A program made the translations under genes and the position numbers. 62,021 nt of DNA, from the NCBI GenBank assembly GCA_947074105.1, contig CAMTON010000009.1, positions 1 through 62,021 of the forward strand. The letters run 5' to 3'. Positions within the stretch are counted from its first letter, which is position 1. Every line of letters starts with the position of its first letter. Shown in pieces: positions 1 through 62,021 of the stretch. The stretch is from an uncultured Bacteroidales bacterium. GTDB lineage: Bacteria > Bacteroidota > Bacteroidia > Bacteroidales > JAUNSR01. The notes beneath the pieces are model-generated. The model was not told the DNA's origin. It worked only from the letters and a program-made list of their open reading frames with translations, and made no database searches.

Positions 1-3
1 ATT

Positions 4-32
4 ATTGTAATAATAATTTTTTTCTACATTTG
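4..32 (+). promoter_or_regulatory. Bacteroidetes-type promoter of the efflux operon
   Basis: A TACATTTG element at 25-32 matches the Bacteroidetes -7 consensus TAnnTTTG, and ATTG at 4-7 sits 17 bases upstream as a -33 element. The ATG of the TetR gene follows at 71. No ribosome-binding site is visible, as is usual in this phylum. Confidence 0.55.
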
Positions 33-37
33 CACTA

Positions 38-57
38 TTAACAATCTTGTTAAACAA
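38..57. promoter_or_regulatory. Candidate TetR operator
   Basis: TTAACAA at 38-44 and TTGTTAA at 47-53 form a perfect 7-base inverted repeat with a 2-base centre. It overlaps a second palindrome, TTGTTAAACAA, at 47-57. The site lies just after the -7 element and before the TetR start codon, where an autorepressor would bind. Operator function is inferred from position and symmetry only. Confidence 0.45.
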
Positions 58-70
58 TAATGTTAGTCAA

Positions 71-694
71 ATGAAAGAAGAAATAAATAAAGAAAAAGCT
101 ATTCTTCAGGCTGCTGAGGAAGAGTTTATTACAAAAGGATTTGCTGCAACCAAAACGGTTGAAATAGCAAAAAAAGCAGGTGTTACACATGCTATGCTTC
201 ACTATTACTTCAGGACAAAAGAGAAACTTTTCAATTGTGTTTATGAGGAAAAGATAGAATTGCTGAAACAATCCGTTCAGGTATTCTTCACTGAAACTTC
301 GCTTCCTTTTGCTGAAAGAATAAAACTTGGTATTGAATCTCATTTTGATTTCCTTAGAGCCAATCCACGTCTTCCTATGTTTGTCATCAATGAGATAATG
401 TCGAATCCTGAAAGATTGAGTCTTGTTGAAAAAACTATCGGAGAGATAGCGATAAATATTTTAGCTACACTTCAGGGGCAAATTGATAAGGCGGTAAAAG
501 AGGGAGAAATTGTACCTGTAAAAGCATCTGATCTGATCATAGATATAGTATCACTGAATATTTTTGTTTTTACGATCTTTCCTCTTGCCAAATTTGCCCT
601 TATACCGCAATATGACAGTGAAGAAGATTTTTTTAATTCCAGGAAGCGGGAAAATGTACGCATGATTATGTGTCGACTGAAAAATAATGACTGA
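71..694 (+). CDS. TetR/AcrR family transcriptional regulator
   Basis: A 207-residue TetR-family repressor. The N-terminal helix-turn-helix covers about residues 28-50 and ends in the family-typical HYYFRTKEKLF. The remaining helical part is the ligand-binding and dimer domain. I chose ATG 71, because a TTG at 47 lies within the putative operator and adds residues outside the domain. The gene overlaps the following TolC reading frame or ends 7 bases before its likely start. It heads an ABC export operon and has a palindrome in its own promoter, so it probably represses the operon and itself until an effector binds. The effector is unknown. Confidence 0.85.
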   Translation: MKEEINKEKAILQAAEEEFITKGFAATKTVEIAKKAGVTHAMLHYYFRTKEKLFNCVYEEKIELLKQSVQVFFTETSLPFAERIKLGIESHFDFLRANPRLPMFVINEIMSNPERLSLVEKTIGEIAINILATLQGQIDKAVKEGEIVPVKASDLIIDIVSLNIFVFTIFPLAKFALIPQYDSEEDFFNSRKRENVRMIMCRLKNND

Positions 695-701
695 TAATAT
701 T

Positions 702-1976
702 ATGAAGAAACTGATATCCGTTACTTTAACTCTGATTCTTTCGGTTCAGATCTTTGCCCAGGTAACTCTTGAAGAGTGCCAGGAATGGGCACAACAGAAT
801 TATCCGCTTATAAATCAGTACGGGCTGATAAACAAAACAACAGAATATTCTCTTTCAAATGCTTCAAGAAGCTGGATTCCTCAGCTTTCTTTATCCGCTA
901 CTTTTTCATATCAGTCGGCCGTAACCGGATTTCCCGACGATATGCTACACATTTATGAGAATATGGGCGTAAAAATCAAAGGCCTTAATCACGAGCAATA
1001 CAAAGCGGGCGCGAGTCTTACTCAGAAAATATGGGATGGCGGGGCATCAGGTGTAGAACGTCGTACTGCCGAAGCTCAGGGTGCAGCGCAGGCAGCAGAG
1101 AATGATGTAAGTATGTATGCTGTAAGAGAAAGAATCAATAATCTTTATTTCGGAATTCTTCTGCAGGATACTCAGCTCCGTCAGAATGAAAATCTACAGA
1201 ACTTACTGAAAAATAATGTAGATCTTCTAAAATCATATCTTGCAAACGGTGTAGCGATGCCTTATGATGTGGATATGATGGAGGCTGAATTGCTTTCGGC
1301 TCAACAGAAACGTATTCAGATAGAATCTTCGAGAGACGCTTATATCGCAATGCTTTCAATAATGACAGGTCATGAAATATCTTCTCTTGTAATTCCTTCT
1401 GAAGAACTTGTGAATACGAATGAGGTAAACCGTCCCGAGCTTATTCATCTGAATAAGCAGTGGGAGCTGTTATCCGTAAATGAAAAAGCAGTTAAAACTT
1501 CATTTAATCCATATATAGGTGCTTTTGCCGAAGGGTTTTACGGAAATCCGGGACTGAACCTTTTTAAAAGTATGTTCGAAGATAAATGGACGTGGAATTT
1601 TACGGGCGGTATAAAGGTGCAATGGAATTTCAGTTCTCTGTATACTCTGAAAACTGATCTTAATAAAATAAAGACAGCGCAGGATCAGATTAATATCAGG
1701 CGTGAAACATTCCTTTTTAATAATAATCTTCAGATTACTGAACAGCAGAGAGCCATCGCCGGAATGCGTGAATTGTTAGAAAAAGATGAAAAGATAGTAG
1801 CTCTGAGAACTTCAGTCAGAAATGCTTATGAAGCTAAACTAAAAAACGGTGTGATAGAAGTAAACGATCTTCTGAAAGAGATTACCAATGAGAATCAGGC
1901 AAAACTTACGGAAGAGGCTCATCGTATCGAGCTTCTCCGGAATATATACAATCTGAAATACATAGTAAATAATTAA
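702..1976 (+). CDS. TolC-family outer membrane efflux protein
   Basis: A 424-residue outer-membrane factor. It begins with a signal peptide ending near residue 20 (IFAQ), followed by two long alpha-helical coiled segments typical of the OEP family. The ATG at 702 was preferred to the one at 687, since it starts the signal peptide directly with MKKL and avoids overlap with the TetR gene. It is expected to form the trimeric channel-tunnel in the outer membrane and to dock with the adaptor encoded next. It is somewhat shorter than E. coli TolC, as is common for Bacteroidetes members. Family confidence is high; the substrate is not deducible. Confidence 0.85.
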   Translation: MKKLISVTLTLILSVQIFAQVTLEECQEWAQQNYPLINQYGLINKTTEYSLSNASRSWIPQLSLSATFSYQSAVTGFPDDMLHIYENMGVKIKGLNHEQYKAGASLTQKIWDGGASGVERRTAEAQGAAQAAENDVSMYAVRERINNLYFGILLQDTQLRQNENLQNLLKNNVDLLKSYLANGVAMPYDVDMMEAELLSAQQKRIQIESSRDAYIAMLSIMTGHEISSLVIPSEELVNTNEVNRPELIHLNKQWELLSVNEKAVKTSFNPYIGAFAEGFYGNPGLNLFKSMFEDKWTWNFTGGIKVQWNFSSLYTLKTDLNKIKTAQDQINIRRETFLFNNNLQITEQQRAIAGMRELLEKDEKIVALRTSVRNAYEAKLKNGVIEVNDLLKEITNENQAKLTEEAHRIELLRNIYNLKYIVNN

Positions 1977-1980
1977 CGAT

Positions 1981-2871
1981 ATGAGAAACATAACATTAAT
2001 ATCACTTATCATATTACTTGCTGGTTGCCATCACAAAGAGAAATTTGATGCGACAGGAACTTTTGAGGCGACGGAAATAATTATTTCAAGTGAGGTTGAA
2101 GGCAGGATTCTAAGCTTGGATATAAATGAAGGCGACATAGTCAATCCTCTTCAGGTTGTAGGTATTATAGATTCGACACAATTGTATCTAAAAAAGCTTC
2201 AGCTTCTTAAAAGTGTGAAGTCAGTGAGCAGTGACCGTCCCGATATAGCAAAACAGATAGCGGCGACAAAGGAACAGCTCGCTAATCAGAAAACAGAACA
2301 GCGACGTATTCAGAATCTGATAAAAGCAAACGCTGCAACTACAAAACAGCTTGACGATATCAATTCTGCCGTTATAGTTCTTGAACGTCAGCTTGATGCA
2401 CAACTTTCATCATTAAACAACCGAACAGCAAGTCTGAATGCACAGAGTTCATCTATTGATGTACAGATTGCACAGGTTGATGAGATGCTTGGATATTGTA
2501 AAGTGAAACCTTATGTCGGAGGAACCGTTCTTGATAAATTCGCAGAGGAAGGAGAACTTGCCGTAACGGGAAAACCTCTTTTTAAAATTGCAGATCTTAA
2601 TAAAATGTTTCTACGGGCTTATGTGACATCAGCTCAGCTTGCCGACATAAAGCTTGGAGACAAGGTCAGAGTGATGGCACAGTTCGGCGGTGACAGACAA
2701 CGGGATTATGAAGGTACAATATACTGGATTGCTTCAAAGAATGAGTTTACGCCACGCAATATTCAGACTGTTGACGAACGTGCGGAACTTGTCTATGCTA
2801 TCAAAATACGGGTGGAAAATGACGGTTATTTAAAAATTGGCGGTTACGGAGAAGTATTTTTCAATAAATGA
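1981..2871 (+). CDS. HlyD-family periplasmic adaptor (membrane fusion) lipoprotein
   Basis: A 296-residue adaptor with a lipoprotein signal: the lipobox LLAGC places the lipidated cysteine at residue 16. It then shows a biotinyl-lipoyl-like segment (EGRILSLDINEGDIV), a central coiled coil with many Gln and Lys residues (about 85-165), the return lipoyl half, and a beta-barrel segment. This is the order expected of HlyD/YbhG proteins. It starts 4 bases after the TolC stop and overlaps the next ATPase gene by 4 bases, so the genes are translationally coupled. It should bridge the ABC-2 permeases to the TolC channel. Confidence 0.85.
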   Translation: MRNITLISLIILLAGCHHKEKFDATGTFEATEIIISSEVEGRILSLDINEGDIVNPLQVVGIIDSTQLYLKKLQLLKSVKSVSSDRPDIAKQIAATKEQLANQKTEQRRIQNLIKANAATTKQLDDINSAVIVLERQLDAQLSSLNNRTASLNAQSSSIDVQIAQVDEMLGYCKVKPYVGGTVLDKFAEEGELAVTGKPLFKIADLNKMFLRAYVTSAQLADIKLGDKVRVMAQFGGDRQRDYEGTIYWIASKNEFTPRNIQTVDERAELVYAIKIRVENDGYLKIGGYGEVFFNK

Positions 2872-3776
2872 GTGCAATAGAAATAAATAATATATCGAAG
2901 ACTTACGGGACGACAACGGCTCTGGATAATATCTCTTTCAATGTGAAAGAGGGCGAACTTTTCGGCCTTATCGGTGCAGACGGTGCGGGAAAGACTACTT
3001 TATTCCGTATTCTGACAACGCTTATACTGGCAGATAAAGGCTCTGCTTCAGTCAATGGTTTCGATGTGATAAGTCAGTATAAATCGATACGTAATGACGT
3101 AGGTTATATGCCGGGACGTTTTTCTCTTTACGGAGATATGACAGTAAAAGAGAATCTTGATTTTTTCGCTTCTGTCTTCGGCACTACCCTTGAGCAGAAC
3201 CGCGACCTGATAGAGGATATTTACTGTCAGATAGAACCTTTTAACAACAGACGATCAGCAAAACTATCCGGAGGGATGAAACAGAAACTCGCGCTTTGCT
3301 GCGCTCTTATTCATAAACCTTCTGTACTTTTTCTTGATGAACCGACAACAGGTGTAGATCCTGTTTCAAGAAAAGAGTTCTGGGAAATGCTGCATAAACT
3401 GAAAAAGAAAGGAATCTCGATACTTACCTCTACTCCGTATATGGACGAAGCGGGACAATGCGACCGTATTGCTTTTATAAAACAGGGTAAGATTCTTACC
3501 ATAGATACTCCTGCAGGTATTATTGACTCATTCGGAGAACCGTTGTTTGCCGTTTCTGCCAACAATATGCATACACTGCTTAAAGCTGTACGCGAATATC
3601 CGGAAGTAAAGAATTGCTATACTTTCGGAGAATATCATCACTTTACCGTCAGAGACGTAAAGTTTAAAAAAGCCGGCTTTCTGTCATATCTCGGATCTCT
3701 CGGTTATGAAAATATCTCAATAAATCAGATCACTGCAACAGTTGAAGACTGTTACCTGAAACTTTCGGAATTATGA
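2868..3776 (+). CDS. ABC transporter ATP-binding protein (first of a pair)
   Basis: A 302-residue ABC ATPase. It has Walker A GADGAGKT (36-43), the signature LSGGM (134-138) and Walker B VLFLDEP (154-160). The switch His is replaced, since the sequence reads STPYMDEA where the next ATPase has TTHYMDEA. The C-terminal extension of about 90 residues resembles the CcmA/YbhF drug-export type. It overlaps both neighbours by 4 bases. Together with the following gene it corresponds to the two halves of E. coli YbhF, here encoded as separate polypeptides that presumably heterodimerise. Confidence 0.9.
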   Translation: MSAIEINNISKTYGTTTALDNISFNVKEGELFGLIGADGAGKTTLFRILTTLILADKGSASVNGFDVISQYKSIRNDVGYMPGRFSLYGDMTVKENLDFFASVFGTTLEQNRDLIEDIYCQIEPFNNRRSAKLSGGMKQKLALCCALIHKPSVLFLDEPTTGVDPVSRKEFWEMLHKLKKKGISILTSTPYMDEAGQCDRIAFIKQGKILTIDTPAGIIDSFGEPLFAVSANNMHTLLKAVREYPEVKNCYTFGEYHHFTVRDVKFKKAGFLSYLGSLGYENISINQITATVEDCYLKLSEL

Positions 3777-4513
3777 TGGAATATGCTATTGATGTAAATA
3801 ACCTGACAAAGAAATTCGGCAACTTCACGGCTGTCGACAATATTTCTTTTAATGTAAAAAGAGGTGAGATTTTCGGATTTCTTGGTGCTAACGGTGCAGG
3901 AAAAACTACGGCTATGCGTATTCTCTGCGGTTTAAGTTTTCCGACTTCCGGAAAAGGGACTGTGGCAGGATATGATATCGCTACACAGTCGGAAAACATA
4001 AAAAAGTCAATCGGATATATGAGTCAGAAGTTCTCTCTTTACGATGATCTGAAGGTATGGGAGAATATACGTCTTTTTGCAGGTATTTACGGAGTACCCG
4101 AAAAGGAAATTGAGCCCAGGACCGAAGAACTTCTTAAAACACTCGATTTTACTTCGGAAAGAAATTCTCTTGTAAGCAAGTTACCTCTTGGATGGAAGCA
4201 GAAACTTGCTTTCTCAGTTGCCATCTTTCATAATCCGTGCATAGTTTTTCTTGATGAGCCTACAGGCGGTGTAGATCCCGAAACACGCCGTCAGTTCTGG
4301 GAAATGATATATGAGGCCTCAGACAGAGGAATTACCGTTTTCGTTACAACACATTATATGGATGAAGCGGAATATTGCGACCGTGTGTCTATAATGGTTG
4401 ACGGAAAGATCGAAGCGCTTGATACTCCGTTAAATCTGAAGAATAAGTTCAGAGTAAACTCAATGGAGGAAGTTTTCTATCTGCTTGCGCGTAAAGCAAC
4501 GCGTAACGAATAA
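3773..4513 (+). CDS. ABC transporter ATP-binding protein (second of a pair)
   Basis: A 246-residue ABC ATPase with Walker A GANGAGKT (38-45), Walker B IVFLDEP and the switch His in TTHYMDEAE. The usual LSGGQ signature is replaced by LPLGW (137-141). The same kind of departure occurs in the second ATPase half of YbhF-like exporters. With the first ATPase carrying a normal signature but lacking the switch His, the pair looks asymmetric, with one consensus and one degenerate ATP site. It overlaps the upstream ATPase gene by 4 bases. Confidence 0.9.
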   Translation: MMEYAIDVNNLTKKFGNFTAVDNISFNVKRGEIFGFLGANGAGKTTAMRILCGLSFPTSGKGTVAGYDIATQSENIKKSIGYMSQKFSLYDDLKVWENIRLFAGIYGVPEKEIEPRTEELLKTLDFTSERNSLVSKLPLGWKQKLAFSVAIFHNPCIVFLDEPTGGVDPETRRQFWEMIYEASDRGITVFVTTHYMDEAEYCDRVSIMVDGKIEALDTPLNLKNKFRVNSMEEVFYLLARKATRNE

Positions 4514-4523
4514 ATTACAGCCT

Positions 4524-5627
4524 ATGAAAGTATTTTTAGCTTTTGTAAAAAAAGAGTTCTTCCATATATTCAGAGATCCGCGCACACTATTGATTTTACT
4601 CGGAATGCCTGTTGTACAGATAATCCTTTTCGGATTCGCGCTTTCAGTGGAAATCAATAACATAAATGTTGCCATTATTGCCCCGGAAAGAACAGAAACC
4701 ATCAGGCAGATAACAAACAAGATCGCCGCAAACAGATATTTCACGGTAACAGGTATTTACGATTCTGAAGATAAGCCGGCAGAACTTATGAGACGGGAGA
4801 AAGCAAATGTCATTCTGCGATTTAATCATGATTTCAATCCCTTCGTAAGACCGGTAAGTGAGACTCAGATGCAGATTATCACCAATGCTTCAAATCCTAA
4901 TACGGCAGTCCAGGAAACAATGTATCTGCAGTCTGTCATAAATGATTATTTCAGAGAAAAACAGGTTTCATCTGTCACCCCGACAATCAGTCCGGTAGTA
5001 AGGTATCTGTATAATCCCGGAATGCAAAGTGCTTTTAATTTCGTGCCCGGTATTCTCGGTCTTCTTATGATCATTATATGTACGATGATGACATCGGTAT
5101 CAATCGTAAGGGAAAAAGAAACGGGAACAATGGAGGAACTACTTGTATCTCCGGTAAAGCCGATAAATATAATTCTGGCAAAAATGGTTCCTTATTTTGC
5201 TCTTTCCTGTGTGAATCTGGTTACAATTCTGCTGATATCACGTTTCGTTCTTAATGTTCCCGTCAGCGGAAGCATATTCGCGATATTCGGGATATCACTG
5301 ATATATATAATTCTGGCTCTTGCACTCGGAATGCTGATATCAAGTATTGTAAAAACCCAGGTAGCAGCAATGCTTATATCCGCTATGTCACTTATGCTTC
5401 CTGTGATAATACTGTCGGGAATGATATTTCCTATTGAAAGTGCTCCGGAATTTTTCAGATGGCTTTCATGTATTATTCCGGCAAGATGGTATATCGCCGC
5501 TATGCGAAAACTTATGATTGAGGGGCTTCCCATAACTTATGTAATTAAAGAGATTGTCATTCTCTGCGGTATGGCAATAACTCTTATAAGCATTTCATTA
5601 TTAAAATTCAAAAACCGACTTGAATAA
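4524..5627 (+). CDS. ABC-2 type permease
   Basis: A 367-residue ABC-2 permease. It has one N-terminal transmembrane helix (about residues 20-42), a large extracytoplasmic domain, then five hydrophobic segments, with the motif REKETGTMEELLVSP at the start of the membrane block typical of YhhJ/YbhS-like permeases. I chose ATG 4524 (MKVFLAF), since the upstream start at 4485 lies inside the ATPase gene. It pairs with the next permease as the membrane half of the exporter. Confidence 0.88.
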   Translation: MKVFLAFVKKEFFHIFRDPRTLLILLGMPVVQIILFGFALSVEINNINVAIIAPERTETIRQITNKIAANRYFTVTGIYDSEDKPAELMRREKANVILRFNHDFNPFVRPVSETQMQIITNASNPNTAVQETMYLQSVINDYFREKQVSSVTPTISPVVRYLYNPGMQSAFNFVPGILGLLMIIICTMMTSVSIVREKETGTMEELLVSPVKPINIILAKMVPYFALSCVNLVTILLISRFVLNVPVSGSIFAIFGISLIYIILALALGMLISSIVKTQVAAMLISAMSLMLPVIILSGMIFPIESAPEFFRWLSCIIPARWYIAAMRKLMIEGLPITYVIKEIVILCGMAITLISISLLKFKNRLE

Positions 5628-5629
5628 TT

Positions 5630-6730
5630 ATGTTCAGATATCTGTTAGCAAAAGAATTCAAACAATTCAAAAGAAATGAATTTCTGCCCCGTCTTGTAGT
5701 CATGTTTCCTATCATGACAATGCTAATCATGCCGTGGGTAGCGACACTTGATATTAAAAATATCAATGTAAGTGTGGTTGATGAAGATAATACCGTCACT
5801 TCTCGGCGACTGATTGAGAAGATCGGTTCAACTCAGTATTTCGAAATAAAGGAAAGAGCTATAACTTATGGTGAAGCTCTTGAATCGATGAGATTCGGTG
5901 ACTCCGATCTTATAGTCAATATTCCCTATTGCTTCGAAAAAGATATAGTTACAGGTCAGGGCAGCAATGTCTTTATCGCAGCGAATGCTGTTAATGGAAC
6001 AAAAGGCTCTATGGGAAGCGGTTATATCAGTCAGATTCTTGAAAGTTTTTCCAGAGAGATTCTTCCCGAACCGGCATCAAAAAATTCTGATGCGGTGAAT
6101 ATTTCTGTAATAAGTAAATATAATCCGACACTTGACTATAAGAAGTTTATGATTCCGGCTCTTATGTCGATTGTAGTGCTTATGATCTGCGGATTTCTGC
6201 CGGCATTAAACATAGTAAGTGAAAAGGAAATAGGAACTATCGAACAGATTAATGCCACTCCGGTTAAGAAATGGCAGTTTATTCTGGCAAAGCTTCTGCC
6301 TTACTGGATCATAGGTTTGTTTGTGCTTTCTATATGTTTTCTTATCTCATGGATTGTTTACGGCTTTTTTCCCGCCGGAAATTTCATTACTCTTTACACC
6401 GTTACTCTGGCGTTCATATTTGCAATGTCAGGTCTTGGGATTCTGATTTCAAATTTCTCGCAGACTATGCAGCAGGCAATGCTTGTTATGTTTTTCTTTA
6501 TGCTGGTCTTCAATCTTATGAGCGGACTTTTTACACCTGTATCATCTATGCCTGAATGGGCACAATGGATTGCCGCTTTCATACCTCCTAAATATTTTAT
6601 TGAAGCTATGCGCGGAATATATCAGATGGGAGTCGGATTCAGAGATCTTATCCCTCAGTTTATTATTCTTCTTTGTTTCGGATTCTGTTTTAATCTTCTT
6701 GCCATAGTGACTTACAGAAAGAGATCGTAA
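5630..6730 (+). CDS. ABC-2 type permease
   Basis: A 366-residue ABC-2 permease and the last gene of the efflux operon, 2 bases after the previous stop. Topology matches its neighbour: one N-terminal helix, an extracytoplasmic loop of about 140 residues, and five C-terminal helices introduced by SEKEIGTIEQINATP. The two permeases are homologous but diverged, so they probably form a heterodimer with the two ATPases. By analogy to YbhFSR the complex would export drugs or other small hydrophobic compounds through the TolC-like channel. The substrate is unproven. Confidence 0.88.
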   Translation: MFRYLLAKEFKQFKRNEFLPRLVVMFPIMTMLIMPWVATLDIKNINVSVVDEDNTVTSRRLIEKIGSTQYFEIKERAITYGEALESMRFGDSDLIVNIPYCFEKDIVTGQGSNVFIAANAVNGTKGSMGSGYISQILESFSREILPEPASKNSDAVNISVISKYNPTLDYKKFMIPALMSIVVLMICGFLPALNIVSEKEIGTIEQINATPVKKWQFILAKLLPYWIIGLFVLSICFLISWIVYGFFPAGNFITLYTVTLAFIFAMSGLGILISNFSQTMQQAMLVMFFFMLVFNLMSGLFTPVSSMPEWAQWIAAFIPPKYFIEAMRGIYQMGVGFRDLIPQFIILLCFGFCFNLLAIVTYRKRS

Positions 6731-6827
6731 TTTAATATAATCCTGATATATTTTCATCACATATCTTACATAGATCAAAGTTCCCGTTTATATATCTTCA
6801 TATACGTTTATTTGCCGAAGAAAATTC

Positions 6828-6835
6828 TATTTTTG
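6828..6835 (+). promoter_or_regulatory. -7 promoter element of the Lrp/AsnC gene
   Basis: TATTTTTG matches TAnnTTTG and lies 33 bases before the ATG at 6869. It supports that start over the TTG at 6812, which would lie upstream of the transcription start. The -33 element is not clear. Confidence 0.45.
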
Positions 6836-6868
6836 CACATATATAACAGATTATTAATATTACTCTCT

Positions 6869-7333
6869 ATGCAACAGCTCGACGAAACCGATATCAAAAT
6901 TCTTAAGTCACTTCAGAGAAACGCAAAACTGACAACAAAGGAATTGGCAGAAATTGTCAACTTGTCTCCTACTCCGGTTTTTGAACGTCAGAAAAGACTG
7001 GAACGTGAAGGGTATATTAAAAACTATGTGGCAGTAGTAGATCCGAAAAAGGCAGGAAACGGTTTTATCGTACTTTGTAATATACGGCTTAAGCAACATA
7101 ATAAGGATTACGGGCTTCAGTTTATGAAAGCGATTGAAGAGATTGATGAAATTACAGATTGTTATAATACTTCCGGTGATTATGATTTCATGATAAAGAT
7201 ATATGTCAGAGATATGGATCATTATCAGGATTTTGTTCTTAATACTTTAGGAGTAATCGACAGTATAGGAAGTCTGCATAGCATTTTTGTTATCGGTGAG
7301 ATAAAAAACTCGCATTGTGTTCCTGTTTATTGA
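6869..7333 (+). CDS. Lrp/AsnC family transcriptional regulator
   Basis: A 154-residue Lrp/AsnC regulator. The N-terminal winged helix starts LDETDIKILKSLQRNAKLT and contains the recognition segment LSPTPVFERQKRLEREGYI. The C-terminal RAM/ligand-binding domain contains GDYDFMIKIYVRDMDHYQDF. I used ATG 6869, which gives the family's usual N-terminus and length. The gene stands alone between the efflux operon and a small membrane protein. Such proteins usually sense amino acids and form octamers; the target genes cannot be told from here. Confidence 0.88.
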   Translation: MQQLDETDIKILKSLQRNAKLTTKELAEIVNLSPTPVFERQKRLEREGYIKNYVAVVDPKKAGNGFIVLCNIRLKQHNKDYGLQFMKAIEEIDEITDCYNTSGDYDFMIKIYVRDMDHYQDFVLNTLGVIDSIGSLHSIFVIGEIKNSHCVPVY

Positions 7334-7468
7334 AATCAATATTTATAAATACTTTCGTTATACAACATCTGTAACTCAATAATTTTTAAGAGAATAGGTA
7401 AATATTTTTTTGTTTGTTTATTATAATTTATTAAATTTAATAATGAATATAAACTAAACTTAGAACTT

Positions 7469-8269
7469 ATGAACCTTTATTTATTCCTTTCAGCAAATGC
7501 ACAGGTTGTAGATATTCTCTTCTTTGTTTTTATCGGAATATTTATTTTAACCGCTCTTCTTACTCTTTTAAGTCTTCCGGGATGGGTAAAACTGGATGAA
7601 TGGTATCAGAAGAAACTTTTTCTGGCTCTTATTATAGAGGTGGTAGGTGTTGTGATCACATTATTCAGTCATACATTTATTAATTCGGATAATACTTCGA
7701 AAATAGCTCAATTACCTCCGAAAGCTATAATAAGCTCAGATTCTATATGGTTAAATGAGAAAGGTATTAATATGTTTTTGGATATAATTACTCAGGCTAA
7801 AGACTCAAGCAATACTGTCTTCCAAGAACTTATTTTAGACAAATCTGCAATACAGAGTCTCAAACTTTTCAATTCAATAACACTTAAGGATTCTCAGAAT
7901 GAAAGTAGCGCGATACTTAAATTTCGGCGCGATGCTGATAATCAAAACAGATGGTATCATAAAGAGGGTGAGATTATAGGCTGTCCGTATAGATATGAAG
8001 TATATGACGCTAAAACAGGTCCGAATTATAGAATAATTAAAGATTCTGATACAATTAAAAATTCATTCGGAGAACATACAACTAATGTTTTTGACAAGGG
8101 AAAGCGTAAATATCTTCTATACCCTTACAGTAATCCTGAAAATAACGAAAAGCTTTATTATCTATATCGTGTAATTGCTGCGGATCTTGAAAACAGTTTA
8201 CAGGAAAAACAGTTTGTTGATGTGTTTCTTCTTGAAATAAAATCAGAACTTAACACCGAAGATCTTTAA
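7469..8269 (+). CDS. Hypothetical membrane-anchored protein
   Basis: A 266-residue protein I do not recognise. Two hydrophobic segments near residues 12-35 and 48-70 are followed by a soluble, mostly polar domain of about 190 residues with no obvious motif. It may be placed on either side of the inner membrane depending on topology. The gene is monocistronic, with its own AT-rich leader and a strong terminator directly after it. The name reflects only the visible topology. Confidence 0.6.
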   Translation: MNLYLFLSANAQVVDILFFVFIGIFILTALLTLLSLPGWVKLDEWYQKKLFLALIIEVVGVVITLFSHTFINSDNTSKIAQLPPKAIISSDSIWLNEKGINMFLDIITQAKDSSNTVFQELILDKSAIQSLKLFNSITLKDSQNESSAILKFRRDADNQNRWYHKEGEIIGCPYRYEVYDAKTGPNYRIIKDSDTIKNSFGEHTTNVFDKGKRKYLLYPYSNPENNEKLYYLYRVIAADLENSLQEKQFVDVFLLEIKSELNTEDL

Positions 8270-8277
8270 TAAAAACG

Positions 8278-8323
8278 AATCGCTCCGTAAGTTGTCATAA
8301 GACATTTACGGAGCGATTTTTTT
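8278..8323 (+). terminator. Intrinsic terminator after the membrane protein
   Basis: A perfect 13-base inverted repeat (8278-8290 and 8306-8318) is followed by a T run to 8323. It lies 8 bases after the stop codon and also sits downstream of the converging metF gene. Confidence 0.85.
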
Positions 8324-8357
8324 CAACCAAAGTATAATCATTAACACAAATCTTTTC

Positions 8358-9314
8358 TTAATATATGGCGCGTGCTACATCTCTTACGTTATCTACAGCA
8401 CCAATAGTATAAAAATGAACACCTGGTACACCGTTATCTATAAGTTCGCGACACTGGTTTATACACCATTCTATTCCAAGGGCTTTAACATCACGGTCAT
8501 CGTTGCATTTCAGAACTTCCGTTACAAGTTCCTGAGGGAGATCTACCTTAAATGTCTTAGGAATGACACTTAACTGCGATAATTTTGAAAAAGGTTTTAT
8601 ACCCGGGATAATCGGCACATTAATACCTTCTTTTCTTGCCCTCTCTACGAAATCAAAATATTTATTGTTATCGTAAAACATCTGAGTAACAACATATTCC
8701 GCACCTGCCTCCACTTTCTTTTTAAGCCAGTAAATATCCATATCCTGATTAGGTGATTCTTCATGTTTTTCGGGATATCCTGCCACTCCGTAAACAAAAG
8801 GAGTAAGAGATGACTTTATCTGACTTCCGTCGGCAAAAAAACCATTATTGAAAGCATTTACCTGTTCAGCCAGTTCGAGAGCATTTCTGCATCCGCCTTT
8901 TTCAGGAACGAAGCCAGACTGATCCTTGGCTTTATCCCCACGAAGGAGCAGAAGATTCGTTATTCCAAGAAACTGAAGGTCAAGTAGGATATATTCGGTA
9001 TCCTGTTTTGAAAAGCCGCTGCAAAGAATATGAGGAACTACAGTTATATCATATTTGTTACTTATTGCAGCTGCTATAGCCACTGTGCCGGGACGGCGAC
9101 ATCCCGTACGACGTTCAAACAGTCCGTCAGCAGTTTCTTTGTAAATAACTTCATTTCTGTGAGTAGTAATATTAATATATCTCGGATTGAATTCACAAAG
9201 CGAATCAATTGATGAGAATAATTTATCTATTCCCGTACCTTTTACCGGTGGCAGCACTTCAAACGAAAATGCCGTCTTATCTTTTTCATTTCTTATCAGA
9301 TCTGTTACTGTCAT
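8358..9314 (-). CDS. metF: Methylenetetrahydrofolate reductase
   Basis: A 318-residue MetF, which reduces 5,10-methylene-THF to 5-methyl-THF using FAD, feeding methionine synthesis and one-carbon flux. The barrel begins with FSFEVLPPVKG, carrying the conserved active-site Glu. Further family segments are NITTHRN, PHILCSGFSKQDTEYILLDL, LLLRGDKAK, and EYVVTQMFYDNNKYFDFVERARKEG. Length matches the bacterial family. It stands alone and is transcribed towards the preceding membrane-protein gene. A -7-like element lies about 40 bases before the start codon. Confidence 0.95.
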   Translation of the reverse strand: MTVTDLIRNEKDKTAFSFEVLPPVKGTGIDKLFSSIDSLCEFNPRYINITTHRNEVIYKETADGLFERRTGCRRPGTVAIAAAISNKYDITVVPHILCSGFSKQDTEYILLDLQFLGITNLLLLRGDKAKDQSGFVPEKGGCRNALELAEQVNAFNNGFFADGSQIKSSLTPFVYGVAGYPEKHEESPNQDMDIYWLKKKVEAGAEYVVTQMFYDNNKYFDFVERARKEGINVPIIPGIKPFSKLSQLSVIPKTFKVDLPQELVTEVLKCNDDRDVKALGIEWCINQCRELIDNGVPGVHFYTIGAVDNVRDVARAIY

Positions 9315-9352
9315 TCTTCTGAACCTCTTTTATTTTCCTGAATTATTTTCTA

Positions 9353-9360
9353 CAAAAATA
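9353..9360 (-). promoter_or_regulatory. -7-like element upstream of metF
   Basis: On the minus strand this reads TATTTTTG, matching TAnnTTTG, 39 bases before the metF start codon. No clear -33 element accompanies it. Confidence 0.35.
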
Positions 9361-9585
9361 GAATATAAGGATTAATTATCCATGCTTCTACTAATATTAA
9401 GAATTTTAATCCCATATATACTCATAAATAGATAATTTATCTACTTAGAGGCATTATAAGACTGATAATCGGAAAAAAATTCTCTCTTCGGAAACAGGAT
9501 AATCATTTTCTGCCTTTTTCTTTCGGCAACTAAATTTCCTCAATATTGTTATTTCACAAAAAGCACTAATTATAAATTTATCACT

Positions 9586-10236
9586 ATGAAAAGAACATCA
9601 ATACTATTTGTGGTCTTTCTGACAACATTTTCTTTATTCTCTCAGACAGAATTCGAGTTGATAGAACTCCCTTATGCAATTGACGCTCTTGAACCGGTTA
9701 TAAGCAAATCAACCATCGAACTGCATCATGGCAAACATTTAAAAGGTTATGTAAATAATCTGAATAAGCTGGTAAAAGGAACAGATCTTCAGGATAAACC
9801 TTTATATTTTATCGTAAAAAATTCACAGGGAGCGATTTTCAATAATGCAGGACAGACGCTCAATCATAATCTGTATTTTACTCAGTTTCAGAAGCCGTCA
9901 GAAAATAACACTTTGGACACAAATACTTCTCTTTATAAAGAAATCATAAAAACATGGGGATCTTTTGATAAGTTCAAAGAGGAATATAATAAAGCTGCTA
10001 CCGGTCTGTTCGGTTCCGGGTGGGTATGGTTGTCTAAAAACGAGAACGGATCTCTTGTTATAACACAGCAGGCAAACGGAAGCAATCCTGTTGTTAACGG
10101 ATTGACACCTTTATTAGGAATTGATGTTTGGGAACATGCATATTATCTTGATTACCAAAACCGCAGAGCTGATCATATAAATGCTTTCTGGAAAATAATA
10201 AACTGGAAAAAGATAAATGAAAGATATGTTGAATGA
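9586..10236 (+). CDS. Exported Fe/Mn-family superoxide dismutase
   Basis: A 216-residue superoxide dismutase converting superoxide to hydrogen peroxide and oxygen. All four metal ligands are visible: His47 (ELHHGKH), His94 (LNHNLYF), Asp180 and His184 (DVWEHAYY). The Gln in NNAGQ just before the second ligand is the position typical of iron or cambialistic enzymes. An N-terminal signal peptide of about 20 residues ends at FSQ, so unlike the usual cytosolic enzyme this one should act in the periplasm. The mature part then starts near the normal N-terminus (LPYAIDALEPVI). It is monocistronic with a bidirectional terminator. Confidence 0.92.
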   Translation: MKRTSILFVVFLTTFSLFSQTEFELIELPYAIDALEPVISKSTIELHHGKHLKGYVNNLNKLVKGTDLQDKPLYFIVKNSQGAIFNNAGQTLNHNLYFTQFQKPSENNTLDTNTSLYKEIIKTWGSFDKFKEEYNKAATGLFGSGWVWLSKNENGSLVITQQANGSNPVVNGLTPLLGIDVWEHAYYLDYQNRRADHINAFWKIINWKKINERYVE

Positions 10237-10253
10237 TTTTTTCAATATATACA

Positions 10254-10312
10254 AAAAAGAGAAAGTGCATGACCTAAAAACTTATGTTTTCAGTCATGCA
10301 CTTTCTCTTTTT
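10254..10312. terminator. Bidirectional terminator between sod and rluF
   Basis: A perfect 20-base inverted repeat (10254-10273 and 10293-10312) with A and T runs on either side. It serves the superoxide dismutase on the plus strand and rluF on the minus strand, whose stop codon is at 10325. Confidence 0.88.
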
Positions 10313-10324
10313 ATCTGTTATAAT

Positions 10325-11359
10325 TTATCTTCTTTTTGAACCGCCTCGTGAAGAAGTTGAAGCACCTCTCCTGCCTCCGCTTTGCGACGTAGCATTATTC
10401 TGTCTGCCGCGACGTCCGCCGGATTGTTGTTTGTCTCTTCCCTGAGAAGAAGAATTTCCGGAAGAAGATCTGGAAGAACGGCCTTTCTGCTGCCCGCCTC
10501 CTGCTCTTTGTCCTGCAAAAGAAGCATTGCTTTTAGAAGAAGCAGCTGCTTTGGGAATACGAGACTTCTTTTCCCGACTTTCAGGTCCGTTTTCCTCACT
10601 ATCCTTTTTCCCCGAATCAGATTTCTTTGATGGTGAAGACTTCTGCTTTACAGTATTCTCGGAATCTTCAATCATATCGAATAAAGTTTCAAGTTCAGGT
10701 TCGGTCAGATTTCTCCAGTAACCCTGTTTAAGGTTTCCGAGCTTTATATGCATGATCTGGATACGCTCCAGTTTTGTAACTTCATAATTGAAATATTCGC
10801 ACATTCGTCTGATCTGACGGTTAAGTCCCTGAATCAGTGTGATATGAAATATGTAAGGAGAAATCATCTTTATCTCACATTTACGGGTTACCCTGTCAAG
10901 GATAGGCACTCCATGAGCCATTTTGGTAAGGAATTCCTCTGTTATGGGACGGTTTACCGTAACCAGATATTCTTTTTTATGATTATTTCCTGCACGAAGT
11001 ATCTTATTTACAATATCCCCGTCATTTGTAAGAAGAATAAGTCCCTGCGAGTCTTTATCGAGACGGCCAACTGGAAATATTCTCTGCTGATGTCTTATAA
11101 AATCGACTATATTATCTTTTTCCTGAGGATCAGTGGTACTTACAATACCTACAGGTTTATTAAAAGCGATATATACTGGCTCAACATCATTGACGATAAG
11201 CCTGCCGTTAACTTTGACTTTCTGTCCCGGAAGAACACGCATTCCAAGCGTTGCTCTTTTGCCGTTAATCGTTACACGACCTTCCTCTATGAATCTGTCG
11301 GCTTCTCTTCTTGAGCATATTCCCGAACTGCTTATATATTTATTTAATCTGTATTCCAT
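10325..11359 (-). CDS. rluF: 23S rRNA pseudouridine synthase RluF with disordered basic tail
   Basis: A 344-residue RsuA/RluF-family enzyme. It has an N-terminal S4 RNA-binding domain (about 1-50: [18 protein letters not shown]) and a catalytic domain with the motif [10 protein letters not shown], where Asp101 is the nucleophile. The stretch [18 protein letters not shown] and [18 protein letters not shown] closely resemble E. coli RluF, which modifies U2604 of 23S rRNA. From about residue 235 the protein is a low-complexity tail rich in Ser, Arg, Lys, Gly and Gln, ending SSRGGSKRR. The tail is probably disordered and RNA-binding. Function beyond the family match is inferred. Confidence 0.88.
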
Positions 11360-11431
11360 CTTTTTTATCTCTGAAGCGCAAAGGTAACTAATTTAATGCC
11401 TATATGAAACTTACATCTGACATGCATATTC

Positions 11432-12565
11432 TTAATAAATCCTTTTAATCCACATTGCGAACAATCGGTCTGTAAGAGAATACGACTTATCTGTCTCCGT
11501 TATAAGGTCTCTGTCAAGAAGTTTTTTGGTAGCGGCCTGTACCGAACTTGATGATGCCAGACTGTATCTTTTTATAAATTCGGCTGAAAGAATCAGTTTG
11601 GCATCTCCTTCCTTTGCTATGGCATATAGCAACATCTTCTGTTTCTCGGGAATATTCGACAATATCTCACGGAATATCGTTTCATATAATCCTATCATAT
11701 TATCGATAGCTGTTTCAACGGTTTCCTTTGTACATCTTCCTCCTTTCGGAGTATCAGCAAAAGACTCATTAAAAGTTTTCTGAATATAAAAGGTATGTCC
11801 CGAAAACATATCATAGACACCTTCAACGATATCTCTTTCGATATGTCTGTCTCGTTTTTCAAAATTACTTACAATAAAATCAGTATAAATATCCTTTGGG
11901 ATGGCATGAAGTTCCATTACATCAGCACTACGATAGAAAGGGCGCGCTGAAGAGAGAAACATTGCCTGCATCATGCTTCGTTCACTGCCTGCAAAAATGA
12001 AATTACAGTTATGGATCTTCTGAATATGCGTTCTCAGCAAAGCTTCTATATTATTTTCAGGATACTTTGAAATCTGCTGAAATTCATCAATCGCAACTAT
12101 ACACGGTTTATCGGCTGTAGAAAGTAAACGGAAAATCTCTTCAAGTGTATATTCCGGACGATCTATATCTCCCAGTTCTACATTAAACGACGGCATTCCC
12201 GATACCGGATCAAAGCCGAACTTCCCGTTAAGCGATTTCAAAGTCTGAACAAAAAGTGTTGCCATCTTACTGCTCAGAGGCAATAATGCTTCATATACCG
12301 CTTTACCAAGAAGATATGTAAACTCACGCAGACTGGACGTCTGAAGAATATCAATAAAAAAAGTATAATAATGCTTCTTTATATCCTGCTTCTCATAGCA
12401 GAATCTTATCAATCCCGTTTTCCCCATACGGCGCGGTGAAATAATCACCATATTATTGCCGTTAGTAACCGACTTAATCAGTCTTGCGGACTCATCAACC
12501 CTGTCGCAAAAGAATTCAGGATCAATATTTCCGGTAACAATAAATGGATTTATCTCTTTTGTCAT
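11432..12565 (-). CDS. Orphan AAA family ATPase (ATPase_2/ORC-like)
   Basis: A 377-residue P-loop ATPase. Walker A is PRRMGKTGL near residues 45-53, Walker B is CIVAIDEFQQI, and a sensor-1-like segment FAGSERSMM follows. The C-terminal 90 residues look like a winged helix (AEFIKRYSLASSSSVQAATKKLLDRDLI). This is the architecture of the archaeal-type ATPase_2/STAND group, which is common and mostly uncharacterised in Bacteroidetes. The gene is alone, and inverted repeats lie just upstream of its start codon. No partner toxin or nuclease is adjacent, so a defence role cannot be argued from context. Confidence 0.75.
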   Translation of the reverse strand: MTKEINPFIVTGNIDPEFFCDRVDESARLIKSVTNGNNMVIISPRRMGKTGLIRFCYEKQDIKKHYYTFFIDILQTSSLREFTYLLGKAVYEALLPLSSKMATLFVQTLKSLNGKFGFDPVSGMPSFNVELGDIDRPEYTLEEIFRLLSTADKPCIVAIDEFQQISKYPENNIEALLRTHIQKIHNCNFIFAGSERSMMQAMFLSSARPFYRSADVMELHAIPKDIYTDFIVSNFEKRDRHIERDIVEGVYDMFSGHTFYIQKTFNESFADTPKGGRCTKETVETAIDNMIGLYETIFREILSNIPEKQKMLLYAIAKEGDAKLILSAEFIKRYSLASSSSVQAATKKLLDRDLITETDKSYSLTDRLFAMWIKRIY

Positions 12566-12598
12566 ATCAGAAGTTTATTTATTCAAATATAATTATTC

Positions 12599-12631
12599 AT
12601 TTTGCATTATGCAAATTGAATAATGCAAAAT
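12599..12631. promoter_or_regulatory. Inverted repeat upstream of the AAA ATPase gene
   Basis: A perfect 12-base inverted repeat (12599-12610 and 12620-12631, core TTTTGCATTAT) with a 9-base spacer. It starts 34 bases before the ATPase start codon on the minus strand. The position fits an operator or a 5' leader hairpin of that gene. Confidence 0.4.
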
Positions 12632-12639
12632 AAATAATG

Positions 12640-12659
12640 AAAACTCTTTTTAGAGTTTT
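12640..12659. repeat. Short A/T-flanked hairpin
   Basis: An 8-base inverted repeat, AAAACTCT and AGAGTTTT, around a TTTT loop. It is symmetrical enough to act as a weak terminator on either strand, but no gene ends here. Its role is unknown. Confidence 0.35.
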
Positions 12660-12981
12660 ATTAAATGCAATAGAGAAAAAAATATCATTTCTTTTCGCTC
12701 TCAACCACTCCCTTCCGTGAATCCCGTCTCTTGTCCGTTCATATCCCGGAAGGGAATCCTCAGAATCCTACCCGGAGGAAGATCGATATTCTGCCGTAGA
12801 TCAACGAGGCTCCTACCGGTAATCTCAGATAATAATACAGACAAAATAAAAATAAGATATTTCCGTTTATAGTACAGGAGATATTATGTTTGTTTTTTTG
12901 CATAAACAGGTCTGCATAATGACATTATTTATTTAAAGAAACAATAGAAATATAGTTTTAAAGCACAGGAAAAGAGTATTA

Positions 12982-13010
12982 TTGGAATTTACCCACATTT
13001 ATTATCTTTG
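12982..13010 (+). promoter_or_regulatory. Promoter of the glycosyltransferase cluster
   Basis: TTGG at 12982 and TATCTTTG at 13003-13010 give a -33/-7 pair with 18 bases between them. Transcription would start near 13016, which rules out a translation start at 12982 and leads to the TTG at 13039. Confidence 0.55.
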
Positions 13011-13038
13011 CTTTTATATATCACATTACATTATAGAA

Positions 13039-13782
13039 TTGGAACCTTATAAGAAAAATAAGATACTGTCGGTTATTATCCCTCTTTACAATGAGGAAAA
13101 ATCTGTTACGATCGTTCTTGAAATGATAGCGAAAGTGCAGCTTCCATATGGAATCGGAAAAGAGATAATAATTATAGACGATGCTTCGTCAGACAACAGT
13201 CGTCAGGTTGTGGAAGATTATATCCATAACCATCCTGCCATGAATATACATGCCATTTTTCATTCACGTAATTCGGGGAAAGGATCTGCCATAAGAAGCG
13301 GAATAGAATTTGTTTCTGGTGATTATGTAATTATTCAGGATGCAGATCTTGAATATGACCCGAAAGATTATGCAACACTGCTTAAATGCATGATAGATGA
13401 AAACAGAAAGGTAGTTTACGGATCACGCTTTCTTAAGAAAGAGAATAAACATTCATATCAGAGTTTTTACTGGGGTGGACGTCTTGTTTCTTTTATCACT
13501 AATATCCTTTACGGACAGCGTCTTACGGATGAACCGACATGCTATAAACTTTTTGAGGCCTCACTTATCAGAGATATGAACCTTGAATGTGAAAGATTTG
13601 AATTCTGTCCCGAGATTACCGCAAAGGTCAGTCGCCTTGGCTATAAGATAAAGGAGCTGCCGGTCAATTATTATCCGCGCTCAATTGAAGACGGAAAAAA
13701 AATAACATGGATAGACGGAGTGGAAGCAATATGGGTTCTGATAGTTTATCGGTTTAAAAATATAAGAAATTTCAGAAAATAA
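13039..13782 (+). CDS. Family 2 glycosyltransferase (DPM1-like)
   Basis: A 247-residue GT2 enzyme. It has the N-terminal SVIIPLYNEEKSV strand, the nucleotide-sugar-binding DDASSD (47-52), and DADLEYDP (101-108) with the metal-binding DxD. Overall it most resembles dolichyl/polyprenyl-phosphate mannosyl- or glucosyltransferases, without the C-terminal membrane helices. The upstream in-frame TTG at 12982 lies in the promoter, and the additional residues are not part of the fold, so TTG 13039 (MEPYKK) is preferred. It is followed by a single-span protein and a GT-C-like membrane protein, suggesting a polyprenyl-phosphate sugar donor made here and used by the third gene. Confidence 0.82.
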   Translation: MEPYKKNKILSVIIPLYNEEKSVTIVLEMIAKVQLPYGIGKEIIIIDDASSDNSRQVVEDYIHNHPAMNIHAIFHSRNSGKGSAIRSGIEFVSGDYVIIQDADLEYDPKDYATLLKCMIDENRKVVYGSRFLKKENKHSYQSFYWGGRLVSFITNILYGQRLTDEPTCYKLFEASLIRDMNLECERFEFCPEITAKVSRLGYKIKELPVNYYPRSIEDGKKITWIDGVEAIWVLIVYRFKNIRNFRK

Positions 13783-13797
13783 ATATTTACAGTAATA

Positions 13798-14373
13798 ATG
13801 AAAGAGTCAAAAAAACGGTTCAGAATACCTGCTGTCGTTTTCTGGATAATGAAAAATACAGTTGCGGGAGCAGCAGCATTTCTCCTGATCTTCTTTGTCG
13901 TTTTCAAAGTTCAACCCGGATACAAATGGGTTTATAATACAATGAATAATAACTACAGAGCGATAAAAAGAAATCCTAATGTGACTGATCAGGAAAAAAT
14001 GAGAGCTAAACTCGGCATAAGCTATTCTTATCTTGAATATATAGCAGAAGTCACTCCGAAAGATGCAGTAATTCTTTATCCCGATAAGACAGCTTTGTTT
14101 CCTAAAGATAAGAAAACAGAATTTCGCCATGATATGTATAACAAATTATGGGCTCTGAGATTTCTTTATCCCAGGAAAGTGGTAATGACGAATGAATTTA
14201 ATCAAAGTTCTTACGCCGATAAGATCACTCATATAGCAATTGTAAATGGAGTCGGTTATGAACTTCTGGATTATAATCCTCCCCAGAGACCTACCCATGC
14301 GGTATTTCCGTTAATGAGATCATATATGAACGGACTGATTTCCACATCAGTCAAGGATTCACAAAATAAATAA
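13798..14373 (+). CDS. Hypothetical single-span membrane protein
   Basis: A 191-residue protein I do not recognise. One transmembrane helix lies at about residues 17-38 after a basic N-terminus, so the remaining 150 residues are probably periplasmic. The soluble part contains KLGISYSYLEYIAEVTPKDAVILYPDK, which resembles the extracytoplasmic segments of sugar-transfer membrane enzymes, but no catalytic motif is clear. It is 15 bases after the GT2 gene and 8 bases before the membrane glycosyltransferase gene, so it probably belongs to the same complex or pathway. Confidence 0.6.
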   Translation: MKESKKRFRIPAVVFWIMKNTVAGAAAFLLIFFVVFKVQPGYKWVYNTMNNNYRAIKRNPNVTDQEKMRAKLGISYSYLEYIAEVTPKDAVILYPDKTALFPKDKKTEFRHDMYNKLWALRFLYPRKVVMTNEFNQSSYADKITHIAIVNGVGYELLDYNPPQRPTHAVFPLMRSYMNGLISTSVKDSQNK

Positions 14374-14381
14374 TTAACCCT

Positions 14382-15794
14382 ATGCTTACTACAGGATTAA
14401 TAATTACATTTCTTTTAGGATTATCAGTTATATGCAGTATGACACAGAAGATCTCAATAATTGAGAAAGCAGGTCTTTCTTTTATTATAGGGATTTTTGT
14501 CACAACTGTAGGAATGCTTGTTCTTGATCTTTTCGGCGTAGCGCTTACTGCGGTTTCGATCATCTCTTTTCAGCTTGTAATGACAATACTTTTCAGCCTT
14601 TCTTTTTTCTGTAAGATCAGAAAAAATCTGAAAAGACCGGATTTAAAGAATTTTGCTCTCCCAAGACTTAATTTTATCTGGCTTGTATTTGTTGTTTTTA
14701 TCATATACATCGAATATATGAACTTCACAAAATGTATGTATTTCCCAACTTTTGACCGAGATTCTCTAGCCGGCTTCGACACAATGGGTTTTATCACAGC
14801 TAAGGAACATACATATAAGAATCTTTCGATATTCGACGGCAGTTACGTGCCTGCACTTAACGGACCGGGAAGCTATATTACCTATGCGCCTATGGTACAA
14901 TTAAGTTATGCTTACGTATACATTTTGGGCGCACAGACTTCTAAAATCATACCGGCTCTCATATTTATGTTTTTCATAATCTCATTTTATGGTGTGACAA
15001 GAAGAATAGCGGGTGATACTCTTGCTGCGATAGCAACTTTCTTCTTTACCATAACTCCTGAGATGATAGCATTCTCTTCTATGTCAGCGACAAATGTAAT
15101 ACATGCCGCATATGCATCACTTGGGATAATATATGTAGCGGTATGGATTAAAAAGAAAGATTTAAATAATCTGATTATCGGTGGTCTTCTTCTGGGTGCT
15201 AATATGTGGGCCAGAACAGACGGAATAGTTTTTGTCGGAGCAGCAATGGTTATTGTTATTATTTCTTCGTTAAAAACCGGAAAAATAAAGAATCTTATTA
15301 TTTTCTCTGCATTAGCTATTGCACCTGCTCTTTTCTGGGTGATTTTTCAGAAAAGCGCAGGTATACATGCCGAATCGATTGCCATAACGAGCCTTTTCTA
15401 TGATAAGACGAAAATGCTTAAGATAGGAATATATATACTTGACCTATTACTTAACACAAGCTTTTTCGGATGGACATTTCTGGCTTTTGCTCTTACCATC
15501 GTTACCAATATATGGTTTATCATTCGTAAAGGAGATAATCTGGCCCTTCTGTCAATGATAATTATGGCTCTTACGGCATATATGATATTGCTTTATCAGA
15601 TAGATTATAAATGGGATAAAATTGAGAACGTACTGATGTATTCCGCAAAACGTTTTATGTTTTGTTTCTCACCGATTGTCTGGTATTATTTCAGCACAAA
15701 CAAAGTCACGCTGCTTGCTTTTGAAAAAGTAGACAAATATCTTTCTTATAAAAAAACAGCTACAGAAATAACAAACGAAACCGAAACAGCATAA
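14382..15794 (+). CDS. Polytopic membrane protein, probable GT-C glycosyltransferase
   Basis: A 470-residue protein with about 11-12 hydrophobic segments. A first large loop (about residues 110-165) carries acidic residues (FDRDSLAGFD), the position where ArnT/PMT-type GT-C enzymes have their catalytic acids. Later segments such as NMWARTDGIVFV resemble the WxRxD region of such proteins. It ends the three-gene cluster and is followed by a terminator. I infer transfer of sugar from a polyprenyl phosphate, supplied by the DPM1-like gene, to an unknown acceptor at the periplasmic face. The family assignment rests on topology and weak motifs. Confidence 0.6.
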   Translation: MLTTGLIITFLLGLSVICSMTQKISIIEKAGLSFIIGIFVTTVGMLVLDLFGVALTAVSIISFQLVMTILFSLSFFCKIRKNLKRPDLKNFALPRLNFIWLVFVVFIIYIEYMNFTKCMYFPTFDRDSLAGFDTMGFITAKEHTYKNLSIFDGSYVPALNGPGSYITYAPMVQLSYAYVYILGAQTSKIIPALIFMFFIISFYGVTRRIAGDTLAAIATFFFTITPEMIAFSSMSATNVIHAAYASLGIIYVAVWIKKKDLNNLIIGGLLLGANMWARTDGIVFVGAAMVIVIISSLKTGKIKNLIIFSALAIAPALFWVIFQKSAGIHAESIAITSLFYDKTKMLKIGIYILDLLLNTSFFGWTFLAFALTIVTNIWFIIRKGDNLALLSMIIMALTAYMILLYQIDYKWDKIENVLMYSAKRFMFCFSPIVWYYFSTNKVTLLAFEKVDKYLSYKKTATEITNETETA

Positions 15795-15799
15795 AAGTC

Positions 15800-15839
15800 A
15801 ACAGCCTTTCCGCAATAATGCAGGAAAGGCTGTTTTTTT
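15800..15839 (+). terminator. Terminator of the glycosyltransferase cluster
   Basis: A perfect 12-base inverted repeat (15800-15811 and 15823-15834) followed by seven T residues, 6 bases after the stop codon. Confidence 0.9.
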
Positions 15840-16108
15840 GTTGTGTCAAACAATTAATTAATAGTATGTGAATCGGCAGATTAAGGATGTTATTTCCTTT
15901 CCTGTTGAAAGAATAGAACATCGCTGCAGTAATACGAAAACAGAAAGGGTATATCCTGATTTCATAATTATAAGCTTTATTTCCGATATCATTGATGATC
16001 GTATATTTCTTTATAATATCGTAAAAATAAAAAACCGTTATTACATCAGTAATACAAACAAAGATGATATATCTTTATATCGCATTTTTATATAATAATT
16101 AGTTTTTT
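15840..16108. other. Intergenic stretch without recognised content
   Basis: AT-rich sequence between the glycosyltransferase-cluster terminator and the ATP-grasp-like gene. An open frame of 75 codons at 15868-16095 begins with GTG and encodes no recognisable domain; I regard it as chance. No hairpin or convincing promoter was found. Confidence 0.4.
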
Positions 16109-17221
16109 ATGCGTCTGTTAGTCTTTAATCCATGGAATGATATCGCTCTTGCAAACGGAGATCCTAATTTCTGCCTTCCGGCTGCAGTTTCGGCTATGGC
16201 AGCAGAACTTGCAAAGTTTCCTCTTGCGTGGGCAGATGAAGACGATATCATATATATTCCGGGCAGAATCATAAGACCCGAAATTGCAGAAAAGATAACA
16301 AAAGTAATACCCTGGGGCTGGAGTCCGCTTCTTAAACAAATACTCCTGAAATCGGGTATTCCCGTCGGACTTCTACCCTCAAAGGATGAGTTGGACAATA
16401 TAAGAAGACTATCACACAGAGAGACGTCTGTTATTCTGCTGGATAAGATTCAACAGTCAACCGGATATTCCTATCCTTCTCCTGAACTTCCTCGTGTGTT
16501 TACTGATACGAAAGAAGCTGAAGCATATATAGATACAAATATTCATACGCTATTTAAACTTCCGTGGAGCAGCAGCGGTAAAGGACTTTACTGGTGCGAA
16601 AGGATGGATAAAGCCGAAAGAGACAAAAGAATAGCTGCCTCTATAAAGCGAATGGGATCTGTAACCGTTGAAAAACGACTTGAACGGGTGATAGATTTCG
16701 CAATGCTTTTCAACATTGATGATAAAGGCAATATAATTCATGAGGGTTACTCTATTTTCAAGACTGATGAGAAAGGAGCTTATATGTCGAATATGCTTGC
16801 TTCAAACGAACATATATTTGCAATTTTAGGAAGATATATAGATATAAGACAATTAAATATTCTAAAAGACAATATCATTAATCTTATACCGGATGTTATT
16901 AAATATTATACCGGTCCTTTCGGTATCGATATGATGATTTATCGTGAAAATAATGATTATAAATTACATCCGTGTGTAGAGATTAATCTCAGGACAAGTA
17001 TGGGACATGCAGCGCGCCGGTTTTACGATAAACATTGCTGTGCAGGAACAGGAGAATTCTTTGTGTCGGTACAGAATGATATGAAGCAGTTTACAGATAA
17101 TCTGATTAAGAATTTTCCACATGTAACTGAAAACGGAAAATTAAGGGAAGGATGTCTTCTGCTTACTCCTGTTAATGAAAAGACTAAACATTGTATATAT
17201 GTGATGATTGACAGAATCTGA
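16109..17221 (+). CDS. ATP-grasp-like protein of unknown function
   Basis: A 370-residue protein resembling an ATP-grasp enzyme. KLPWSSSGKGLYW (about 150-162) has the Lys and glycine/serine-rich loop. VEKRLERVIDFAMLF resembles the adenine-contacting Glu region, and GPFGIDMMIY with HPCVEINLRTSMGH gives the acidic and Asn metal ligands at the C-terminal end. The N-terminus (LLVFNPWNDIALANGD) is a separate, conserved-looking block. ATP-grasp enzymes join a carboxylate to an amine or thiol; the substrates here are unknown. The next gene, 19 bases downstream, is a D-2-hydroxyacid dehydrogenase, so the two may form an operon. Confidence 0.65.
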   Translation: MRLLVFNPWNDIALANGDPNFCLPAAVSAMAAELAKFPLAWADEDDIIYIPGRIIRPEIAEKITKVIPWGWSPLLKQILLKSGIPVGLLPSKDELDNIRRLSHRETSVILLDKIQQSTGYSYPSPELPRVFTDTKEAEAYIDTNIHTLFKLPWSSSGKGLYWCERMDKAERDKRIAASIKRMGSVTVEKRLERVIDFAMLFNIDDKGNIIHEGYSIFKTDEKGAYMSNMLASNEHIFAILGRYIDIRQLNILKDNIINLIPDVIKYYTGPFGIDMMIYRENNDYKLHPCVEINLRTSMGHAARRFYDKHCCAGTGEFFVSVQNDMKQFTDNLIKNFPHVTENGKLREGCLLLTPVNEKTKHCIYVMIDRI

Positions 17222-17240
17222 TATTTAATATTTATAATAT

Positions 17241-18194
17241 ATGAAAATCGTAGTACTAGACGGATACACTCTTAATCCGGGAGATCTTGACTGGGCTCCC
17301 CTGAAGGAACTTGGTGATGTTACGATCTATGACCGAACAGAACTTTCACAGGTTATAGAGCGCGCAAAAGATGCCGAAGCTATTCTTACAAATAAAGTTG
17401 TGATAACGAGAGAAGAGATAGAACAGCTTCCAAAACTTAAATATATAGGTGTTCTGGCAACAGGATATAATATAGTGGATCTTAAAGCTGCTCATGAAGA
17501 AGAGATAGTTGTGACCAACATTCCGGCCTATGCGACAATGTCGGTTGCACAGATGGTTTTCGCCCATATTCTCAACATTTCAAATCAGGTTGCTTTACAT
17601 TCTCAGCTTGTAAAACAGGGAGAATGGTCGAAAAGCAAAGATTTCTGTTTTTGGCGGACACCGCAGCATGAACTTGCCGGTTATACACTTGGTATAATTG
17701 GGCTTGGTAATACAGGTATGGCTACGGCTAAAATCGGTCTTGCCTTCGGAATGAAGATTAAAGCATTTACTTCCAGAAAAAGAGATCTTCCCGAAGGTGT
17801 TGAAGCGGTAAGTCTTGACGAACTTTATACCACAAGCGACTATCTGTCATTGCATTGTCCGTTAAATCCCACTACCCATAATCTTATAAACAGGTTCAGC
17901 ATTGACAAAATGAAGAATAGTGTGGTGATAATAAATACCGGACGTGGCGGTCTTATAAATGAAGAGGATCTTGCGCAGGCTCTTAATGAAGGAAGAATAG
18001 CCGCGGCAGGTCTTGATGTATTGGTTACAGAGCCTCCGAAGTCTGACAATCCTCTTATTAAAGCAAAAAACTGTTATATAACGCCTCATATAGCGTGGGC
18101 TACATTTGAAGCAAGAGGAAGACTACTGAATATGGCAGTCGAAAATCTTAAACTTTATATGAATAATACTATAGTAAATCAGGTTACGATGTAA
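17241..18194 (+). CDS. D-2-hydroxyacid dehydrogenase (glycerate dehydrogenase-like)
   Basis: A 317-residue NAD(P)-dependent D-2-hydroxyacid dehydrogenase. The Rossmann motif is GIIGLGNTGMATAKIGLAFGM (dinucleotide-binding glycines GLGNTG). Catalytic Arg lies in INTGRGGLINEEDL, Glu in VTEPPKSDNPL, and His in ITPHIAWATFEAR. This PHIAW block is typical of glycerate/hydroxypyruvate reductases, which interconvert hydroxypyruvate and D-glycerate. Exact substrate is not certain. The stop codon lies inside the stem of the terminator. Confidence 0.88.
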   Translation: MKIVVLDGYTLNPGDLDWAPLKELGDVTIYDRTELSQVIERAKDAEAILTNKVVITREEIEQLPKLKYIGVLATGYNIVDLKAAHEEEIVVTNIPAYATMSVAQMVFAHILNISNQVALHSQLVKQGEWSKSKDFCFWRTPQHELAGYTLGIIGLGNTGMATAKIGLAFGMKIKAFTSRKRDLPEGVEAVSLDELYTTSDYLSLHCPLNPTTHNLINRFSIDKMKNSVVIINTGRGGLINEEDLAQALNEGRIAAAGLDVLVTEPPKSDNPLIKAKNCYITPHIAWATFEARGRLLNMAVENLKLYMNNTIVNQVTM

Positions 18195-18206
18195 CCTGAT
18201 TTTTTA
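18177..18206 (+). terminator. Terminator overlapping the dehydrogenase stop codon
   Basis: An 11-base inverted repeat (18177-18187 and 18191-18201) with a 3-base loop and a following T run. The TAA stop at 18192-18194 is part of the 3' arm. It also lies between convergent genes. Confidence 0.8.
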
Positions 18207-18216
18207 TTTGATATTT

Positions 18217-18594
18217 TTATTTCACTGCAATACACTCAATCTCTACAAGTGCTCCTTTCGGAAGTTCTTTAACGGCAAACGCTGAACGTGCAGGAAAATC
18301 TCCTTCAAAATAAGAACTGTAGATTTCATTCATATCTGCAAACAAAGACATATCGGCAAGGAAAACCGTTGTTTTTACGATAGCAGCAGTTGTAAGATTA
18401 ACTTCTGCAAGAATATTTCTGATGTTTTCAAACGACTGTTTTGTCTGCTCTTTGATTCCGCCATCAGGGAAAGCGCCTGTAGCAGGATCTATCGGAAGCT
18501 GACCGGAAACAAAAATCATACCATTGGCTTCGATTGCCTGACTGTAAGGGCCGATAGCAGCCGGAGCATTTGGAGAACAAATAACTTTTTTCAT
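18217..18594 (-). CDS. ridA: RidA/YjgF/UK114 family reactive-imine deaminase
   Basis: A 125-residue RidA-family protein that hydrolyses reactive enamine/imine intermediates made by PLP enzymes such as threonine dehydratase. The trimer-interface and active-site segments are PNAPAAIGPYSQAI, FVSGQLPIDPATG, FPARSAFAVKELPKGALVEIECIAV; the Arg in PARSAF is the carboxylate-binding residue. I chose ATG 18594 (MKKVICS), because the ORF start at 18621 falls inside the -7 element and lies outside the fold. The gene is monocistronic. Confidence 0.93.
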   Translation of the reverse strand: MKKVICSPNAPAAIGPYSQAIEANGMIFVSGQLPIDPATGAFPDGGIKEQTKQSFENIRNILAEVNLTTAAIVKTTVFLADMSLFADMNEIYSSYFEGDFPARSAFAVKELPKGALVEIECIAVK

Positions 18595-18618
18595 AATCTT
18601 TTTAATTTTAACGTTCGG

Positions 18619-18626
18619 CAAATATA
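18619..18626 (-). promoter_or_regulatory. -7 element of ridA
   Basis: The minus strand reads TATATTTG, matching TAnnTTTG, 25 bases before the ridA ATG. It lies just beyond the terminator of rlmB, so ridA has its own promoter. Confidence 0.5.
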
Positions 18627-18632
18627 AAATAA

Positions 18633-18673
18633 ATGCCCGTAAAATGATATTGTAATTATCATTTTACGGGCAT
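18633..18673 (-). terminator. Terminator of rlmB
   Basis: A perfect 17-base inverted repeat (18633-18649 and 18657-18673) with a 7-base loop. On the minus strand it is followed by an AT-rich tract. It lies 30 bases after the rlmB stop codon. Confidence 0.8.
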
Positions 18674-18702
18674 AATATATGATTAAATTCTTTTACAGAG
18701 AA

Positions 18703-19452
18703 TTATTCACAGGCATTCAGGCGCTGGCGCACACACTCGTATATCAATACTCCGGCAGCAACTGAAACGTTAAGAGAGCCAATCTCTCCGAACATAGGTA
18801 TAGAAACAAGAGAATCACATATTCTCAGGTTTTCATTGCTTATTCCGGTATCTTCTGAACCCATTACGATTGCCACAGGATCTAGATAGTCGTTTGTCTT
18901 AGTATAATTCTTTTCAGTCTTCTCTGTTGCCGCTACAAGTTTATAGCCGGAATCCTTAAGAAAACGAAGTGCTGAATTTACACTTTTCTCACGACATACC
19001 GGGATATGATGAAGTGCTCCCGCAGAAGTCTTAACAGCATCAGCATTTACAGATACACTTCCTTTTTCAGGAATAACAATAGCATCTACACCGGCACATT
19101 CGCATGTACGGGCAATAGCTCCGAAGTTACGTACATCTGTAAGTCCGTCAAGAACTACGATACACGGAAGACGACCGTCTTCGTAGAAAACAGGGACAAG
19201 ATCTTCAAGTTTCTGATATGTTACGGCAGAAAGATAGGCGATAACACCCTGATGATTTTTTCTTGTCACACGGTTGATCTTTTCAAGCGGTACGCGCTGA
19301 ACCGGGATTCCCGCTTCTTTGATTGCCATGAAGAGTTCTTTCGCAAGCTCGCCTTCAAGACCTATTTTTACAAGTACTTTATCTACCTGTTTGCCGGCCT
19401 GAATCGCTTCAATCACGGCTCTTATTCCAAATATTGTTTCGCTTTTATTCAT
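18703..19452 (-). CDS. rlmB: 23S rRNA (guanosine-2'-O)-methyltransferase, TrmH/SpoU family
   Basis: A 249-residue SpoU/TrmH-family methyltransferase. The N-terminal substrate-binding domain begins IFGIRAVIEAI. The knotted SAM-binding domain shows the three SpoU motifs: VRNFGAIARTCECAGVDAIV, AIVMGSEDTGIS, and SIPMFGEIGSLNVSVAAGVLIYE. Length and motif set fit RlmB, which methylates G2251 of 23S rRNA. Other SpoU paralogues are possible. It follows recN by 26 bases on the same strand and ends in a strong terminator. Confidence 0.85.
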   Translation of the reverse strand: MNKSETIFGIRAVIEAIQAGKQVDKVLVKIGLEGELAKELFMAIKEAGIPVQRVPLEKINRVTRKNHQGVIAYLSAVTYQKLEDLVPVFYEDGRLPCIVVLDGLTDVRNFGAIARTCECAGVDAIVIPEKGSVSVNADAVKTSAGALHHIPVCREKSVNSALRFLKDSGYKLVAATEKTEKNYTKTNDYLDPVAIVMGSEDTGISNENLRICDSLVSIPMFGEIGSLNVSVAAGVLIYECVRQRLNACE

Positions 19453-19478
19453 TATATGGTTTATATGAAAATTTATTC

Positions 19479-21149
19479 TTAATGTTTTTTATTCTGTGCT
19501 ATAAGCACTCGTGCATTTTCCTTTGCCTGCTCCGTCAATACTGCACCTGAAAGCATTCTTGCAACTTCATCAACGCGTTCATCAGGAGACAGCTGGACGA
19601 TATGGGTTGAAGTGCCATGTTCATTGTCCGTTTTATATACTTTGAAATGATTGTCTCCTTTAGCGGCTACCTGAGGCAGATGAGATATAGTGACAACCTG
19701 CATAAAACCGGACATACGTTTCATTATGTCTCCCATCTTATCGGCTATCTCGCCTGATACTCCGGTATCAACCTCATCAAAAATGATTGTCGGAAGTGAA
19801 GCATTGCTTGCAATAAGAGATTTTATGACAAGCATAAGACGCGATATCTCACCGCCTGATGCTACATCAACTACAGGCATAAGGGAGTTCTTTTTGTTTG
19901 CAGAGAAAAGATATGAAATGTTGTCAAGTCCGTTTTCATCGAATGTCTTCTTTTCTGTCAGTTCAACTTCAAATCTTGCATTCGGCATTCCAAGCGGCTG
20001 TATCGTCTTCATAAGATCGGAGGCGAAGCGCTTAGAAACCTCTGTTCTTTTAGCAGAAAGCTTTTTACCGACTTTAAGAGTCTTCTCTTCTTTATCTTTT
20101 AGAAGCTTTTCCTGTTTCGCTATATTTTCATCAGAATTGTCAATACTGCTGATTTTCTTTCTTAAAGTTTCTCTGATTTCAATAAGTTCATCAACAGATG
20201 AAACACGGTGTTTCTGCTGTAGATTATAAAGAAGATCAAGTCGTTCACGGATAATATCCATTCTTTCCGGATTAAACTCTATTGAGTCCTGAGCATCTTC
20301 TATTTCGTTGACAAGGTCTTTTAGATCGATATAATCGGAATCAAGTCGCTCAGCGATATCTTCAGCTCTTGAGAAAATTTTCTTAAGCGAAGATGCACGA
20401 CCGGAAGCATCTTTAAGAAGAGATATGACTCCTCCGTCGCTATTATCAAGAATTGAAAGAATGGCATAAAGCGACTGTTTGATATCTTCGGCATTTGAAA
20501 GGATACGAATCTCCTCTTCCATCTGCACCTGCTCTCCTTCTGTAAGATTTGCCTCTTCCAATTGCTCGAACTGAAAACGTAGATAATCTGCTTCTTCAAG
20601 AGATTTATCAAGAGCCTCTTTCATCTGTTTCAGCTCAGTCTCGGTTTTCTTATATTCCTTATATTGTTTTTTGTAATCTGAAATAAGATTATTGTTTCCT
20701 GCAATTGCATCAATTACACGAAGCTGAAAAACGGTATCTCCAAGAAGGAGATTATGATGTTGAGAATGGATATCGATAAGATTTCCCATCAGAGCTTTAA
20801 GCTGCTGAAGAGGAACGGGAGAATCATTGATGAATGCTCTTGATTTACCGGTAGAGAAAAGTTCCCGGCGTATAATGCAGTGTGCATTATCGTAATCAAG
20901 ATCATTTTCTTTGAAATAATCTTCAAGATCATAATAAGAAAGGTCGAATTCACCCTCGATAACACATTTCGTCTCCCCTTCTTTTACGGTTTTCGCATCT
21001 GCGCGGGCACCGAGAATAAGAGAAAGTGCTCCGAGAATAATAGATTTCCCGGCTCCGGTTTCACCGGTAAGAACCGTAAATCCTTTATCGAAACGGATAT
21101 TAAGAGAATCAATTAAAGCGTAATTTTTAATGCTTAATGACTTTATCAT
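19479..21149 (-). CDS. recN: DNA repair protein RecN
   Basis: A 556-residue SMC-like ATPase acting early in double-strand-break repair. Walker A is GETGAGKS (29-36) after LSIKNYALIDSL. A long coiled coil spans about residues 155-375. The ABC signature is VASGGEISRLML and the Walker B region is TIIFDEVDTGVSGEIADKMG. The usual family length is near 550. It is one base from the upstream DUF4835 gene and close to rlmB, a common Bacteroidetes gene order. Confidence 0.95.
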   Translation of the reverse strand: MIKSLSIKNYALIDSLNIRFDKGFTVLTGETGAGKSIILGALSLILGARADAKTVKEGETKCVIEGEFDLSYYDLEDYFKENDLDYDNAHCIIRRELFSTGKSRAFINDSPVPLQQLKALMGNLIDIHSQHHNLLLGDTVFQLRVIDAIAGNNNLISDYKKQYKEYKKTETELKQMKEALDKSLEEADYLRFQFEQLEEANLTEGEQVQMEEEIRILSNAEDIKQSLYAILSILDNSDGGVISLLKDASGRASSLKKIFSRAEDIAERLDSDYIDLKDLVNEIEDAQDSIEFNPERMDIIRERLDLLYNLQQKHRVSSVDELIEIRETLRKKISSIDNSDENIAKQEKLLKDKEEKTLKVGKKLSAKRTEVSKRFASDLMKTIQPLGMPNARFEVELTEKKTFDENGLDNISYLFSANKKNSLMPVVDVASGGEISRLMLVIKSLIASNASLPTIIFDEVDTGVSGEIADKMGDIMKRMSGFMQVVTISHLPQVAAKGDNHFKVYKTDNEHGTSTHIVQLSPDERVDEVARMLSGAVLTEQAKENARVLIAQNKKH

Positions 21150-21150
21150 A

Positions 21151-22089
21151 TTATTTCTGAACTTTTTTTATCTCATCCAGTCGTTTTGTATACGATGGAT
21201 AGATATTAGACAATGTCTTATGTATATTTTCTTTTTCAGAGGCCGAAGATAATGAATAAACATTTATTATCTCATCAAGTTTAGAATCAATAAACACCGT
21301 AAGCAGCGGCGAACGTGAATTAACATCATGAATCGTTGTTATATTACTTATACATTCCGTTATTACTGATTTTCCTTTTTCCGCTCCCTGCGACATTGCA
21401 TCAAGGCCTTTTCTGTGATAGTTATACCATAATTCACGGTAAGGACGCATACTTTCCTCAAGCATTGAATATACAAGTCCGTGACGATTTCTGGGATTAT
21501 CGAATGCTCGCCATCCGGTCTCGCCTATTCCCTGGCAGAGATTTACAATATTCTCAGCCTGTCGGAAATAACCTGTTCCTCCGCCGGGAGAAAATGTATC
21601 GAAATCAACACCGAGAATCATATAGATATAATATGTCACTATGGCAACAAGATTACTTTCCACTGTTTGCTGATTGTAAACTATAGGTTCATTCTCCTGA
21701 TAAGAGAATGTTATATCCGTATCACGGAAGTTGAATGTAGAAGTAGTATATGCGGAATTATATACAGGGCGCCTTGCCTGAACGGTAAGTTCTCCTGCAT
21801 ATGAATCCTGAGATGTCACACTTTTTATTGTGAACAGGAAGCTACAATCAATCTTTTCCACATTGGAAAATTTAGCTTCCGACCATTTATTGTTATTTAT
21901 AAATTCGGTTAGCTCGCTTTCCAGAGTTGTAAACATCTGCTTATATGTACCCTCGATCTGATTGGCATTTATCTTAACCGTAGCATTCAATTCCTGAGAA
22001 AACATATTTGTAACAGGAAGAAGACATAGAGATAAACCTATCATTCTTATTAATGATTTGAGCAGAAATTTCTTTTTTAATACGGTCAT
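21151..22089 (-). CDS. DUF4835 protein, probable type IX secretion component PorD
   Basis: A 312-residue exported protein with a signal peptide ending near FSQ, and a start at ATG 22089 (MTVLKKKF); an upstream ATG at 22116 would add nine hydrophobic residues. The mature part starts ELNATVKINANQIEG and continues with a CSFLFTIKS-like block, typical of DUF4835 proteins. Members of this family are annotated as PorD of the type IX secretion system, and the place between coaBC and recN is the usual one in Bacteroidetes. It is 1 base from recN. I see no other secretion gene in the window, so the role is inferred from family and synteny. Confidence 0.75.
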   Translation of the reverse strand: MTVLKKKFLLKSLIRMIGLSLCLLPVTNMFSQELNATVKINANQIEGTYKQMFTTLESELTEFINNNKWSEAKFSNVEKIDCSFLFTIKSVTSQDSYAGELTVQARRPVYNSAYTTSTFNFRDTDITFSYQENEPIVYNQQTVESNLVAIVTYYIYMILGVDFDTFSPGGGTGYFRQAENIVNLCQGIGETGWRAFDNPRNRHGLVYSMLEESMRPYRELWYNYHRKGLDAMSQGAEKGKSVITECISNITTIHDVNSRSPLLTVFIDSKLDEIINVYSLSSASEKENIHKTLSNIYPSYTKRLDEIKKVQK

Positions 22090-22426
22090 TATAATCAACA
22101 GTTGATTTTCAATCATAAAGCTACAAAGAAAGTTTATTACTTTATTTATGTTTAAATATACAAGTTAATGTTTTTTGGCATTTATATTTTTTAATTGGCA
22201 AAAGCCGGAATCGATCATTATGATTCCATATAAACGTTTTTTATACTCGAAAATATAATATGGCCTTCAGTATATAACGTAATATTAATGATTGTTATTG
22301 TAGATAAGGAGGTTAAAGAATTTTTCGATTAAATAAAAATATGTTAAGATTATTTTTGAAATATAATAGGATATAATTATTTGCTTAAAATAATTATATC
22401 AATATACTGATTATCTCTACTATCCG
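22090..22426. other. AT-rich intergenic stretch
   Basis: About 340 bases between the DUF4835 start codon and the coaBC terminator. It must hold the promoter of the DUF4835-recN-rlmB operon, but I cannot place a convincing -7/-33 pair. No reading frame or repeat stands out. Confidence 0.4.
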
Positions 22427-22463
22427 TAAAAAAATAAGGAAGAACTGTATAGTTCTTCCTTAT
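22427..22463 (-). terminator. Terminator of coaBC
   Basis: A 13-base inverted repeat (22434-22446 and 22451-22463) with a 4-base loop, followed on the minus strand by a run of seven T. It lies 25 bases after the coaBC stop. Confidence 0.88.
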
Positions 22464-22487
22464 ATGATGGTATTCCTTATTTCGATT

Positions 22488-23777
22488 TTAATGTTTATAG
22501 GAAATCATTTCGATAATATCTCTTGCAACCTCCTGTTTTGATTTTAAAGAGAAAGGATATTTATTACCTTTTTTATCAATAATAGTGATTTTATTGGTAT
22601 CCGTCTTGAATCCTGCTCCGGCATCATTCAGAGAATTAAGAACTATAAAATCAAGATTTTTCTTTTTAATCTTTAAAAGAGCATTGTTTTCCTCATCATT
22701 TGTTTCAAGAGCAAAACCGACCAGGATTTGGTCAGCACTTATCTTAGTGCCTAAATCAGCTGCAATATCCGGATTAGGGACAAGACTTATAGCTATCTCC
22801 TCTCCTTCCTTTCGTTTCATTTTAAACTCAGCAACAGATTCAGGACGATAATCCGCAACTGCCGCACAAAGAATAATTATATCCTGATCCTTATATTTAT
22901 CTAGAGCAGCCTGATGCATCTGAACAGCAGATTCAACATCTATTCTTTTTATTGATGAATTAACTGTATTTAAATTCACCGGACCTGAAATCAAAGTTAC
23001 ATTTGCTCCTTTTGCCGCAGCTTCTTCCGCAATAGCATAACCCATTTTTCCGGAAGAATAGTTTCCTATAAAACGAACCGGATCAATCTTTTCAAATGTC
23101 GGACCCGCGGTAATCATTACATTTTTTCCTGCTAGAGTCTTTTTCTCATCTGTAATAATAACCTCTTCAGAATATGCATTATCTGACAGATTTGAATAAG
23201 ATATGTTATTTATGTTCTTATCAGAGTTTTTTTTTTCATCAAAAAACTCTTCCAGTACTTCAATAATCCTTTCAGGCTCTTCCATACGTCCTTTCCCTAT
23301 AAGATGGCTGGCAAGTTCTCCCGATGCAGGTTCAATAATATGATTCCCATATGAGCGAAGACGATCAAGATTTATTTTAGTAGAAGGATGAGCAAACATA
23401 TCAAGATCCATAGCAGGAGCAACAAAAACAGGAGCTTTTGCTGAAAGATATGTAGTTATAAGCATATTATCAGCTATTCCGTTTGCCATCTTACCTATTG
23501 TAGATGCAGTTGCCGGTGCTATAACTACGGCATCAGCCCATAAACCAAGATCTACATGACTGTTCCAGGAACCGCTGTTGGCAGTAAAGAATTCACTGAT
23601 TACGGGTTTCCCTGTTAAAGCAGAAAGAGTGACCGGTGTAATGAATTCTTTCCCGGCAGGAGTCATAATTACCTGAACTTCACATCCCTTTTTCACAAGT
23701 CCTCTGACAAGATATGCGGCCTTATAAGCGGCAATACTTCCGGTAATACCGACTATGATATTTTTTCCTTTTAGCAT
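22488..23777 (-). CDS. coaBC: Bifunctional phosphopantothenoylcysteine decarboxylase / phosphopantothenate-cysteine ligase
   Basis: A 429-residue bifunctional CoA-synthesis enzyme. The N-terminal FMN-binding CoaC domain begins GKNIIVGITGSIAAYKA and contains the catalytic His in NSHVDLGLWADAVVIAPATA and the PAMDLDM loop. The C-terminal CoaB domain (from about residue 213) begins GKNVMITAGPTFEKIDPVRF and includes the NYSSGKMG nucleotide motif. In the CoaC flap, the position of the E. coli catalytic Cys (ACG) is ASH here. I chose ATG 23777 (MLKGKN), since the upstream extension to 23849 is not part of the fold. Confidence 0.93.
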   Translation of the reverse strand: MLKGKNIIVGITGSIAAYKAAYLVRGLVKKGCEVQVIMTPAGKEFITPVTLSALTGKPVISEFFTANSGSWNSHVDLGLWADAVVIAPATASTIGKMANGIADNMLITTYLSAKAPVFVAPAMDLDMFAHPSTKINLDRLRSYGNHIIEPASGELASHLIGKGRMEEPERIIEVLEEFFDEKKNSDKNINNISYSNLSDNAYSEEVIITDEKKTLAGKNVMITAGPTFEKIDPVRFIGNYSSGKMGYAIAEEAAAKGANVTLISGPVNLNTVNSSIKRIDVESAVQMHQAALDKYKDQDIIILCAAVADYRPESVAEFKMKRKEGEEIAISLVPNPDIAADLGTKISADQILVGFALETNDEENNALLKIKKKNLDFIVLNSLNDAGAGFKTDTNKITIIDKKGNKYPFSLKSKQEVARDIIEMISYKH

Positions 23778-23896
23778 TTTCCTTTGATATCTGTTTAAAT
23801 TTCTTATTCGTTTAATAATGTATATTACAGAAGTTCTTAAATCGCACAAACAATTTCACAAACTCTGTTTATTATATTTCTACTGATATTAGTGTA

Positions 23897-24670
23897 TTAT
23901 TTTTTCTTATTAAATCCGCGAAGTTTTATTTCTGTAAGCACTTTTTTAGTGCTGAGAGCGAAATCTCCCTGCATCATCCATCCATAATAACCTATGTCTG
24001 TATTAAAAACATCTTCAACAGGACGCCCTTTATATTTTCCAAAGTTAAAGACCTCAACGCCCTTATCATTGTAAACAATGCGACCTGCAAAATCTACATT
24101 CTTAGTCTGTGTTGTAAAATTCGCAAGGAACTCTATATCGTTTTCAAGATCATTATATTTATCAAGCTGTCCTTTAAGAACTTCATAGGTAGCTCTGGTA
24201 TCAGCTTCTGCACTATGTGCTCCTTCAAGATCCTTATCACAATAAAACTTATAAGCAGCAGATAATGTGCGTTGTTCTTTTTTATGAAATATAGTCTGTA
24301 CGTCTACAAATTTGCGGTTGCTCAGATCAATATCAACTCCGGCACGAAGAATCTCTTCCATCAATAATGGAACATCAAAGCGATTTGAGTTGTAACCTGC
24401 AATATCACAACCTTCAATATCTTTTGCTATAATCTTTGCAAGCTCTTTAAAAGTTGGTTTATCAGCGACCATTTCATCTGTGATTTTATGAATTGCCGTT
24501 GATTCAGGAGGAATAGGCCTTCCGGGATTTACAAGATAAGTAGTTGCGATCTCTTTACCGTTTGGATAAATCTTAAGATAAGAAATCTCGACAATTCTGT
24601 CGCTTATTATATTGATACCCGTTGTTTCCAAATCAAAAAATACAAGCGGGTTTCTTAATTTAAGTTCCAT
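23897..24670 (-). CDS. DEDDh 3'-5' exonuclease (DnaQ-like)
   Basis: A 257-residue exonuclease of the DnaQ superfamily. The acidic residues are Asp13 and Glu15 in FFDLETTG, Asp in GYNSNRFDVPLLMEE, and His plus Asp in HSAEADTRATYEVL. An extra C-terminal part of about 80 residues (VEVFNFGKYKGRPVEDVF) is found in many Bacteroidetes homologues. It lies between coaBC and dnaN, so it may act as proofreading or repair exonuclease near the sliding clamp. Assignment as the true epsilon subunit is not possible from sequence alone. Confidence 0.88.
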   Translation of the reverse strand: MELKLRNPLVFFDLETTGINIISDRIVEISYLKIYPNGKEIATTYLVNPGRPIPPESTAIHKITDEMVADKPTFKELAKIIAKDIEGCDIAGYNSNRFDVPLLMEEILRAGVDIDLSNRKFVDVQTIFHKKEQRTLSAAYKFYCDKDLEGAHSAEADTRATYEVLKGQLDKYNDLENDIEFLANFTTQTKNVDFAGRIVYNDKGVEVFNFGKYKGRPVEDVFNTDIGYYGWMMQGDFALSTKKVLTEIKLRGFNKKK

Positions 24671-24688
24671 AATATGTTTAAAATATAA

Positions 24689-24737
24689 GATGCCGGAAAT
24701 ATATCACGTAAATAAAATGAAATATTTTTCCGGCATC
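24689..24737 (-). terminator. Candidate terminator of dnaN
   Basis: An 11-base inverted repeat (24689-24699 and 24727-24737) with a 27-base loop. The T tract after it on the minus strand is weak, so read-through into the exonuclease gene is plausible. Confidence 0.45.
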
Positions 24738-24766
24738 AATAGAATATAAAATAATAGTTTCTAAAA

Positions 24767-25891
24767 TTAATCAGTAAGCATCATCGGCATAAGAAGCATC
24801 AACAGATCTTCATTCTCTGAATTTTCAACAGGAAGGATAAGACCAGGACGAGAGCCGTCTGCCAGTTCGATAACAATTTCAGAAGAACTGATATAGTTAA
24901 GTATTTCAATAAGGAAAGTCGCTTTGAAACCAATATTCATAGGATCCCCGTTATAATTTATTTCAAGAGACTCTACAGCAGCAGTTGAAAAGTCAATATC
25001 CTGAGCAGATACGATCATTTTATTTTCTGATAGCTGAAGTTTAACAAGTGAACTCGCCGGATTCGCAAATACAGATACACGACGTAAAACGTTCATCAGA
25101 AGAATTCTGTCAACAATAAGTTTAAAAGGATGATTCTGAGGAATTACAGAACCGTAATTAGGGAAACGACCTTCAATAAGACGACAAGTAACTTCATAAT
25201 CAGAGAAAATGAATTTTGCATTACTGTTATCAAAAGTTATTTCGACTTCACCGGAATCTTTACCAAGAATATTTTTAAGAAGATTGGCCGGTTTCTTAGG
25301 TAAAATAAATGCTGCCTTGAATCCGGTTTTAATAGATTCATTTTTAAGACGCACAAGTTTATGAGAGTCAGAAGCAACAAAGACAACTTCTTCCGGGAAA
25401 ATATCAATATAAATACCGTTCATCACAGGACGAAGTTCATCATCTGCTGTTGCGAAAACTGTTCTTGTAATACCGTTAAGAAGAGATGCAGAACTGATTT
25501 TGAAGCTTTCTGAAGTATCGCTCATCGGTTTTTTCTGAGGATATTCAGCACCATCAATACCGATAAAGTTATATTTTCCGTTCTGAAAGAATATTGAAAC
25601 CTCAAGGTTCTCATCGTTTATTTCAAAACTTAGCGGCTGATCAGGCAGTTCTTTCAAAGGATCAAGCAATGTTTTAGCCGGAACAGCAAAAAGCCCGGTT
25701 CCTTCCGATGACAATAATTCAAGCTTAGTAACCATTGTCGTATCACCGTCAGAAGCAGTCAGTGTAAGTGAATTATCTTCTAACTTAAACAAAAAGTTAT
25801 CAAGGATAGCCATTGTATTTTTAGAGTTTATTACTCTGCTTATAGCCTGAAGATGTGATAGGATCACAGCGCTGGATACTTGAAATTTCAT
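24767..25891 (-). CDS. dnaN: DNA polymerase III beta subunit (sliding clamp)
   Basis: A 374-residue sliding clamp that tethers polymerase III to DNA as a ring dimer. Three repeated clamp domains are evident; the first starts MKFQVSSAVILSHLQAISRVINSKNTM. Typical segments include AKTLLDPLKELPD, SDSHKLVRLK, ECRLIEG-like CRLIEGRFPNYGSVIP, and the C-terminal SRPGLILPVE with the final MLLMPMM. Length fits the family. It is not next to dnaA or recF here, as is common in Bacteroidetes. The gene is 143 bases downstream of menE on the same strand. Confidence 0.96.
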   Translation of the reverse strand: MKFQVSSAVILSHLQAISRVINSKNTMAILDNFLFKLEDNSLTLTASDGDTTMVTKLELLSSEGTGLFAVPAKTLLDPLKELPDQPLSFEINDENLEVSIFFQNGKYNFIGIDGAEYPQKKPMSDTSESFKISSASLLNGITRTVFATADDELRPVMNGIYIDIFPEEVVFVASDSHKLVRLKNESIKTGFKAAFILPKKPANLLKNILGKDSGEVEITFDNSNAKFIFSDYEVTCRLIEGRFPNYGSVIPQNHPFKLIVDRILLMNVLRRVSVFANPASSLVKLQLSENKMIVSAQDIDFSTAAVESLEINYNGDPMNIGFKATFLIEILNYISSSEIVIELADGSRPGLILPVENSENEDLLMLLMPMMLTD

Positions 25892-26034
25892 ATATAATTA
25901 TCTTTTTTATTATTCAAAATATGTTGTCACGTAATTTATCTTTTATAAAAACAAAGTAAAACATCATTTATTCGGATATAAATGCATTTTATATTATTTA
26001 TTATCGGGCAAATTTAGTAAAAAATACGAAACTA

Positions 26035-27078
26035 TCAGATCTGACGTCTGATTTTGCCTGTAGGAGTCAGCTCAAAGCAAGACTTATACACTATTTTACG
26101 GGGCTTTTCGTATTTATTTACTACAGATTCTATTTCTGAAAGAATTCTACTTTCCTCATTAATTTCAGGTTTATCACATTCAAGGACAAGAGCTACAGCT
26201 TCACCTAACAGCTCATGATCGAATTTTGTTATGAAAAAAGGAATATTAATAAGATCTTTGATTTTATCCTCTATTGTTTCAGGATACAGTTTTACTCCTC
26301 CACTGTTAATGACATTATCGAATCTTCCCTTCCATATAAACGTTGTACTATCATTAAGTTTCACAACATCATTAGTTATTATTTCTTTTTCAGGAAGATA
26401 TTCGTTCTTTATAATCAGGCATTCTCTTTCATCTGTATCAAATATTATACCGGGCAGAGCTTGGAAAGCTGTAAATTCTGCTGATATTTTCTTTAAAGCC
26501 ACATGAGATGCTGTTTCAGTCATTCCATAAGTAGAATAACATTCTACTGAAGTTTCAAGAAGAAGACTTTCCAGCTCAGAATCCACCTTGCCGCCACCTA
26601 TAATAAGAGTTTTTATATTATTAAAATACTGTTTTCCTGACCTTTTTATTGTTGTTAATGCCTGATACGGAACTAATGCACAAAAATCATATTCCTTATT
26701 CAGATATGGCGTAATATCTGAAACAGGTTCTTCCGCACAAAGATTCAGATTTCCGGCAATAGCACGGATAATCATCATTTTACCCGCAATATATTGAGGA
26801 GACATCACAAGCAATATATTTGCATTCTGCTTTAATCCGAAGAATTTAAGTGTTGCTTCAGCCGAGGCAAGCATACTGCTTTTAGGAAGTTCTATTGTTT
26901 TTGGTTCTCCTGTAGAACCTGAAGTGTTTACTTTTACATATAATGAATCATCCCACCATATTTTCAGAAATTCTATTACAGATACAACTATCGGTGTAAA
27001 GGAAACTGTTTCTGAAATATTTATTTTCCTGATATATTCTTTTGTATATAATTCCCCGTTAATTCTGATATTATCCAT
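26035..27078 (-). CDS. menE: O-succinylbenzoate-CoA ligase, short form
   Basis: A 347-residue AMP-forming acyl-CoA ligase. The adenylate-binding P-loop TSGSTGEPKT lies at 52-61, the A5 motif is CYSTYGMTETASH, the hinge region is WKGRFDNVINSGGVKLYPE, and the C-terminal catalytic Lys is in LTPTGKIRR. It is shorter than typical 450-500-residue MenE proteins because the N-terminal part before the P-loop is reduced, which matches short Bacteroidetes MenE. The role would be menaquinone synthesis, activating o-succinylbenzoate. No other men gene is nearby; it follows a lipoprotein gene by 3 bases. Confidence 0.8.
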   Translation of the reverse strand: MDNIRINGELYTKEYIRKINISETVSFTPIVVSVIEFLKIWWDDSLYVKVNTSGSTGEPKTIELPKSSMLASAEATLKFFGLKQNANILLVMSPQYIAGKMMIIRAIAGNLNLCAEEPVSDITPYLNKEYDFCALVPYQALTTIKRSGKQYFNNIKTLIIGGGKVDSELESLLLETSVECYSTYGMTETASHVALKKISAEFTAFQALPGIIFDTDERECLIIKNEYLPEKEIITNDVVKLNDSTTFIWKGRFDNVINSGGVKLYPETIEDKIKDLINIPFFITKFDHELLGEAVALVLECDKPEINEESRILSEIESVVNKYEKPRKIVYKSCFELTPTGKIRRQI

Positions 27079-27081
27079 TTC

Positions 27082-28080
27082 TTATAAAAGACTTTTTTCT
27101 TTTCTGCTTTTCAATATCTTAAGATAATCTTCAAAATAAACAACAGAGATACTCTCTCTCGTTGTATCTGTATTTATACATTTTTGAATCATATCAATTG
27201 CTCCTTCCAGATCACCACGTTCTTCTGCCAGTAAAGCTCTGTTATAACATGCAATCTGTTTTACCTTATTGCTTTTGGTATTATTAAAAGCATAGTCAAG
27301 CATTATATCACAGCCTATTTTATCTCCTTTTATATAAAGGTCAAGAGCTTCCCGAAGAGAAGGATCACTGTTACGAATAAATGCTCTTTCTTCCTGTGTT
27401 ATATAAGGAAGCCATTTCAAAACATTATTCTCTGCATTTATATAAGCTGCATCATATATACAATCATTAAAATCAGGCAGAAATTTATAAGCCTCGACAT
27501 TCTTATAATTCATATATTTTTCCCATTTAAGCGTATCTGTCTTTGTTGTTTTCCAGACAGGTTGGTTATTCGGATAATTATATAAACTTAAATCCGCTTT
27601 TATAATCATCTGATGAACTGCAAACGGAAAAGAATTATATGTTTTTGTGATTATAGACATATGCTGAAGACGATCTAACGAAAGAATCCATTCTGCTCCG
27701 GATTCATGATGTATAGTATCCAGCTGAGATGAAGAAAGAAGTTTTCTAGGAGAATCATTATCTCCTTTTTGCGGTATATTATAAATAGAAACATCGTTCA
27801 TATAATTGCTGTTCTGAATCTTCTCAGCAAGAATATTAAGATATTTTTCATTTATATCTTCCCTTTCATAGGGAATCGTAGTCAGTATAGTATCATTAAA
27901 TGTAAATATCGAACTATCTGCCTTTTGCTCATGTGAATTATTTACAAGAATAAGATCCGTGTATAGTATAGGAAATGGTTCCACAGGTAGATTCTCCACT
28001 CCTAACTGAATATATGAGACTCCCGAACAACCGGAAAGAATTATAGTCAGAATAATGCCTATCAGATATTTTTTGTCCAT
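27082..28080 (-). CDS. Lipoprotein with C-terminal TPR-like region
   Basis: A 332-residue lipoprotein: the signal peptide ends in LSGCSG with the lipid-bearing Cys near residue 18. The middle part includes SQLDTIHHESGAEWILSLDRL, as in DUF6340-type Bacteroidetes proteins. The last 90 residues (ALDLYIKGDKIGCDIMLDYAF and KQIACYNRALLAEERGDLEGAIDMIQKCI) look like TPR helices. It is 3 bases before menE, so the two are cotranscribed. There is no obvious functional tie; the function is unknown. Confidence 0.7.
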   Translation of the reverse strand: MDKKYLIGIILTIILSGCSGVSYIQLGVENLPVEPFPILYTDLILVNNSHEQKADSSIFTFNDTILTTIPYEREDINEKYLNILAEKIQNSNYMNDVSIYNIPQKGDNDSPRKLLSSSQLDTIHHESGAEWILSLDRLQHMSIITKTYNSFPFAVHQMIIKADLSLYNYPNNQPVWKTTKTDTLKWEKYMNYKNVEAYKFLPDFNDCIYDAAYINAENNVLKWLPYITQEERAFIRNSDPSLREALDLYIKGDKIGCDIMLDYAFNNTKSNKVKQIACYNRALLAEERGDLEGAIDMIQKCINTDTTRESISVVYFEDYLKILKSRKEKSLL

Positions 28081-28156
28081 AATATTACTGTTTATTTATA
28101 ATTATGAATATAACATTTTAAATGAGAAAAATATTAATTATAAAGATTATAATCCG

Positions 28157-28543
28157 TTAAATGACAACTTTAAATGTTTTTCTGGCAATCTCTTTATCAT
28201 CCATATAAGAAATTAAAGTCCATAAACCAACTTTGTCATTAACCGGATTCCATATAGTATCTCCCAGAAAAAAAGAATAATCATTTGAATTAATAAAATA
28301 CGAACCCACAAAATCCGGTGCTGTTTCACCATTCTTATCAGGAAAATCAGGATGCTTAATTATAAAATCTATCACCTTTCCTTTTGCTCCTTTTATATGA
28401 AGAATATATCCGAATTCTATATCCAGTTCACAAGGAATAGTATCTGAGAATTTTTTAATCTTAGGAAGGACTTTGGTATTTCTGTCCCACTGAGTATATA
28501 TCCCCCAGCTTTTCATTGTAACTTCAATTTTCTTTTTTGCCAT
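28157..28543 (-). CDS. DUF3859-like small protein
   Basis: A 128-residue protein, probably cytoplasmic since no signal peptide is present. It starts MAKKKIEVTMKSWGIYTQW and is mostly beta-strand in pattern, with an FGYILHIKGAKGKVIDFIIKHP segment and a final strand after GLWTLISY. This resembles DUF3859 proteins, which have no assigned function. It is monocistronic and diverges from the ion-channel gene; an inverted repeat lies between the two. Confidence 0.6.
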   Translation of the reverse strand: MAKKKIEVTMKSWGIYTQWDRNTKVLPKIKKFSDTIPCELDIEFGYILHIKGAKGKVIDFIIKHPDFPDKNGETAPDFVGSYFINSNDYSFFLGDTIWNPVNDKVGLWTLISYMDDKEIARKTFKVVI

Positions 28544-28643
28544 AGTGCAAATTTAAATATTATATATCACATTTTTAAGAAGAATCTTTATAGCAATCAA
28601 TTAAATGAATCTTATCAGTTAAAATTCAAATTTACTAATCCTG

Positions 28644-28678
28644 TTTACAATTGCACAAAGTCAGTCTACAATTGTAAA
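28644..28678. promoter_or_regulatory. Inverted repeat between divergent DUF3859 and channel genes
   Basis: Perfect 10-base arms TTTACAATTG (28644-28653) and CAATTGTAAA (28669-28678) with 15 bases between, giving a centre-to-centre distance of 25 bases. That fits a dimeric regulator contacting one DNA face, or two sites. The two divergent genes start about 100 and 86 bases away. Confidence 0.4.
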
Positions 28679-28763
28679 TTATATTTAGTATTAGTTTTTC
28701 TTTTTAAAATCATATCAAAAACAAAAGAGTAATATCTCACGTTTATTAATAAAATATCTATAA

Positions 28764-29495
28764 ATGATTACTCCTGTTACAAAATCAGAATATCAAAAAA
28801 AATTAATTGCTAAGATTCTTAATATAATAGTTTTGATTTGCAGTATTGGGATTTTCGCTCTTCTTTCTATTGAAATTCTTCAGGGAGAACTAGGTACTCC
28901 CAAAAAACTATATTCTGCTATTCAGCTAATTATATGCATAATTTTTTTGATTGATTTTTTTTATCTTTTATATCTGAGCAAAGACAGAAGAAAATATATT
29001 TTTTACCACTGTCTTTTCCTTCTTGTTTCAATACCCTACCTGAATATAATTGAATGGCTTCATATAGATATATCCGCATTCTACAGAATCATATTGAAAT
29101 CAATATTGCTTATTCGCGCCGGTTACGGACTTGTCATAATGATAACATGGTTTACAAAAAGCACGATGACTAATCTTCTTTTCTCTTATACGATTATTCT
29201 TCTTGCCACTGCCTATTTTGGAAGTCTTGCATTTTACGCTATTGAAAAAGATCTTAACCCCGGAGTGAAGAACTTTGGAGACTCGATATGGTGGGCCTGT
29301 ATGGACGTAACTACTGTAGGTTGCGCAATAGAACCTACGACAACAGAAGGTCGTATTCTGGCAGTAATTCTTGCTGTTCTGGGTATGAGTATGTTTCCTA
29401 TTCTTACAGCTTATATTACAAATATCTTTCAATACCGCTTCAGCAAAAATCCGTCAGGACAGTCACAGCCCGACAACAATTCACAAAGTCAGTAA
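28764..29495 (+). CDS. Voltage-gated-like ion channel with atypical selectivity filter
   Basis: A 243-residue membrane protein with about six hydrophobic segments: residues 17-37, 52-72, 79-95, 105-125, 135-160 and 194-216. A pore loop reads DSIWWACMDVTTVGCAIEP (174-192). In potassium channels the equivalent is TTVGYGDxxP, so the GYG filter is replaced by GCA and the Asp by Glu further on. The last helix (LAVILAVLGMSMFPILTAYITN) matches an inner pore helix. Bacteroidetes proteins of this kind are usually annotated as ion transporters; the ion selected is not predictable. The C-terminal tail is polar and glutamine-rich. Confidence 0.75.
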   Translation: MITPVTKSEYQKKLIAKILNIIVLICSIGIFALLSIEILQGELGTPKKLYSAIQLIICIIFLIDFFYLLYLSKDRRKYIFYHCLFLLVSIPYLNIIEWLHIDISAFYRIILKSILLIRAGYGLVIMITWFTKSTMTNLLFSYTIILLATAYFGSLAFYAIEKDLNPGVKNFGDSIWWACMDVTTVGCAIEPTTTEGRILAVILAVLGMSMFPILTAYITNIFQYRFSKNPSGQSQPDNNSQSQ

Positions 29496-29726
29496 TTTAT
29501 AACGATAATATTGTCTTATAAATTTATACCCCTTATGTCAAAAATTACATTTATATTAATTTATCAGCCTGACATTTCAACGTCAGTTCTATCCTGATTA
29601 TCAAAGAAACTATATAATTTCGACGAAAAACTCCCAAACAAAAAGAGATTGTTTCTTTAATTTGAAACAATCTCTTTTAACCATTTATGGCATTATACAA
29701 AATCAATAATATGAAAGTTTTTTTAA
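29496..29726. other. Intergenic stretch after the channel gene
   Basis: Holds a bidirectional terminator at 29641-29678 and otherwise AT-rich sequence without a recognised gene. The adjacent 29727-29799 may be coding on the minus strand if the lipoprotein frame is shifted. Confidence 0.45.
29641..29678. terminator. Bidirectional terminator
   Basis: A perfect 15-base inverted repeat (29641-29655 and 29664-29678) with A and T runs on both flanks. It lies about 145 bases after the channel gene and about 120 after the small lipoprotein gene on the other strand. Confidence 0.8.
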
Positions 29727-29799
29727 TTAATCCTCTGAAACTCCACGTTCGGAAATTGTCTCACCGTTAGACTTAGGAGTCTTAGTGGAATATTCGGAT

Positions 29800-30048
29800 T
29801 TATTTATTTTTTTTTTTCGAACCATTGGTTTGATTCTCAGGTGTGGCGATTATTACTTCTGATGTATCAGTTACTGAAACCTGAGCGGAGTCAGGAGATA
29901 TCGAATCTACATTAACTGTACCGTAATCAATCACAATAGTATCCGCATTAGCCGGGGTTTGAGCATTTTCATTTGCGTCTTTCTTTTTTCCGGAACAGGC
30001 ATACAGAAAACTAAATGCCACTAATATAACAAAAGCCAGTTTTTTCAT
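29800..30048 (-). CDS. Small lipoprotein ending in an A11 tract
   Basis: An 82-residue lipoprotein with signal peptide MKKLAFVILVAFSFLYACSG; the Cys in YACSG is the lipidation site. The mature part is Asn-, Asp- and Thr-rich without motif. The frame ends directly after eleven A residues (29807-29817, seen as T on the plus strand) with KKKNK and a stop. Loss of one A would open 24 further codons ending at 29727, encoding a charged tail that looks protein-like. The real 3' end may therefore be 29727, through a sequencing error, slippage or phase variation. Confidence 0.6.
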   Translation of the reverse strand: MKKLAFVILVAFSFLYACSGKKKDANENAQTPANADTIVIDYGTVNVDSISPDSAQVSVTDTSEVIIATPENQTNGSKKKNK

Positions 30049-30281
30049 TGTAATAAATAAATTTATTATTAAACATTCTTATCAATATGAAATCAATTCT
30101 TTCGTTCATATAAGGCTTTAAGTATATCTTTTATATCAACAATTGAACAAAAGAAGTTTCTGTTTACTATAATTAAACAACAGGGAAATAAAAAAGTTTG
30201 TTTTAGTTTTCAATTTAGAAAATAACACATAAAACAGACTAATAATATTTATGAACATACTCCTTCTCTCACATTTTTATT

Positions 30282-30716
30282 CTAAACTTTTATCCCTAGT
30301 TCTATAAATTTATTGTATGTATTCTTCATAGCTCCTTTTATCGCATTAATAGTATCTTCAGAAATCCCTTTTTCCGCCAGAGCCGCGTCAAGAGCCTTTG
30401 CATAGTCTCTTTTATATTTTTTGTTAATCTCGTTCCAGTTTATTTTCTCCAGATAAGGTAACAGATTTTCAGGAACAGGAATAAGGTGCTGAACCATAAG
30501 AACTGCCAGAACCGGATAACCCGGATATCTTGCAAATTTTGTAGCACTATCATTAGATCTGTAATAATTGCCTTTAACGGTAACTTTATATTCTTTTTCA
30601 CCATTTGAAGAAGAAACCATAAAGACATCCATGTCAGTCTGCTTTATTCTTTTATCGGCAATTACACTGTATGCTTCAGCTATTTTCTCAATTGGCGGCA
30701 ATTTCTTTTCTTCCAT
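30282..30716 (-). CDS. Hypothetical conserved-looking protein
   Basis: A 144-residue soluble protein I do not recognise. It has no signal peptide. The first half has a beta-rich stretch (MDVFMVSSSNGEKEYKVTV and GNYYRSNDSATKFARYPGYP), and the second half is helical and lysine-rich (KINWNEINKKYKRDYAKALD). The codon use is ordinary and the reading frame clean. It is alone on the minus strand between two intergenic stretches, so context gives no hint. Confidence 0.6.
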   Translation of the reverse strand: MEEKKLPPIEKIAEAYSVIADKRIKQTDMDVFMVSSSNGEKEYKVTVKGNYYRSNDSATKFARYPGYPVLAVLMVQHLIPVPENLLPYLEKINWNEINKKYKRDYAKALDAALAEKGISEDTINAIKGAMKNTYNKFIELGIKV

Positions 30717-31027
30717 AATATTGTTGTTGATATAGTTATTACTTATGGATTTTATCAGAAAAACATAATAGAATATTACGTAGTTCTTTAATTATGAAAA
30801 ATTCTTTTATCATCTGTTCTCCGCACCGTTACGTCTCTGTCAAAAAGATAAAACAAACTATGTAAACTCTAAGATTCTCTTAAAAACCGAAGCCATTACC
30901 GGAATATCTCAGATTAATCATCGAATTCCCGGGAAATATGGAGATTTATATCTGACAATCACTTGTAAACGAAAAAAGTCTGCCATAACATCAGTTATAG
31001 CAGACTTTTTATTATATCATATAAAGA
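30717..31027. other. Intergenic stretch with terminator of the carboxylase pair
   Basis: No coding region. A terminator lies at 30973-31010. A segment around 30895-30950 is richer in G and C, contains the palindrome TTCCCGGGAA, and shares a short motif with the GC-rich segment near 12815. Confidence 0.45.
30973..31010. terminator. Terminator of the biotin carrier/carboxyltransferase operon
   Basis: A 17-base inverted repeat with one mismatch (30973-30989 and 30994-31010), flanked by A and T runs. It lies 18 bases after the carrier stop codon on the minus strand. Confidence 0.82.
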
Positions 31028-31360
31028 TTACTTGTTTGGTTCTATATAAACCATCAAAGTATCTTTCTTGATCTTATCACCTTCAGCAACATCAATTTTC
31101 TTAACGACACCATCTACAGGAGATAAAATTCTGTTTTTCATCTTCATAGCTTCATGAATCAAAAGTACATCGCCTTTTTTCACTTCCTGACCTTCAATAA
31201 CAAAAATCTTGTCAACAGTTCCCGGCAAAAAAGATTTAACCTCTCCTTTAACAGGGTTAACCCAAAACTTACGATGCTTGAATTTATCAGTCAGAGTCGT
31301 ATTGTAATATCTTGCAAGAATTACAAACGGAACCAATTCTTTTTCTTCTGTATTTTCCAT
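31028..31360 (-). CDS. Biotin carboxyl carrier protein
   Basis: A 110-residue biotinyl domain protein. The biotinylation site is Lys73 in HEAMKMKN, framed by the typical hairpin halves PGTVDKIFVIEGQEVKKGDV and SPVDGVVKKIDVAEGDKIKK. The N-terminal 45 residues (about 1-45) are linker-like. It follows the carboxyltransferase gene by 20 bases and should carry CO2 or biotin-bound carboxyl groups for it. No biotin carboxylase lies alongside. Confidence 0.88.
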   Translation of the reverse strand: MENTEEKELVPFVILARYYNTTLTDKFKHRKFWVNPVKGEVKSFLPGTVDKIFVIEGQEVKKGDVLLIHEAMKMKNRILSPVDGVVKKIDVAEGDKIKKDTLMVYIEPNK

Positions 31361-31380
31361 TGCTTTAAACTTATTAAATT

Positions 31381-32928
31381 TTAGAAAGGAGGCAATCCGT
31401 GTTTTTTAGCCGGACGCATTTCTTCTTTATTATCTGATAAAGCTAAAGCATGAAGGATATACGATCTCGTTTCCCCCGGATTAATAACAGTATCAATAAA
31501 TCCTTTAGAAGCTGCGACATAAGGATTAGCGAATTTATCGATATATTCCTGCACCTTCTGTTCTCTCATCGCCTGAGGATCTTCTGCTTCCTTGATTTCT
31601 TTTGCGAAGATAATATTAGCAGCACCTTCAGGTCCCATTACAGCAATTTCGGCAGTTGGCCACGCAAATACGAAATCTGCGCCAAGATGACGTGAATTCA
31701 TAGCTATATAACCACCACCATAAGCTTTACGAAGAATAACCGTAATCTTAGGAACTGTAGCTTCAGAATATGCATAAAGCATTTTCGCCCCGTGACGAAT
31801 TACACCCGCATGCTCCTGATCCACTCCCGGAAGATAACCAGGCATATCCTCAAGTGTTACAATAGGAATATTGAACGAATCACAATATCTTATAAATCTT
31901 GCTGCTTTACATGCTGAATCTATATCAAGTACACCGGCAAGGACCATTGGCTGATTTGCAACAAACCCCACAGTTTTTCCACCCATTCTACCAAAGCCGA
32001 TAACGATATTGGCAGCCCACATTTCCTGAACTTCAAAGAAGTCAGAATTATCAGCAATGGAACGTATTATTTCTCTTACATCATAAGGCTGATGAGGGTC
32101 AGAAGGAATTATAGATTCAAGAGGAGTCTGCTGTTTTGGTTCTGAAGACGGTATATCCTTAGCTTTTTCAGTATTACTTGCAGGAATAAGAGAAATCAGA
32201 TTCTTAATCTGCTGAAAACACTCGAATTCGCTTTTTGCAAAGAAATGGGCATTACCTGTTGTCTGTGCCTGTACTTTTGCACCTCCAAGATCCTCCTGAG
32301 AAATCTCCTCTCCCAATACTGTTTTGATAACGTTAGGACCTGTGATAAACATCTTAGAAATCTGATCAACTACAAAAACGAAATCTGTTAAAGCAGGAGA
32401 GTATACTGCACCTCCGGCACATGGCCCAAGTATTACTGAAATCTGAGGAATAACCCCCGAAGCGATAGTATTTCGGTAAAATATTTCACCGTAACCGGCC
32501 AAAGCTCCTACTCCTTCCTGAATACGCGCACCTCCTGAGTCATTAATACCGATTATAGGCATTCTCAATTTAAGAGCATGATCCATAATCTTGGTAATTT
32601 TACGTGCGTGAGCAAGACCCAAAGATCCTCCTGCTACAGTAAAGTCCTGTGCATAAATACAGACAGGCTGACCTGAAATTGTACCTGTACCGGTGATAAC
32701 TCCGTCACCCGGAAGTTTTTTCTTTTCCATTCCGAAATCATGGCTGTCATGCTGAACGAAAAGATCATATTCATGAAAAGAATTTTCATCTAATAGTGCA
32801 AGAATACGGTTTCTTGCAGTTAATTTACCTGATGCTTCTTGTTTTGAAATCGCAGCCTCTCCACCACCTTTATGGAGTTGCTCGATTTTTTCATTCAAAT
32901 CAAGAATCTTACTTGTGATTGAACTCAT
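31381..32928 (-). CDS. Acyl-CoA carboxyltransferase (propionyl-CoA carboxylase beta / methylmalonyl-CoA decarboxylase alpha)
   Basis: A 515-residue carboxyltransferase with the two crotonase-like halves: the N-terminal GGSLGLAHARKITKIMDHAL and GINDSGGARIQEGVGALAGYGEIFYRN, and the C-terminal DMPGYLPGVDQEHAGVIRHGAKMLYAYSEA with KITVILRKAYGGGYIAMNS. It transfers the carboxyl group between biotin and propionyl/methylmalonyl-CoA. With only a carrier protein beside it, it could belong to a methylmalonyl-CoA decarboxylase in propionate fermentation or to a propionyl-CoA carboxylase with its biotin carboxylase elsewhere. The two cannot be told apart here. Confidence 0.88.
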   Translation of the reverse strand: MSSITSKILDLNEKIEQLHKGGGEAAISKQEASGKLTARNRILALLDENSFHEYDLFVQHDSHDFGMEKKKLPGDGVITGTGTISGQPVCIYAQDFTVAGGSLGLAHARKITKIMDHALKLRMPIIGINDSGGARIQEGVGALAGYGEIFYRNTIASGVIPQISVILGPCAGGAVYSPALTDFVFVVDQISKMFITGPNVIKTVLGEEISQEDLGGAKVQAQTTGNAHFFAKSEFECFQQIKNLISLIPASNTEKAKDIPSSEPKQQTPLESIIPSDPHQPYDVREIIRSIADNSDFFEVQEMWAANIVIGFGRMGGKTVGFVANQPMVLAGVLDIDSACKAARFIRYCDSFNIPIVTLEDMPGYLPGVDQEHAGVIRHGAKMLYAYSEATVPKITVILRKAYGGGYIAMNSRHLGADFVFAWPTAEIAVMGPEGAANIIFAKEIKEAEDPQAMREQKVQEYIDKFANPYVAASKGFIDTVINPGETRSYILHALALSDNKEEMRPAKKHGLPPF

Positions 32929-32977
32929 TTTTTTGTAGTTTTTGATTTAAGATTTTACATCAATAAAACAAAGGGAA

Positions 32978-33535
32978 TTACTTTGAAAGTAATTTAGTTC
33001 TGTAAGAACATCTTACTTTCCCCTTAATTATATTATTTAGTTTAGACTTTATAAGCTGTTTTCTGATTGGCGAAATATGATCTATAAACATCTTTCCTTC
33101 AAGATGATCATATTCGTGTTGCACAATTCTTGCAGCGAAGCCCGTTAACACCTCTTCCTGAGGCTCCATCTTCTCATCCAGATATTTTATTTTTATCTGC
33201 GATGGACGCTGTACCGATTCATGTATTCCCGGAAGACTAAGACATCCCTCTTCTGTTGAACTCTTTTCTCCTCCAAATTCTGTTATCTCCGGATTAATAA
33301 GAATCTTTTTAAAGTCCTTACATTCCGGAAAATCCTCACCCATAGGACTTCCGTCTATGACTATAAGTTTGATTGACAATCCTATCTGAGGCGCTGCAAG
33401 ACCAACCCCGTCAGAAGCGTACATCGTTTCAAACATATTTTTAATTAAAGTATCCAACTCCGGATAATTGCTATCCAGTTCCTGAGCCTGTTTTCTTAAT
33501 ACAGGCTGTCCATATAAATATACCGGTAATATCAT
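32978..33535 (-). CDS. def: Peptide deformylase
   Basis: A 185-residue peptide deformylase, removing the N-formyl group from new proteins. All three family motifs are present: [10 protein letters not shown] (43-52), EEGCLSLPG with the metal-binding Cys, and QHEYDHLEG with two His ligands and the catalytic Glu. The Ile/Val profile and length fit type 1 enzymes. It lies 10 bases after ruvX and 49 bases before the carboxyltransferase gene on the same strand. Confidence 0.96.
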
Positions 33536-33545
33536 ATCTGATTTT

Positions 33546-33959
33546 CTATTTCTTACTCTCTAAATAACCCTGAAGGATTATAGTTGCGCTGATTTCATCA
33601 ACAAGTTCTTTATTCTGTCTGTCTTTTTTTTTCAGTCCCCCCGCTATCATTGCCTGATGAGCCATTACAGATGTAAATCTTTCATCGTAACGTTCGATCT
33701 TCAGATGCGGCATTTTCTTTGTCAGAGTATTAATAAACTGCGAAATATATCGCTCATTTTCTGAAAGTTCATTATTAGTCTGTTTTGGTAAACCGATAAC
33801 AATCAATTCAACAGACTCTCTGCCTGTATAATCTTCAATAAACTTAAGAAGATCGTGTGTTCTGACTGTCGTCAATCCCGTAGCAATAATTTTCAAAGGA
33901 TCCGTTACGGCTACACCTGTCCTCTTACGTCCATAATCGAGAGATAAAATTCGTCCCAT
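33546..33959 (-). CDS. ruvX: RuvX/YqgF Holliday-junction resolvase-like protein
   Basis: A 137-residue YqgF-family protein with an RNase H-like fold. It begins [20 protein letters not shown], with the first acidic residue in LDYG, and includes [26 protein letters not shown] and a C-terminal [13 protein letters not shown], which carries the last acidic residues. Members process the 5' end of pre-16S rRNA and may resolve Holliday junctions. I chose ATG 33959, because a longer frame to 34022 adds 21 residues outside the fold. It is cotranscribed with def. Confidence 0.92.
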
Positions 33960-34165
33960 AGGCGACAAAGATATATAATTATAATTAATTGTAAACTTTT
34001 TTTGAGATTTGCATAAAATCAAAACAATTATCCAATCAATATCATATTGATATAATATTGTATCAGGATAATTGTTTTAATAATTTATTTATTTAATGTT
34101 GTTTCATTATACTCTGTTTTCTTTAAACTAAGGACTCAAAATATTCATATTGCTTTTAACGAATA

Positions 34166-36253
34166 TTACTGTCCTAATCTTTTAATAATATTATAAGCTT
34201 TAATTATTCCCAATTCTCCCGCCTTACTTAAATCTGCTACACCTTTATCTGTTTCGCCTTTGTAAATATAGACCAGCCCCCTGTTGAAAAGAGCTTCAGC
34301 AAATTCAGGATTAAGCTCTATAGCCTTATCATAGTCGGCAAGAGCCTGATCATAATATCTCTGAATACAACTTAAATTAGCTCTGTTATAATATGCATAA
34401 ACAAAAGATGGGTCAAGATCGATAGCTTTATCATAATCCCTCATGACCATCTCAAACTCAATCCTTTTCTTATCATTAAAGGAATCTGTTTTCTTCTTAT
34501 GGTTATTATTGCTTCTGCTTGCAATCACATTATTGGTATTGACAATATTAATCTTTACCGACATATCATCAAGTCCGATATCATTATTATTGATACCATC
34601 TATCTCTATCTGTTTTAATCTCACTACTGCGCGATTAAAATAAGCTAAAGAAAAATCGCCCTGAAGTAGAATCACTTTATTCAGATCTTCTATTGCTCCC
34701 TGGAAATCCTGAACAAGGAGGAAATCCAGACTTCTTCCAAAATAAGCAAGTGCATTATTTTGAGATGACTCTATTGCCTTTGAATAATAATTGATAGAAT
34801 TAAAATGTATATTTATTCTGTCCTCATCAAGAGACACTTCATTATTTACGACTTTAAGTTGTTTGGCAAGAACATTAGCTTTATTAAAATCATTAAGAAC
34901 CGATGAAAAATAAATATTCTTACTTATCTTTTCATCATTTTCATAATATGTCAACCTATAAGAATCCTCAAGCTCCACATTAACGTTTCTATCCTGAACC
35001 CGCCCTCTTATTTCACTGTTATATTTAGTTTTTTCATTATTATTATCGGCAACCATCACACGGTTGAATTTTTCTATATTCTTATCCGACTCCTTTCTTG
35101 TTTCCTTATTTTTATTTTTTATGTCGTTCTTGTCTTCTTTCTTTTTTCCGTCACGCTCTGCAATAAGCTCCTTTTCCAGTGCATAAGCCTTATTGAAATC
35201 CGCCTCACCACCCTGAAGGTCATTCATCTTTCTTTTAGATTCTGATCTGGCATACAGACCCGGTAAAAAACGGGGATATTCATTTAAAACTTCTGTGTAA
35301 TCCGAAACAGCTCCTCTGTAATCACCGATCTCGTCTTTCAGCAACGCTCTGTTATAATAAGCATGGAAATTATCCGGTTCAAGACGTATCACATTAGAGA
35401 AATCTTCTATAGCTTTATTTCTGTCACCAACATATGCACGTAGAAGTCCTCGATTATAGTAAGCTAAATGATTGCTCTTATCCATATCAATTACTTTGTC
35501 ATAATCGTTCATTGCTCCTCTGAGGTCTTCTAGATTATATTTTATAAGAGCTCTGTTTACATAGAAATTAGCGTAGTCAGGATCAAGTCTTATAGCATAA
35601 TCCATATCCGACAAGGCTGATGCATAATCCGACATTCTGCTTTTTACTACAGCACGCTGAGCATATGCATACGAACTGTATTTATCCAGCAAAATGGCTT
35701 TATTCAGATCATTTAAAGCATCTATCGAGTCACCGGTTTCCAGAAGAAGGGCTGAGCGGCTTATATATGCATTATAATAATTAGGATGAACATCTATAAG
35801 GATTGCAAATGCATCTTTTGACCTATTATAATCTTTGTTCTGAGCATAGGCTATGGCTCTGTTTATAAGAAAGACTTTATTCTCCGGAGCATATCTCAGA
35901 CCAGATTCATAATCAGCTATAGCTGCCTCATATCTCTCCAGATTCTGATTGGCTATACCTCTTACCTGATATGCATTTACCATGAAAGGATTTATTCTAA
36001 GACATTCGGTCGCATCATCAAGCGCTCCCTGATAGTCGTCAAGATTAATTTTCGCTACAGACCTGTAGAAATACGGATCTGCAAGAAAAGGTTTAACCTT
36101 TATTACCTCATTAAAATATTGTATAGAAAGAATATAATCTTCAAAATAAAGTGCGTTTCTTCCAAACATCAATACTTTATCGGTATTCACCTGAGCAAAT
36201 ACTCCGTTTATGGAAAGAAAACATATTAATAATAATCCTGTAAAATATCGCAT
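34166..36253 (-). CDS. Exported tetratricopeptide-repeat protein
   Basis: A 695-residue TPR protein with a signal peptide ending near residue 20 (GVFAQ). About ten TPR units fill residues 30-360, with repeats such as AIADYESGLRYAPENKVFLI, and four or more follow in the C-terminal third. A polar Asn- and Lys-rich interruption lies at about 365-420 and a shorter one around 590. The protein probably sits in the periplasm and binds other proteins. It is monocistronic. No enzymatic domain is visible. Confidence 0.85.
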   Translation of the reverse strand: MRYFTGLLLICFLSINGVFAQVNTDKVLMFGRNALYFEDYILSIQYFNEVIKVKPFLADPYFYRSVAKINLDDYQGALDDATECLRINPFMVNAYQVRGIANQNLERYEAAIADYESGLRYAPENKVFLINRAIAYAQNKDYNRSKDAFAILIDVHPNYYNAYISRSALLLETGDSIDALNDLNKAILLDKYSSYAYAQRAVVKSRMSDYASALSDMDYAIRLDPDYANFYVNRALIKYNLEDLRGAMNDYDKVIDMDKSNHLAYYNRGLLRAYVGDRNKAIEDFSNVIRLEPDNFHAYYNRALLKDEIGDYRGAVSDYTEVLNEYPRFLPGLYARSESKRKMNDLQGGEADFNKAYALEKELIAERDGKKKEDKNDIKNKNKETRKESDKNIEKFNRVMVADNNNEKTKYNSEIRGRVQDRNVNVELEDSYRLTYYENDEKISKNIYFSSVLNDFNKANVLAKQLKVVNNEVSLDEDRINIHFNSINYYSKAIESSQNNALAYFGRSLDFLLVQDFQGAIEDLNKVILLQGDFSLAYFNRAVVRLKQIEIDGINNNDIGLDDMSVKINIVNTNNVIASRSNNNHKKKTDSFNDKKRIEFEMVMRDYDKAIDLDPSFVYAYYNRANLSCIQRYYDQALADYDKAIELNPEFAEALFNRGLVYIYKGETDKGVADLSKAGELGIIKAYNIIKRLGQ

Positions 36254-36597
36254 AATATCTTTTAAAACAATTGAAATATTCTTCTTAGACTAAGACTGAA
36301 TATATTGGTTTATTAAGTGGAAAACAAAAGTAAATATTTATTTGGCGATAATATAATCAAATTCTTAATGATTAAGCCCGTTCCCTTCAAAAAGAATATA
36401 AATAATCTAAATTTTGCTCTATTTACAACATGTACAAACTACCTTCTTCAATATGACAATAATCCCTTCATTGTTTATTAAAAACATTATTTATAAGCTA
36501 TTATAACTGCATCATATTCTTAAATCTTTTAAGCCCGAAAAAACGAACTATATAGACCTTACGATGTTAAAATTAGAAATATATAACTATCAAAATC
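36254..36597. other. Divergent intergenic stretch
   Basis: Between the TPR gene and the beta-helix-like gene. AT-rich, presumably holding both promoters. I found no clear -7/-33 pair or repeat. Confidence 0.4.
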
Positions 36598-38274
36598 ATG
36601 AGCGGTATATTCAGAATAATATCAACAGCAGACCAGCTAATTGAAGCGACAAAAGATAAAACTGCAAGATATCTTATAATCAGAAATGATATCACTGATC
36701 TTCCTTCTCTAAAATTACAGCCATTTCAGAGTATAAGCGGAGAATTCGACGGTAAAAAAATTACTTTCAGTAAAGATGCCGAAGGATTTTGCCTTACAAA
36801 AGGTAATGAACTGAAAAATCTGCGTATTGAAACCACACCGGACAAAAGAGCTGTTTTTCAGGATCCCGATGTTGAATCTTTAGGTATACATTTATTGACA
36901 AGAATTACCGTAGTTGGTCAGATATCCTTTATTATATCATCAAACATAAAAAAAGGAAAAATTGATGCTGCTTTCGTGCATGTAGAAGAAGCTTCCACTT
37001 TTCACCTTACCGACAGGCCTAACAAATTCAGTGTCGATATGGTACAGGGTGCAATGACAATCTGGAATAAAAGTGAATCCAACGATATCTCAATAGATGT
37101 CGATATCACTCATTTCTCATGTGGTTCTGAAACAAGACCAATTGCCGGATCAGGCTTACTTATATGCGGTTTTGACGATCATCAGGGCTCTGTAAACTCA
37201 ACACATATCAGTACCGGCCACATATATACCAGAGGGGAAATAGGACGCGGTGTTGCAAATCTCGTTTGTGCAGGTGTCGCTATAGGATATCAGGTTCAGA
37301 TTCACAATATCAACAACTATGGAAGGATAACCTGTTACGGCGGTAATGAAATGGGAATATATAACTGGGGTAATGTAGCTAAATGGGAGGTTACTGACAG
37401 AATCGAAACTCATGGAGATAACGGTTGTGGTATTATTAATGCAGGGGAAATAAACAAACTTACTTTAAGTCATTCAATTGAAACATTCGGTGTGGGTGCA
37501 AGAGGTTTCTATATGTTCAGCGGAAAACTTAAAGATCTTCAGATAGAACAGGTTCTGACACATGGAGATGCTGCAAGCGCTTTACAGTTTAATATGTTTA
37601 TTGACCGGCTTTCTGTATCCAAGAATCTTATAACATTCGGCAATGCGATACAGGTTAAATTTGCAGATTCAATAGTGAAAGTTGCTGCAGATGGTATATG
37701 CATTAAGTACGGAGGTACGCTGCGTGTTCTTAAAGTTTCAGGAGAAATAACTACTCATGGAAACGACAATCACTGTATATATAGCGAAGGCAGTATAGAA
37801 AAAGCATTTATAGCAGGAAACGTAACTGCTAAAGGTGAGAACGCTGTTGCCCTTGAAGTCATAGAAGGCTTCTTTGCCGGTGACGGCATAAACTTCATTT
37901 CAGAAAAATGGGCTGCTATTAAACTTCAGGGTGCAAAATTCAACAATTGTCATAATCTTCAGGCACATGGAAAAGATATCGATATCCTTATGGACAGCCT
38001 TTCTTCTGTAAACAGAAATATTTTTAGTCCGGAATACCTTAAAGGCATTTTCCAGGATAACGTAAGACTTGAATATTTCGAAAATCTGAAAAAGGATGAT
38101 GATACAGAAGAAAAAAAAGAAAAAGATATTGAAAAAGGATTCACGATAAAAGCAAAAGACATTTCTGCAGATGAAGTAAAAAAAGAAGGAATACATCCTA
38201 TGTCGTGTGCTCCGGATCCTGATATTAAAGATTCTGACGAAAAAGACAAAAAAGAAGATGATAAAAAAGACTGA
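36598..38274 (+). CDS. Beta-helix-like repeat protein without signal peptide
   Basis: A 558-residue protein I do not recognise. From about residue 150 to 460 it has degenerate repeats of about 20-25 residues, each with hydrophobic strand, THG or GDN turn and GIxNxG turn (for example IETHGDNGCGIINAGEINKL and ITTHGNDNHCIYSEGSIEKA). This pattern suggests a right-handed beta-helix. The N-terminus (MSGIFRIISTADQLIEATKD) is not a signal peptide, and the last 70 residues are highly charged, rich in Lys, Asp and Glu. Such folds are typical of secreted lyases or phage fibres, so a cytoplasmic placement would be odd. No catalytic residues could be assigned. Confidence 0.6.
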   Translation: MSGIFRIISTADQLIEATKDKTARYLIIRNDITDLPSLKLQPFQSISGEFDGKKITFSKDAEGFCLTKGNELKNLRIETTPDKRAVFQDPDVESLGIHLLTRITVVGQISFIISSNIKKGKIDAAFVHVEEASTFHLTDRPNKFSVDMVQGAMTIWNKSESNDISIDVDITHFSCGSETRPIAGSGLLICGFDDHQGSVNSTHISTGHIYTRGEIGRGVANLVCAGVAIGYQVQIHNINNYGRITCYGGNEMGIYNWGNVAKWEVTDRIETHGDNGCGIINAGEINKLTLSHSIETFGVGARGFYMFSGKLKDLQIEQVLTHGDAASALQFNMFIDRLSVSKNLITFGNAIQVKFADSIVKVAADGICIKYGGTLRVLKVSGEITTHGNDNHCIYSEGSIEKAFIAGNVTAKGENAVALEVIEGFFAGDGINFISEKWAAIKLQGAKFNNCHNLQAHGKDIDILMDSLSSVNRNIFSPEYLKGIFQDNVRLEYFENLKKDDDTEEKKEKDIEKGFTIKAKDISADEVKKEGIHPMSCAPDPDIKDSDEKDKKEDDKKD

Positions 38275-38311
38275 TCACATTTTATATTGACAGATTAGAT
38301 TTAATAATTAC

Positions 38312-38359
38312 AAAAGAAGAAGGATTTCTATCGTGATGATCAGAAATCCTTCTTCTTTT
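38312..38359. terminator. Terminator shared by the beta-helix gene and addB
   Basis: A perfect 18-base inverted repeat (38312-38329 and 38342-38359) between convergent genes. It overlaps the last two bases of addB and is flanked by T runs on both strands. Confidence 0.88.
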
Positions 38360-41246
38360 ATCTTTTACAGATTATTTTTAATTCGCAGTATTTACAGTTA
38401 TCAGTATTTGATGTCTGCTCAAAAGGAACAGAATAATCAAAAATTTCAGAAATACATTTATCAAAATATCTTTTAAAATAATTTTCAAGCACTATAAAAT
38501 CCGTGACAGCACCAACAGGGAGAGCACTCTCTTCCCCTCTTGACGGCTTTACGGATATTGTGTTATTTATTGAACCTGAAAAGAAATTCCTAAGATAAAA
38601 TATATGCGGAGATATCGTTTTTACTTCCTGCATCATGTGAAACATCATGCAATATAAAAAAGTCTGCATTACAGCCTTAGGCCTGTCTTTTTCGTTAACA
38701 TCAAAAAGTTGTTTCATTGAGCTGAAATCCAGTTTCCCTGACCCTGTCTTATAATCAATAATTCTGTAATTACCGTCTTTCATATCAACTCTGTCTATAC
38801 TTCCCTTTATATTGACTTTTCGGTTATCGTCAAAAGAATATCGCATTCTGAAACTTTTTTCAGAATCGATATAAATAAAAGGAGTATTCTTCTGATCATT
38901 CCTAAGAACCTGCTTTACATATTTCAGAAGAACCTCTCTGATTAGAAGATTATATCCGGTCAGCTCCTGATCTTCCTTAACAGTGTTTCTGAAAAACTCT
39001 TTTACAAATTCTTTTTTTATAAGATTTCTTATTTTTTCGTCATCTTTTATTATTGACTCAAGCCATTCTTCTGTAACTGCTTTATTCTTTTTAATCTCAT
39101 AAACATGTTCCATTACGGCATGAAAAATAGTACCGAAGACATCGGCTTCCATATTATCAACTACAGCATTGCTTTCTTCTATTCTTTCAACATGTTTGAT
39201 ATAAAAAGCCAGCGGACAGTTTATGTATGTATTGATAGTACTGGCGGAAAGAAAAGATCTTGTACCATCAGTGAGATATTCTTCAAGTTTCTTTATTACA
39301 CTTTCACTTTTCTCGATCCTTAACGTAACAGGCGAGGGAACACGTATATCATAATTGATATTGAATTCATTAATATCAATTCCATAATGATATTTCAATT
39401 GATGAACATAACGTGTAACCTCTCCCGAACCGCTTCCACCCGTACGTGTATCATACAGGATATACACATTCCTGGCTCTTGATATCATGTGATAAAAGTG
39501 ATATGCAAAAATCGCATCCTGATGCTCTGTTGTAGAGAGTCTGAAACCTCTGCGCAGATTAGACGGAATAAATGATGTAGCAACGCTTTTCTTCGGGAAA
39601 ACACCTTCATTAGCTGCAACGAGTATCACATTGTCAAAATCCAGAACACGGGTTTCAAGAACCCCCATTATCTGAAGCCCTGATAAAGGTTCTCCGCTGA
39701 ACGGCACAGATACCGATTCTGTCATCTGTTTTAACAGGCGGAAAAAGGAAATGACTGAAATATCATTTCTATATTGATTCATTATATCTGTGAGTCGGTT
39801 TATCGTAAGATAATAATGATAAACAAATTCCATATCAAGTTCGGATAATGTTACTATTTCATTATCCTCATCCCCTTGCTTTAAAGTTTTTGGTTCCTGT
39901 ATTATTCTTAATATCGTAAGAAGATATTCTGCTATTCCTCCAACTTGATTCACTGTTCTGAATATTGCATCCAGAAGAATATTCCCTTTTAGAATTTCCG
40001 GATCTACATAAACCAGGTTTTCATCTATGATTTTCTTCTGTATGCCACTTACAGTCTCTTCATCATAACTTATAACATATTTATGATTCAATATAGAAGT
40101 TACAGTCTGATGATAAAATCCCTTGTCATGCTTATTCGCCTGGCGCTGCAGCTCACTTATATAATCGATTAATCCCGCTATCGGAGTAGTTCTGATATTC
40201 TTACCCATTGTGACATTTATCGGATCAAAATTTCTTGGGATCGAATATAATGTAGGAATCAGCAGATTTTCATCTGAAAGAACAATTGCCGTATCAAGAT
40301 AATTGCGATTTGCACTTACCTCTTTGTTCTTTATCAGATCACTGAGAATCTCCGCCACGTATTTGGTCTGTCCTATAGCTGAAGGAATACCGATGACATT
40401 AATATCTCTTTCACAGTCTGTTTCGGAATCAGATATATTTAACTCTGAGGGAAAATCTCTCATATTGGATCGACTGAAAAAAGAAGCCCTGTTGTCCTTA
40501 TCTTTTAACCATAAAGATTCATAATCCCAGTAAAAATCAGCAATGCCCATGTCACGCAGAATTTTCATAAACTCCCGTTCTACCGTTGTCAGAGCATTAA
40601 ACCCGATAAAAATGATCTTTTTATCTTTTACTCTTTCTATATTCCCTTTTCTGAAATCCTCTGTCACACTGCGAAACATCATCCCTTCGTAAGCGAAGCC
40701 TTCCTCTGAAAGTCTGTTTCTTAATCCTGAATAAATATCATAGAGTTTACTCCAGTACAAAGCAAAACTTTCTTTCTTTTCACTTTCAAAAGAGGGTATG
40801 AAATTTTTCCAGAAACTTTGAATCACTTTTATTTGCTCTTCATCAAGAAAATCGAAATCTGACTCTATCTGATTTATATCTTTTATATTGGTAAACAAAG
40901 ACTTTGCGTCTGCCAGATATTTATCGATATCATCAAAATCATTTAAAAGTATCTCGCCCCAATAAATAAAATCATCGAAACTTTCTTCGTTATATTCACG
41001 GAATACTTCATATAAAATGAAAAGTAATTTTGTTTTGTCCAGAACCTTTGTATCAGTATAGCCGGAGAACAAATCTGATATAGTACAAATCTTGGGAGAA
41101 AAAATCGGTTTTCCTGCTATCTGGGATAAATAACGCTGAAAAAATATCCCCGATCTTCTGTTTGGAAAAACAAATGTAAATTCACTTACTTCATCAGAAT
41201 ATTTCTTATAGTAACCTGATGCTATATTGTAAAGAAAAGGCTTCAT
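38358..41246 (-). CDS. addB: AddB-type helicase-nuclease subunit
   Basis: A 962-residue AddB-like protein for double-strand-break end processing. The first 600 residues have helicase-like motifs of the inactivated UvrD type (NRRSGIFFQRYLS at the N-terminus). The C-terminus carries a PD-(D/E)XK nuclease with YRIIDYKTGSGKLDFSS as the catalytic core. Iron-sulphur cluster cysteines are in INTYINCPLAFYIKHV and CKYCELKIICKR near the end. The partner AddA helicase is normally adjacent but is not in this window. Start is ATG 41246. Confidence 0.88.
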   Translation of the reverse strand: MKPFLYNIASGYYKKYSDEVSEFTFVFPNRRSGIFFQRYLSQIAGKPIFSPKICTISDLFSGYTDTKVLDKTKLLFILYEVFREYNEESFDDFIYWGEILLNDFDDIDKYLADAKSLFTNIKDINQIESDFDFLDEEQIKVIQSFWKNFIPSFESEKKESFALYWSKLYDIYSGLRNRLSEEGFAYEGMMFRSVTEDFRKGNIERVKDKKIIFIGFNALTTVEREFMKILRDMGIADFYWDYESLWLKDKDNRASFFSRSNMRDFPSELNISDSETDCERDINVIGIPSAIGQTKYVAEILSDLIKNKEVSANRNYLDTAIVLSDENLLIPTLYSIPRNFDPINVTMGKNIRTTPIAGLIDYISELQRQANKHDKGFYHQTVTSILNHKYVISYDEETVSGIQKKIIDENLVYVDPEILKGNILLDAIFRTVNQVGGIAEYLLTILRIIQEPKTLKQGDEDNEIVTLSELDMEFVYHYYLTINRLTDIMNQYRNDISVISFFRLLKQMTESVSVPFSGEPLSGLQIMGVLETRVLDFDNVILVAANEGVFPKKSVATSFIPSNLRRGFRLSTTEHQDAIFAYHFYHMISRARNVYILYDTRTGGSGSGEVTRYVHQLKYHYGIDINEFNINYDIRVPSPVTLRIEKSESVIKKLEEYLTDGTRSFLSASTINTYINCPLAFYIKHVERIEESNAVVDNMEADVFGTIFHAVMEHVYEIKKNKAVTEEWLESIIKDDEKIRNLIKKEFVKEFFRNTVKEDQELTGYNLLIREVLLKYVKQVLRNDQKNTPFIYIDSEKSFRMRYSFDDNRKVNIKGSIDRVDMKDGNYRIIDYKTGSGKLDFSSMKQLFDVNEKDRPKAVMQTFLYCMMFHMMQEVKTISPHIFYLRNFFSGSINNTISVKPSRGEESALPVGAVTDFIVLENYFKRYFDKCISEIFDYSVPFEQTSNTDNCKYCELKIICKR

Positions 41247-41290
41247 CTTTTATATTTATTAGAGTGCTAAATTACAATAGTGGTAAGAAT

Positions 41291-41327
41291 AAAAAAAGAG
41301 ATATCCGTAATAAAACAGATATCTCCT
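41291..41327 (-). terminator. Terminator of the ThiS-like gene
   Basis: An inverted repeat (41298-41305 and 41318-41325, extendable with one mismatch) followed on the minus strand by seven T. It lies about 30 bases after the ThiS-like stop and separates that gene from addB. Confidence 0.8.
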
Positions 41328-41357
41328 TAATTCTTTAACAAGTCTATAAATAACCTT

Positions 41358-41558
41358 TTACAGTATGCTCTGTGCGGACATGACGATAATTTTATCGCTA
41401 TCTTTAAGCATTTTATCACTCCATTCGTCTTTCGGTATAATACAGTTATTTACTGCAACTGATGAATTTTCAACAGAACTTCCGCTGCCCGCAAGCAGAT
41501 CTCTAAGACTACATCTGTTTCCAACAAAAATTTCTTGCTGATTTAAATAAACTTTCAT
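41358..41558 (-). CDS. Orphan ThiS/MoaD-like ubiquitin-fold protein lacking C-terminal Gly-Gly
   Basis: A 66-residue protein matching ThiS across its length: MKVYLNQQEIFVG, SLRDLLAGSG, SSVAVNNCIIPKDEWSDKMLKDSDKIIVMSA. In ThiS the chain ends AVQGG or similar, and the terminal Gly is adenylated and thiocarboxylated. Here it ends AQSIL, with no frameshift alternative that restores Gly-Gly. I took ATG 41558 (MKVYL) over the one at 41567. No thiE, thiG, thiH or thiF is adjacent; it has its own terminator. Either it has lost sulphur-carrier activity or it serves another purpose. Confidence 0.7.
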   Translation of the reverse strand: MKVYLNQQEIFVGNRCSLRDLLAGSGSSVENSSVAVNNCIIPKDEWSDKMLKDSDKIIVMSAQSIL

Positions 41559-42386
41559 AAATGTCAATTGATTGAAATAATGTTATATGTAATATAATTC
41601 TCTAATAGTCTATACAAAATATTTTTTCATGTGCTTTATCTGAATTATAAAGCTTAAAAAGCAAAACCTCTAATCTAATATTAAATATTACATCTAATTA
41701 TTATACATATACCCGCAACATTATTATTCCGGGTAAATTATAATTTTTAATCTATATGATTATAAATATTATATAAGCATTTCCGTAATAAACGACAACA
41801 TTAACTCAGATGAATTTCTATGCACAAAAGTATAGTATTTTGAATTAAAACAAATATCGCCTCTACTCAAAAACAAACAAACTAATTTAAAATAGCTTTA
41901 AATATATTGATTTCAAAAATTATGCAATTTCCATTACACAAGCTTCATTAATATTAATTTACAGGAATAGCTTTATAAACTCTTAATTCAGAGCAGTTTT
42001 ATTATATTCTTTATAATAGTGTAGATATATGTAAATTAAGAGTATAACTATCGCTAAAGCCCAAACGTCATTTCCCGGAAAGATTCCTGCTCTGCCTGTA
42101 ATGTATATTATTTAAAACCTTGACACATTATTTTGCATAAGGATTAATTACTATCCTGATTTTAAATTAAATGCTAATATTGAATTAATTTTATGAATAC
42201 AACAACTGTATATATATCCGGGGATTCTATCTGTATAAGTATATTTATGCATAACTATTTAAGGCTTCCGGGATATTATCTCTTCATCATATATTATAAC
42301 AAAAGGCAGAGCTGTTCCGGTATAATTCAAATAACTTAAATAATACCAAAACAGCTCTTTAGATTCTGTATTTTATACTTTGCAGA
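41559..42386. other. 828-base stretch without recognised genes
   Basis: Very AT-rich and with no credible coding frame on either strand. It holds the OPT transporter terminator at 42308-42358. Short GC-richer spots near 42065-42100 and 42215-42270 have no obvious fold. No TPP riboswitch was recognised next to the ThiS-like gene. Confidence 0.5.
42308..42358 (-). terminator. Terminator of the OPT transporter gene
   Basis: A 16-base inverted repeat with two mismatches (42308-42323 and 42343-42358), 29 bases after the stop codon. T residues follow on the minus strand after a short GC spacer, so the strength is uncertain. Confidence 0.6.
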
Positions 42387-44387
42387 TTATTTCTTATCTG
42401 TCTTCAACGTACTTATTGTAAAATATATAAGAAGAAGTGCATACATTCCCAGACCAAGCCATTGCGACCCGTCTTTAGCAAGCCATTCTTCATTAACCCA
42501 GTCAAATCCGACAAAACGCAATATTGCGCTTATAACACCCATCAAAGCACCTCCGGCGATAAAACCTGATGCAAGCAAATTTCCTTTTTCTACTCTTGCC
42601 GTATTAACCTTTTCATCTTTGCTTCTGCTTCCGACATACCAGTTGATTGCTCCCCCAATTATAAGAGGCAGATTCAGATCAATAGGAATAAACATACCTA
42701 ATGCGAATGCAAGAGGCGGAATCTTTATAAAAAATAATATTAAAGCTATAAGTGCTCCTATTCCGTAAAGTATCCACGGTGCACCGGCTCCCGACATAAG
42801 AGGCTCTATTACAGCAGCCATCGCATTTGCCTGCGGAGCAGCCAGTGCTCCCGACGTAAATCCGTAAGTCTTATTCAGGATAAGAATTACGCCACCCACT
42901 GTTGCTGCAGATACAAGAGTACCCAGGAATTTCCATGTTTCCTGCGCTTTCGGAGTTACTCCGGTCCAGTATCCTACTTTCAGGTCTGTGATAAACCCGC
43001 CGGCCATTGATAATGCCGTACAGACCACGCCTCCGATAACAAGCGCCGCAATCATTCCGGATGTACCTTTAAGCCCGATTGCTACAAGGATTACAGAGGC
43101 AAGGATAAGCGTCATAAGCGTCATTCCCGAAACAGGATTTGAACCTACAATAGCAATAGCTGTTGCTGCAACAGTAGTGAAAAGAAAAGCAATCACTGTT
43201 ACAACTACCCATGCTATTAACGCCTGCCACAGGTTTCCGATTACTCCAAACCAGAAAAAACCAAGAATCACAATAAGAGCAAGGACTGACGCAAAGGCTA
43301 TAAAGCGCATTGTGATATCTTTCTCTGTTCTCAACTGTGTCTGTTCAGCTGCAGCATCTTTTACTTTAAATTCTTTAGCGGCAAGTGAACCGGCACTTTT
43401 TATTACTGAACGTGAATTCCAGATTCCTATCAGACCGGCCATTGCTATAGAACCGATACCGATCTGACGACCGTAATTACGGAATATATCTTCTGCCGAC
43501 ATACTGCCTACTGTTTCTGTTATGGCCGGATTTCCAAAAGCAAGAACCTGATCATAAAAGAATAAATTCATCAGAGGATCAACTACCCACCATATAAATA
43601 AAGATCCGAATGTGATTATAGCGCAATATTTAAGTCCTACGATATATCCAAGACCTACAACAGCGGCTCCAAGATTTATACTGAACATAGCTTTAGCTTT
43701 TTCAGCCACTGTCTGACCGATAGGAATAACTCTTGATGAGAAAGTTTCATTCCACCACCCGAAAGTCGCGATGATAAAATCATACAGACCTCCTATTATA
43801 CCTGAAAGAATAAGTGGTTTTGCCTGATTCCCCTCTTCCTCTCCGCTTACAAGTACCTGAGCAGTCGCAGTCGCTTCAGGAAAAGGATATTGACCATGCA
43901 TATCACTTACAAAATATCTACGGAAAGGTATAAGAAATAATATACCCAATATTCCTCCAAGCAGAGAACTTAAAAATATACTCATGAAACTCACTGTCAG
44001 TTCCGGATATTTTGACTGAAGGATATAAAGTGCAGGAAGTGTAAAAATCGCTCCGGCTACGATAACGCCGGAACATGCTCCGATTGACTGAATCATTACA
44101 TTCTCTGCAAGGGAATTCTTTCTTTTACCTACATTTGACAGACCTACTGCAATGATAGCGATCGGAATTGCCGCCTCAAACACTTGTCCTACTTTAAGGC
44201 CGAGATATGCGGCGGCTGCTGAAAATATAATTGCCATTATCACTCCCCAGCTGACAGACCATAAATTAACACCTCGAAAGGGTTCGTTAGCGGGTAAGAT
44301 AGGTTCATATTTTTCCCCCGGCTTTAAAGGCCTGAAAGCATTCTCCGGAAGTCCCGGGCCTTTCACTTTTTCTTGTTCCATAGTCAA
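42387..44387 (-). CDS. OPT family oligopeptide transporter
   Basis: A 666-residue polytopic transporter of the OPT family with about 14-16 hydrophobic segments. It begins with a soluble region (PGLPENAFRPLKPGEKYEPILPA), followed by the family's first transmembrane block with AAAYLGLKVGQVFEAAIPIAI, then YPFPEATATAQVLVSGE, which is a conserved OPT segment. Members import small peptides or peptide-metal complexes by proton symport. It is monocistronic with its own terminator. Confidence 0.9.
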   Translation of the reverse strand: MTMEQEKVKGPGLPENAFRPLKPGEKYEPILPANEPFRGVNLWSVSWGVIMAIIFSAAAAYLGLKVGQVFEAAIPIAIIAVGLSNVGKRKNSLAENVMIQSIGACSGVIVAGAIFTLPALYILQSKYPELTVSFMSIFLSSLLGGILGILFLIPFRRYFVSDMHGQYPFPEATATAQVLVSGEEEGNQAKPLILSGIIGGLYDFIIATFGWWNETFSSRVIPIGQTVAEKAKAMFSINLGAAVVGLGYIVGLKYCAIITFGSLFIWWVVDPLMNLFFYDQVLAFGNPAITETVGSMSAEDIFRNYGRQIGIGSIAMAGLIGIWNSRSVIKSAGSLAAKEFKVKDAAAEQTQLRTEKDITMRFIAFASVLALIVILGFFWFGVIGNLWQALIAWVVVTVIAFLFTTVAATAIAIVGSNPVSGMTLMTLILASVILVAIGLKGTSGMIAALVIGGVVCTALSMAGGFITDLKVGYWTGVTPKAQETWKFLGTLVSAATVGGVILILNKTYGFTSGALAAPQANAMAAVIEPLMSGAGAPWILYGIGALIALILFFIKIPPLAFALGMFIPIDLNLPLIIGGAINWYVGSRSKDEKVNTARVEKGNLLASGFIAGGALMGVISAILRFVGFDWVNEEWLAKDGSQWLGLGMYALLLIYFTISTLKTDKK

Positions 44388-44578
44388 AATCTGATTGAAA
44401 ATTTCTATTTATTAATTATTTGTGATGAATTGATTATTTATTTCCGTTATCATAAAAAATTTATTCCTCATGAACTGCATATTAATATCAAATGTTTATA
44501 AATTAGCGACATAACAATATGCACATGCTATATAGCGGCCGATAAGGATGGATACGAAATATTACAGAGCATAAAATT

Positions 44579-45271
44579 ATGGAAAAAAGCGCTATTATAA
44601 GAATGAAAGATATATTTAATTATCTTAAGCAATTAGCTAAACATAATAACCGGGAATGGTTTAAAGAACATAAAGATGAATATGATTCAGTTAGAGTTGT
44701 ATTTGAGTTTCTCGTTCAGCAATTCATAGAAGAATTATCTCTTTTCGACACTTCCTTACACGGAGTAAGAGCAAAAGACTGCATGTTCAGAATTTACAGA
44801 GATATCCGTTTCTCTCACGATAAGACTCCATATAAACCTTATTTCAGTGCCTGGATTACGCGGACAGGCAGGAAAGGAGAATACCCGGGATATTACATAC
44901 ATATTGAGCCCGGAAATGTGCGTCTTTCAGCCGGAATATGGCATCCGGATCCTAAATTACTGAAAATGGTCCGTAAGGAAATATTTGATTTTTATGAAGA
45001 TTTTGAAGAAATAACAGAAGATAAAAACTTCAAGAAGTTATTTGGTCAGATACGCGGAGATAAACTAAAATCAATCCCGAAAGGATATGATAAGACTTTC
45101 AAAGGTGCCGAATATCTTAAGTTAAAAGACTTCTTCCTGGATTATCCGGTGGATGACAGTTTTTTCAACCGCGAAGACTGGATAATGCAGGCTGCTAAGG
45201 TCATGCAGGAAGCATATAAATTCAACAGTTTTATAAATGTAGCTGTTGAAGAGTTTTATGAAAGAGATTGA
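44579..45271 (+). CDS. DUF2461 (TIGR02453) family protein
   Basis: A 230-residue protein of the DUF2461 family. The hallmarks are the N-terminal block FNYLKQLAKHNNREWFKEHKDEYD, DCMFRIYRDIRFSHDKTPYKPY in the middle, and the GYYIHIEPGNVRLSAGIWHPDPKLL segment. The biochemical function is unknown. ATG 44579 is used, although ATG 44603 would begin the conserved block more directly. It ends in a terminator shared with the converging porin gene. Confidence 0.85.
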   Translation: MEKSAIIRMKDIFNYLKQLAKHNNREWFKEHKDEYDSVRVVFEFLVQQFIEELSLFDTSLHGVRAKDCMFRIYRDIRFSHDKTPYKPYFSAWITRTGRKGEYPGYYIHIEPGNVRLSAGIWHPDPKLLKMVRKEIFDFYEDFEEITEDKNFKKLFGQIRGDKLKSIPKGYDKTFKGAEYLKLKDFFLDYPVDDSFFNREDWIMQAAKVMQEAYKFNSFINVAVEEFYERD

Positions 45272-45283
45272 TATATTATACAA

Positions 45284-45327
45284 AAAAAGTAAGGACACTT
45301 TTCTCAAAGAAAGTGTCCTTACTTTTT
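45284..45327. terminator. Bidirectional terminator between DUF2461 and porin genes
   Basis: A perfect 17-base inverted repeat (45285-45301 and 45310-45326) flanked by A and T runs, between convergent genes. It is 13 bases after the DUF2461 stop. Confidence 0.9.
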
Positions 45328-45359
45328 ATATTATTACTTCTGTTTAATCTTGTAAATTA

Positions 45360-46973
45360 TCAGAATTTATATCCTAATGTTACTACAAATTTATAAGAGC
45401 TTGTATTAAGTCTTGTAGGTGACGAGCTGACATACATTGTTCCGTCTTCAGAAGCAGAAGGCATAAGATATGCATCCTGATTGTTCTGACGCCAGACGAA
45501 AGCTAAATCAGCGAATACATTTCCTACTCTGTAACCAAGACCTCCGGTATAATATTGAGTTGTGCGGTCCAGAACATAACTTGGAATAGTTCCTGCAGGA
45601 TACATATCCACTTCGTTATCCAGAACATTTTTCTCATAAGCAGACCACTGATTAGCAAAACCGAATCGAAGGCTTACTTCCGGAGTCAATCTGAATTCTG
45701 CTCCGACTTTAAACGAATGAAGATCACGAAGCTGATTTGAAATATCATTATTTACACCTTCGAAAGGATAATCATATCCTTCAGGATCCTTGTATTTAAT
45801 AGTCTTATAATCTGAAAGCTCATATTCAGCACTAAGGATACCAACTGTCCCTAATACCGCAGCCGCTGAAAACTGATATTTCCATGGCGTCTGTAGTTTA
45901 TAATCATAATAGTCACTTGGTGAGTTTACACGTTTTCCGGCATAAGTACCCGTATTATCCAGATTCGGAACACCTGAAGATTCAAGAACTGCTCCAAATT
46001 CATCTGTCATATTATACCATGTCGGTGTGTGTACTGCGAAACCGAATCGCAGATAGTTTGAAGCTCTTAATATAAGCCCCATTTTCACATTAAGACCTGT
46101 ACCATGTGTATCAAGATAATTATCAAGCTTATAGTTTGCATAAGAATTATAAGATCCCGGATTTCCTGCCTGCCAGTAGTATTCATCATAATAAGTTTTC
46201 AGTTTATAATCTAAATCTACCACACCAAGGCCTACTCCCCAATAAACAATATTGGAAATATTACCTCCTATATTGAATGTATATTCATCTATTGACTTAG
46301 ATTCGTCAACAAACAGATCTCCTCCGAAATCTACATTCTCATTCATATAAAGACCTTCATAATTGCTTCCGTTGTTGGAAATAATATTTCCGTTGTATCC
46401 GAGGATAGACAGCCACGGAGCAGAAGTATCATAATAAGGATCGTGAGTTCTTGAAGTTATAAGATCGGCAGCATTGCCTCCCCATATATTTGCGCGGTCA
46501 GCTATATAATCACTCAGCGCGTTTTTCATATTGTTCTGTGTCACTTTATAACGTCGTTTTTCTCCCGCTTTACGGTTAAAGGAAAAACCGAAGTTAAAAC
46601 TTACAAGACCGTCAGAATTACCTGTTCTATATGTTCCCACATATCCCAGCGTATTGGCATCGATATTAAATTTAGAGTTATTATAACCCATTCCGTTATA
46701 TCCATTACCCTGAATAGTAGAAGTTTTGGTCTCCACTCCGCCTATCGAACCTGTTATAACAACTTCAGAGCTTCTGTAAACTCCGATTCCGGCAGGATTA
46801 TGTGACAAAGTAGTAATATCTCCACCTAATGCGCCGAAGGCTCCCGCCATACTCATATATCTTGCAGTTCCGACTATATCTGTCTTAGTATAGTTTACGG
46901 CATCCATCACAGACTGACCGAAAAACGGAACACTGCAAAGTAAAAGCCCGTTTATTAAAATTATCTTTTTCAT
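45360..46973 (-). CDS. FadL/OmpP1-family outer membrane protein
   Basis: A 537-residue beta-barrel protein with a signal peptide ending near PFFGQ (residue 18). The mature N-terminus has the FadL/OmpP1 plug signature: ARYMSMAGAFGALGGDITTLSHNPAGIGVYRSSEVV. Aromatic-rich alternating strands run to a terminal LGYKF with a C-terminal Phe. It would form an outer-membrane channel for hydrophobic compounds. It is longer than PorV-type relatives. I chose ATG 46973 (MKKIILI) over 46979, which adds two residues. Confidence 0.85.
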   Translation of the reverse strand: MKKIILINGLLLCSVPFFGQSVMDAVNYTKTDIVGTARYMSMAGAFGALGGDITTLSHNPAGIGVYRSSEVVITGSIGGVETKTSTIQGNGYNGMGYNNSKFNIDANTLGYVGTYRTGNSDGLVSFNFGFSFNRKAGEKRRYKVTQNNMKNALSDYIADRANIWGGNAADLITSRTHDPYYDTSAPWLSILGYNGNIISNNGSNYEGLYMNENVDFGGDLFVDESKSIDEYTFNIGGNISNIVYWGVGLGVVDLDYKLKTYYDEYYWQAGNPGSYNSYANYKLDNYLDTHGTGLNVKMGLILRASNYLRFGFAVHTPTWYNMTDEFGAVLESSGVPNLDNTGTYAGKRVNSPSDYYDYKLQTPWKYQFSAAAVLGTVGILSAEYELSDYKTIKYKDPEGYDYPFEGVNNDISNQLRDLHSFKVGAEFRLTPEVSLRFGFANQWSAYEKNVLDNEVDMYPAGTIPSYVLDRTTQYYTGGLGYRVGNVFADLAFVWRQNNQDAYLMPSASEDGTMYVSSSPTRLNTSSYKFVVTLGYKF

Positions 46974-47068
46974 ACACAAATCCTTTATATTTTACGGATA
47001 ATAATTCTTTTTCTCACAAAATAAAGTTATTATCCCGATGTTGCAAAATACACATACATATTTTAAAC

Positions 47069-47118
47069 AAAAACACGCTTTGAAATGCGTCTCTAAAGAC
47101 ATTTCAAAACGTGTTTTG
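47069..47118 (-). terminator. Terminator of the low-complexity exported protein
   Basis: An 18-base inverted repeat with one wobble position (47070-47087 and 47100-47117), followed by T residues on the minus strand. It lies 12 bases after the stop codon. Confidence 0.82.
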
Positions 47119-47129
47119 GTAATATATCT

Positions 47130-48530
47130 TTATCTGCGCCCCCCTCTTCCGCTACTTGAGCCGGATGAACTAGATGATCCTCTTGAAGAAGAACCACCCG
47201 AACCTGAAGGTGCAGAATACGAACTGCTCGGAGCAGAATATGAGCCGGAACCACTGCTTCTTGAATTGCTTCTTGAAGAAGACGACGAAGAAGAACCTGA
47301 AGAACTGCTTCCCCTGTTAGAAGAGGAACTACTCACACGGTTAGAGGAAGAGCTGCCTGAGTTCGTTGTGGCATTTGTCGACGTTCCCTGATTTGAAGAA
47401 GGACGTGTCACTCTTCCGGATGATGTCCCCGAATTATTCGATGATCCTGTAGAAGGTCTTGTCACAGTAGTTGAACTGCTGCCTGAAGAAGGACGTGTTG
47501 ACACTTCTCCGGAAGAACTTCCCGATGACGGACGAGTTACTCTGTTTGATGTCGTACCGGAAGAAGTTCCGGGGCGAGTTACAGAGATATTGTTTCCTGA
47601 TACTCCGGGTCTTGAAGAAGAAGCCGAAGTATTTCTGTCATTGCTATTTACATTAGGACGTGTGCTTGGACGCGTATCTCTTCCTGATGAAGGATTTCTG
47701 CTTCCGGATCCGGAAACGTAATTATTGTCACGGCTTCCAGGTCTGTAGTTATTATTTCCTGACGGTCTGCCGTAATAAGGATTTCTTGATGTCGAAGAAT
47801 AATGAGGATTATAGTTTGGTCTGTGATGAGAATTACCCCAGCCCCATCCGGGATTGTGATATCCCCAACATGGTCGGTTGTAACCTCCCCAGCTGTGACC
47901 CCAATAGCCACCCCAGTATCCGCCCCATCCTGCATTCCATCCGAATCCCCAACCGAATGAGCCATAATAGAAAGGATCGTAATAACCATAATTCCAACCC
48001 CAACCCGGACCCCAGTAATATGGACTTGCCCAGTTATTATACCAACCGTTATAACCATAATAGTTCTGATCGATATAAATATTTACCTCGCTGTATTCAG
48101 GTGTAAGATGCAGCGTAAAATCTTTATTATGAAATCTTCTTATTCTGTCAGAGTAAACATATCCATTGTCATTTTCAAAATATATATTTACGGTTTTATC
48201 ACCCTCCGGCATCTGCTGAACGGCATATTCATTTGAATAAATCTGATTGTCATCATAAATTTCAGTTCCGGCACTGTAACGACGATTATATTCATCAACA
48301 TCTCTTAAGTTGACGCTGCCTGAAGTTGTGCCTGACGGAATGTATATTTCGGTTACCGTATTATTTTGCGGAACCTGCTGAATTTGAGCTTTCTTTTCTT
48401 TTACGATTTTATTTTCTGATTTGGGATTATAATAAATATCGTCTTCGTATTGAAAAGAAGATTGAGCGAAGGCTGCCGTAACACTTATTGCTGAAAGTAA
48501 CACAAGCGATGAGATCTTTTTTGTCTTCAT
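47130..48530 (-). CDS. Exported protein with Trp/Gly-rich core and Ser/Arg-rich repeat tail
   Basis: A 466-residue protein with a signal peptide ending near AAFAQ (residue 23); ATG 48530 is preferred over 48575 for that reason. After a region with a YVYSDRIRRFHNKDFTLHL and EVNIYIDQNYYGYNGW block, the middle is dominated by Trp, Gly and Tyr. The last 210 residues are low complexity, with repeats of the form TRPSSGSS and a final SSRGSSSSSGSSSGRGGRR. Such proteins in Bacteroidetes are annotated as hypothetical exported proteins. The tail is likely flexible and cationic, perhaps at the cell surface or outer membrane. Confidence 0.7.
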   Translation of the reverse strand: MKTKKISSLVLLSAISVTAAFAQSSFQYEDDIYYNPKSENKIVKEKKAQIQQVPQNNTVTEIYIPSGTTSGSVNLRDVDEYNRRYSAGTEIYDDNQIYSNEYAVQQMPEGDKTVNIYFENDNGYVYSDRIRRFHNKDFTLHLTPEYSEVNIYIDQNYYGYNGWYNNWASPYYWGPGWGWNYGYYDPFYYGSFGWGFGWNAGWGGYWGGYWGHSWGGYNRPCWGYHNPGWGWGNSHHRPNYNPHYSSTSRNPYYGRPSGNNNYRPGSRDNNYVSGSGSRNPSSGRDTRPSTRPNVNSNDRNTSASSSRPGVSGNNISVTRPGTSSGTTSNRVTRPSSGSSSGEVSTRPSSGSSSTTVTRPSTGSSNNSGTSSGRVTRPSSNQGTSTNATTNSGSSSSNRVSSSSSNRGSSSSGSSSSSSSRSNSRSSGSGSYSAPSSSYSAPSGSGGSSSRGSSSSSGSSSGRGGRR

Positions 48531-48618
48531 GATTAATCCTCCTTTTAAGTTAATGCCCGGTATTTTTTTATCCAAAAATTTGATTTCATTATTAAAAAGA
48601 CCAAGCCATTGATATATA

Positions 48619-48626
48619 CAAATATA
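48619..48626 (-). promoter_or_regulatory. -7-like element of the low-complexity exported protein
   Basis: The minus strand reads TATATTTG, matching TAnnTTTG, 89 bases before the start codon. The -33 partner is not obvious. Confidence 0.35.
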
Positions 48627-48805
48627 ATCAATTAAGTATATTGTTTTTGAATATAAGGTTTATTTAACAATAACCGCATGTTTGATTATACCTCTTTTTA
48701 AGTAAGACGATTTTTACACTCAAAGGTTGCATCACGTTATTGTTTTTTTCTCTTATTAGGCAAAAACTAACATTTTTTAATAATCCTATATGCATTATAT
48801 CTTAT

Positions 48806-48813
48806 TACCTTTG
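48806..48813 (+). promoter_or_regulatory. -7 element of prmA
   Basis: TACCTTTG matches TAnnTTTG and lies 49 bases before the prmA ATG. The -33 region is T-rich but without a clear TTTG at the expected distance. Confidence 0.45.
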
Positions 48814-48861
48814 TCATATATATACGGATATTAAACAAACAAAACAACAACCTGTAAGACA

Positions 48862-49704
48862 ATGAATTACAAAGAAATAAAGATATCTATCAATCCTTTT
48901 TCGGAAGTATTTTCCGATATAATTTCTTCTATGCTTGGTGAAATAGGATTTGAAAGTTTTATTATTGAAAATGAAACGCTCCTTGCTTACATCACTGAAG
49001 GTGAGTATGATGAGGAAAAACTGAAAGAAACGCTTGACAGCTTTCCTCTTGAAGCTTCTGTCACTTATTCGGTAGCTGACATTGAGCAGCAGAACTGGAA
49101 TGAAGAGTGGGAAAAAAATTATTTTCAGCCAATAATCCTGGGGAATGACTGTGTTATACATTCTACTTTTCACAAAGATATACCGGCGGCTAAATATGAT
49201 ATTCTGATTGATCCGAAAATGGCTTTCGGCACAGGTCATCATGAAACTACGAGTCAGATGTTATCCGAGATACTGGGATATGATTTTAAAGATAAGAATG
49301 TGCTTGACATGGGTTGTGGTACGGCTGTTCTTGCTATTCTGGCTTTAAAATGCGGTGCTAAACATGCTCGCGCCATAGATATTGACGATTGGGTGTGCGA
49401 CAATGCTGTTGAGAATTGCGCTTTAAACAATATTGAGAATATCTCTGTAGAATGCGGAGATGCCTCTCTTCTTTCTGACGGACAGACGTATGACGTGATT
49501 CTTGCAAATATAAACCGCAATATTCTTCTTAATGATTTACAGCATTATGCTAAATGCATGAAGCCTGGCGCAGTCATCTTTATGAGTGGTTTTTATACTC
49601 AGGATGTCGATGCAATAAAGGAGGAAGCTGAGAAACAGGGTCTGAAATTTGATTATTATAAAGACAGAAATAACTGGGTCGTAATAAGATTCACAAAATC
49701 ATAA
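48862..49704 (+). CDS. prmA: Ribosomal protein L11 methyltransferase
   Basis: A 280-residue PrmA that trimethylates ribosomal protein L11 with SAM. The N-terminal L11-recognition domain is followed by the linker NWNEEWEKNYFQPIILG, the DPKMAFGTGHHETT motif, and the SAM-binding site VLDMGCGTAVLAILALKCGA, then ANINRNIL, all diagnostic. Length is within the family. It is monocistronic and followed by a long hairpin. Confidence 0.94.
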   Translation: MNYKEIKISINPFSEVFSDIISSMLGEIGFESFIIENETLLAYITEGEYDEEKLKETLDSFPLEASVTYSVADIEQQNWNEEWEKNYFQPIILGNDCVIHSTFHKDIPAAKYDILIDPKMAFGTGHHETTSQMLSEILGYDFKDKNVLDMGCGTAVLAILALKCGAKHARAIDIDDWVCDNAVENCALNNIENISVECGDASLLSDGQTYDVILANINRNILLNDLQHYAKCMKPGAVIFMSGFYTQDVDAIKEEAEKQGLKFDYYKDRNNWVVIRFTKS

Positions 49705-49731
49705 TCTTTTTTATTCAACATAATTTATGTG

Positions 49732-49789
49732 CAACCGCCCACTTTCAATATTGTCACCGTTCGGTGTTAATATTGAAAGTGGGCGGTTG
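49732..49789. repeat. Long near-perfect hairpin downstream of prmA
   Basis: Two perfect 21-base arms (49732-49752 and 49769-49789) enclose a second 5-base stem, CACCG and CGGTG, with a 2-base loop. The arms are GC-rich at the base. No T run follows the 3' arm, so it is not a classical intrinsic terminator, though it begins 27 bases after the prmA stop. It could protect the mRNA 3' end or be a mobile-repeat remnant. Confidence 0.7.
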
Positions 49790-49969
49790 TCATATTAACA
49801 CTGTACGGCCTTTTTATAATCCATATATTAGTGTTAAGTTCAGACCTTAAAAGAAAGGTATTATGGCGAATTAAATCATTTTAAAGCTTTATTATAAATT
49901 GAACAAGAACCATACAGATTTGTAAATAATACAAATGAATTATTATTAATTGTTTAAAATAATATTGAT

Positions 49970-50227
49970 ATGGATTTTATATGGTTTATTCTGATTGGAG
50001 GAGTAGCAGGACTTATTGCCGGAAAAATAATGCGCGGCGTAGGTTTTGGAATATTCGTTAATATAATTGTGGGTATAATAGGCGGTGTCATCGGAGGATG
50101 GCTTTTCCGTTTATTCGGTCTTCATACCGGTGGATCTATAATCGGAGGTCTGATAACATCGGTTGTTGGCGCTGTTGTGTTTATATGGATTCTTGACCTG
50201 TTCAGGCGCAAGAAAAAGAAACAATAA
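49970..50227 (+). CDS. GlsB/YeaQ/YmgE family stress-response membrane protein
   Basis: An 85-residue membrane protein with three hydrophobic segments, rich in glycine (AGLIAGKIMRGVGFG, GIIGGVIGGWLF). This is the pattern of the transglycosylase-associated GlsB/YeaQ/YmgE family, small proteins often induced by envelope or general stress. It ends in a basic RRKKKKQ tail. It is monocistronic and followed by a terminator. Confidence 0.88.
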   Translation: MDFIWFILIGGVAGLIAGKIMRGVGFGIFVNIIVGIIGGVIGGWLFRLFGLHTGGSIIGGLITSVVGAVVFIWILDLFRRKKKKQ

Positions 50228-50288
50228 CTTTTATATAATCTCAAAAATCAGATGTTACCCTGAAGGGTATTTTCGGTTTGTTTTTATA

Positions 50289-50336
50289 AAAAAATGCAGC
50301 TCAAAAGTAATCATCTTACCTTTGAGCTGCATTTTT
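50289..50336. terminator. Terminator between GlsB-like and nucleosidase genes
   Basis: A roughly 20-base inverted repeat with one mismatch (50290-50310 and 50316-50336), A and T runs on each side. It serves the GlsB-like gene and, from the opposite strand, the nucleosidase gene whose stop is at 50357. Confidence 0.85.
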
Positions 50337-50356
50337 AATTTGTTTATCGCATTTGA

Positions 50357-51076
50357 TTATTTCAAAAGATAATCCATAATCTTTATACATGCATCTTTTA
50401 CATTATTGGATGCAAGTGAAAGATTTTCTCTGAACTCCTCTTCTGTTGCTCTTCCGCCGTCACAAAGATCGGTTACAGATTTAACACACATAAGTGGTGT
50501 ATTATATAACGATGCCACCCATGCGATTGCCGCAGCCTCCATATCTTTAAGTTCTCCGCCATTTTTGCGGATAAGCGCAAGATCTTCATCAGCCATATCC
50601 AGAGAACTTCCTGTTGTACAGTTACCCTGTTTGAATCCAAGATCTTTTGCAATTTCAGTAGCATCGACACAAGGATAAAAACCTACTCCCATTTCATACC
50701 ATCCTCCTGAATCACCGACACGACGGTCATGAAAATTGATCGGTGCCTTGCTCAGATATACATCACCGATATTAGCTCCGTTTGCTTTAAAAGCACCGCA
50801 TGTCCCGGCATTGATGATAAGATCGGGGTTAAGCTTGCTTATTACGATCTGTGTTGTAAGGGTTGCCGGTTCGCAGCCAACAAGATCAAGGCCGTTTTGC
50901 TGTCCGTTAAGAACTGCGAAAATCTCTTTTCCGTTGTGCGATCCTTTAAAAAGTTTTGGAGGAAGGGGCGCAAAAAAGTCTTTTACTTCTTCAAGTCCAT
51001 ATTTTTCGATTAAAGGAGCTGCTTCTGCATGCATTGCAAACATAAAGCATATACGTTGTGGATTAAGATCTTTCAT
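50357..51076 (-). CDS. 5'-methylthioadenosine/S-adenosylhomocysteine nucleosidase-like phosphorylase-family protein
   Basis: A 239-residue protein of the PNP/UDP family. It shows FAMHAEAAPLIEKY at the start, GTCGAFKANGANIGDVYLS in the middle, and the DMEAAAIAWVAS and VTDLCDG segments, where the Met-Glu and Asp side chains bind ribose and base. This fits MTA/SAH nucleosidases, which release adenine, and less likely a futalosine hydrolase, because menE elsewhere in the window points to the classical menaquinone route. It is the last gene before the prfC terminator, on the same strand, and appears to be its own unit. Confidence 0.8.
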   Translation of the reverse strand: MKDLNPQRICFMFAMHAEAAPLIEKYGLEEVKDFFAPLPPKLFKGSHNGKEIFAVLNGQQNGLDLVGCEPATLTTQIVISKLNPDLIINAGTCGAFKANGANIGDVYLSKAPINFHDRRVGDSGGWYEMGVGFYPCVDATEIAKDLGFKQGNCTTGSSLDMADEDLALIRKNGGELKDMEAAAIAWVASLYNTPLMCVKSVTDLCDGGRATEEEFRENLSLASNNVKDACIKIMDYLLK

Positions 51077-51111
51077 ATAATAGTTTCTTTTAAATTACGA
51101 AGCATTAAACA

Positions 51112-51146
51112 AAAAATAGAATCTGAGATTATCAGACTCTATTTTT
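51112..51146 (-). terminator. Terminator of prfC
   Basis: A 15-base inverted repeat with one mismatch (51112-51126 and 51132-51146) followed by T residues on the minus strand. It is 23 bases after the prfC stop. Confidence 0.8.
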
Positions 51147-51168
51147 ATGAGCTCGATATGAGAATATT

Positions 51169-52749
51169 TTAAAATTCCGAAGTAAAATGGAATTTGATTT
51201 TCGGGAAATCCTGTTGCGCCATCATAAGCACATAGCCAGAGTCAGCAAGAAAAACGTCTCTTCCGTCTTTATCGACAGCCATATACTGACTCTTACGACG
51301 TTTGAAGTTCTGAAGAGCTTCAGCATCATCACTTTCAATCCAGCATGCTTTATACAGGTTGATTGGCTCCCAGCGACATTGAGCACCGTATTCATGAAGC
51401 AGACGGTACTGAATAACCTCAAACTGAAGCTGACCAACGGTACCGATAATCTTTCTTCCGTTAAACTGATTTGTAAATACCTGTGCCACACCTTCATCCA
51501 TAAGCTGCTCAATACCTTTGTTAAGCTGCTTTGTCTTCATTGGATCGGCGTTCTCGATATATTTGAACATCTCGGGTGAAAAGCTCGGTATACCTTTGAA
51601 ATGAAGCATTTCTCCTCCTGTCAGAGTATCGCCGATTTTAAAGTTACCGGTATCAGGCAAACCTACGATATCACCTGCGAAAGCTTCATCAACGACTTCT
51701 TTCTTCTGTGCCATAAAAGCAGTAGGACTTGAGAAGCGCATCAGTTTATTATTTCTAACGTGTTTATAGTTTACGTTTCTTTCGAATTTTCCGGAACAGA
51801 TTTTCACGAAAGCGATACAGGAACGATGATTCGGATCCATATTAGCATGTATCTTGAATACGAAGCCTGAAAATCCTTCTTCCTCAGGTTTTACCTCTCT
51901 TTCAACCGCCTTAACAGGGCGCGGAGTCGGAGCAATCTTACAGAAACAGTCAAGAAGCTCTTTCACACCGAAATTATTAAGGGCCGAACCAAAGAATACC
52001 GGTGCGATTTCACCTGCAAGATAAGTATCGACATCAAATTCAGGATATACGCCTTCGATAAGCTCAAGATCCATTCTCAATTTGTCGGCATCAGCCTCAC
52101 CCACTCTATTATCAAGTTCAGGATCATTGACATCTGCGATTTCCACTGATTCTGTCACACGCTGTTTATTCGGAGTATAAAGATCCAGTTTATTCTCAAA
52201 TATATTGTAAACACCTTTGAAGCGTTGACCTATATTGATAGGCCAGCTTAAAGGACGCACGTTTATCTTAAGTTCTGATTCTATTTCATCAAGAAGATCA
52301 AAAGGATCTTTACCTTCGCGGTCCATCTTATTTACAAAGACGATAACAGGAGTTTTACGCATACGACATACTTCCATAAGTTTTCGTGTCTGCATTTCCA
52401 CACCTTTGGCTGTATCGATCACTATGATTACACTGTCAACAGCTGTCAGCGTACGGTAAGTGTCTTCAGCAAAGTCCTGGTGACCCGGAGTATCAAGGAT
52501 ATTGATTTTATATCCGTCATAGTCGAATGCCATTACGGATGTCGCAACAGAGATACCGCGCTGTTTTTCGATTTCCATCCAGTCGGAAGTTGCTGTTTTC
52601 TTGATCTTATTTGATTTTACCGCTCCTGCTACATGGATAGCTCCACCAAAAAGCAGAAGTTTCTCTGTAAGAGTCGTTTTACCGGCATCGGGATGTGAGA
52701 TGATGGCAAACGTTCTTCTTTTTTTTATTTCTTCAGTTAATACACTCAT
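51169..52749 (-). CDS. prfC: Peptide chain release factor 3
   Basis: A 526-residue translational GTPase that recycles RF1/RF2. G-domain motifs: [15 protein letters not shown] (G1), RGISVATSV (G2), [16 protein letters not shown] (G3), and [10 protein letters not shown] (G4). The C-terminal domains and length are those of RF3, not EF-G. Its promoter region includes a -7-like TAATTTTG on the minus strand at 52772-52779. It is monocistronic. Confidence 0.96.
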
Positions 52750-52771
52750 TGATTATTCTCTTTTCAGGGCG

Positions 52772-52779
52772 CAAAATTA
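52772..52779 (-). promoter_or_regulatory. -7-like element of prfC
   Basis: The minus strand reads TAATTTTG, matching TAnnTTTG, 23 bases before the prfC start codon. The -33 element is unclear. Confidence 0.4.
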
Positions 52780-52846
52780 ATCAATTCAATTCGTAAAAAT
52801 AAATAAGGGGGAAAAAAAGAGTAAAAAATTAATATAATGGTTGTTA

Positions 52847-52885
52847 TAAAAAGTAAGCAGCCTGTCACACGACAGACTGCTTACT
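52847..52885 (-). terminator. Terminator hairpin of the candidate small RNA
   Basis: Arms 52852-52866 and 52871-52885 with one mismatch and an ACAC loop; five T residues follow on the minus strand. It is about 340 bases beyond the DUF4924 stop, too far to be an obvious terminator for that gene. Confidence 0.75.
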
Positions 52886-52966
52886 GCTAAATAACTCACT
52901 AATAAAATTAAATTCTAACTAAACATCATATATAACTAATATATCTTTTTTATTATGATACAAAGT
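52847..52966 (-). ncRNA. Candidate intergenic small RNA with promoter and terminator
   Basis: On the minus strand TAACTTTG (52971-52978) matches the -7 consensus and TTG at 52999-53001 is a -33 element 20 bases away. From a start near 52966 about 115 bases run to a strong hairpin (52852-52866 and 52871-52885, one mismatch) followed by five T. The transcript has no open frame above five codons after an ATG. This is the organisation of a free-standing small RNA. It is not similar to any RNA I recognise. Confidence 0.35.
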
Positions 52967-53225
52967 TAAGTGCACGGACGATGCTTTTCAATACCGAATA
53001 TCAGGTATTATTCTGATGTCTGCTACTTCGAATTAGGTATAACATGCATAAAAAGCTTATATTTTTATGATTTCAGTTATAAGAAATACTTCAAAAATGG
53101 CATTTTTATATAAAATGAAAGTCATTTATAAAAACTATAGTAAATGAATATTTTCTGAATATAAACAAACAGTTTACATTTCTATGCTAAACAAATACAT
53201 TTCTGCATTATGTATATTCTTTGAT

Positions 53226-53777
53226 TTAAAGACCTTCTATTTCCAGAGTACCTTCTTTATACTGACGGTATTTATCTGACAGAATTGCTAGAAAAGTGCC
53301 GATATCTTTTACAGCGGCAAGAGTTTCAGGAGAGACATCTTTATTTTTAAGTCGTAGCATAAGTACTCCGTAAAGAGCAAGGAAGCAAGTTTCAAGCTCT
53401 CCTACTGCATTTTCACCTGCCTTACTTCGAAGTTCTACAATATAAGGAAGCGTTTTATAGAACGCAGCGGTATAGAAATGCTCTTTTTCAGATCCTAAAA
53501 GATGCTGATGTATATCCGAAAGTTCCGATATTACATTTTTATTTATCTGAAGATGCCCTGACTCAAGTTTTTGTTCGATTCTCATCATTTCTATAAGATT
53601 CTCATACCACTCTGTCATTTCTTTTTTTTGCTTATCGTCAAGATCGAATTTATCAATTATATTCTTTTTTATCTCTTCAATATTAAGGTGATTGGCTCTT
53701 ATAGAATCTTCTACCTGCCACATATATAATAGGTATTCGGCGATATTTTCTTTTCTTTTTTTATTTGCAATTATCAT
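53226..53777 (-). CDS. DUF4924 family protein
   Basis: A 183-residue all-helical soluble protein of a family found mainly in Bacteroidetes. The conserved start is MIIANKKRKENIAEYLLYMWQVED. The rest is charged and amphipathic. Nothing is known of its function. In the family it often lies beside a peptidoglycan-ligase-like gene, and here the next upstream gene is a degenerate Mur-ligase-like protein. The synteny suggests a cell-wall link, which I infer only. Confidence 0.8.
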   Translation of the reverse strand: MIIANKKRKENIAEYLLYMWQVEDSIRANHLNIEEIKKNIIDKFDLDDKQKKEMTEWYENLIEMMRIEQKLESGHLQINKNVISELSDIHQHLLGSEKEHFYTAAFYKTLPYIVELRSKAGENAVGELETCFLALYGVLMLRLKNKDVSPETLAAVKDIGTFLAILSDKYRQYKEGTLEIEGL

Positions 53778-53855
53778 ATTTTACTGTTTTTAATATATCT
53801 GTTTTATAATTTTCTCTTATAAAATAACTTTATAAATGCCCCAATAGACATACAT

Positions 53856-53898
53856 AAAAAATCCATACTCAAAGATACTGCATTGAATATGGATTTTT
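53856..53898 (-). terminator. Terminator of the Mur-ligase-like gene
   Basis: An inverted repeat of about 16 bases with one mismatch (53857-53872 and 53883-53898) with a run of T on the minus strand. It separates the Mur-ligase-like gene from DUF4924, which would need its own promoter. Confidence 0.75.
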
Positions 53899-53913
53899 AA
53901 ATATATTATTTTT

Positions 53914-54810
53914 TTATTGAAAACTGTATTCGGAAATAGCTTTATAAAAATCCTGATCTTTTACCCCCATATGCCTGCAGGTGATTCTTGCTGCATTAAG
54001 ATTAATAAGAAAATCTTTAGTTGTATAGTTTATCTTATAGTTTCCGAATCGCGTCTGAAGCTGACAACCTGAGTTATCTTCTATAAATTTATGCTGTGTA
54101 AAAGGAATTGCTGTTATATCATCTCTTACTGTTTCTGCAAGTTTTAAAAGTGTAGTGTCATTTTCATTATAAATCAATTTTCCATTTTTCTCTATTGAAG
54201 AAAGGAGTTTACGATAGGAATCAGCTTCTTCATCTTTCAAAGATGATAGAACCAGGATATGAGGTCGGAAATATTCGTTCACAGGTTTTTTGACCACTGA
54301 AGAATAGCTTGTGTTATTTTCTATTACAGCCATTCTTGTATCATAGCTCCAGTTAACAGTGCAAAGGTTATTCTTATGAATAAGGTCACTGTCGTTATTA
54401 ACTACATAGTCAAAAAGGAGATTATTTTTTTCAAGAACATAGAAAATCATCTCTATTATAGAGCTCTCGGATTCAGGCTCTTTTACTATTACTCTTAGTT
54501 TATCTTTTATTTTTTTGAAAATATATTCCGGAAAAGTGAGGATATTGATATTTAACTCTTTAGCTCGCTGAATTTCAGGATTATCAGCTTCCAGATCGGA
54601 AGATGCTATAATATATTCACAATCGAAATTTAAAGAAAGCGGATGCCATCCTTCCGGATTATGGGCAAGACCGCACTGCTGCAATTTATTAATATCTTCT
54701 GCCGAAATATTTAAATAAGACATTGAAATTTCAACGCCTCTATTTTTTAATAAAACAGCAAGGTCGCAAAGATTAGAGTCAGCATTGGAGATGATATGGA
54801 TTCTTTTCAT
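53914..54810 (-). CDS. Degenerate Mur-ligase-like (Mpl/MurC-type) protein without P-loop
   Basis: A 298-residue protein. Its first 100 residues follow the MurC/Mpl Rossmann domain: RIHIISNADSNLCDLAVLLK, then VEISMSYLNISAEDI, and DCEYIIASSDLEADNPEIQRAKELNINILTFPEY, where active enzymes have the UDP-binding fold and the same NPEI block. At the position of the ATP-binding GTHGKTTT there is KEPESESSI (110-118). The C-terminus is shorter than the 450 residues expected, though FLINLNAARITCRHMGV resembles the hinge block before the third domain. It has probably lost ligase activity but kept a full, clean frame. I took ATG 54810 over 54828. Confidence 0.65.
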   Translation of the reverse strand: MKRIHIISNADSNLCDLAVLLKNRGVEISMSYLNISAEDINKLQQCGLAHNPEGWHPLSLNFDCEYIIASSDLEADNPEIQRAKELNINILTFPEYIFKKIKDKLRVIVKEPESESSIIEMIFYVLEKNNLLFDYVVNNDSDLIHKNNLCTVNWSYDTRMAVIENNTSYSSVVKKPVNEYFRPHILVLSSLKDEEADSYRKLLSSIEKNGKLIYNENDTTLLKLAETVRDDITAIPFTQHKFIEDNSGCQLQTRFGNYKINYTTKDFLINLNAARITCRHMGVKDQDFYKAISEYSFQ

Positions 54811-54893
54811 ATTGCCTTTAGTGAACAATTTTTAGTTACAATAACGGACGCGCGTAGGAAAAAGATTTAACAATATGAAATTATTATAATTTT

Positions 54894-55535
54894 TTAAGAA
54901 AAAAATTGTTTTAAGCCATATACGAAACCGATTATAGACACTATGACCATTACTATGGCAATAATTTTATTTACAAGGAAAAGACTTCTTAACTTAAAAT
55001 GAGCACGCACTTTATTCATAATCCAAGTGATAAATATCCACCAGGACAGAGCACCTAAAGCTATTGATAAATAACCTATGGTATATTGAGAGACATTATT
55101 GGCAGATAGAAGGAAGTTTGTTCTTGCGAAAAGCGCAAGATAGAAGAAGATTATCATCGGATTGGATAGGGTAAGAATCATTCCGGTGATAAAATACTTA
55201 AAGTAAGATGATTTAGATGTATGGGAGGTATTTATATCCTTAACAGGATTCTTTTTCCACAGATAGATCCCGAATATAAAAATTATGACGCTGCCTACAA
55301 CCTGCAGGGCCGATCCGTTGGAAGAAATAAAATCTACAATGAAAGAAAGACCCAGTCCTGAGACAAGTGCATAGATAAGATCGGATACGGCAGCTCCGAA
55401 ACCTGTTAATATGCCGGCATTACGTCCATTGTTTAATGTACGCTGTATCACAAGAACCCCTATCGGACCTAATGGTGCGGAGATAAGTATTCCTATAATC
55501 ACTCCCCATAAAACAGTATGAAACATCCAATCCAC
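54894..55535 (-). CDS. LysE/RhtB family amino acid exporter
   Basis: A 213-residue LysE-family protein with six hydrophobic segments. The start LWGVIIGILISAPLGPIGVLVIQRTLNNGRNAG is the usual APLGP-GPxG-like motif, followed by TGFGAAVSDLIYALVSGLGL. The charged break and later segments fit RhtB/LysE proteins, exporters of amino acids and related metabolites. It is 65-85 bases upstream of the Mur-ligase-like gene on the same strand. Its promoter lies in the 367-base gap before purL. Confidence 0.88.
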   Translation of the reverse strand: MDWMFHTVLWGVIIGILISAPLGPIGVLVIQRTLNNGRNAGILTGFGAAVSDLIYALVSGLGLSFIVDFISSNGSALQVVGSVIIFIFGIYLWKKNPVKDINTSHTSKSSYFKYFITGMILTLSNPMIIFFYLALFARTNFLLSANNVSQYTIGYLSIALGALSWWIFITWIMNKVRAHFKLRSLFLVNKIIAIVMVIVSIIGFVYGLKQFFS

Positions 55536-55902
55536 GTTATCTAAAATCTCTAATAAAAATTAATCCAACTTATTATTTATAATAAAGTCAGAACAAATAT
55601 TTTGTGTAAATTAATGCAAATATAATTTTAAATTTCATGTATTCATAACCGTAATTCCAATTATTCCGCATTAATGAAATTAACGCCCCTTATTCTATGC
55701 AATGAAACATTCTCTTTTTCAGCATAAAGGAACATTTCCTAATATTAAAATGTATTTTTAATTATTGAGTTCTGAATTTACGTTGTATTATTTTTTTTTA
55801 AGGTCATATTTGTTTAATTTTGTGCCCGAAAAGAGAGAACGTCTATTTTTGACGTCTATCACAATATCTGGAATGCTTTATTAAATAAGAATAAATAAAA
55901 CA
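55536..55902. other. Divergent intergenic stretch before purL
   Basis: Contains the purL -7 element at 55815-55822 and presumably the LysE promoter on the other strand. I recognised no purine riboswitch and no PurR-like palindrome. Confidence 0.45.
55815..55822 (+). promoter_or_regulatory. -7 element of purL
   Basis: TAATTTTG matches TAnnTTTG, 81 bases before the purL ATG. A TTTG lies only six bases upstream, and no -33 element is at the normal distance. Confidence 0.45.
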
Positions 55903-58900
55903 ATGATTCTTTTCTTCGAAACTCCTTCCCAAAGTGTGATCGCAGTAAATGCTGATCATAATCTTTCATCACAAGAAATTAACAAACTAAGCTGGCTGTT
56001 CGGCGATGCCAAGGCCTTAACACAAGACCGTATTGACGGATGGTTTGTGGGTCCGCGCAAAGAAATGATTACTCCTTGGAGTACGAATGCTGTTGAAATC
56101 ACTCAGAACATGGGTCTTACGGGCATTCTTCGCATTGAGGAATTTTTCAAAGCGAATTCTAAAGATACAGAACACGATCCTATGCTTCAACGCATTTACG
56201 AAGGTCTGAATCAGGACATCTTTACTATCAACAAAAAACCTGAACCGATATTATTTATCGAAAATATCGAAGAATATAATGTTCAGGAAGGGCTTGCTCT
56301 TAGTGACGACGAGATTGACTACCTTAACAAGGTGAGCGAAAGAGTCGGCAGAAAACTTACAGACAGCGAGGTTTTCGGATTCTCTCAGGTTAACTCGGAA
56401 CATTGCCGTCACAAAATATTCAACGGAATTTTTGTAATCGACGGTGAGGAAAAAGAATCTTCATTATTCAAACTGATCAAAAAAACTTCTGAGCACAATC
56501 CGAATAAGCTTGTTTCTGCTTATAAAGATAATGTAGCTTTCAACGAAGGTCCGGTCGTAGAACAGTTTGCTCCGGTAAATCCGGAAAAACCTGATTTCTT
56601 TGAAATAAGAGATATCAAAACAGTTATTTCCCTTAAAGCGGAAACTCATAACTTTCCTACTACAGTAGAACCATTCAATGGCGCTGCAACAGGAACAGGC
56701 GGTGAAATCAGAGACCGTCTTGGCGGAGGTAAAGCATCTCTTCCTATTGCGGGTACTGCTGTATATATGACTTCTTATCCAAGAACAAAAGATTCCAGAG
56801 GATGGGAATCAGCAATGGCTGAACGTCAGTGGCTTTATCAGACTCCGGAACAGATTCTTGTTAAGGCTTCTAACGGTGCTTCCGATTTCGGAAATAAATT
56901 CGGACAGCCTCTTATCTGCGGATCTCTTCTTACTTTCGAACATGAAGAAAACAACAAGAAATTTGCATTCGATAAAGTTATCATGCTTGCAGGTGGTGTT
57001 GGTTACGGAACTCTTCGTGACGCATTAAAAGGAGAACCGGTTCCTGGTGAAAAAGTAGTTGTAATGGGTGGTGATAACTACCGTATCGGTATGGGCGGTG
57101 GCGCCGTTTCATCTGTTGAGACAGGTGTTTTCGACAATGCTATCGAACTAAATGCCGTACAGCGTGCTAATCCTGAAATGCAGAAACGTGCGGCGAACGT
57201 TGTGCGTGCACTTTCTGAATCAGAAAACAATCCTATCATTTCAATCCATGACCATGGCGCAGGTGGGCATCTTAATGCTCTTTCTGAGCTTATTGAAACT
57301 ACCGGTGGTATCATACATATGGATAAACTTCCTGTAGGAGATCCTACTCTTTCAGCTAAAGAAATTGCAGGAAATGAGTCTCAGGAACGTATGGGTATGC
57401 TTATCAAAGAAGAAGATATCGACAGAGTAAAACAGATCGCTGATCGTGAAAGAGCTCCTTTCTATGTTGTTGGTGAAACGACTAATGATATGAAATTTGT
57501 TTTCGAGCAAGCAGACGGTTCTCGTCCTATCGACCTTAAACTTGAAGATATGTTCGGAAAAGCTCCTCGTACAGTATTAAAAGACAATACTGTAAAAGAA
57601 GAGTTTAAAGATGTAGAATATAAAAAAGAAAACCTTCAGGAGTATGTAGAAAATGTACTTCGTCTTGAAGCTGTAGCTTGTAAAGACTGGTTGACTAATA
57701 AAGTTGACCGTTCTGTAACAGGTAAGATTGCTCGTCAGCAGTGTCAGGGTGAACTTCAGTTGCCATTGAGTGACTGTGGTGTCGTTTCTCTTGACTATCG
57801 CGGAAAAGCAGGTATTGCTACTTCTATCGGTCATGCACCTCAGGTTGCTATTGTAAACCCTGAAGCAGGTTCGGTAATGGCAACAGCTGAAGCACTTACA
57901 AATCTTGTTTTCGCACCTCTTACAGAAGGACTTACAAGTATCTCTCTTTCTGCTAACTGGATGTGGCCTTGTAAGAATGAAGGTGAAGATGCTCGTCTTT
58001 ACAAAGCTGTTGAAGCTTGTTCTGATTTTGCTTGTGCTCTAGGAATAAATATCCCTACCGGTAAAGATTCTCTTTCTATGACTCAGAAATACGGACAGGA
58101 AAAAGTTTATTCTCCAGGATGTGTGATCATCTCTGCAGGTGCTGAGGTTTCTGACGTTAAGAAAGTTGTTTCTCCTGTCGTTCAGAATGACAAGAATGCT
58201 CCTCTTTATTATATCGATTTCTCTTTCGATGCATTAAAACTTGGTGGTTCTGCATTCGCACAGTCTTTAAATACTCTTGGTAAAGAAACTCCTACTGTTC
58301 AGAATTACGAATATTTTGCTGATGCATTCGAAACTGTACAGAAATTAATCAATGATGGTCTGGTATCTGCAGGTCATGATATTTCTGCAGGTGGTATGAT
58401 TACGACTCTTCTTGAGATGACTTTTGCCAATACAAAAGGAGGTCTTAACATCAATCTTTCTGCAATTGCAGAAAAAGATATCGTAAAAGTACTATTCAGC
58501 GAAAATCCGGGTGTTATCATTCAGATTAACAATCCTGCAAAAGCTGAAGATATTATGGAAGAAGCGGGGATTGCATTCCTTAAGATAGGTACTGTTTCTG
58601 ACAAACGTACTGTAGAGATCAAAAAAGATAAAGAAACTTTCTCATTCGATATTGACGCTTTACGTGATGTATGGTATGAGTCTTCTTATCTTCTTGACCG
58701 TCGTCAGAGCACAGAAGCTCTTGCTCTTGACAGATATAATAATTATAAAAATCAACCTCTTGAAATCGCGTTTAACACAGGTTTCGAAGGAAAACTATCT
58801 CAGTATGGTATTTCTGCCGACAGACGCGAAAAAAGCGGTGTGAAAGCAGCAATTATCAGAGAGAAAGGTGTTAACGGTGATAGAGAAATGGCTTATTCAC

Positions 58901-59592
58901 TATACCTTGCAGGTTTCGATGTTAAGGATGTTCATATGACAGACCTTATCAGCGGAAGAGAAACTCTTGAGGATGTTAACATGATAGTATTCTGTGGTGG
59001 ATTCTCTAATTCTGACGTTTGCGGTTCAGCAAAAGGATGGGCAGGAGGATTCTTGTGGAATGAAAAGGCTAAAAAAGCTCTTGATAATTTCTACGCTCGT
59101 CCTGACACATTATCTCTTGGTATCTGTAACGGTTGTCAGCTTATGGTAGAACTTGGTCTTCTTACACCTGAAGATGAAGTTAAACCTAAGATGCTTCACA
59201 ATAACTCTCATAAGTTTGAGTCTAACTTCGTTGGTCTTTCTATTCCGTCTAACAACTCTGTAATGTTCGGGTCTCTTTCAGGATCCAAACTTGGTGTATG
59301 GGTTGCTCACGGTGAAGGAAAATTCTCTCTTCCTAAAGGAATCGAAGGATATAACGTTATCGCTCAATACAACTATGATGCTTATCCTGCTAATCCAAAC
59401 GGTTCTCCTGCAGGAGTTGCAGGTATTGCTTCTAAAGATGGCCGTCACCTTGCAATGATGCCACATCTTGAAAGAGCAATCTTCCCATGGCAGTGTGCTT
59501 ATTATCCAAATGAACGTAAATCTGATGAGGTAACTCCATGGATTGAGGCATTTGTAAATGCACGTAAATGGGTTGAAGCTAATGCTAAATAA
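55903..59592 (+). CDS. purL: Phosphoribosylformylglycinamidine synthase, large single-chain type
   Basis: A 1229-residue PurL that makes FGAM from FGAR, glutamine and ATP in purine synthesis. The single-chain length and order match the gammaproteobacterial/eukaryotic type: N-terminal domain, FGAM synthetase domain with SEHCRHKIFNG (about 165-175) and ETHNFPTTVEPFNGAATGTGGEIRDR, its repeated second half, and a C-terminal glutaminase with LSLGICNGCQLM, whose Cys is the nucleophile, and MMPHLERAIFPW, carrying the catalytic His. Codon use is skewed towards T-ending codons (GTT, CTT, CGT), consistent with high expression. It is monocistronic with its own terminator. Confidence 0.97.
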   Translation: MILFFETPSQSVIAVNADHNLSSQEINKLSWLFGDAKALTQDRIDGWFVGPRKEMITPWSTNAVEITQNMGLTGILRIEEFFKANSKDTEHDPMLQRIYEGLNQDIFTINKKPEPILFIENIEEYNVQEGLALSDDEIDYLNKVSERVGRKLTDSEVFGFSQVNSEHCRHKIFNGIFVIDGEEKESSLFKLIKKTSEHNPNKLVSAYKDNVAFNEGPVVEQFAPVNPEKPDFFEIRDIKTVISLKAETHNFPTTVEPFNGAATGTGGEIRDRLGGGKASLPIAGTAVYMTSYPRTKDSRGWESAMAERQWLYQTPEQILVKASNGASDFGNKFGQPLICGSLLTFEHEENNKKFAFDKVIMLAGGVGYGTLRDALKGEPVPGEKVVVMGGDNYRIGMGGGAVSSVETGVFDNAIELNAVQRANPEMQKRAANVVRALSESENNPIISIHDHGAGGHLNALSELIETTGGIIHMDKLPVGDPTLSAKEIAGNESQERMGMLIKEEDIDRVKQIADRERAPFYVVGETTNDMKFVFEQADGSRPIDLKLEDMFGKAPRTVLKDNTVKEEFKDVEYKKENLQEYVENVLRLEAVACKDWLTNKVDRSVTGKIARQQCQGELQLPLSDCGVVSLDYRGKAGIATSIGHAPQVAIVNPEAGSVMATAEALTNLVFAPLTEGLTSISLSANWMWPCKNEGEDARLYKAVEACSDFACALGINIPTGKDSLSMTQKYGQEKVYSPGCVIISAGAEVSDVKKVVSPVVQNDKNAPLYYIDFSFDALKLGGSAFAQSLNTLGKETPTVQNYEYFADAFETVQKLINDGLVSAGHDISAGGMITTLLEMTFANTKGGLNINLSAIAEKDIVKVLFSENPGVIIQINNPAKAEDIMEEAGIAFLKIGTVSDKRTVEIKKDKETFSFDIDALRDVWYESSYLLDRRQSTEALALDRYNNYKNQPLEIAFNTGFEGKLSQYGISADRREKSGVKAAIIREKGVNGDREMAYSLYLAGFDVKDVHMTDLISGRETLEDVNMIVFCGGFSNSDVCGSAKGWAGGFLWNEKAKKALDNFYARPDTLSLGICNGCQLMVELGLLTPEDEVKPKMLHNNSHKFESNFVGLSIPSNNSVMFGSLSGSKLGVWVAHGEGKFSLPKGIEGYNVIAQYNYDAYPANPNGSPAGVAGIASKDGRHLAMMPHLERAIFPWQCAYYPNERKSDEVTPWIEAFVNARKWVEANAK

Positions 59593-59614
59593 ATTTCAAC
59601 TTTTCATATTATTT

Positions 59615-59645
59615 AAGGCAGCCCGAAAGGCTGCCTTTTTTATTG
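59615..59645 (+). terminator. Terminator of purL
   Basis: A perfect 9-base inverted repeat (59615-59623 and 59629-59637) with a CGAAA loop and a T run, 22 bases after the stop codon. Confidence 0.92.
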
Positions 59646-59997
59646 TATAATAACTTATACATAAGATGCACAAATGTTTTAGCTAACCTTCTTAGCTACC
59701 TTTTTTATTATATATTACTTTATAGCATTTATGTAGGCCATTTCTAAAGTCGTTCTTCCGGCTGTATTTTTTATAATATTTACTTATACAATTACCCGAT
59801 TCCCGATCAGATTGTAATGGATTGGATTCAATTATTCTTATACTATAACTTAAATAAGGAACAAATAATCAGTTTTAAATCAAATATCAGATTTATAAAA
59901 TTCTTCTCTTTTTAAACGTATATAAAGGATTGTCCTATAATAAAAGGAGATATATAAATTGTGTTCAAAATTTAGAGATGCAATAATTGTCAGCAGA

Positions 59998-60175
59998 AAA
60001 ACAAACATGGATATTAGTAGAAAAAGATATAGAGCTATCTCAATCGAAAGACTCTGAAGGTTGCTGAGAATGGTTATCAATAGAAAAAGATCTATAGAGA
60101 CATCGTTTCTTCTGCAATAGGAAGGAAAAACGGACATGGATAATTAGTAAGGAAAGAAGTAATAGAACATCTGAT
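59998..60175. repeat. Degenerate direct repeats in the gene-free stretch
   Basis: Three related segments start at about 59998, 60067 and 60127. They share an ATGG(A/T)TAnnAnTAG-like start, GAAAAAGATnTATAGAG in the first two, and an end near ACATC or TATC. Copies differ at many positions. Unit spacing is about 60-70 bases. The origin is unknown. Confidence 0.4.
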
Positions 60176-60707
60176 AGGAATTTAAAGGAAAGTATTACAC
60201 ATTTATTGAGGTTAGGTTTTCTTTTTGAATACGTTTAATAAATACTTCTATGTTATAATCTTTAATAGTTATACTAATTAAAACAGCATAATAATTCATT
60301 CTGAATTATGAGGTCTTGCAGATAAACTGCATAATATCTTCATTTAAAGCAATCGTATCGCATTTTAAAGACAAAATCAGGCAATTACATTACCGAAGTG
60401 AAATAATGCAATAATCTGCGTTTATATGCATATTCTGAGTATTCCTGTATACCAGACACTGTAGTTTATGTCAGACACAAAGTTATTCTGAGAATATAAG
60501 ATACAATACCGTCCTGTGACACCACGAAATTTAATGAAAACAATAAACATAAATCTTATAAACAGTCAATATAATATTACCCTGAGATAACTTTCAGAGT
60601 TTGTTATGCTCACTATTCGATAACAGGCACAGAATAAATAAAAGTAAAATTGGAACCTAAAAAAGAGTTACGATGTTATAACCTAAGATTTATTTGCTTT
60701 TATTACA

Positions 60708-61499
60708 ATGGAAAACTTAGAAGAATTCTCTTTACATAAGAAAAAAGATATTTCGCAGCCGGTTTATGTCGATGCGAAAGGATCGCAGTGTCCCGGTCCT
60801 GTTGTGACTCTTAAAGATCATTTTAAAGACGTTGCTATTGGACAGAAATTAATAATTGAATCTACTGATCCCGGATTCAGAAGTGATATTGTCGCCTGGT
60901 GTAATGTTACCGGAAATACTTTGATTGAATTAATTACCGAAAATGATAATATCATCAAAGCGACAATTCTGAAAAATAAAGAATTGGGGACTTTAGAAAC
61001 GCCGGAAAAAAATGACGAAATGACAATTATCGTTTTCAGTGAAGAAATGGACAAGGGATTTGCGGCATTTAATATTGCTCTCGGAGCCTTAAGTATGGGA
61101 ATTAAGGTGAATATGTTTTTCACTTTCTGGGGCCTGTCACTGATAAAAAAGCCATCCGTTAGTGCTTCAGATAAAGACAATGGTACTGATCCAGGAAAAA
61201 AATCCGATAACAAACCTTCTATGCTTCCGAAAGATGATGAATCTCTGCCTTTATCTCATGACAATCCTACCGGAACAGGATCGAAAATGATGGAACAGAT
61301 TATGGCCTCTAAAAACATCCCGAGTCTGGACTTTATGATTCATTTGGCCAAATATGAAGGTGTGAAATTCACAGCTTGTCAGATGTCAATGGAAGTACTT
61401 GGAATAACAAAAGAAGACCTTATTGACGGAGTCGGACTTGCCGGAGTTGCTTCAATGATAGAAGATGCACGAAAGTCCAACATGAATTACTTCATTTAA
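60708..61499 (+). CDS. TusA-DsrE2 fusion protein (sulphur-carrier and peroxiredoxin-like family)
   Basis: A 263-residue fusion. The N-terminal TusA/SirA domain holds the sulphur-accepting Cys28 in QCPGPVVTL. From about residue 100 a DsrE/DsrF-like (DsrE2) domain starts DEMTIIVFSEEMDKGFAAFNIALGA and runs to a conserved Cys near 224 in FTACQMSMEVLGI, followed by GVGLAGVASM. A hydrophilic insertion (about 150-195) interrupts the middle. Such fusions accompany persulphide-handling systems with rhodanese and CoA-disulphide reductase. A thioredoxin-like gene follows 74 bases later. Membrane association of the central hydrophobic helix is possible. Confidence 0.82.
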   Translation: MENLEEFSLHKKKDISQPVYVDAKGSQCPGPVVTLKDHFKDVAIGQKLIIESTDPGFRSDIVAWCNVTGNTLIELITENDNIIKATILKNKELGTLETPEKNDEMTIIVFSEEMDKGFAAFNIALGALSMGIKVNMFFTFWGLSLIKKPSVSASDKDNGTDPGKKSDNKPSMLPKDDESLPLSHDNPTGTGSKMMEQIMASKNIPSLDFMIHLAKYEGVKFTACQMSMEVLGITKEDLIDGVGLAGVASMIEDARKSNMNYFI

Positions 61500-61573
61500 A
61501 TATATAATTATAGTCTTTTCTAAAACAAAAGATATTTTCCCTGATACAGAATAATAATTCTAATTTTAATATT

Positions 61574-61927
61574 ATGGTTAAAGATATGGATACTTCTCTT
61601 TTTGAAGAGAAGATATTAGATTTAAGCAAAGGAGAGGACGCTCAGCTTATTGTCGATAAAGATACTATTATTGAATTTTGGGTAACATGGTGTCCCCACT
61701 GCAAAGCAATGAAAGAACCCTATGAACACATCAGTGAAATGTTTAAGGAAATTGATTGCTACAGGATAGAAATGGAACAATATCCTGATCTTGCTAATAT
61801 TTTTGAAGTAGAAAGTTTCCCTACTTTTGTTTTTATACGTAAAGACGGAGATGTAGAGAAGTGGGTTGGAGAAGTTCCTGAAGAAGATCTTATCAATATT
61901 ACTAAAAAGGCATTCGGAATGTCATGA
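61574..61927 (+). CDS. Thioredoxin-like protein
   Basis: A 117-residue thioredoxin-fold protein. The active site is WCPHC (Cys40 and Cys43) in IIEFWVTWCPHCKAMK, with the cis-Pro in ESFPTFVFI. CPHC is the DsbA-like rather than CGPC thioredoxin sequence, suggesting a more oxidising redox potential. No signal peptide is present, so the protein is cytoplasmic. It probably reduces or exchanges with the upstream TusA-DsrE2 protein, given the shared strand and spacing of 74 bases. A terminator follows. Confidence 0.85.
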   Translation: MVKDMDTSLFEEKILDLSKGEDAQLIVDKDTIIEFWVTWCPHCKAMKEPYEHISEMFKEIDCYRIEMEQYPDLANIFEVESFPTFVFIRKDGDVEKWVGEVPEEDLINITKKAFGMS

Positions 61928-61933
61928 TAAAAC

Positions 61934-61965
61934 AAAAGGATATCTTTTTCAAGATATCCTTTTTA
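61934..61965. terminator. Terminator between the thioredoxin-like gene and tRNA-Gly
   Basis: A perfect 13-base inverted repeat (61934-61946 and 61951-61963) with a TTTC loop and T runs on both strands. It lies 6 bases after the thioredoxin-like stop and just beyond the tRNA 3' end on the other strand. Confidence 0.88.
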
Positions 61966-61970
61966 TTTTG

Positions 61971-62021
61971 AGCGAAAAACGGGACTCGAACCCGCGACCC
62001 CAACCTTGGCAAGGTTGTGCT
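61971..62021 (-). tRNA. tRNA-Gly(GCC), partial at window edge
   Basis: The minus strand carries the 3' two thirds of a tRNA. The anticodon loop TTGCCAA is closed by the stem CAACC/GGTTG; the anticodon GCC (plus-strand 62008-62010) reads glycine codons GGC/GGT. The T arm GCGGG-TTCGAGT-CCCGT, the 3' acceptor half TTTTCGC and discriminator T follow. CCA is not encoded. The D arm and 5' acceptor lie outside the window. Confidence 0.88.

Follow-up and report, generated by a model that had tools for sequence, protein, structure and literature searches.

MurC, the UDP-MurNAc:L-Ala ligase, and Mpl, the murein peptide ligase, are the described proteins closest to the one examined in this study. The C-terminal domain of Mur ligases is the seat of the amino acid or peptide. 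Pseudoenzymes, meanwhile, have been well studied among kinases and proteases. One Mur-ligase homologue, PAP11 (the plant MurE), provides a precedent for a subunit role, at the periphery of the plastid RNA polymerase complex (PMC12681378). Literature searches on Mur pseudoenzymes and on Mpl in Parabacteroides found nothing, and a conserved bacterial Mur-ligase pseudoenzyme appears to be undescribed in the literature searched.

The window analysed here, a stretch of 62,021 nucleotides from an uncultured Bacteroidales bacterium (contig CAMTON010000009.1), encodes a two-domain, C-terminally truncated Mur-ligase homologue of 298 amino acids, here termed pseudo-Mpl (53914..54810, minus strand). The original prediction, of a Mur-ligase-like protein that has lost its ATP-binding loop, concerned this one gene, and the observation has been confirmed and extended to a conserved family.

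A truncated MurC/Mpl homologue and its family

The reading frame of the window gene is free of stop codons, running from an ATG at 54810, with an alternative TTG start at 54828 (ORF 53914-54828, minus strand). The best match among curated models was murC (TIGR01082; E 8e-11, 41.7 bits against a cut-off of 335), mpl (TIGR01081) was matched with an E-value of 1e-3 and 18.1 bits (cut-off 388.7), and no Pfam match to the window protein exceeded its cut-off. Full-length Bacteroidales Mpl-like relatives also fall below the murC and mpl cut-offs, so failure to reach these values is by itself a weak test. As a single sequence the window protein matched the MurC structure 6cau (E 0.0014), and a profile of the short family, built from 44 sequences including four full-length relatives trimmed to the same region, matched Psychrobacter Mpl 3hn7 (E 1e-24) and MurC chains (1e-22 to 1e-18). 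The AlphaFold2 model of the window protein (pLDDT 89.1, pTM 0.87) resembled Mpl and MurC structures with TM-scores of about 0.65-0.81 in Foldseek, the highest being to Neisseria Mpl 3eag (0.81) and the best E-value to MurC 6cau (1.5e-16). The profile and structural comparison suggested in the original prediction therefore shows a real, if distant, homology to MurC/Mpl, and the protein is predicted to consist of the N-terminal and central domains of that fold. The N-terminal Rossmann-like domain spans residues 1-104 (54499..54810, minus strand), as delimited by alignment columns shared with 21 full-length Mpl-like proteins, and the remnant of the central, ATPase-type domain spans residues 105-298 (53917..54498, minus strand), as aligned to full-length Mpl-like proteins and PDB chains.

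The short family comprises 44 distinct sequences that form a monophyletic group (support 100/100). A scan of GTDB species placed the short gene in Parabacteroides, Massilibacteroides, other Tannerellaceae, Coprobacter and further Bacteroidales; the remaining Bacteroidales in the order sample mostly carry a version of 450-500 amino acids or none. An assembly artefact or one-off was ruled out by the presence of the gene in independent genomes (G001, G002, G004 and G006). The full-length Bacteroidales-type Mpl was absent from 18/18 genomes carrying the short form, which rules out, for these 18, a paralogue beside a normal Mpl; the window genome has no full-length Mpl elsewhere, which answers the question raised earlier. 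Three genomes of one family (f3) carry MurC and the short gene and, in addition, a divergent MurC/Mpl-like protein at full length, with 462-516 amino acids and 26-28% identity (G006, C3:187358; G221, C16:36720; G301, C830:8185).

The full-length Bacteroidales proteins are named Mpl-like by homology. One tree favored a Paludibacteraceae protein (L094) as the closest of these to the short clade, and an AU test did not reject a grouping of the short clade with L124 of genome G292 (p 0.24), leaving sister status unproven by the tree. A truncated relative of 200 amino acids (L146, G082:C34:45132-45713) may be an mpl gene that broke recently; G185, of the same genus, has an open frame of 517 amino acids. 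Very divergent short forms (L143-L145) occur in genus g88, with part of the N-terminal domain outside the match and DUF4924 directly adjacent, and in L143 the P-loop region reads IRENRPYG.

The window genome itself has a separate, complete MurC-like ligase of 457 amino acids within a mur cluster (G000:C8). It also encodes an apparent MurF-Alr type fusion in an 838-amino-acid frame (L034, G000:C108), besides a separate MurF-like protein.

Residue losses and selection in the short family

Individual positions were compared between the 44 short relatives and a set of 21 full-length Mpl-like proteins from Bacteroidales. The roles assigned to the positions (UDP loop, adenine contact, catalysis, Mg ligand) are taken from what is established for MurC/Mpl structures. 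The catalytic His of the W-D-H motif and both the His and the Asn of the adenine-contacting H-N motif were each present in 21/21 full-length and 0/44 short sequences. The C-terminal domain (Mur_ligase_C) was likewise found in 0/44, and the chain of the window protein stops just ahead of the hinge to this domain; the length of 298 first reported is thus that of an intact ORF, shortened by the loss of a whole domain, with two-thirds of the enzyme remaining. At the P-loop site the window protein reads VKEPESESSI where full-length relatives have GGSHGKTT, which bears out the reported replacement by KEPESESSI (residues 110-118; 54457..54483, minus strand). The complete motif GxxGK[ST] was kept in 5/44 short and 21/21 full-length sequences, and the partial motif GxxGK was present in 30/44. 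Orthologues in the same genus (72, 48 and 44% identity) all lack the P-loop, in keeping with the original prediction, whereas more distant relatives retain part of it, as in the GxxGKK remnant of Parabacteroides. The sequence of the window protein effectively excludes ligase activity, and a non-catalytic Mur-ligase fold, as first proposed, agrees with both the structural matches and the lost catalytic residues. A split enzyme with its C-terminal domain encoded elsewhere was ruled out, as no stand-alone Mur_ligase_C was found in the window genome and all five hits sit within complete ligases.

The N-terminal domain had been described as well preserved, which was overstated: the homology stands and the NPEI region is retained, but the UDP-facing glycine loop is altered from IAIGGAAM to IISNADSNL. 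Across the family, Gly10 of the N-terminal loop, expected to face UDP, was found in none of the 43 readable short N-termini, having given way to Asp, Glu or Asn, and Asp31 is gone from nearly all short sequences. Together with the missing C-terminal domain, these losses weaken the earlier suggestion that the protein binds a UDP-sugar or tripeptide. They bear equally on the cell-wall sensor raised in the original prediction, in which the remnant would still be able to bind a nucleotide, UDP-sugar or muropeptide and would signal the state of the cell wall. Such a sensor would be in keeping with a model that still has the N-terminal and central folds, with the frequent retention of the Mg-ligand-type Glu159 (39/44), of Asp161 (36/44) and of Asn277 (35/44), with the partial P-loops, and with a stable gene in a genome that makes peptidoglycan and keeps an LdcA-type S66 peptidase. 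Nucleotide binding by some family members is indeed possible, given the five species with a P-loop and the retention of Glu159. The changes at Gly10 and Asp31, the loss of the adenine-contacting pair from every member, the absence of the peptide-binding domain and a P-loop wholly gone from the window protein argue against a ligand sensor, however, and we consider it unlikely.

In close pairs with measurable dS, the dN/dS of the short gene was 0.04-0.15, similar to that of DUF4924 and above that of prfC; between the window gene and its nearest relative dS was saturated and the ratio is an upper bound only. Length is nearly fixed, at close to 300 amino acids. Among the full-length proteins, conservation is highest in the N-terminal and catalytic parts (fraction of the commonest residue 0.76-0.79) and lowest in residues 201-304 (0.56), whereas in the short family residues 201-304 reach 0.64, which places them among its most conserved, and the other segments drop to 0.57-0.65, each lower than in the full-length proteins. 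All 44 short sequences share R159, R229, D231 and T233, which are not invariant in the full-length proteins. Judged from these comparisons, the family is under purifying selection without its catalytic residues, and conservation has moved towards the last 100 residues of the short protein. A fresh pseudogene, already doubted in the original prediction, was ruled out by the open frame in all 44 distinct sequences across species and the low dN/dS.

Slow decay is a different matter, in which a dispensable mpl remnant would be heading for loss, its frame being kept mainly for the translation of DUF4924. The uneven loss of the P-loop, the lower conservation of the short family relative to full-length Mpl, the occurrence of one locus with a full-length, short or no gene, and the ATGA coupling found in most species (see below) are all consistent with it. 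Coupling alone, however, would not conserve amino acids, and dN/dS values about equal to those of DUF4924, an almost constant length and newly invariant residues make such decay improbable.

The locus shared with DUF4924

The DUF4924 protein is the immediate downstream neighbor of the window gene (53226..53777, minus strand; PF16271, E 5.5e-75), separated from it by 136 bp with no overlap, and DUF4924 is adjacent to and downstream of the short gene in every locus examined. Among 36 junctions with DUF4924 that were read (35 with short genes and one with the full-length gene of G292), 25 overlap, usually as ATGA. The usual block consists of an MBL-fold hydrolase on the opposite strand, the short gene, DUF4924, RfbD and prfC, the last of these (peptide chain release factor 3) being a conserved downstream anchor that was located in the window by ORF and synteny (51169..52749, minus strand). 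The window and G001 have no RfbD between DUF4924 and prfC and have a LysE-type transporter upstream (54894..55535, minus strand; PF01810, E 3.1e-21), an order that differs from that of G004 in the same genus and so indicates rearrangement of the block within the genus. The transporter adjoins the short gene in G001 and in none of the other short loci compared, and is probably outside the module.

In G292 the same block holds a full-length Mpl-like ligase of 456 amino acids (GGSHGKTT) that overlaps DUF4924. In G023 (L046/L156, G023:C70) the MBL hydrolase directly faces DUF4924 and the interval holds neither a Mur gene nor a remnant of one; in G112 (L159, G112:C34) DUF4924, RfbD and prfC occur alone without a Mur gene. 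A single site thus seems to exist in alternative states, with the full enzyme, with the truncated pseudoenzyme or with neither. As this block is shared with a full-length Mpl-like ligase and with sites lacking a Mur gene, the short gene most likely descends in place from a Bacteroidales gene of the mpl type, whose full-length ancestor would, by homology, have been an active Mpl.

The original prediction held that DUF4924 commonly neighbors Mpl-like ligases. This is true of the short family; beside full-length Mpl-like genes the association is rare, occurring in 0 of about 25 loci in one comparison and once (G292) in a wider sample, which rules out DUF4924 as a general Mpl neighbor. DUF4924 was present in 192/393 genomes, about half of the sampled Bacteroidales and far more than carry the short form. 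Its frequency without a Mur neighbor suggests that the dependence is one-way, DUF4924 not needing the short protein. The DUF4924 protein is highly conserved, with an N-I-A-E-Y-L-L-Y-M-W-Q-I-E-D motif, and its model is all-helical (pLDDT 93); no fold match was found in the PDB, no match to a known enzyme was obtained, and literature searches found no publications on it.

On balance, we lean towards a pseudo-ligase descended from mpl and repurposed as a non-catalytic protein partner of DUF4924. Ligase activity would have ended in the ancestor of the short clade with the loss of its C-terminal domain, its catalytic His and the residues that bind UDP and adenine, the P-loop presumably eroding later and unevenly by lineage until it vanished in the window genus. 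The remaining two-domain body may act as the partner of the helical DUF4924 protein, the two probably being co-produced in most species through translational coupling. The binding surface could lie in the last 100 residues, where conservation is new (R229, D231, T233, R254, N272, R275, R279 and others), and may have been exposed by the departure of the C-terminal domain. Linkage to DUF4924, coupling, and a shift of constraint to the region next to the missing domain all support the partner reading. The many genomes that have DUF4924 without a Mur neighbor, the 136-bp gap in the window and the P-loop signature kept in five species weigh against it. A divergent active enzyme, in which the central domain and DUF4924 in trans make a new ATP- or phosphate-using ligase, is highly improbable: Glu159 and Asp161 are largely retained, five species keep GxxGK[ST] and DUF4924 is always adjacent, but the catalytic His is missing throughout, DUF4924 is all-helical without a known-enzyme match, and lineages such as the window genus and Coprobacter have a destroyed P-loop with DUF4924 still beside the gene.

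It may be tentatively proposed, at somewhat short of an even chance, that a dedicated two-protein module of the pseudo-ligase and DUF4924, unreported in the literature searched, has replaced the murein peptide ligase in Tannerellaceae and neighboring gut Bacteroidales and taken on a new regulatory or structural role.

Significance and comparison with known systems

The short family occurs among common gut commensals of humans (Parabacteroides), and its living species show the evolutionary steps, the locus preserving three stages: the complete enzyme, the truncated pseudoenzyme and no gene. In these genomes a gene that scores as MurC/Mpl-like may encode something other than a ligase, a caution for reconstructions of peptidoglycan recycling. 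The family would also offer a first functional handle on DUF4924, which is widespread in Bacteroidales.

Among known systems, Mpl and the full-length Bacteroidales Mpl-like proteins share with the short family the N-terminal and central fold, most short members have Y-R-P-H and E-G-D-type segments as in Mpl, and the full-length ligase of G292 shares the chromosomal position as well. Unlike Mpl, the short family has no C-terminal domain, catalytic His, UDP loop or adenine HN motif, its P-loop is degraded, and the window protein scores far under the family cut-off. MurC provides the best curated model and the best Foldseek E-value, yet the window protein, without the necessary residues, could not stand in for the complete MurC-like ligase of its genome. 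DUF4924, the constant neighbor of the short family, is uncharacterized. PAP11, on the other hand, is derived from MurE, is eukaryotic and has kept its C-terminal domain, so that its relation to the window protein lies at the level of the Mur superfamily.
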